Part shown: one piece after another, positions 1 through 20,755 of the stretch
Layout: every line of letters starts with the position of its first letter
Position numbering within the stretch: the stretch's first letter is position 1
IMG/VR virus record: IMGVR_UViG_3300021960_000653
Coordinates: 1 to 20,755 of that record
From: a virus
Length of the DNA: 20,755 nucleotides
Strand: one strand, 5' to 3'
Translations under genes and position numbers: made by a program
Notes under the pieces: model-generated
Databases searched by the model: none
Told to the model about the DNA's origin: nothing
Seen by the model: only the letters and a program-made list of their open reading frames with translations

Positions 1-180
1 CCATTCAAAGCAATTCCTGCTTTAAGTATTACAGTACAGAATCAGCAACAAGGCGATTACTATGTGTTGAGTAACATCGACACAGAGGGCTATCAAATCA
101 ATATCTATGATTCTGGCGGTAACCCTGCGAACAGAACATACGATATAATGGCGAAAGGTTATGGGAGACGAATCACATGA
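1..180 (+). CDS. Tail tip / host-specificity protein, C-terminal end (partial)
   Basis: The reading frame is open from base 1 to TGA at 178-180 and gives 59 residues ending in YDIMAKGYGRRIT. A short beta-rich segment followed by a fall to (I/V)A(K/R)GYGR is the usual C-terminus of lambda J-like central tail tip proteins, which close the distal tail and contact the receptor. Only this end is visible, so domain content cannot be judged. It overlaps the next gene by four bases (ATGA), which fits a tail operon. The assignment rests on a short motif and on position directly before fibre genes. Confidence 0.5.
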   Translation, partial: PFKAIPALSITVQNQQQGDYYVLSNIDTEGYQINIYDSGGNPANRTYDIMAKGYGRRIT

Positions 181-863
181 GCCAACATGACGGAGTAATT
201 GACAATCAGTCATTTCCGAATTTCAGGAGTGATCTGAACAATGCTTTAGCGGCATTGATTTCGACAAGTTCTGGTGCGTCCGCTCCATCGACTACCTATG
301 CGAGTCAACTTTGGTATGACACCGCAACCGATCTTTTGAAGATGCGGAATGAGGACAATGATGCGTGGATCACAATCGCATACCTCGATCAGACAAATGA
401 CGAAGTAGAGTTCCGCACAGCCTGTGTTCAAGCCATTGATGCGGCAGGCATCTCACTAAAGACAGATGAAGGTACAGCGAGGCTTACAATCGCTGATGGC
501 GGCGATGTTGATGTGGTAGGCACTCTGACGGCCGCTAGAGGCATCGGTGATACAAATACTGACGCTACTAACACCGGATCAGTCACACTGGATTTTGCCA
601 CGCATCAAAATCACGTTTTAACGCTGACAGGAGCCGTCACACTGGCGAATCCTACAACAGAGACAGTCGGACAATCTGGTTTCATCGTATTTATTCAAGA
701 CGGAACTGGTGGACGTGCAGTATCATTAGGTACGGATTACGAAACAGCAGGAGGTGCAGGGCTGACCTTATCCACTGCGGCTAGTGCGACTGACATCGTT
801 CCATACGTTGTCGCGGCATCAGGACGTATCCTGTTAGGCGCACCACAACTGGCGTTTTCATAA
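177..863 (+). CDS. Tail fibre-like structural protein, 228 aa
   Basis: Probably a distal tail or fibre protein. The N-terminal 70 residues (MSQHDGVIDNQS, FRSDLNNALAAL, then LWYDTATDLLKMRN) follow a pattern that recurs at the start of fibre proteins in environmental siphoviruses: a fixed N-terminal attachment segment and a 'W-D-T-LLK-RN' strand pair. The rest is rich in T, G, A and D with alternating hydrophobic residues, as in beta-helical or beta-sandwich fibres. A good ribosome site (GGGAGA at 163-168) precedes ATG 177. The gene starts inside the stop of the tail tip gene and its own stop overlaps the next start (TAATG), so translation is probably coupled. No enzymatic motif is seen. Confidence 0.6.
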   Translation: MSQHDGVIDNQSFPNFRSDLNNALAALISTSSGASAPSTTYASQLWYDTATDLLKMRNEDNDAWITIAYLDQTNDEVEFRTACVQAIDAAGISLKTDEGTARLTIADGGDVDVVGTLTAARGIGDTNTDATNTGSVTLDFATHQNHVLTLTGAVTLANPTTETVGQSGFIVFIQDGTGGRAVSLGTDYETAGGAGLTLSTAASATDIVPYVVAASGRILLGAPQLAFS

Positions 864-3175
864 TGTTTGATACTTCACAGTTATTCGGTGCTGCGGCAGG
901 CGCAGAGTTTTACTCCAAGACTATTGCTCAATCGTTGCGATTCAACTCTGGGGATTCGACTTATTTGAGCCGCACAACTGGTTCGGCAACCAACACCTAT
1001 ACATTCTCAACGTGGCTAAAACGTGGTGACATTACTGCCGCAAACTACCAATATATTTTTAGTAGTGGCAATTCCGGATTGGCGATCTTCAAGACCGGCG
1101 TTACCGATGTTGATGAAATTTATGTTTATAACGGATCAACAACAACAAGCACAGACATTAAAGTGCGTGATGCAAGTTCGTGGTATCACATCGTTTTTTC
1201 TGTGGATGCAGGGACAGCGGCAGTCTATGTAAATGGCGTTGCCATAAAAACAGGAATAAGTGCGGCATCTTTATCTACTAGTTCGGGAGTAACTCGCATA
1301 GGCAGGTATGGCGGTGGTACTTTTTATTTTGATGGCTATTTAGCGGAAACGCATCTCGTCACCGGATCGGCATTAACTGCAAGCTCTTTCGGAGAAACGA
1401 AGTCTGGAATCTGGATACCTAAAGATTATACAGGCTCACATGGCGATGATGGCTTCAAGCTAACCTACGCCGATACTTCAGCCTTTGGCGATGACACTTC
1501 CGGCGAAGGTCACGATCTGACGGCGAATAATTTCACAGCGTCAGATCAAATGCTGGATACCCCAACGGATAACTTCGCTACGTTAAATCCGCTGGCACTT
1601 GCATCTCAAAACCTAAATAATGGTAATTTGCAGGTAGTAGGATCTACTACCGCATGGTCTCATGCTAAAGCTACGCAGTCTCCAGCAACAGGCAAATGGT
1701 ATTGCGAAACTACAATAATCTTTGAAAACCAAGCAGCATCTGACAGAATCGGCATCGGTGTCATCAATATAGACACTCTTACTCCCGCAAACCTTTCACC
1801 TACTCACTTTTTAAGTCAAACAGCAGATGGCTGGTGTTATTTTGAAAATGGACAGGTCTGGAACGCTTTTGCTAACACGGGGACGGAAACCTCATACACT
1901 ACCGGTGATGTTATTGGGATGGCTTTGGACTTAGATTCCGCTACACAGACAATAACTTGGTATAAGAACAATACTGAAATTGTTCAGAAAAACCTTGCTG
2001 ACGGCAGATGGACATTCGCTATTACGACATTTCATATAGGAGAGGGTGCAATCAATTTTGGTCAGCAAGACTTTGTTTACACCCCGCCAACAGATTATCT
2101 TGCACTTAGCTCTGCCAATCTGCCAAATCCTGCGATAGACCCTGCGCAGGATGAGAGTCCTGAAGATTACTTCAATACGGTGTTGTATGCGGGCAATGGC
2201 ACAGCGATTGGGTCTGGCGGAAAGGCAGTTACGGGCGTAGGTTTCCAGCCAGATTGGACTTGGATCAAAAATCGTGACGCCGCAGATAACCATGCGCTAT
2301 ATGACGTGGTAAGAGGCGTTACAAAGCAACTTGAATCTGACGGTACATTAGCTGAAACTACTGAGTCTGAAGGTTTGACCGCATTCGGAGTGGATGGGTT
2401 TACCCTAGGTAATTTGGCTCAAGTCAACACCAATACTGAGGATTACGTTGCTTGGAGTTGGAAGGCCAACGGCTCTGGTGTAAGCAATAGTGATGGCTCT
2501 ATCACTTCAACTGTGAGTGCGAATACAACCAGTGGCTTCAGTATTGCCAAATACACTGGAGCCGGTGTAAGTCCTACGTTTGGTCACGGTCTTGGCGTTG
2601 CTCCAGAATTAATTATTATTAAAGGCATCACAGAAGCTCAAGGTTGGTACGTCTTTGGAGATGTAATTGGAGCATCAGGAAGTGGAGACTTTGTAAAACT
2701 GGACTCAAATGCCGGAGAAGTAACCGGTTCTGCCTCAAGTAACGTAACGTGGAACTCATCAACAATTGGTCTTGATACGAACACAGGGATTAATAAGTCA
2801 GCCAAAGATTACATCTGCTATGCGTTCCATTCAGTCGATGGATTTAGCAAGATTGGTACGTATGCTGGTAACAATGCTACTAGCGGCACGTTTGTCTATA
2901 CAGGTTTTCGGCCTAGTTTTATCATGGTCAAATCAATGTCAGCTACAACTGACTGGGTGATGATTGATACCGCGAGAAGCACTTCAAACTTGTCCGATAC
3001 AGCTCTCTACGCAAATGAGACTGACACGGAGTCAACTGTTGGTTTGGTAAATGACGTAGACATTCTTAGTAACGGGTTCAAATGGCGCAATAACACAGGT
3101 TTTGTCAACGATGCTCAGACTTATATTTTCATGGCATTTGCCGAACAACCCATCAAATACTCTAATGCGAGGTAA
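863..3175 (+). CDS. Large tail fibre / receptor-binding protein with LamG, SPRY-like and three C-terminal repeat modules, 770 aa
   Basis: Likely the main receptor- or glycan-binding fibre. Residues about 22-175 look like a concanavalin A/LamG fold (YTFSTWLKR, SWYHIVFSVDAG, AAVYVNGV, FDGYLAETHLV). Residues about 250-405 resemble a SPRY-type beta sandwich (GKWYCETTI, RIGIGV, GDVIGMALDLD, ITWYKNN, INFGQ). Residues about 440-765 hold three diverged copies of one module, each running from a G-x-x-P-x(5)-K strand to a Y-x(4)-A/S-(W/F) strand. The start is coupled to the previous stop (TAATG) with only a weak ribosome site of its own. Domain names come from motif reading, not from a search. Confidence 0.7.
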   Translation: MFDTSQLFGAAAGAEFYSKTIAQSLRFNSGDSTYLSRTTGSATNTYTFSTWLKRGDITAANYQYIFSSGNSGLAIFKTGVTDVDEIYVYNGSTTTSTDIKVRDASSWYHIVFSVDAGTAAVYVNGVAIKTGISAASLSTSSGVTRIGRYGGGTFYFDGYLAETHLVTGSALTASSFGETKSGIWIPKDYTGSHGDDGFKLTYADTSAFGDDTSGEGHDLTANNFTASDQMLDTPTDNFATLNPLALASQNLNNGNLQVVGSTTAWSHAKATQSPATGKWYCETTIIFENQAASDRIGIGVINIDTLTPANLSPTHFLSQTADGWCYFENGQVWNAFANTGTETSYTTGDVIGMALDLDSATQTITWYKNNTEIVQKNLADGRWTFAITTFHIGEGAINFGQQDFVYTPPTDYLALSSANLPNPAIDPAQDESPEDYFNTVLYAGNGTAIGSGGKAVTGVGFQPDWTWIKNRDAADNHALYDVVRGVTKQLESDGTLAETTESEGLTAFGVDGFTLGNLAQVNTNTEDYVAWSWKANGSGVSNSDGSITSTVSANTTSGFSIAKYTGAGVSPTFGHGLGVAPELIIIKGITEAQGWYVFGDVIGASGSGDFVKLDSNAGEVTGSASSNVTWNSSTIGLDTNTGINKSAKDYICYAFHSVDGFSKIGTYAGNNATSGTFVYTGFRPSFIMVKSMSATTDWVMIDTARSTSNLSDTALYANETDTESTVGLVNDVDILSNGFKWRNNTGFVNDAQTYIFMAFAEQPIKYSNAR

Positions 3176-3181
3176 AAGATA

Positions 3182-3634
3182 ATGTGGAAACATAATGGAC
3201 GAGTAATTCGCATTGGCAGGGGTTGGATGTCCGATGACGGATTTAAACACCCATCAAACTGGAATGTTTGGTCAAGCGATGAAAAAGCGGCATTCGGAGT
3301 GGTATGGGAAGATGATCCCGTTGTGACTTCGAAAGTAGTAGATTTAGATGCGCAAAAAGCCAAATCAATCAGCGACACAAAAAGAACAGCGGCGAACTTA
3401 CTGTCTCAGACAGATTGGCAGGTAATCAAGGCAACCGAAGTATCTGATTACACAGTGCCATCGGATGTGACAACCTATCGTGCGGCAGTTCGGACAGCAT
3501 CAAATACCATTGAGGCGGCTATTACAGGCGCGGCTGACCTCGATGCGTTCATGGCTTTGTATGACACTCCTGTTGACGAGAATGATATTTCTACGGGTAA
3601 TGCACCTATAAACGATTGGCCGAAATCGGTATAA
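3182..3634 (+). CDS. Putative tail fibre assembly chaperone, 150 aa
   Basis: The C-terminal half has the pattern of Tfa/gp38-like fibre assembly proteins: a lysine-rich helix, LLSQTDWQVIKATE, a proline turn, then TYRAAVRTASNTIEAAI. In the family this region carries 'L-x-x-T-D-W...R...Y R x A/L R' and the protein helps the preceding fibre to trimerise. The N-terminal 60 residues (MWKHNGRVIRIGRGWM, NWNVWSSDEKAAFGVVW) would be the fibre-contact part. It follows the large fibre gene by six bases, the usual place for such a chaperone. No membrane segment or enzyme motif is present. Confidence 0.6.
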   Translation: MWKHNGRVIRIGRGWMSDDGFKHPSNWNVWSSDEKAAFGVVWEDDPVVTSKVVDLDAQKAKSISDTKRTAANLLSQTDWQVIKATEVSDYTVPSDVTTYRAAVRTASNTIEAAITGAADLDAFMALYDTPVDENDISTGNAPINDWPKSV

Positions 3635-3659
3635 TTGTTTAAACCTATGGGGATTTATC

Positions 3660-3899
3660 ATGGACTTGATGCTGTGGAACATCTTATTAACTGGCGGTTT
3701 CGGCATAATGTCCTGGTTCGCAAAGACCATGTGGTCAGAGCAACAACGCCTCTCGATTCTTCTCAATAGAACGCGAGAAGAAGTAGCCAAAGAATACGTC
3801 ACCAAAGCAGAGGTTCATGCAGACATCAATCGCGTCATGGATCGTCTTGATGCCTTAGATGCAAAGATTGATCGCCTCATTGAGAATCGAGCAGGATAA
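3660..3899 (+). CDS. Small membrane-anchored coiled-coil protein, 79 aa
   Basis: Residues about 3-20 are hydrophobic (LMLWNILLTGGFGIMSWF) and could form one membrane helix; residues 25-77 are charged with heptad spacing (VMDRLDALDAKIDRLIENR), suggesting a coiled coil. This N-anchor plus coiled-coil design is frequent in small phage proteins near lysis genes, where it is often linked to holin or spanin functions, but no specific family can be named. GGGGA at 3649-3653 is a good ribosome site for ATG 3660. The stop overlaps the next start by one base (TAATG). Confidence 0.6.
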   Translation: MDLMLWNILLTGGFGIMSWFAKTMWSEQQRLSILLNRTREEVAKEYVTKAEVHADINRVMDRLDALDAKIDRLIENRAG

Positions 3900-4336
3900 T
3901 GATCGCAGAATTGGTTGCTATCAATGCAGCCATAGCGGTCATTAAAGAGACTGCTAAGCATGGTCAAGACATTGTTTCTTGCGGTCAGCAGATTGCATCA
4001 TTCTTTGATAACAAAACCAAACTAGAAAATCGCGTCCAAGATAAAGGTCAATCCGACATGGAAGCCTATCTTGCTCTTGTGCAAGCAAAACAGGCAGAAG
4101 CAGAACTGCGCGAAATATTAGCGTTTACTGGTCACTTGCATGATTTCTACGCATTTCAGAGACAACGCAAAGAGCAGCGCAAGAAAGAACACTTGGCTCA
4201 AATCAGAGCAAAACAGAAGAAAGCCAAAAAGATCAAAGACATAGCATTGGCATCTGTAATTATTATCGGTACACTAAGCGCAATTGGTATTATGGTTTGG
4301 CTTTTGTGGCTCATAAAGAACAAAGGAGCAATCTAG
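3899..4336 (+). CDS. Hypothetical phage protein with C-terminal membrane helix, 145 aa
   Basis: The protein begins with an alanine/isoleucine-rich amphipathic segment, continues as a long charged helix (about residues 45-110, many K, Q and R) and ends with a strong hydrophobic stretch at about 115-140 (IALASVIIIGTLSAIGIMVW) followed by KNKGAI. It looks like a tail-anchored protein with a helical domain on one membrane face. Similar proteins occur beside structural and lysis genes in marine phages, with unknown role. It is coupled to the upstream small membrane protein and abuts the next start directly (TAG then ATG), so the two membrane proteins may act together. Confidence 0.55.
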   Translation: MIAELVAINAAIAVIKETAKHGQDIVSCGQQIASFFDNKTKLENRVQDKGQSDMEAYLALVQAKQAEAELREILAFTGHLHDFYAFQRQRKEQRKKEHLAQIRAKQKKAKKIKDIALASVIIIGTLSAIGIMVWLLWLIKNKGAI

Positions 4337-5068
4337 ATGTCTCAGTTTATGGATATGATTCGACTGCCAAACTACGGTCTTGGAGTCGCAAAAAGTCAGT
4401 TTGACGACATCACACATATTCACAAGTTCGGTGCTGTCCCTGCGATGTCACAGAATCAATCAGGTACGATCTGGGATGTAGACGATACAGTATATCCCTG
4501 GTCATCCTTCAACACTGCCGGAACGCTGTCGATTCCTGCCGTCAACGCATCAGATAACGGCAAGAGCATTGTTTTGGTTGGTTTGGACAATGATTACCTC
4601 GAACTGTCAGAGACGGTCACTGTCTCCAGTTCTACTGCTACGACAACCACACAGGCGTTCAAGAGAATATTCCGCGCTTATATTCACGATGGCTCTGCTA
4701 CAAATGCGGATGACATTGTTGTGCAAAAAGGCGGGACAACGGTTGCCACAATCAAGGAAGGTAAAGCACAGACCTTGATGGCTGTCTACACGATCCCTGC
4801 CGGAAAGATAGGTTATATCCTCAAAGTTATGGCGACTTGTCAGGCAGGTGCAGACGCGACTGGTGATATGTTTATTCGATCCTTTGGGGACGATTCCTTC
4901 CGTGTTAGTCATAGCTTTGAAGTTTCTGGTAATGGCGGTCAACATCTTTATGATTTTAGCGTTCCGGTCAAAGTCCCTGAAAAGTCAGATATTGATTTTC
5001 GGTGTAGTGTCCGTTCTAACAATGCTCGCGTCACTGCCGCATTCGACATAATTTTGGACGAGGATTAA
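4337..5068 (+). CDS. Putative virion structural protein, 243 aa
   Basis: The first 40 residues (FMDMIRLPNYGLGVAKSQF, ITHIHKFGAVPAMS) are followed by a threonine/serine/valine-rich beta-sheet body with short glycine-aspartate turns, no signal peptide and no enzyme motif. A 'HKFG-VP' head followed by 'T-WD--D--YPW' recurs in proteins annotated as structural in marine phages, so a decoration or fibre role is plausible. It sits between predicted membrane and lysis genes, which is unusual for a head protein. AAAGGAG at 4322-4328 serves as ribosome site. Function is inferred only from composition and this remembered pattern. Confidence 0.5.
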   Translation: MSQFMDMIRLPNYGLGVAKSQFDDITHIHKFGAVPAMSQNQSGTIWDVDDTVYPWSSFNTAGTLSIPAVNASDNGKSIVLVGLDNDYLELSETVTVSSSTATTTTQAFKRIFRAYIHDGSATNADDIVVQKGGTTVATIKEGKAQTLMAVYTIPAGKIGYILKVMATCQAGADATGDMFIRSFGDDSFRVSHSFEVSGNGGQHLYDFSVPVKVPEKSDIDFRCSVRSNNARVTAAFDIILDED

Positions 5069-5071
5069 GTC

Positions 5072-5254
5072 ATGTGGGTTTTGTTCGTGATCTTATTGGA
5101 GGCGGACAAATACTATGTTTCGCCACAAGGCATATTTCCTAGTATGGACGCTTGCTTTGCAGCACATGAAGAATTCATGGCGACAGCACCAAAACCGAAA
5201 GTTAACTACGATGCGATCTGTATTCAGACAAACCACAATATTGGAGGCGCATAG
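5072..5254 (+). CDS. Small protein with hydrophobic N-terminus, 60 aa
   Basis: The product starts MWVLFVILLEADKYYV, which could be a short export signal or anchor, followed by a small soluble part with two cysteines (C28 and C51, in MDACFAAHEEF and DAICIQT) that could form a disulfide in the periplasm. GAGGA at about 5059 precedes ATG 5072. Its stop TAG overlaps the GTG start of the holin gene by one base. Position next to the holin suggests a lysis-accessory role, but no family is recognised. Confidence 0.5.
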   Translation: MWVLFVILLEADKYYVSPQGIFPSMDACFAAHEEFMATAPKPKVNYDAICIQTNHNIGGA

Positions 5255-5619
5255 TGATTGGCGTTATTAGCAAAATGCTTGGATCTGGCAATGTGATCGA
5301 GAAAGGTTTAGACCTGATTGATAATATGCACACGTCAACAGAGGAAGAAATTGCAGCCAAGGCTAAGGCAAAAACTGACTTACTGTCCGCATATGCACCA
5401 TTCAAATTAGCGCAGCGTTATCTAGCCTTGATGTTTGGCCTGACGTTTCTTTTTAGTTATGTCTTGGTCTTAGGAATGACCATTTCAGGACAAGGCGATC
5501 CTGATGCAGTCACTAAAGTGATGGAGCAGTTTAGTATCAACTATGCGATGCTCATCATTCTTGGGTTCTATTTCGGCGGCGGTGCTGTTGAAGGATTCAT
5601 GGAGAAGAAAAAGAAATGA
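5254..5619 (+). CDS. Holin, three-helix GTA_holin_3TM type, 121 aa
   Basis: Holins make the inner-membrane lesions that release or activate endolysin. This protein has an N-terminal amphipathic part (MIGVISKMLGSG), a helix with EEIAAKAKAKTDLL, then two clear hydrophobic helices at about 54-77 (RYLALMFGLTFLFSYVLV) and 93-115 (INYAMLIILGFYFGGGAVEG) and a lysine-rich tail (EKKKK). This order matches the family first described from gene-transfer-agent release genes. The start is GTG 5254, preceded by TTGGAGG at 5241-5247 and overlapping the previous stop. It overlaps the endolysin gene by four bases (ATGA), the classic holin-endolysin pair. Confidence 0.7.
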   Translation: MIGVISKMLGSGNVIEKGLDLIDNMHTSTEEEIAAKAKAKTDLLSAYAPFKLAQRYLALMFGLTFLFSYVLVLGMTISGQGDPDAVTKVMEQFSINYAMLIILGFYFGGGAVEGFMEKKKK

Positions 5620-6008
5620 GTTGGGAATCACCTTATTTTACAAGTGAGGAAATGTCTTGCTCGCATACTGGATTGGAAAAGATGGACGCAAGATTTATGG
5701 AGATGTTGACAGAACTCCGTGTAGCTTATGCGAAACCATTGCGCGTGACATCGGCATACAGAGACATCAGCCATCCAATCGAGGCACGAAAGATCGATCG
5801 AGGCGCAACGAAAGGTGGTGCGCATACCACAGGCAAAGCTGCTGACATTGGAGTTGAGCGTGGGGAAGCATATGAGGTGCTTAAACTTGCACTAGAAATA
5901 GGATTTACAGGTATCGGTGTAGCGCAGAAAGGATCGGGGCGTTTTCTGCATTTAGATATTTGTGAACCTGAAGATGGAATGATTCGCCCGACAATCTGGA
6001 GTTATTGA
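5616..6008 (+). CDS. Endolysin, M15-family D,D/L,D-peptidase, 130 aa
   Basis: Predicted to cut peptide cross-links in peptidoglycan. The M15 zinc signature is visible: SAYRD (46-50), GAHTTGKAADIG with H70 and D77 as metal ligands, and RFLHLD with H112 as the third ligand. The N-terminal SPYFTSEEMSCSHTG segment is usual in this small single-domain family. There is no signal peptide, so access to the wall should depend on the holin just upstream. Length matches the family (about 120-150). GAGAAGAAAAAG ahead of ATG 5616 serves as ribosome site inside the holin 3' end. Confidence 0.85.
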   Translation: MSWESPYFTSEEMSCSHTGLEKMDARFMEMLTELRVAYAKPLRVTSAYRDISHPIEARKIDRGATKGGAHTTGKAADIGVERGEAYEVLKLALEIGFTGIGVAQKGSGRFLHLDICEPEDGMIRPTIWSY

Positions 6009-6021
6009 AGGAGCGAATAAC

Positions 6022-7206
6022 ATGCCAAATGCCACTCAACTTGATCCAATATTATTGGAGTTTTGTCGAACGGAACAGCAAAGACAGAAAATAGAAGCTG
6101 TCATTGAGTGTGGATCAGTTCAAGCTGCTGCAAGAGCCTTGGATATGAATTATTCCACGGTCTATGATGCGGTCAACAAAATTAAGAAATACGCAGAACA
6201 GCGTGGCTATTCACCAGAACACGATCTAACTCATGTCCTACCAGAGACACTGAAACTCAAAGGTACATCCACTCTTTATCATGCTGAGAAAGGCATGATG
6301 ATGCAGTGGGTTAAAACTCGCGCTGATGAAGAAGAGCAAGCAAAAGCAGTATTAGAAGGAATCAAAGATGCGTTATCAGAGTTTGCAGGATTGGCAGAGC
6401 CAATTCGTCACTGTGGATTCGTTGAAGAAGAAACTTGTGCGGTTTATGGTATGGGCGATGCTCACTTTGGAATGTTGGCGCATCAAGATGAAACTCAAAT
6501 TGATGATTTCGATTCGCAGATTGCATATCGTGTCATGCAAGGTGCTGTGGACTACCTTACGCAAGCTGCTCCTGCAACTAAAGAGGCTGTCTTCATAAAT
6601 GTCGGTGATGCACTTCACGTTGATAATAGATCGAACAAGACCCCTGGTCACGGTCACCAACTGGATGCTGACACTAGGTATTACCGGATCATCAAAGTAT
6701 TTGTCTGGGCAATGATTCATGCGATTCGCAAGATGTTAGAGAAGCACGAACATCTCACGGTTATTAACGCAGCAGGTAATCACGATCCAGATTCAACTCA
6801 ATGGATTCAACTTGCACTGTCTCTGTACTTTGAGAATGAGTCACGGGTAACGATTATCCAAGATGCTTCTGCATATCACTTCTATTCGTTCGGCAAGGTA
6901 CTACTTGGTGTCACTCATGGTGACGGTGCAAAGATGGAAGAACTGCCTCAGATCATGGCGCATTTGCGTCCTCAAGAATGGGGTCAATCCACACAGCGCA
7001 GATGGATCACAGGTCACATCCACCATAAGACAGTCAAAGAGTTTAACGGCTGTACTGTGGAGTCGATGAACACGTTAGCACCTAGCGATGCGTGGCACTC
7101 TAAGTCTGGTTATTTTGCTGCAAGGGAAATGCAATGCATGATCTTCCATCAGGATCATGGGTTGGTTGCCAGAAATATTTGTCCAGTAGGGCTTGCCCAT
7201 TCTTAG
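6022..7206 (+). CDS. HTH-containing calcineurin-like metallophosphoesterase, 394 aa
   Basis: Residues about 15-60 form a helix-turn-helix-like region (SVQAAARALDMNYSTVYDAVNKI). The C-terminal two thirds hold the full metallophosphoesterase motif series: GDAHFG (D146, H148), NVGDALH (D196), AGNHD (N253, H254), THGDG (H299) and TGHIHH (H332, H334). Such phage enzymes probably hydrolyse phosphodiesters, possibly nucleic acid, with two metal ions; the substrate is unknown. The fused HTH resembles those in phage DNA-binding or terminase-type proteins. GAAGGAG at 6006-6012 precedes ATG 6022. It is the last gene before the strong terminator. Confidence 0.8.
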   Translation: MPNATQLDPILLEFCRTEQQRQKIEAVIECGSVQAAARALDMNYSTVYDAVNKIKKYAEQRGYSPEHDLTHVLPETLKLKGTSTLYHAEKGMMMQWVKTRADEEEQAKAVLEGIKDALSEFAGLAEPIRHCGFVEEETCAVYGMGDAHFGMLAHQDETQIDDFDSQIAYRVMQGAVDYLTQAAPATKEAVFINVGDALHVDNRSNKTPGHGHQLDADTRYYRIIKVFVWAMIHAIRKMLEKHEHLTVINAAGNHDPDSTQWIQLALSLYFENESRVTIIQDASAYHFYSFGKVLLGVTHGDGAKMEELPQIMAHLRPQEWGQSTQRRWITGHIHHKTVKEFNGCTVESMNTLAPSDAWHSKSGYFAAREMQCMIFHQDHGLVARNICPVGLAHS

Positions 7207-7228
7207 GATAAATTGTTATAAAGGCATC

Positions 7229-7246
7229 TGAGATTCCCTTATCTCA
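7229..7246 (+). other. Perfect 6-bp hairpin downstream of the metallophosphoesterase gene
   Basis: TGAGAT (7229-7234) and ATCTCA (7241-7246) are exact reverse complements around a six-base loop. It lies between the gene end and the terminator and may protect the mRNA 3' end or mark a processing site. The remainder of 7207-7267 shows no gene. Confidence 0.4.
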
Positions 7247-7267
7247 CTTCCGACTACTACTCCATTC

Positions 7268-7292
7268 GGCCACTCAGTGTGGCCTTTTTTTA
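7268..7292 (+). terminator. Intrinsic (rho-independent) terminator closing the late operon
   Basis: GGCCAC (7268-7273), a five-base loop and GTGGCC (7279-7284) form a GC-rich perfect stem directly followed by T7 and TATT. This is the best intrinsic terminator in the window and separates the tail/lysis genes from the early operon. Confidence 0.85.
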
Positions 7293-7308
7293 TTAGACTA
7301 AAGTATTA
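7293..7308. promoter_or_regulatory. Degenerate copy of the TTAGAC-N4-GTCTAA operator
   Basis: TTAGACTAAAGTATTA shares the nine bases TTAGACTAA with two perfect palindromes at 11034 and 14215; the right arm keeps four of six positions. It is 85 bases ahead of the ERF start and upstream of the promoter at 7320-7348. Confidence 0.4.
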
Positions 7309-7319
7309 CTACTTAACCT

Positions 7320-7348
7320 TTGCAACAAAAAATCATAAGACTTAATAT
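7320..7348 (+). promoter_or_regulatory. Sigma-70-like promoter for the early recombination operon
   Basis: TTGCAA (7320-7325), a 17-base A-rich spacer and TAATAT (7343-7348) give acceptable -35 and -10 boxes just after the terminator and ahead of the first early gene. Each box matches consensus at four of six positions, so the call depends mostly on spacing and context. Confidence 0.5.
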
Positions 7349-7377
7349 AGTGGTGTTCATTACATAGGAGCGATGAT

Positions 7378-7962
7378 GTGAACCAATCTGAATCTATTGC
7401 AAAGTTGTCTGCTGCTTTAGTCAAAGCACAGGCTGAAATGTCAGGCGCAGTGAAAGACTCTGCAAATCCGTTCTTCAAGTCTAGTTATGCAGACTTGAAC
7501 TCAGTCATCAAGGCAATCAAAGAACCGTTTTCTAAACACGGTCTGGCTTACACACAGTTTCCGATCACAGGAGATAATGGTATTGGCGTAACGACACGCT
7601 TGATACATGAATCAGGTGAATGGATTGAATGTGGCTTTTTCCTACCTCTAACGAAACTTGATCCGCAAGCGGCAGGATCGGCTATCACCTATGCTCGCAG
7701 ATATGCGCTTCAGGCAATGGCAGGAATCCCTGCTGTTGATGACGATGCAGAAAGTGCTATGGGACGCACACAGAAGCCCGTAGTCGGCAAAATAACACGC
7801 AAGCAAGCACAGACACTACACGAGCTATTATCATCCACTGAGGCTGATGTCAGTAAGTTCTGCGCGGTATTTAATTGCAGCAATGTAGACTCGATGGAGG
7901 CTAGTTATTATGACAAGGCAATCGCATTGCTTCAGAAGAAGGCTTCAAATAATGCTAAGTGA
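7378..7962 (+). CDS. erf: ERF-family single-strand DNA annealing protein, 194 aa
   Basis: ERF proteins anneal complementary single strands in phage recombination and genome circularisation. Two family blocks are plain: NPFFKSSYADLNSV (30-43) followed by GLAYTQFP, and DPQAAGSAITYARRYAL (95-111) followed by AGIPAVDDDAE. Residues 135-194 are a smaller C-terminal domain. The start is GTG 7378, chosen because TAGGAG at 7365-7370 lies seven bases ahead and no ATG is in frame there; overlapping ATGATGTGA makes a two-codon mini-frame just before it. It is the first gene of the early operon and is paired with a YqaJ-like nuclease, as synaptase and exonuclease usually are. Confidence 0.85.
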   Translation: MNQSESIAKLSAALVKAQAEMSGAVKDSANPFFKSSYADLNSVIKAIKEPFSKHGLAYTQFPITGDNGIGVTTRLIHESGEWIECGFFLPLTKLDPQAAGSAITYARRYALQAMAGIPAVDDDAESAMGRTQKPVVGKITRKQAQTLHELLSSTEADVSKFCAVFNCSNVDSMEASYYDKAIALLQKKASNNAK

Positions 7963-8164
7963 TGTCTCAACGGCCATCTTGTTTTTAGAAATGCATAGGC
8001 GTTTGGCTAAATACTCGACAGGTGAATCACATGATCAGTTCTTTGCTGATGTCGAGCAATCAAATAGCAAGGCGTTTTGTGATCTGGATATTGCGTTACA
8101 TAGTGCTTTCACGGCTCATGCAACAACCATCATGCAGAGGATCGCTGATGATGAAAATACTTGA
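7952..8164 (+). CDS. Small hypothetical phage protein, 70 aa
   Basis: I start it at ATG 7952 (MLSDVSTAILFLEMHRRLAKY) because GAAGAAGG at about 7935-7942 is well placed and this leaves only an 11-base overlap with the ERF gene; an in-frame ATG at 7910 would overlap by 53. The product is mostly helical and acidic at the end (ADDENT), with no membrane segment or known motif. It overlaps the nuclease gene by 17 bases. Its place between annealing protein and exonuclease suggests a recombination accessory, but that is only context. Confidence 0.5.
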   Translation: MLSDVSTAILFLEMHRRLAKYSTGESHDQFFADVEQSNSKAFCDLDIALHSAFTAHATTIMQRIADDENT

Positions 8165-8759
8165 AATGGAGCAAGGGACACCTGAATGGCTAGAGGCACG
8201 ATTAGGTTGTCCTAGTGGATCAGGGTTTTCCAAGATCATCACGGCAAGTGGTACGGCTTCATCATCGGCTGAATCGTACATTAACGATCTGATTGCTGAG
8301 TTAGTCACTGGCGAATCTACGCCTTTCCATGTGACGGAATGGATGCAAAGAGGCACAGAGCTAGAGCCGTTTGCTCGCATGAACTACGAGCTAGAACATG
8401 ACGTAGAAGTGACTGAGGTTGGCTTCTGTATGCCTGACAATAATTTGCGCTGTGGTGTATCACCTGATGGTCTGGTTGGTGATGACGGTGGTATTGAGAT
8501 CAAGTGTCCTAAGCCATCGACTCATGTGAAGTATCTACGCAGTGGAAAATTACCTGCTGAATACAAGGCTCAAGTCATGGGCTGCCTTTGGATTACAGGA
8601 CGCGAATGGTGGGATTTCATGTCATACCATCCGCAAATGCCGAATCTAATGATCCGTGTACATCGTGATGACGAATACATTGGTCAGCTAGAACGTCTGG
8701 TGACTCATGCTTGCCAGATTATTGAGAAAGAAGTAGCGGAAATTGAGGAGAAGCTATGA
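8148..8759 (+). CDS. YqaJ-like viral exonuclease/recombinase, 203 aa
   Basis: Predicted 5'-3' exonuclease that makes the single-stranded ends used by ERF. The PD-(D/E)XK core is visible: RGTELEPFAR (E71), SPDG (D107), IEIKCPKP (E117, K119) and later AEYKAQVMG (Q142). The N-terminal QGTPEWLEARLGCPSGSG is the family opening. AGAGGA at 8136-8141 supports either ATG 8148 or ATG 8151; I use 8148 for spacing. A much longer in-frame extension from 8022 overlaps the previous gene and has no support. The end overlaps the next start (ATGA). Confidence 0.85.
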   Translation: MMKILEMEQGTPEWLEARLGCPSGSGFSKIITASGTASSSAESYINDLIAELVTGESTPFHVTEWMQRGTELEPFARMNYELEHDVEVTEVGFCMPDNNLRCGVSPDGLVGDDGGIEIKCPKPSTHVKYLRSGKLPAEYKAQVMGCLWITGREWWDFMSYHPQMPNLMIRVHRDDEYIGQLERLVTHACQIIEKEVAEIEEKL

Positions 8760-9013
8760 GCGAATATGATAACAATCTGCGTGGCGCATTGTTCAAGAAC
8801 AACAAGCGCACAAAGGATACTCAGCCTGAATACACGGGTAACTGTGAAATCAACGGGACAGAGTTTTGGGTTAGTGCCTGGATTCGTGAATCTAAGAACG
8901 GTGAAAAGTTCTTCTCGATGGCTTACACGCCTAAAGAGACACAGCCTGTAACATCCAATGTTACGAATGTAACGCCAGACGTTACAACGGTGAATGATTC
9001 AATTCCTTTCTAG
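8756..9013 (+). CDS. Small single-strand DNA-binding-like protein with SSB-type C-terminal tip, 85 aa
   Basis: The first 60 residues (GALFKNNKRTKD, YTGNCEINGTEFWVSAWI, NGEKFFSMAYTPKE) look like the small DUF736-like beta-barrel proteins that phages carry beside recombination genes. Residues 61-80 are a low-complexity T/V/N linker, and the protein ends in NDSIPF, close to the D-D-I-P-F tip by which bacterial SSB recruits partner proteins. The barrel-linker-tip layout matches SSB on a smaller scale. It is translationally coupled to the nuclease gene (ATGA). DNA binding is inferred; no search was run. Confidence 0.55.
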   Translation: MSEYDNNLRGALFKNNKRTKDTQPEYTGNCEINGTEFWVSAWIRESKNGEKFFSMAYTPKETQPVTSNVTNVTPDVTTVNDSIPF

Positions 9014-9015
9014 GC

Positions 9016-9061
9016 AATAAAAAGCCCGCGAGTAGCGGGCTACCTCTGGAGCGATAGAGGT
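9016..9061 (-). terminator. Tandem hairpins; first one reads as an intrinsic terminator on the minus strand
   Basis: AGCCCGC (9023-9029) and GCGGGCT (9035-9041) form a 7-bp GC-rich stem. On the plus strand it is followed by ACCTCT, without a U tract; on the minus strand it is followed by TTTTTATT (9023 down to 9016). A second stem ACCTCT/AGAGGT (9042-9047 with 9056-9061) abuts it. On the plus strand the pair may act as an attenuator or mRNA stabiliser after the SSB-like gene; no minus-strand gene is nearby. Confidence 0.45.
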
Positions 9062-9088
9062 GAGGCTAGTATAGCATTGAGGCGTGTG

Positions 9089-9277
9089 ATGGATAAATCT
9101 TCATACAAGCTAACAGAAGAAGATGTTGAACATATCTGCCAGTTGTTAGCTGAACAGGAACGACTCAAAACAGAGTGGCGTAAGGTGTCAAACCCTTCAA
9201 TAGCGGACAAATTTGGCGTTACTACGTCCACGATTGAGTACATCAAGCGGAACAAATTAAGGAAGTATGCGAAATGA
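9089..9277 (+). CDS. Small HTH DNA-binding protein, 62 aa
   Basis: Residues about 38-58 (NPSIADKFGVTTSTIEYIKR) fit a helix-turn-helix: helix, G-V turn, recognition helix. The N-terminal 35 residues form an acidic helix (LTEEDVEHICQLLAEQERL). I chose ATG 9089 with GAGG at 9079-9082; a TTG start four codons upstream is possible but would place the ribosome site inside the gene. Such HTH proteins often serve as phage regulators, so it is a candidate reader of the repeated palindrome in this window. It overlaps the next start by four bases (ATGA). Confidence 0.6.
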   Translation: MDKSSYKLTEEDVEHICQLLAEQERLKTEWRKVSNPSIADKFGVTTSTIEYIKRNKLRKYAK

Positions 9278-9465
9278 CGAACGTGTTTCATCCGAACTTT
9301 AAGCAGAATCATTTGCAAGAGCTTGCGCTTGATATTTTAGATTGCATCAATGAGATGGGCAGCGAACGGAATCTTTCTGTCCCTGAAGCATTAGGTGTAT
9401 TGGAACTGGTGAAAATCCAGATTATTGATGACGCAAAGACAATGGAGTACGAAGACTTTGAGTAA
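9274..9465 (+). CDS. Small acidic hypothetical protein, 63 aa
   Basis: The product is helical and acidic (LALDILDCINEMG, VPEALGVLELVKIQIIDDA) with no membrane segment or metal-binding motif. The pattern resembles small phage proteins of unknown role found among early genes. Start ATG 9274 overlaps the HTH stop as ATGA, with GGAAG at 9260-9264 ahead. The tight coupling supports it being real. Confidence 0.5.
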   Translation: MTNVFHPNFKQNHLQELALDILDCINEMGSERNLSVPEALGVLELVKIQIIDDAKTMEYEDFE

Positions 9466-9628
9466 GCACTTTCATGAAATCGATCAATCAAAGCGGCACA
9501 TCCGCATGGCTGATATCAAGTTGCAGATGGGTGACCTCAAGGAATGCAAGCAAGAGCTTAACGCTGCGATCAAATTGATTAACTCAGTGGAGAAGGCAAA
9601 CAATGGCAAACATGACAAAGAGGATTAG
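9458..9628 (+). CDS. Small hypothetical protein, probable TTG start, 56 aa
   Basis: The frame reads MSKHFHEIDQSKRHIRMADIK and continues as a charged helix (MGDLKECKQELNAAIKLINSVE). I place the start at TTG 9458, eight bases before the previous stop, with GGAG at 9444-9447. ATG 9425 is in frame but has no ribosome site and would overlap by 41. Function unknown. Confidence 0.45.
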   Translation: MSKHFHEIDQSKRHIRMADIKLQMGDLKECKQELNAAIKLINSVEKANNGKHDKED

Positions 9629-9737
9629 CCTTGTCGGTAAAGGTGATCGTACTCGAAAAGTCGATCAAAAAAAGTATGCAGATAACTTTGACAAGATATT
9701 TGAATCTAAGAACAAGAATGAAAGGAAAATGAAGTAA
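9603..9737 (+). CDS. Small basic phage protein of the 'GKGDRTRKV' type, 44 aa
   Basis: The product reads MANMTKRISLVGKGDRTRKV and later YADNFDKIFESKNK. A short basic protein with 'GKG(D/S)-R--V', then 'Y--N(F/Y)D-IFG', is common among early genes of unrelated phages and has no assigned function. GGAGAAGG at 9590-9597 is an excellent ribosome site for ATG 9603. It overlaps the previous gene by 26 bases and ends two bases before the next start. The gene is easily missed because of its size. Confidence 0.6.
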   Translation: MANMTKRISLVGKGDRTRKVDQKKYADNFDKIFESKNKNERKMK

Positions 9738-9739
9738 AT

Positions 9740-10051
9740 ATGAGTAACTATTGGAAAAATCGTGTGAATAGAAAATTAGACCCAGAAGACATCCCATTGA
9801 TCCATGCTCTTAGAGCAGATGGAATGATGGTGAAAGACATCGCAGAGAAATTCGAAGTCACAACAGCTCACGTTAGTAAGATCATTAAGGCTAAGACTTG
9901 GCAGCACCTTCTAATTCAGTCGGATATTATTAAAAAGCAACAAGACCCACTAAATCACAAATGTCATTGTGGCGAGAAAGCCGTGATCTTTCAAGATGGC
10001 ATTTATGAATGCGGAACGTGTTGGGCGCAAGCAAAGGCAAAGGCACAATGA
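9740..10051 (+). CDS. HTH plus zinc-ribbon small protein, 103 aa
   Basis: Residues about 20-52 contain a helix-turn-helix (LIHALRADGMMVKDIAEKF, then VTTAHVSKIIKAK), similar in layout to HTHs of small phage regulators. The C-terminus carries C75-x-C77 and C91-x2-C94, spaced like a small zinc ribbon, followed by an alanine/lysine tail. The combination suggests DNA binding and possible gene regulation. The ribosome site (AAGGAAA at 9722-9728) is rather distant from ATG 9740. Its stop overlaps the NinB start (ATGA). Confidence 0.6.
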   Translation: MSNYWKNRVNRKLDPEDIPLIHALRADGMMVKDIAEKFEVTTAHVSKIIKAKTWQHLLIQSDIIKKQQDPLNHKCHCGEKAVIFQDGIYECGTCWAQAKAKAQ

Positions 10052-10491
10052 AAGACTCAGAGAAGTTCGTTATCACGCATGAAGGCGCACTGGATAACGC
10101 CTATCAAGCGATGAAGCATATGCTGTCTGAGAATGGATGGCTAAAGATCGAATGTAAGGCAGGGAACAGGACATTAAGCCAGAACGCTTTGTACTGGGTC
10201 TGGATCGCGCAGATCACGGATGAACTGAATCGTAGGAACAAGTCAGACTTCACGACAGAAGAAATACATCTGCGAATGAAGCATGATTTTCTTGGCTACG
10301 ATGATCCTAAAAACATTGGAACGAGCCAGATACCTGCACAACTCAAGTCCACAGCAAAGTTATCTAAAGGTGATATGTTTGCGTACATGGAACGGATGGA
10401 TATGTTCTGGGCTGAACGTGGCGTACTCCTGGTTACTCCTGATGACTCTGTGTATGCACAGATAAAGGCAAAGAATGAAGGCCGTGACTAG
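10048..10491 (+). CDS. ninB: NinB-like recombination mediator (Orf family), 147 aa
   Basis: In lambda, NinB (Orf) binds single-strand DNA and SSB and helps RecA-type recombination by replacing RecFOR. Family marks are AGNRTLSQNALYWVWIAQIT (about 39-58) and the later HDFLGYDD and YMERMDMFWAERGV segments; length fits (lambda about 146). I start at ATG 10048, which overlaps the previous stop by four bases; an in-frame ATG 39 bases upstream lies inside the zinc-ribbon gene and lacks support. It overlaps NinG by 17 bases, so the lambda ninB-ninG functional link is kept as a direct pair. Confidence 0.85.
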   Translation: MKDSEKFVITHEGALDNAYQAMKHMLSENGWLKIECKAGNRTLSQNALYWVWIAQITDELNRRNKSDFTTEEIHLRMKHDFLGYDDPKNIGTSQIPAQLKSTAKLSKGDMFAYMERMDMFWAERGVLLVTPDDSVYAQIKAKNEGRD

Positions 10492-11062
10492 ACGCTGTTC
10501 TAACTGTCGTAAAAAAGTACACACAGAGTTAGCACTGACCTCTGCTTTGAAGGCATTTTGTACATATGAATGCCTCAAATCATTCACTACGAAAAATGCG
10601 GATAAAATCGCTGATAAAGTCCGCAAACAGAAACGTCAGCAAGATCGCGCCACGAAAGAAAAGCTAAAAACCAAAGGTCAGTGGACGAAAGAGGCGCAAG
10701 CAGCAGTCAACGCATATGTCCGGCATAGGGATAAAGACAAGCAATGTATTTCATGCGGAACATCACTAAGGTCTGCATCGCTTGGTGGTGGCTATGACGC
10801 AGGTCATTACAGATCAAGAGGTAGTGCGCCACATATGCGTTTTCGGACAGATCAAATTTTCGGACAATGCAAAAAATGTAACCGTTGGATGTCAGGAAAC
10901 GTAGACAAGATGCGTGTCGGTATCGTCTGGCGTTATGGGCAAGAGTACCTAGATCGGATTGAAATGGACAACACGCCAAAGAATTACAGCATTGATGACC
11001 TCAAGCGCATCAAGAGCATCTTCACAAAAAAACTTAGACTAAGGTCTAATACAAATAATTGA
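10475..11062 (+). CDS. ninG: NinG/Rap-like recombination nuclease, 195 aa
   Basis: Lambda NinG (Rap) cleaves branched DNA such as D-loops and Holliday junctions. Here an N-terminal zinc cluster (C8, C11, C29, C33) is followed by a basic helix (50-67), GQWTKEAQAAVNAYVRHRD, C91-x2-C94, GGGYDAGHY with H111, and QCKKCNRWMSG (C132, C135), the HNH-like catalytic core. Length matches the family (about 200). ATG 10475 has GGCAAAGAATGAAGG sequence around it rather than a clean upstream ribosome site, so coupling to ninB is likely. The last codons contain the 11034-11049 palindrome. Confidence 0.85.
   Translation: MKAVTRRCSNCRKKVHTELALTSALKAFCTYECLKSFTTKNADKIADKVRKQKRQQDRATKEKLKTKGQWTKEAQAAVNAYVRHRDKDKQCISCGTSLRSASLGGGYDAGHYRSRGSAPHMRFRTDQIFGQCKKCNRWMSGNVDKMRVGIVWRYGQEYLDRIEMDNTPKNYSIDDLKRIKSIFTKKLRLRSNTNN
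11034..11049. promoter_or_regulatory. Perfect palindrome TTAGAC-TAAG-GTCTAA, probable operator
   Basis: Six-base arms are exact reverse complements around a four-base centre. The same arms recur at 14215-14230 with one changed centre base. This copy sits at the end of ninG and 75 bases ahead of the next start (11109). A dimeric HTH regulator is the natural reader; which one is unknown. Confidence 0.55.
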
Positions 11063-11100
11063 TTTCTGCCTTTAATATCGAACCTGTAATCAATCAGGAG
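11058..11100 (+). promoter_or_regulatory. Leader hairpin ending at the ribosome site of the 66-aa gene
   Basis: ATTGATT (11058-11064) can pair with AATCAAT (11088-11094); the ribosome site CAGGAG (11095-11100) follows at once. CCTG (11083-11086) may also pair with CAGG (11095-11098). The structure could modulate translation of the gene at 11109. The stem is AU-rich and weak. Confidence 0.3.
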
Positions 11101-11108
11101 ATACACAA

Positions 11109-11309
11109 ATGACAAACTTAGAAAATGCAAAACGCGCTTGGGAAAATTATCAGAATTGGAACAATGAGTGGGTAAGTGCGTGTAATGCCAATGCCCGTCT
11201 AGAGTTCTGTTGGAAGTTGAATGATTATATGCTCAAGGCCAGAGCGAAATGGGAAAAAGCGTCATTTTCATTGAGCAATGCTGAATTGATGGAAGTAACC
11301 CGCCCATAA
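11109..11309 (+). CDS. Small hypothetical protein, 66 aa
   Basis: The product is helical and rich in aromatic residues (KRAWENYQNWNNEWVSACN, FCWKLNDYMLKARAKWEKA). No family is recognised. CAGGAG at 11095-11100 gives a strong ribosome site for ATG 11109. It starts a new small transcription unit after ninG, preceded by the TTAGAC palindrome and a possible hairpin. Its stop lies in the loop of a GC-rich hairpin. Confidence 0.55.
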   Translation: MTNLENAKRAWENYQNWNNEWVSACNANARLEFCWKLNDYMLKARAKWEKASFSLSNAELMEVTRP

Positions 11310-11315
11310 GGGCGG
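11300..11315 (+). other. GC-rich hairpin over the stop codon
   Basis: CCGCCC (11300-11305) and GGGCGG (11310-11315) form a perfect 6-bp stem with loop ATAA, which holds the TAA stop. No T run follows, so it is more likely a pause, attenuator or 3'-end protector than a full terminator. Confidence 0.4.
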
Positions 11316-11338
11316 TGTTGCGTTAGAATCGGATCGTT

Positions 11339-11569
11339 ATGCAAATACTCAAATCCAAACTGCTGACCTCGATGGATGACTTCATCACACATGAAGAACA
11401 CATCTGTATCTGGGAACGCTATCCTGCGTCAATGACTGAGCCAGAAGAACTGACATTGATTTCAGTCAATGGCTTAGGTGAGAATCTATGTCCGCCAGAC
11501 TTATGGCGTAAGGCAGCAAGCGAATATCCTGACAACCTAGTACAAGCGGATTACGACTATGAGCCATGA
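11339..11569 (+). CDS. Small hypothetical protein, 76 aa
   Basis: The product (MQILKSKLLTSMDDFITHEE, then ICIWERYPASMTEPEELTLI) is acidic with a proline-containing middle and ends QADYDYEP. No motif points to a function. The ribosome site before ATG 11339 is weak (CGGAT). It overlaps the next zinc-ribbon gene by 11 bases, which supports a real pair. Confidence 0.5.
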   Translation: MQILKSKLLTSMDDFITHEEHICIWERYPASMTEPEELTLISVNGLGENLCPPDLWRKAASEYPDNLVQADYDYEP

Positions 11570-11705
11570 TTTTGAAGCAGAGATGGAATGTCTCGAGTGT
11601 GGGTATAAATATTGGGCTGATCTGGACGAGCGTCCTAAATGCCCCAGATGCTCTGGTGTCAAAGTCGTCTATGTAGAAGTTGACGAACCAGATCCAGAAG
11701 CGTAA
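11559..11705 (+). CDS. Tiny rubredoxin-like zinc-ribbon protein, 48 aa
   Basis: The frame reads MSHDFEAEMECLECGYKYW and later RPKCPRCSG, giving two CxxC pairs (C11/C14 and C28/C31) typical of a single zinc ribbon, then an acidic tail (EVDEPDPEA). Such mini zinc ribbons occur in phages and may bind nucleic acid or a protein partner. Start ATG 11559 overlaps the upstream gene. The 3' end carries the promoter of the structured RNA region. Confidence 0.6.
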   Translation: MSHDFEAEMECLECGYKYWADLDERPKCPRCSGVKVVYVEVDEPDPEA

Positions 11706-11708
11706 ATT
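11680..11708 (+). promoter_or_regulatory. Sigma-70-like promoter for the structured RNA region
   Basis: TTGACG (11680-11685, five of six consensus bases), a 17-base spacer and TAAATT (11703-11708, four of six) form one of the best promoters in the window. The expected start, about seven bases after the -10 box, is near 11715, exactly where the 9-bp stem of the RNA begins. Confidence 0.55.
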
Positions 11709-11714
11709 AAAAAA

Positions 11715-12058
11715 TGTGCCGGACGGGAATTAGCAGTTCCCTAGCTAACCGGACTGAAACAATGAGAAAAGACCCGTATGTCGCATTCCGGCACAGGTGT
11801 CATTGTAGCGAATCCGCTACATTTCTCAAGACTTCAGACCTATCCGTCCGTTAAAACTGTCGCATTGTGCAGTAGCCGAAAAAAGCAAGATTGCAGCCCA
11901 ACCTTTGAGGACGGGACAAACAGCGTTAGAGGTGATCCGCCTACGGGCAGGGACGGTTGAGCTACCGGATGGAGACACCCACCATCGAAAGCACTGCTGA
12001 TTACTGAGGTTGCATGGACGATAGTGTATCGGATGGACAGGGATCACCCTACGTCCTC
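11715..12058 (+). ncRNA. Putative structured non-coding RNA or long structured leader, about 344 nt
   Basis: This gene-free stretch (11706-12092 overall) holds nested complementary segments. Domain 1 is closed by TGTGCCGGA (11715-11723) with TCCGGCACA (11787-11795), 9 of 9 pairs; inside, GGGAA/TTCCC (11725-11729, 11737-11741) interlocks with TTAGC/GCTAA (11730-11734, 11744-11748), and CGGG (11724-11727) could instead pair with CCCG (11773-11776). A 7-bp hairpin with tetraloop follows (TGTAGCG/CGCTACA, 11804-11821). Domain 2 is closed by GAGGA/TCCTC (11907-11911, 12054-12058), then TAG/CTA and GGTGATCC/GGATCACC (11931-11938, 12041-12048), with small hairpins inside (GATGG/CCATC, CGATA/TATCG, CGGT/ACCG). 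TGTCGCATT occurs twice (11779, 11858). I recognise no known RNA family. It could be a free RNA or the leader of the helicase operon, since no terminator follows it. Confidence 0.5.
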
Positions 12059-12092
12059 TAAATGACAACTTTGCCTAAAATTTGGAGTGAGT

Positions 12093-12386
12093 ATGGAAAA
12101 ATCATTAAAGCAAGCATGGTGGGAATGGCATAACAAGAATCCGCAAGTGTGGGAACTGTTCCAGAAATTTACATTTCAAGTCATCGATGCCAAATTCAAA
12201 CATTACAGTGTTAATGCCATTTTTGAGCGTATACGATGGCACACAGACATTGAGACTCGCGGTGACTCATTCAAGATCAGTAATAATCATCGAGCCTACT
12301 ATGCGAGATACTTCCATCACTGCTACCCAGAGCATGATGGGTTTTTCAGGACATCGGAATTAAGGAGTCAGAGAAGTGCAGCTTAG
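12093..12386 (+). CDS. Conserved small phage protein of unknown function, 97 aa
   Basis: The product begins MEKSLKQAWWEWHNKNPQVW and has a helical, aromatic-rich body, then FKISNNHRAYYARYF and HDGFFRTSELRSQRS. The pattern 'N-N-x-x-x-Y-A-R-x-F...P-x-x-x-G-F/M-F' recurs in small early proteins of many phages; none I know has a proven role. GGAG at 12084-12087 is five bases from ATG 12093, which I prefer over the in-frame GTG 12087 that overlaps the ribosome site. It overlaps the helicase start by 11 bases, and follows the long structured leader. Confidence 0.6.
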   Translation: MEKSLKQAWWEWHNKNPQVWELFQKFTFQVIDAKFKHYSVNAIFERIRWHTDIETRGDSFKISNNHRAYYARYFHHCYPEHDGFFRTSELRSQRSAA

Positions 12387-13866
12387 ACCGCATCAAGAAA
12401 AGGCGGTTCAGATGCTAAGGGAATCGATAGCTAGAGGTAACAAAAGACCGCTTCTAGCCGCGCCTTGCTCATTTGGCAAGACAATCACAGCCGCTTACAT
12501 CCTGAACGAAGCCTACAAGAAAGGCAGACGGGGTATTTTTATCTGTGATCGAGTGAAGCTAGTACAGCAGACACTTGAATCATTTACAGACCATCAGATG
12601 CCATTCGGAGTCATGCAGGGATCACACGAACTGAATGATCCACGCGCACCTATTCAGATCGCCAGTGTCCAGACGCTAGCCAGACGCAAGTACACCAACT
12701 TTGATATTGCGATTGTAGACGAGTGTCATACACACTATGAGACAGTCACCAAGTTGATGCAGGAGCTAGATAACAATGTCTGGATCGGACTTTCAGCAAC
12801 ACCTTACTCAAGAGGTCTGGGAACACACTATGACGATCTCATTCTTCCAATTATGCCACGACAACTGCTGGAAGAAGGATATTTATGCCCCATTCACTAT
12901 TACGGTGGTAAACGTCCTGACTTATCTGGTGTTAGAAGAAGACGAATTAGAACCGGAGGATCAGATTACGATCCAGATTCACTAGGCAAGGTCTACGAAA
13001 ACGACAAGGCTCTGGTAGGCGACATCATCTTTAACTGGATGCAGCATGGCGAGAATAGCCAGACCATCGCATTCAGTCCATCGATCAAGCATTCAAAGTA
13101 CCTGGTTGAGAAGTTTAATCTGGCAGGTATTCCTGCTGTCCACATTGACGGTTACATGGATGATGAAGAACGCCAGATCATCTATGAGGCGCACGATAGA
13201 GGCGAGTACAAGATTCTTAGTTGCTCACGCTTGCTGAACACAGGCTATGACGCACCATCTGTACGCTGTTTGATCGACTGCTATCCCACTGACTCAAAAA
13301 TTGTGCTGTGCCAAAGATACGGCAGAGTGCAAAGAACCTATGAAGGCAAAGACTACGCAATCATCCTCGATCACGCCTCTAATGTTCAGAAGCATGGATT
13401 TGTAGAGGATATTGTTCCTGATTCGCTGGATGACGGTACTCAACGATTCAATGAGAAGAACCAGATCAAGAAGGAGAAGAAAGAACCCAAGGTCAAAGAA
13501 TGCCCACAATGCACACGCCAATTCTTAGGTATCAAGTGTGACTGTGGTTATGAGATACCAATGCAGGAACGGATCAAGACTGACGATCAGGTCTTGTCAC
13601 TGCTAAACAACAACAATTATTCACAAGAGAAGAAGGCTGAGTGGTTGGGCGAGTTATACTTGTATGCACACCAGAAAGGTAAATCAGAAGGTTGGGCAAA
13701 CCATAAGTTCAAGGCCAAATTTGGCACTTGGCCTGACCAGACGAAACCAGTGTTGGCTCTGGCGATATCAGAAGATGTTAGCAAATTTATCCAACATCAA
13801 AATATTAAATACGCGAAAGGAAAGTCCCGTTATGACAATCGAAAATATTTTGGCGAGGCTGTCTAA
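12376..13866 (+). CDS. SF2 (DEAD/DEAH-type) DNA helicase with C-terminal zinc cluster, 496 aa
   Basis: Predicted ATP-driven nucleic-acid translocase for phage replication or recombination. Motifs in order: Q-like LRPHQEKAV (3-11), Walker A APCSFGKT (29-36), DECH box (115-118), SATP (140-143), IAFSPSIKHS (231-240), TGYDAPSV (289-296) and motif VI QRYGRVQR (313-320). After the two RecA lobes come a lysine-rich linker and C376/C379 with C388/C390, likely a zinc cluster. The layout resembles UvrB/RecQ-neighbouring phage helicases of the ResIII type. Start GTG 12376 has GGAG at 12364-12367. The primase zinc-finger gene starts 35 bases inside its end. Confidence 0.85.
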   Translation: MQLRPHQEKAVQMLRESIARGNKRPLLAAPCSFGKTITAAYILNEAYKKGRRGIFICDRVKLVQQTLESFTDHQMPFGVMQGSHELNDPRAPIQIASVQTLARRKYTNFDIAIVDECHTHYETVTKLMQELDNNVWIGLSATPYSRGLGTHYDDLILPIMPRQLLEEGYLCPIHYYGGKRPDLSGVRRRRIRTGGSDYDPDSLGKVYENDKALVGDIIFNWMQHGENSQTIAFSPSIKHSKYLVEKFNLAGIPAVHIDGYMDDEERQIIYEAHDRGEYKILSCSRLLNTGYDAPSVRCLIDCYPTDSKIVLCQRYGRVQRTYEGKDYAIILDHASNVQKHGFVEDIVPDSLDDGTQRFNEKNQIKKEKKEPKVKECPQCTRQFLGIKCDCGYEIPMQERIKTDDQVLSLLNNNNYSQEKKAEWLGELYLYAHQKGKSEGWANHKFKAKFGTWPDQTKPVLALAISEDVSKFIQHQNIKYAKGKSRYDNRKYFGEAV

Positions 13867-14218
13867 GGTTCGCAAATCACAGCGTGGTTACATGGCTTGC
13901 TGCCCAGTCCACCAAGACAACAATCCATCAATGACGATCACAGAGACAGATGACGGTAAGGTTCTGGCTCATTGTTTCTCATGTGGTGCTAGAGGTTCTG
14001 ACGTTGTGGAGGCACTTGGCCTACCTGCAAGCGAACTGTTTTCTGGCGAGTTCACTGGCACTTACGATGCTAAGTTCAAGCTACGCAAAACAGAGCTAGA
14101 AGATAACATGGTCATCACGATCTACGAACAAGATAAGCGTGAAGGCAAGTATCTGACTCATGCTGACTACAAGCGTTATCGATTAGCTAAGGCAAGGATC
14201 GAGCAGTTAGCCAGTTAG
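13832..14218 (+). CDS. Stand-alone CHC2 zinc finger of DNA primase, 128 aa
   Basis: Residues 10-66 match the primase zinc-binding domain: C24-P-x-H27, NNPSMTI, then C48-F-S-C51-G and GSDVVEALG. In DnaG this domain reads template sequence for primer start. Residues 67-128 are charged and contain no TOPRIM or polymerase motif, so the protein cannot make primers alone as far as I can see. ATG 13832 lies after GAAAGGAAAG; an in-frame start at 13664 would overlap the helicase by 200 bases and is unlikely. It may act with the helicase or with a catalytic subunit encoded elsewhere. The stop lies in a perfect TTAGAC palindrome. Confidence 0.75.
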   Translation: MTIENILARLSKVRKSQRGYMACCPVHQDNNPSMTITETDDGKVLAHCFSCGARGSDVVEALGLPASELFSGEFTGTYDAKFKLRKTELEDNMVITIYEQDKREGKYLTHADYKRYRLAKARIEQLAS

Positions 14219-14230
14219 ACTAATGTCTAA
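14215..14230. promoter_or_regulatory. Perfect palindrome TTAGAC-TAAT-GTCTAA, probable operator
   Basis: Exact six-base arms around TAAT, identical in arms to 11034-11049. It overlaps the stop codon of the CHC2 gene and lies 88 bases ahead of the next start (14303). Confidence 0.55.
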
Positions 14231-14231
14231 T

Positions 14232-14294
14232 ACCTTTTGTGCGATAAACAATAGAAAATAAATACATCAAAACAAAGCGCACAGCGCAAAAGGT
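14232..14294 (+). promoter_or_regulatory. Leader hairpin that could hide the ribosome site of the 79-aa gene
   Basis: ACCTTTT (14232-14238) pairs with AAAAGGT (14288-14294) and the adjoining GTGCG (14239-14243) pairs with CGCAC (14278-14282), leaving a five-base bulge and a 34-base A-rich loop. The 3' strand contains the ribosome site AAGGTG before ATG 14303, so folding would block translation. The pairing is visible; the regulatory role is inference. Confidence 0.4.
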
Positions 14295-14302
14295 GTAAAA
14301 AG

Positions 14303-14542
14303 ATGAAAATTGTAAGAATTGGAAGACGTTTTTATCAGGATTGTGTTGACTGCTGCTGCGATGTGCCAGAGCCACAGTATCTTGGCTCAACCATTGTTAG
14401 CATTGACGCAGACGATCCCAAGGCAGCAGAGCTAATTAGTCGAGCCTGGCTGTATGTTGATCCCTACGGCCCTGGCATGGACGACAAAGGTCTGATGGCA
14501 GCAGCAAAGAGAACATTGAAAGCATTGGGAGAGGCCGCTTAA
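14303..14542 (+). CDS. Small hypothetical protein with cysteine cluster, 79 aa
   Basis: The N-terminus contains C14, C17, C18 and C19 (YQDCVDCCCDVPEP), a possible metal site, followed by an alpha/beta segment (TIVSIDADDPKAAELISRAW) and a glycine-rich turn (YVDPYGPGMDDKG). No family is recognised. AGGTG at 14291-14295 is the ribosome site and may be hidden in a hairpin. The gene opens a small unit after the second perfect palindrome, and its stop lies in the loop of a terminator-like hairpin. Confidence 0.5.
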   Translation: MKIVRIGRRFYQDCVDCCCDVPEPQYLGSTIVSIDADDPKAAELISRAWLYVDPYGPGMDDKGLMAAAKRTLKALGEAA

Positions 14543-14557
14543 TGCGGTCTTCCTTTT
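14531..14557 (+). terminator. Weak intrinsic terminator or attenuator over a stop codon
   Basis: GAGGCCGC (14531-14538) and GCGGTCTT (14544-14551) form an 8-bp stem with two G-U pairs and the loop TTAAT; CCTTTT follows. It could stop part of transcription before the next gene, whose ribosome site lies a few bases further on. Confidence 0.45.
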
Positions 14558-14568
14558 AGGAGCAAATC

Positions 14569-14727
14569 ATGGACACATTATATTTAGTCGTATTTTTCGG
14601 CACAATCTTGATCTTCACGTTACTGTTCTCAGTAGCGATCAACTGGTTACTTAAGCGTTACTTTGGCATTAGTATCTACCCACGCGATTTCTTCAAGTCT
14701 GACAAAGAGGTGTGGAAGCAATGGTAG
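14569..14727 (+). CDS. Tiny single-pass membrane protein, 52 aa
   Basis: The product has a continuous hydrophobic helix at about residues 4-28 (LYLVVFFGTILIFTLLFSVA), then a basic/aromatic tail (WLLKRYFGISIYPRDFF). TAGGAG at 14557-14562 is ideally placed for ATG 14569. It overlaps the next gene by seven bases. Early-expressed tiny membrane proteins often interfere with the host or with other phages; nothing here shows which. Confidence 0.55.
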   Translation: MDTLYLVVFFGTILIFTLLFSVAINWLLKRYFGISIYPRDFFKSDKEVWKQW

Positions 14728-14930
14728 ACCTGCATGAAGCTGCTGAAACATTGCAGTCGAAAAAATGTCCGCATTGTGGCGACAAATGCACAGAGTTCTT
14801 CTGGTGCAAGCATTGTGGCGACATTACGCTGTTAGACGAATATCAAGACGATCAATTGGATAAGGTCAATGCGAAAATTTATCGATCCGCTAAATGCCTT
14901 GGATTACGCAAAGACACTTCTGCATCGTAG
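14721..14930 (+). CDS. Zinc-ribbon small protein, 69 aa
   Basis: C16-P-H-C19-G and C29-K-H-C32-G form two zinc knuckles of a ribbon, after an acidic helix (MVDLHEAAETLQ); the rest is acidic then basic. ATG 14721 fits GAGGTG at 14707-14712; the in-frame GTG 14712 would start within that site. Role unknown; the third zinc-ribbon product in the window. Confidence 0.55.
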   Translation: MVDLHEAAETLQSKKCPHCGDKCTEFFWCKHCGDITLLDEYQDDQLDKVNAKIYRSAKCLGLRKDTSAS

Positions 14931-14940
14931 ACGGTTTATT

Positions 14941-15114
14941 ATGCAAAGGCGGCCTGACAATTACGCAGACAGCCTTCAAATAGTCCGATACAAGCAAGAA
15001 TATTGGGTATGCAACCCAGTCAGCAAAAAGCCACGTTATCTCATGTATTGGATAGATAAGAAGCCAAAGTACGGCAAGGTCATGGCTGAAATCTACTACA
15101 AACACGAATCGTGA
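14941..15114 (+). CDS. Small basic hypothetical protein, 57 aa (start uncertain)
   Basis: The product is basic and tyrosine/tryptophan-rich (LQIVRYKQEYWVCNPVSKK, YLMYWIDKKPKYGKVMAEIY), compatible with a small beta-sheet nucleic-acid binder, but no family is recognised. I use ATG 14941, ten bases after the previous stop, although its ribosome site is weak; ATG 14869 is in frame with AAGG close by but overlaps the zinc-ribbon gene by 62 bases. Its stop is inside the next promoter. Confidence 0.45.
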   Translation: MQRRPDNYADSLQIVRYKQEYWVCNPVSKKPRYLMYWIDKKPKYGKVMAEIYYKHES

Positions 15115-15120
15115 TATAAT
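15112..15120 (+). promoter_or_regulatory. Extended -10 promoter for the packaging/head operon
   Basis: TGATATAAT is a perfect TATAAT box with the TG extension that can replace a -35 box; none is clear upstream. It is about 40 bases ahead of the DUF3310-terminase genes, where late transcription should begin. Confidence 0.5.
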
Positions 15121-15136
15121 TGCTTCACTGGACAGG

Positions 15137-15147
15137 CAGGTAACCTG
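15137..15147. promoter_or_regulatory. Palindrome CAGGTAACCTG between promoter and first gene
   Basis: Five-base arms around a single A lie about 10-20 bases after the expected transcription start and just ahead of the ribosome site GGTGGAG. It could be an operator or a small RNA stem; it has no second copy that I noticed. Confidence 0.3.
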
Positions 15148-15158
15148 GTGGAGCTAAA

Positions 15159-15389
15159 ATGTTAGATTCGGTCAATCATCCAAGTCACTACACGCAAGGC
15201 AACATCGAATGCATTGATGCCATGAAAGCGTGTTCCTCAAAAGAAGAATTCCTAGGCTACTTACGTCTTACGCACTTCAAGTACAATTGGCGAGTGAACC
15301 ATAAGCATGGCAACCCAGTCGAAGATGCACAGAAAGCACAATGGTTCTGGAATCGTTATGTGGAGGAACTGACAAATGGCTGTACCTAA
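15159..15389 (+). CDS. DUF3310 family protein, 76 aa
   Basis: The family signature is complete: VNHPSHYTQGNIECIDAMK, then FLGYLRLTHFKYNWRVNHK and HGNPVEDAQKAQWFWNRYVE. DUF3310 proteins are very common in phages, often near nucleotide metabolism or packaging genes, and have been labelled nucleotide-kinase-like without firm proof. Here the usual 'GN..KYLWR' segment reads LTHFKYNWR. GGTGGAG at 15147-15153 precedes ATG 15159. It overlaps the small terminase gene by 14 bases. Confidence 0.8.
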   Translation: MLDSVNHPSHYTQGNIECIDAMKACSSKEEFLGYLRLTHFKYNWRVNHKHGNPVEDAQKAQWFWNRYVEELTNGCT

Positions 15390-15759
15390 GAAGAAACCAA
15401 ATGGCAGACCACCCAGAGTATTTTCTGAGGATGAAATCAAACAAGTCCAATTGTTATCATCACGCCTGACAAAAACGCAACTAGCTGATTATTTTAACAT
15501 TTCTGAAAATACGTTTAGGGAAGTAGAGAAACGACAGCCAGAAGTTTTAGAGGCATATAAAAAAGGCAAAGTGCAACAAATTGATGAGGTTGTAGGACAT
15601 CTGTTAGAGCAATGCCGTAAAGGAAACATCACTGGGATTATCTTCTACCTCAAGACACAGGCGGGATGGTCAGAAGAACAACAGCAGAGCACACACATCC
15701 CACCAATGATTATTGTCGCTGACGCAGGTAACGATGCACCTAACAAAGCCGCAAGCTAG
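15376..15759 (+). CDS. terS: Terminase small subunit, 127 aa
   Basis: The small subunit recognises phage DNA for packaging. Visible are a basic N-terminus (PKKKPNGRPPR), an HTH at about 30-51 (LTKTQLADYFNISENTFREV), EKRQPEVLEAYKKGK, and GNITGIIFYLKTQAGW, a string typical of this small-terminase group. GGAGG at about 15363-15367 precedes ATG 15376. The large subunit gene starts 26 bases inside its end, supporting the pair. Confidence 0.8.
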   Translation: MAVPKKKPNGRPPRVFSEDEIKQVQLLSSRLTKTQLADYFNISENTFREVEKRQPEVLEAYKKGKVQQIDEVVGHLLEQCRKGNITGIIFYLKTQAGWSEEQQQSTHIPPMIIVADAGNDAPNKAAS

Positions 15760-16963
15760 AATCTTCAATGCGGAGTCTCGATTTCGTGTTGTAGTAGCAG
15801 GTAGACGATTCGGCAAGACTTTCCTGTCTACGGTTGAATTGATACGGGAAGCCATCAAGACATCAGATCGTAATTGTTGGTATGTCGCACCTACCTACAA
15901 AGCAGCCAAAGAGATTGCTTGGGATATGCTGATAGGCACAGTGCCAAGGGAATATATCCGTAAGACCAATGAAACAACACTGACATTAGACTTGATTAAC
16001 GGATCATCCATTGCCCTAAAAGGCGCAGAGAAACCAGACAACTTGCGTGGACGTAGCCTGGACTTTTGCGTGTTAGATGAATTTGCAGATATGAGGCCAG
16101 AGGCTTGGTATGAAGTTCTTAGACCATCGCTTTCCGATAGGAACACAGAAGGGAACAAGACACGGGCCTTATTCATTGGTACGCCTAAAGGACGCAATCA
16201 CTTTTATGATCTGTGGACACAAGGCGCAGACGAGAATCTTGATTGGCAATCCTTCCAGTACACCACCATCGAAGGTGGGCACGTTACAGAAACAGAAATT
16301 GAGTCAGCCAAACGAGACCTAGACGAACGGACGTTCAATCAGGAATACAATGCTCAGTTCGTCAACTATTCAGGAATCATCTACTACAACTTTGACAGGG
16401 CGGAGTCTGTACAGAAGGTCATCGATGATGGTTCTCTGCTTCACGTTGGCATGGACTTCAACCTCGATCCGATGTCTGCTGTCTTAGCAGTGCGTGATGG
16501 CTCAACCCTAAAGATCATTGATGAGATTGTGATTTACGGTAGTAACACAGATGAGATTGTAGATGAGATTAAGACGAGGTATCCGTCACGCCAGATTTGC
16601 ATCTATCCTGATCCTGCCGCAAGACAACGGAAAACATCAGCAGGTGGGCGAACAGACCTATCAATCCTTCAGAACGCAGGGTTCGCAGTGAAGGTCAGGG
16701 ATAAGCATTCAGCGATTAGGGATAGAATCAACTCAGTCAATGCCAGACTCAAGTCAGCAGATGGACAACGACACTTAGTGATCGATCCTTGCTGCAGGCA
16801 AGTCATCAAATCATTAGAGCGTCAGACCTACAAAGAAGGCACACATCAGCCAGATAAAGACTCAGGCTTTGACCACATGAATGATGCTTTGGGCTACTTA
16901 ATTGATTTCTTGTACCCAATCAAGAGACAATATGACATACCTCAACCGACTAGGTGGACTTAG
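15734..16963 (+). CDS. terL: Terminase large subunit (ATPase-nuclease), 409 aa
   Basis: Motor that drives DNA into the procapsid and cuts it. The ATPase half has the arginine-rich Walker A GRRFGKT (23-29), Walker B FCVLDE (111-116) and coupling motif GTPKG (149-153). The RNase H-like nuclease half has GMDFNLDP (D241), IYPDPA (D293) and FDHMNDALGY (D380, D384). I chose ATG 15734 because CAGG lies five bases ahead; a TTG at 15713 is in frame but without a ribosome site. Length is normal for compact versions of the family. Confidence 0.9.
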   Translation: MHLTKPQARIFNAESRFRVVVAGRRFGKTFLSTVELIREAIKTSDRNCWYVAPTYKAAKEIAWDMLIGTVPREYIRKTNETTLTLDLINGSSIALKGAEKPDNLRGRSLDFCVLDEFADMRPEAWYEVLRPSLSDRNTEGNKTRALFIGTPKGRNHFYDLWTQGADENLDWQSFQYTTIEGGHVTETEIESAKRDLDERTFNQEYNAQFVNYSGIIYYNFDRAESVQKVIDDGSLLHVGMDFNLDPMSAVLAVRDGSTLKIIDEIVIYGSNTDEIVDEIKTRYPSRQICIYPDPAARQRKTSAGGRTDLSILQNAGFAVKVRDKHSAIRDRINSVNARLKSADGQRHLVIDPCCRQVIKSLERQTYKEGTHQPDKDSGFDHMNDALGYLIDFLYPIKRQYDIPQPTRWT

Positions 16964-16965
16964 CA

Positions 16966-18348
16966 GTGTCTCAGGAAATTACATACACGCATCCTGACTA
17001 CAACGATTATGTAGATCAGTGGGAATTTCACTTACGTTCATATCTAGGTGGCGAGCATTACAAAGACGGTCAATATCTGGTTCAGTATATTCAAGAAGAC
17101 AAAAATGATTACGCCAGACGATTAGACCTAACACCGATTGATAACCACTGCGCTAACGTCATCCACATCTACTCATCGTTCTTATGGCGCAATCCGCCAA
17201 CACGCCAGTACAACTCATTGGAAAATAATCCAATCCTCATTCCGATGATGCGTGATGTTGACCTTGATGGACGCTCTCTCGATACGTTTATGAAGCAAGC
17301 GCAGATTTGGTCTGCTGTGTATGGTCATGTTTGGATCGTAGTAGACAAGCCTAAGTCGAACGCAGGGACTCGCGCTGAAGAACTGGCACAAGACATCCGT
17401 CCATACTTAAACCTGTATACGCCTGAGAATGTATTTGATTGGCGATGGGAACGCACAGAGTCAGGCCGACAGAAATTGGTCTATCTCAAACTGCGTGAAG
17501 AAGTCATCCGTGAAGATGCCACTGAGACTGTGACGCATTTTCGTATCTGGACAGAAGATACTGTTGAACTCTATGAAGTCAGCAACGATACAGAACGCTT
17601 GCTAGAATCTATGGATAACCCAATCGGTCACATCCCTGCCGTGTATCTTCCTGCTGCTCGCACAGTGACCAAAGGTATTGGTAAGTCAGACATCGGTGAT
17701 ATTGCATTAATGCAGAAGGCCATCTATCAAGAACTGTCAGAGATTGAGCAGTTGATCCGTATATCTAACCATCCAACACTGGTTAAGACTTACGACACTG
17801 ACGCATCAGCAGGTGCAGGTGGAATCGTCCATATGCCTGACGAACTCGACCCTAACTTACGTCCGTTCATGTTGCAGCCTAACGGTTCAAACCTTCAGGC
17901 AATCATGGCATCGATGGAAGCTAAAGTTGGATCAATCAATCGTATGGCACACTTAGGTGCTGTTCGTGGCACTGACGCAGTGAAGGCATCAGGTATCGCA
18001 TTACAGACTGAGTTCCAGTTGTTGAATGCTCGATTAGCTGAGAAGGCTGACTTGCTTCAGTTGGCAGAAGAACATATTTGGTTCTATGTTTGCGTCTGGT
18101 CTGGTGTCACTCCAGATGTAGAGGTGAGTTATCCTGATTCGTTCGACATCCGTGATTACCCTAATGAATTGATGTTCTTGCAACAGGCTCGCGCATCCGG
18201 TGTTCAATCACCTACGTTCAGCCGTGAAGTAGACAAGATGATCGTTGACCTAGTACTTGATGATGAGCTACTGCATCAGGCGCATGAGGAAATTGATACT
18301 GCTAGACAACTTGGAGACTTTAGTCCTACACCGACTGAAGGCGAGTAA
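16966..18348 (+). CDS. Portal protein (DUF4055-like), 460 aa
   Basis: The portal is the dodecameric ring through which DNA enters and leaves the head. Evidence is position between large terminase and the Mu F-like gene, length, and family-like strings: YLGGEHYKDGQYLVQYIQ, LTPIDNHCANVIHIYSSFLW, IWSAVYGHVWIVVDKP, NLYTPENVFDWRW and GIALQTEFQLLNARLAEKA. Start GTG 16966 has AGGTGG at 16952-16957; GTG 16954 is in frame but overlaps that site. The stop overlaps the next start (TAATG). Confidence 0.8.
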   Translation: MSQEITYTHPDYNDYVDQWEFHLRSYLGGEHYKDGQYLVQYIQEDKNDYARRLDLTPIDNHCANVIHIYSSFLWRNPPTRQYNSLENNPILIPMMRDVDLDGRSLDTFMKQAQIWSAVYGHVWIVVDKPKSNAGTRAEELAQDIRPYLNLYTPENVFDWRWERTESGRQKLVYLKLREEVIREDATETVTHFRIWTEDTVELYEVSNDTERLLESMDNPIGHIPAVYLPAARTVTKGIGKSDIGDIALMQKAIYQELSEIEQLIRISNHPTLVKTYDTDASAGAGGIVHMPDELDPNLRPFMLQPNGSNLQAIMASMEAKVGSINRMAHLGAVRGTDAVKASGIALQTEFQLLNARLAEKADLLQLAEEHIWFYVCVWSGVTPDVEVSYPDSFDIRDYPNELMFLQQARASGVQSPTFSREVDKMIVDLVLDDELLHQAHEEIDTARQLGDFSPTPTEGE

Positions 18349-19238
18349 TGGCTGCTGACCTCGATCATGCACGAATCGTTGACGCGCTAGGCACTACGCA
18401 CGAACGCAGGATGTTGGCAATTCTTCAGCAGTTAGAAGATCGTCTAGCTTCTTATGCACTACAAGCACCTGTTCAACAAGGTAGATTGTTCGATCTTGCA
18501 TGGTCTATTCAAGCCAGATCCGACATTGAGCGAATCCTGCGTGAGACTTATCTAACTGAAGTGGACTCGATTGTTCGTGAATACGATACAGTTGTTGATA
18601 GTGTAGGTGAGATGTTTGAAGCCTATGAGTCATTCTTAGGTGTACCAGATGAAGTCGTTGCCAATCTTAAAAGGGTTTCGTTTCAGGGGTTTCAGGACAT
18701 CGCAGTTACTTTCTCAAACGAACTTGCAAACGAACTCTATCAGAACACGCTAACAGGCCGCCCGATTGACGAATCAATTAGGAATCTGCGACAGAAGATC
18801 AATGGCGTGTACATCCAATCCGATCAGGCAGAAGTACAACGATTGGTCAATATTGCCAATAACGCTGAAGGTGAAGCTGCTGAAGAAGCAGTGCGCCAGT
18901 TACACCAAGTGTATGCGTCAGATAGAACCGGACGTAACATGAGACGTTACGCATCACAGATGATTCACGATTCTCTGATGCAATTCGATTCCTCAATCAA
19001 CATAACTGCCGGAAAAGAAGTCGGTGCTGACCGATGGAAGTATTACGGATCAATTATTCAGGACTCACGGCCTTGGTGCGTGAAACACGCAGGTAAGAGA
19101 TTCTCTGAGGATCAGATTCGTGATCTATGGGCAAACAACGAATGGCAGGGCAAAGCACCTGGTGATCCGTTCATTGTTCGCGGTGGGTATAATTGTCGTC
19201 ATCACTGGCGTCCAGTATTTGATATTGAGGTGGACTGA
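18348..19238 (+). CDS. Head morphogenesis protein, Mu gpF/SPP1 gp7-like, 296 aa
   Basis: Minor head protein thought to join portal and scaffold during procapsid assembly. The long N-terminal helical part (1-225) is followed by the diagnostic C-terminal region with DSRPWCVKHAGKRF (C244, H247) and GGYNCRHHW (C283, H285), probable metal ligands. It lies directly after the portal, the usual order. Its TGA overlaps the next ATG (TGATG). Confidence 0.8.
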   Translation: MAADLDHARIVDALGTTHERRMLAILQQLEDRLASYALQAPVQQGRLFDLAWSIQARSDIERILRETYLTEVDSIVREYDTVVDSVGEMFEAYESFLGVPDEVVANLKRVSFQGFQDIAVTFSNELANELYQNTLTGRPIDESIRNLRQKINGVYIQSDQAEVQRLVNIANNAEGEAAEEAVRQLHQVYASDRTGRNMRRYASQMIHDSLMQFDSSINITAGKEVGADRWKYYGSIIQDSRPWCVKHAGKRFSEDQIRDLWANNEWQGKAPGDPFIVRGGYNCRHHWRPVFDIEVD

Positions 19239-19360
19239 TGCCATTAGCATTAGAAAAGAAACTCAAGAAGATTTGCAAGCAACGTGGGATGACTAAGCAA
19301 CAATGCAATAGTTACGTCTACGGGACTTTGCGAAAGACCGGATGGAAGCCATCCAAGTAA
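19238..19360 (+). CDS. Tiny conserved basic protein of head-gene clusters, 40 aa
   Basis: The product reads MPLALEKKLKKICKQRGMTK and later SYVYGTLRKTGWKPSK. The string 'YVYGT-RKTGWKP' is found in small basic proteins between portal and capsid genes in many phages, with unknown role. GAGGTGG at 19227-19233 is an ideal ribosome site, and the start overlaps the previous stop. Two cysteines (C13, C23) are present. It is below common length cut-offs and easily left out. Confidence 0.6.
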   Translation: MPLALEKKLKKICKQRGMTKQQCNSYVYGTLRKTGWKPSK

Positions 19361-19388
19361 ATCAACCACTCGAAAGAGGTAACGCAAC

Positions 19389-20057
19389 ATGAGCGATGAA
19401 ATCATGGGTAATGAAAGTGTAGAACCAGTTGTAGAAACTGAGGCTACGGAGCAACCAACCAAAGCATTCTCTCAGGAAGAATTGGACGCAATCGTTGAGC
19501 AACGTCTTATGCGTGAGCGCAAGAAGTACGAAAAGAAGTTAGAAGGAGTTGATCTTGATGAAGCGCGGCAGTTACTACAAGCCAAAGAGCAAGCAGAGAT
19601 TGAACGCCAGAAAGAAAAAGGCGAGTTCGAAAAGGTCTTACAGCAACTCGCGGAAAAGAAAGACAATGAGATAAGTCAGTACAAGACTAGACTGCAAGAA
19701 ATCCAAGTTGATGGTGCGCTAATTAATTCAGCAAGTCAGCATGGTGCGGTCAGCCCAGATCAAGTTGTGTCTTTACTCAAGAATAAGACGCGCCTTGGAG
19801 ATGATGGTGCTGTTGAGATTTTGGATAATGACGGAACTGTGCGCTATAATGATTCTGGAACACCGATGCAAGTCAATGACTTGGTATCGGAGTTTCTTAC
19901 TGCGAATCCACATTTCGTGAAAGCATCACCTAGTGGTACTGGATCGAAAGGTGCAGCAGGTGGCTCTACACAGAAGCCTTCATCTGTGGCTGATATGCTT
20001 GCTTCATGGGAAAATGGTGGCAAAGAAGCGTATGCCGCAATGAAGGGCAAGCGATAA
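19389..20057 (+). CDS. Capsid scaffolding protein, 222 aa
   Basis: Scaffolds guide capsid shell assembly and then leave or are cut. The acidic N-terminus (SDEIMGNESVEPVVETEATE) is followed by FSQEELDAIVEQRLMRERKK and a highly charged coiled coil to about residue 105, a domain with DGALINSASQHGAVSPDQVV, a flexible G/S/T linker (180-195) and a basic C-terminus (GKEAYAAMKGKR) suited to bind capsid protein. GAGG at about 19375 precedes ATG 19389. It lies immediately ahead of the major capsid gene, as expected. Confidence 0.8.
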   Translation: MSDEIMGNESVEPVVETEATEQPTKAFSQEELDAIVEQRLMRERKKYEKKLEGVDLDEARQLLQAKEQAEIERQKEKGEFEKVLQQLAEKKDNEISQYKTRLQEIQVDGALINSASQHGAVSPDQVVSLLKNKTRLGDDGAVEILDNDGTVRYNDSGTPMQVNDLVSEFLTANPHFVKASPSGTGSKGAAGGSTQKPSSVADMLASWENGGKEAYAAMKGKR

Positions 20058-20094
20058 TCGTTTGTAACATTAACTGATGTAAAAGGAGTCCGAA

Positions 20095-20755
20095 ATGGCT
20101 GCATCAACTACTACTACTCTTGACGATCTATTCGTCAATATCGTTGCTCAAGCACGATTCACAGCAGAAGAGCAATCTCTGCTCCGTAACCTTGTCACTG
20201 TGTACAACATCGATGCACAGCCTGGTGTCACTATTCAAGTACCTAAGTATCCTGCTGTTGCCGCGGCAGACCTTACTGAAGGCACTGACATGACATCTAC
20301 AACTGTTTCAACTTCTTCAGTGTCTATCACTGTTGCTGAAGTTGGCGCACAGGTGTTCTTAACTGACATGGCTGCTATGGGTGCAGGTAATCCTGCTGAC
20401 GAGTTAGGAACTGTTCTTGGTAACGCAATCGCAACTAAGATGGACACAGACGCAATCGCACTGTTCGATGGCTTCTCCACATCTTTGGGTGCGACTACTA
20501 CTGAGTTGACTGCCGCATACTTGTTCCAAGCTGCTGCAACACTCCGCGCTAACAAAGCACCAGGACGTTTGGTTGGTGTATTCCACCCATACCAGACCTA
20601 TGCTCTGAAGGCGAACCTCACTAACACATTCGCTAACCCGAATGGTGGTGACCTCCAGAACGAAGCAATGCGTACTGGCTATGTAGGCACAATCGCAGGT
20701 ATCGACATCTTTGAATCAGCCAACATCACTGTTGACGGTTCAGGTGATGCGAAAG
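20095..20755 (+). CDS. Major capsid protein, HK97-fold type (partial, 3' end outside)
   Basis: AAAAGGAG at 20080-20087 is a strong ribosome site and the frame is open from ATG 20095 to the right edge (220 codons). The protein starts MAASTTTTLDDLFVNIVAQA and contains IQVPKYPAVAAADLTEGTDM, ITVAEVGAQVFLTDMAA, and GRLVGVFHPYQTYALKAN with GTIAGIDIFES, the N-arm, E-loop/spine and P-domain style of HK97-like capsid proteins. Position after the scaffold confirms it. Codon use looks more biased and uniform than in the early genes, as for a highly expressed protein (by eye). Confidence 0.85.
   Translation, partial: MAASTTTTLDDLFVNIVAQARFTAEEQSLLRNLVTVYNIDAQPGVTIQVPKYPAVAAADLTEGTDMTSTTVSTSSVSITVAEVGAQVFLTDMAAMGAGNPADELGTVLGNAIATKMDTDAIALFDGFSTSLGATTTELTAAYLFQAAATLRANKAPGRLVGVFHPYQTYALKANLTNTFANPNGGDLQNEAMRTGYVGTIAGIDIFESANITVDGSGDAK

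Follow-up and report, generated by a model that had tools for sequence, protein, structure and literature searches.

The window analysed here, a 20,755-base IMG/VR virus record (IMGVR_UViG_3300021960_000653, positions 1-20,755) whose terminase is nearest to those of Pelagibacter phages (~54% identity), raises the question of what is carried by the gap between an upstream open reading frame ending at 11705 and a downstream start codon at 12087 (GTG) or 12093 (ATG). An earlier note on this DNA had found no credible gene in the gap and proposed, for 11715-12058, a structured RNA transcribed from a promoter of its own. The absence of a gene was confirmed: no conserved protein frame runs through the region, the longest open frames vary between homologues, and a 1-nt insertion inside the invariant core of the relative L002 would shift any reading frame there. 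A protein-coding reading was rejected because no frame is shared across relatives. The fold energy of the RNA region was -115.3, against -99.9 +/- 5.4 for shuffled sequences (z -2.9, that is, 2.9 standard deviations below the shuffles), with 1 of 100 shuffles equally good.

Relatives were collected by a search with the neighbouring helicase as query, which gave 80 viral loci, and the RNA was sought in these by nhmmer. It was detected in about half of them, always near the helicase and in some on the opposite strand. A pattern derived from the near-invariant core matched at least 66 contigs from viruses and a single bacterial one, L147, which belongs to an Anaerolineales MAG; a further match, in L148, was discarded as due to chance. 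A blastn search of 50,697 phage records with the window, three type-A members and one B1 member (see below) returned nothing credible, with 27-36-nt matches of the chance type, and the covariance model found no RNA in four named phages whose terminase or helicase is related. A prophage search of 201 genomes of one phylum recovered just the MAG found before (L147).

Comparison with these relatives establishes, at the level of sequence, a structured RNA from 11715 to about 12075, consisting of a 5' hairpin domain, a pseudoknotted hairpin and a double-pseudoknot core. The features of the locus are as follows.

11680-11708, plus strand: sigma-70-like promoter of the RNA, TTGACG-17-TAAATT, predicted from sequence and conserved as a site in relatives
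11715-11795, plus strand: 5' domain, with closing stem 11715-11723/11787-11795 and inner hairpin 11725-11741
11804-11821, plus strand: hairpin TGTAGCG-AATC-CGCTACA, kept or substituted in close relatives
11856-11888, plus strand: pseudoknotted hairpin; pkA is 11856-11859/11870-11873, and pkB joins loop TTGT (11865-11868) to GCAA (11885-11888)
11892-11899, plus strand: helix Q, 5' strand, from covariation
11901-11926, plus strand: near-invariant core ACCTTTGAGGACGGGACAAACAGCGT, holding the 5' strands of C (11907-11913) and alpha (11921-11925)
11931-11938, plus strand: helix beta, 5' strand, paired in 46/46 rows, with four variable pairs at E <=0.05
11954-11986, plus strand: two inner hairpins, 11954-11967 and 11968-11986, from sequence
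11995-12004, plus strand: alpha 3' strand (11995-11999) and conserved GATNAC, from the alignment
12006-12014, plus strand: helix Q, 3' strand, with bulged A at 12007
12041-12048, plus strand: helix beta, 3' strand, from covariation
12052-12058, plus strand: helix C, 3' strand, paired in 46/46 rows
12059-12075, plus strand: conserved tail TAAATGACAACTTTGCC, leading to the ribosome-binding site
12087-12386, plus strand: first gene 3' of the RNA, 97-99 aa, function unknown, phrog_13625
12376-13866, plus strand: SF2 helicase (ResIII and Helicase_C; RadD/UvsW-like), the usual neighbour of the RNA

The strands of the core are ordered Q5-C5-alpha5-beta5-alpha3-Q3-beta3-C3. Helices Q and alpha are nested, as are C and beta, yet the two sets cross each other, and the core is therefore a double pseudoknot. 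In the window, beta is formed by GGTGATCC (11931-11938) and GGATCACC (12041-12048), and C by GAGGACG (11907-11913) and CGTCCTC (12052-12058); C occurs in the family as GAGGAC/GTCCTC, GAGGGC/GCCCTC, GAGAGC/GCTCTC, GATGGC/GCCATC and ATAGGC/GCCTAT. Alpha barely varies, with one compensatory change (CGGCG/TGCCG in L027). A GG-UGUURCGAG-CC hairpin occupies the inner-hairpin position in other subfamilies. A pairing partner was searched for the conserved tail and none was found. All stems named in the earlier note are in the sequence, including the 7-bp tetraloop hairpin with its AATC loop at 11804-11821. Its fold contained pairs that are present but missed the pseudoknots (pkB, and the crossing of Q/alpha with C/beta), and its 9-bp stem closes the 5' domain only, not the entire RNA. 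The extent of 11715-12058 likewise captured structured RNA but stopped short of the sequence conservation, which continues to about 12075.

Covariation was assessed in a segment-anchored alignment of 46 distinct rows and 94 columns, made with regular expressions around conserved motifs and with the one-base bulges of window-type helix Q removed by a fixed rule. As the null, alignments carrying equal numbers of changes per column were simulated on the tree; the procedure simplifies the principle of R-scape and was coded for this analysis. Among all pairs of the 94 columns, the 17 top-scoring pairs all fell within pkA, pkB, Q, C and beta; none of the 17 had an expected false count above 0.08, and the first pair outside these helices ranked eighteenth. 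Beta, C and alpha form standard pairs in all 46 rows. For helix Q, 7 of 10 pairs reached E <=0.05 in the anchored alignment, and 9 of 9 were altered on both sides in a MAFFT alignment. Every position of pkA and pkB is paired in 43 of 43 sequences; five of the eight pairs had E values of 0.00-0.08 and two pkB pairs showed no covariation. The pseudoknotted hairpin is missing from the three most distant relatives, L085, L092 and L088. The MAFFT alignment (22 sequences) was left untouched as a check on the handling of the anchored alignment for Q, alpha and the inner hairpin, which were paired in 91.9% of its cells, compared with 69.1 +/- 1.6% after shuffling and 24-51% when partners were slid. 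Covariation among the homologues was strong under both the tree-aware null and the slid and shuffled controls.

The 5' domain is closed in the window by nine base pairs between TGTGCCGGA (11715-11723) and TCCGGCACA (11787-11795), and in 51 of 55 distinct relatives by seven. Changes in this stem follow the tree, so that its covariation is not significant alone against the tree-aware null; one pair of the inner hairpin is significant. A middle segment, ACCGG (11748-11752), could also pair with the 5' strand, and pairing of the 5' strand with either the middle or the distal strand is possible in all subfamilies, covariation giving no preference. A switch between these alternative pairings was considered and set aside, as covariation does not separate the two. 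The hairpin at 11804-11821 is not universal; substitutes in relatives include CAACAC/GTGTTG and GTAACG/CGTTAC.

The predicted promoter, TTGACG-17-TAAATT, was located at 11680-11708. Promoter-like matches across the window alone were not above chance (30, against 33.5 expected), and the site is credible because it is conserved in relatives rather than because of the window match. Upstream sequences of 55 distinct relatives, many of them interrelated and so not 55 independent cases, gave by consensus scoring, with no end mapping, a best -35/-10 pair averaging 8.6 of 12, compared with 6.6 when shuffled; 69% scored at least 9, against 3.7% of shuffles. The spacing in relatives is mostly 17 bp, and the site ends 4-9 nt 5' of the first base of the RNA. 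It is strongly suggested that the RNA has its own promoter, from which sigma-70-type transcription would begin at about 11715. Both parts of the earlier proposal, structured RNA and dedicated promoter, are supported. The RNA reading is upheld because covariation was found among homologues, the region folds better than shuffled sequence and no protein frame is conserved, the three points on which the earlier note had let it stand or fall.

No match to the RNA was obtained in the window with Rfam 15 (4,227 families) at either curated (gathering) or lenient thresholds. Scans of 30 related loci left the RNA equally unmatched, returning chance-level matches and one unrelated tRNA in L018, which agrees with the earlier judgement that no known family applies. 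Riboswitch, intron, RNase P, tmRNA and ribozyme models did not reach the curated threshold, cmscan gave no match to the GOLLD or ROOL covariance models, and the HDV-like model gave none; readings as a known RNA were discarded after five Rfam scans of the family and its B-type relatives. In the open-access literature searched, no description of this RNA was found; absence from Rfam and from open literature does not prove that others have not seen it. On these grounds the RNA almost certainly belongs to a new family. The newness applies to the family, and its function could prove to be of a known kind. To our knowledge, RNA families with double pseudoknots and such covariation are rare, and known ones are often catalysts, RNP scaffolds or genetic switches.

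In relatives the usual order is NinB-NinG-(small genes)-RNA-(0-3 genes)-helicase in one direction. Almost without exception the RNA has a co-oriented gene next to it on its 3' side, the first genes being of several unrelated kinds, and a start codon lies 25-38 nt 3' of helix C, the last helix, in 40 of 54 representatives. The helicase of the window is akin to RadD and to T4 UvsW among solved structures; UvsW is known for unwinding R-loops. Within the helicase gene ARAGORN reported a 95-nt tRNA-Asp (window 13707-13801, minus strand), probably a false positive. The RNA heads other operons in L147 and L092, and a matching helicase is absent from L092, L088 and L146 (14-28 kb, possibly incomplete contigs); the link between RNA and helicase is frequent, perhaps not strict. 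In an ERF-oriented subgroup (L035, L037, L041, L043, L045 and others) the RNA has the helicase behind it and faces the ERF recombinase gene and YqaJ. Terminator-like hairpins lie there after the RNA and before ERF; they stand out clearly in L041/L035, L045 and L131 but are weaker elsewhere in the subgroup. They are apparently followed, still before ERF, by a promoter-like site (TTGCAY-17-CAYAAT type), a weak site type in related loci. A terminator after the RNA was looked for in relatives of the usual orientation and none was found, so that in this majority the RNA and the downstream gene probably share a transcript.

The window RNA is of type A, and its 5' domain is also found with other 3' halves. 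The B1 type (L058:3832-4400, L066:1771-2290, L053, L156-L162) keeps this domain and the promoter position but carries a different, structured 3' half of ~430 nt, which has compensatory hairpins of its own by eye and no Rfam match. Further 3' halves, unlike A and B1, lie behind the 5' domain at L009:3679-4100, L014:4202-4630 and L049:4346-4760. The type-A core model did not match the B1, L009/L014 or L049 halves; short motifs in common with type A do no more than suggest a distant relationship. Just 3' of the 5' domain, L066, L078 and L058 contain a variable number of GACTAGTC-like repeats in ~10-bp phase, which could form RNA hairpins or, alternatively, be DNA sites. In the Pseudomonas phages PS-1 (L169:2381-2995) and vB_PaeP_YA3 (L170:2500-3230), cro-like genes are separated from a related helicase by a long region that is for the most part without annotation. 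The PS-1 region has a better fold than shuffled sequence (z -2.6) and shows partial 84% similarity to that of vB_PaeP_YA3; an Rfam scan of the PS-1 gap found no match. A further structured RNA may occupy the corresponding place in these phages.

Our preferred reading, held at a little under even confidence as a whole, is that the new RNA family heads replication and recombination operons as a cis-acting leader with its own promoter. In the window it would form the 5' leader of an operon comprising the 97-aa gene and the helicase; folding during synthesis, it would set how RNA polymerase or the ribosome handles that operon, through antitermination or attenuation or through control at the nearby ribosome-binding site. 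Whereas the conserved structure and position are observed, the cis action is inferred. In its favour, most relatives probably have the RNA and the next gene on one transcript, with little space between the two. Short spacing and shared direction lend weak support, since phage genomes are compact and mostly co-directional. The terminator-like hairpins before ERF are as expected for an attenuator and were counted for a cis leader. Complications for this reading are a possible separate transcript in the ERF subgroup, a size and complexity above those of usual leaders, and a tail with no partner found.

A stand-alone, trans-acting noncoding RNA or RNP like GOLLD or ROOL, released by a terminator or by processing and with incidental downstream genes, is a real but lesser possibility. 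The RNA's own promoter, the changing neighbours and the retention of the 5' domain while the 3' half is exchanged all point this way, as do, in the ERF-oriented subgroup, the terminator and a seemingly distinct promoter ahead of ERF; the window-type majority lacks a terminator, and the start codon at 25-38 nt spacing argues against free RNA. The ERF subgroup can be read either way, fitting an attenuator or a free RNA alike, and the trans-acting alternative stays close. Rather doubtful, though worth stating, is a clan built on a shared promoter-proximal 5' domain with differing structured 3' halves, whose members might be catalytic, form RNA-only assemblies or modify polymerase as leaders of a new kind.

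A replication-origin RNA, whose transcript would prime DNA synthesis or form an R-loop acted on by the UvsW/RadD-like helicase, is improbable: the adjacency to this SF2 helicase is usual even where the RNA is inverted, and a primase lies nearby, but the three RNA contigs noted above (possibly fragments) lack such a helicase, and the fold is conserved far past the needs of a primer. Slightly less probable again is a ribozyme, self-cleaving or other; the crossed-helix strand order of the core resembles that of nested double-pseudoknot ribozymes, for example HDV-like ones, and the core has invariant unpaired residues, against which stands the lack of a match to Rfam ribozymes. That conserved DNA or a degenerate gene folds by chance and no functional RNA exists fits a single-sequence fold just moderately better than shuffles but is refuted by the tree-aware covariation and by the slid and shuffled controls, and we give it next to no weight.

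As the RNA mostly heads replication and recombination operons, it could reveal how infection is controlled in these phages, and direct tests are possible with the alignment and the consensus fold. Among known leaders, the HK022 put RNA is a cis antiterminator of ~70 nt with two simple hairpins. Put lies right behind an early promoter and the window RNA behind its own, starting, by consensus scoring, at or near the first transcribed base as a put-type leader does; put antiterminates, whereas the window RNA, far larger than the two simple hairpins of put, is a candidate antiterminator. Its position, ahead of a ribosome-binding site or, in the ERF-oriented subgroup, ahead of a terminator, is that of riboswitch and attenuator leaders; it matches no Rfam riboswitch and is a candidate leader by position. 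HDV-like ribozymes have crossed nested helices. The window RNA has these in common with them, a likeness of strand order, but is far larger and lacks an Rfam match. GOLLD and ROOL are large phage and prophage RNAs with complex folds and unknown function, ~660-800+ nt long and often near tRNA islands; ROOL has several pseudoknots, and in GOLLD one half is conserved and the other less so (PMC12286853). Although the window RNA is ~350 nt, heads replication and recombination operons and is matched by neither of their Rfam models, these two are nearest to it in kind, likewise being large, ornate phage RNAs without known function.
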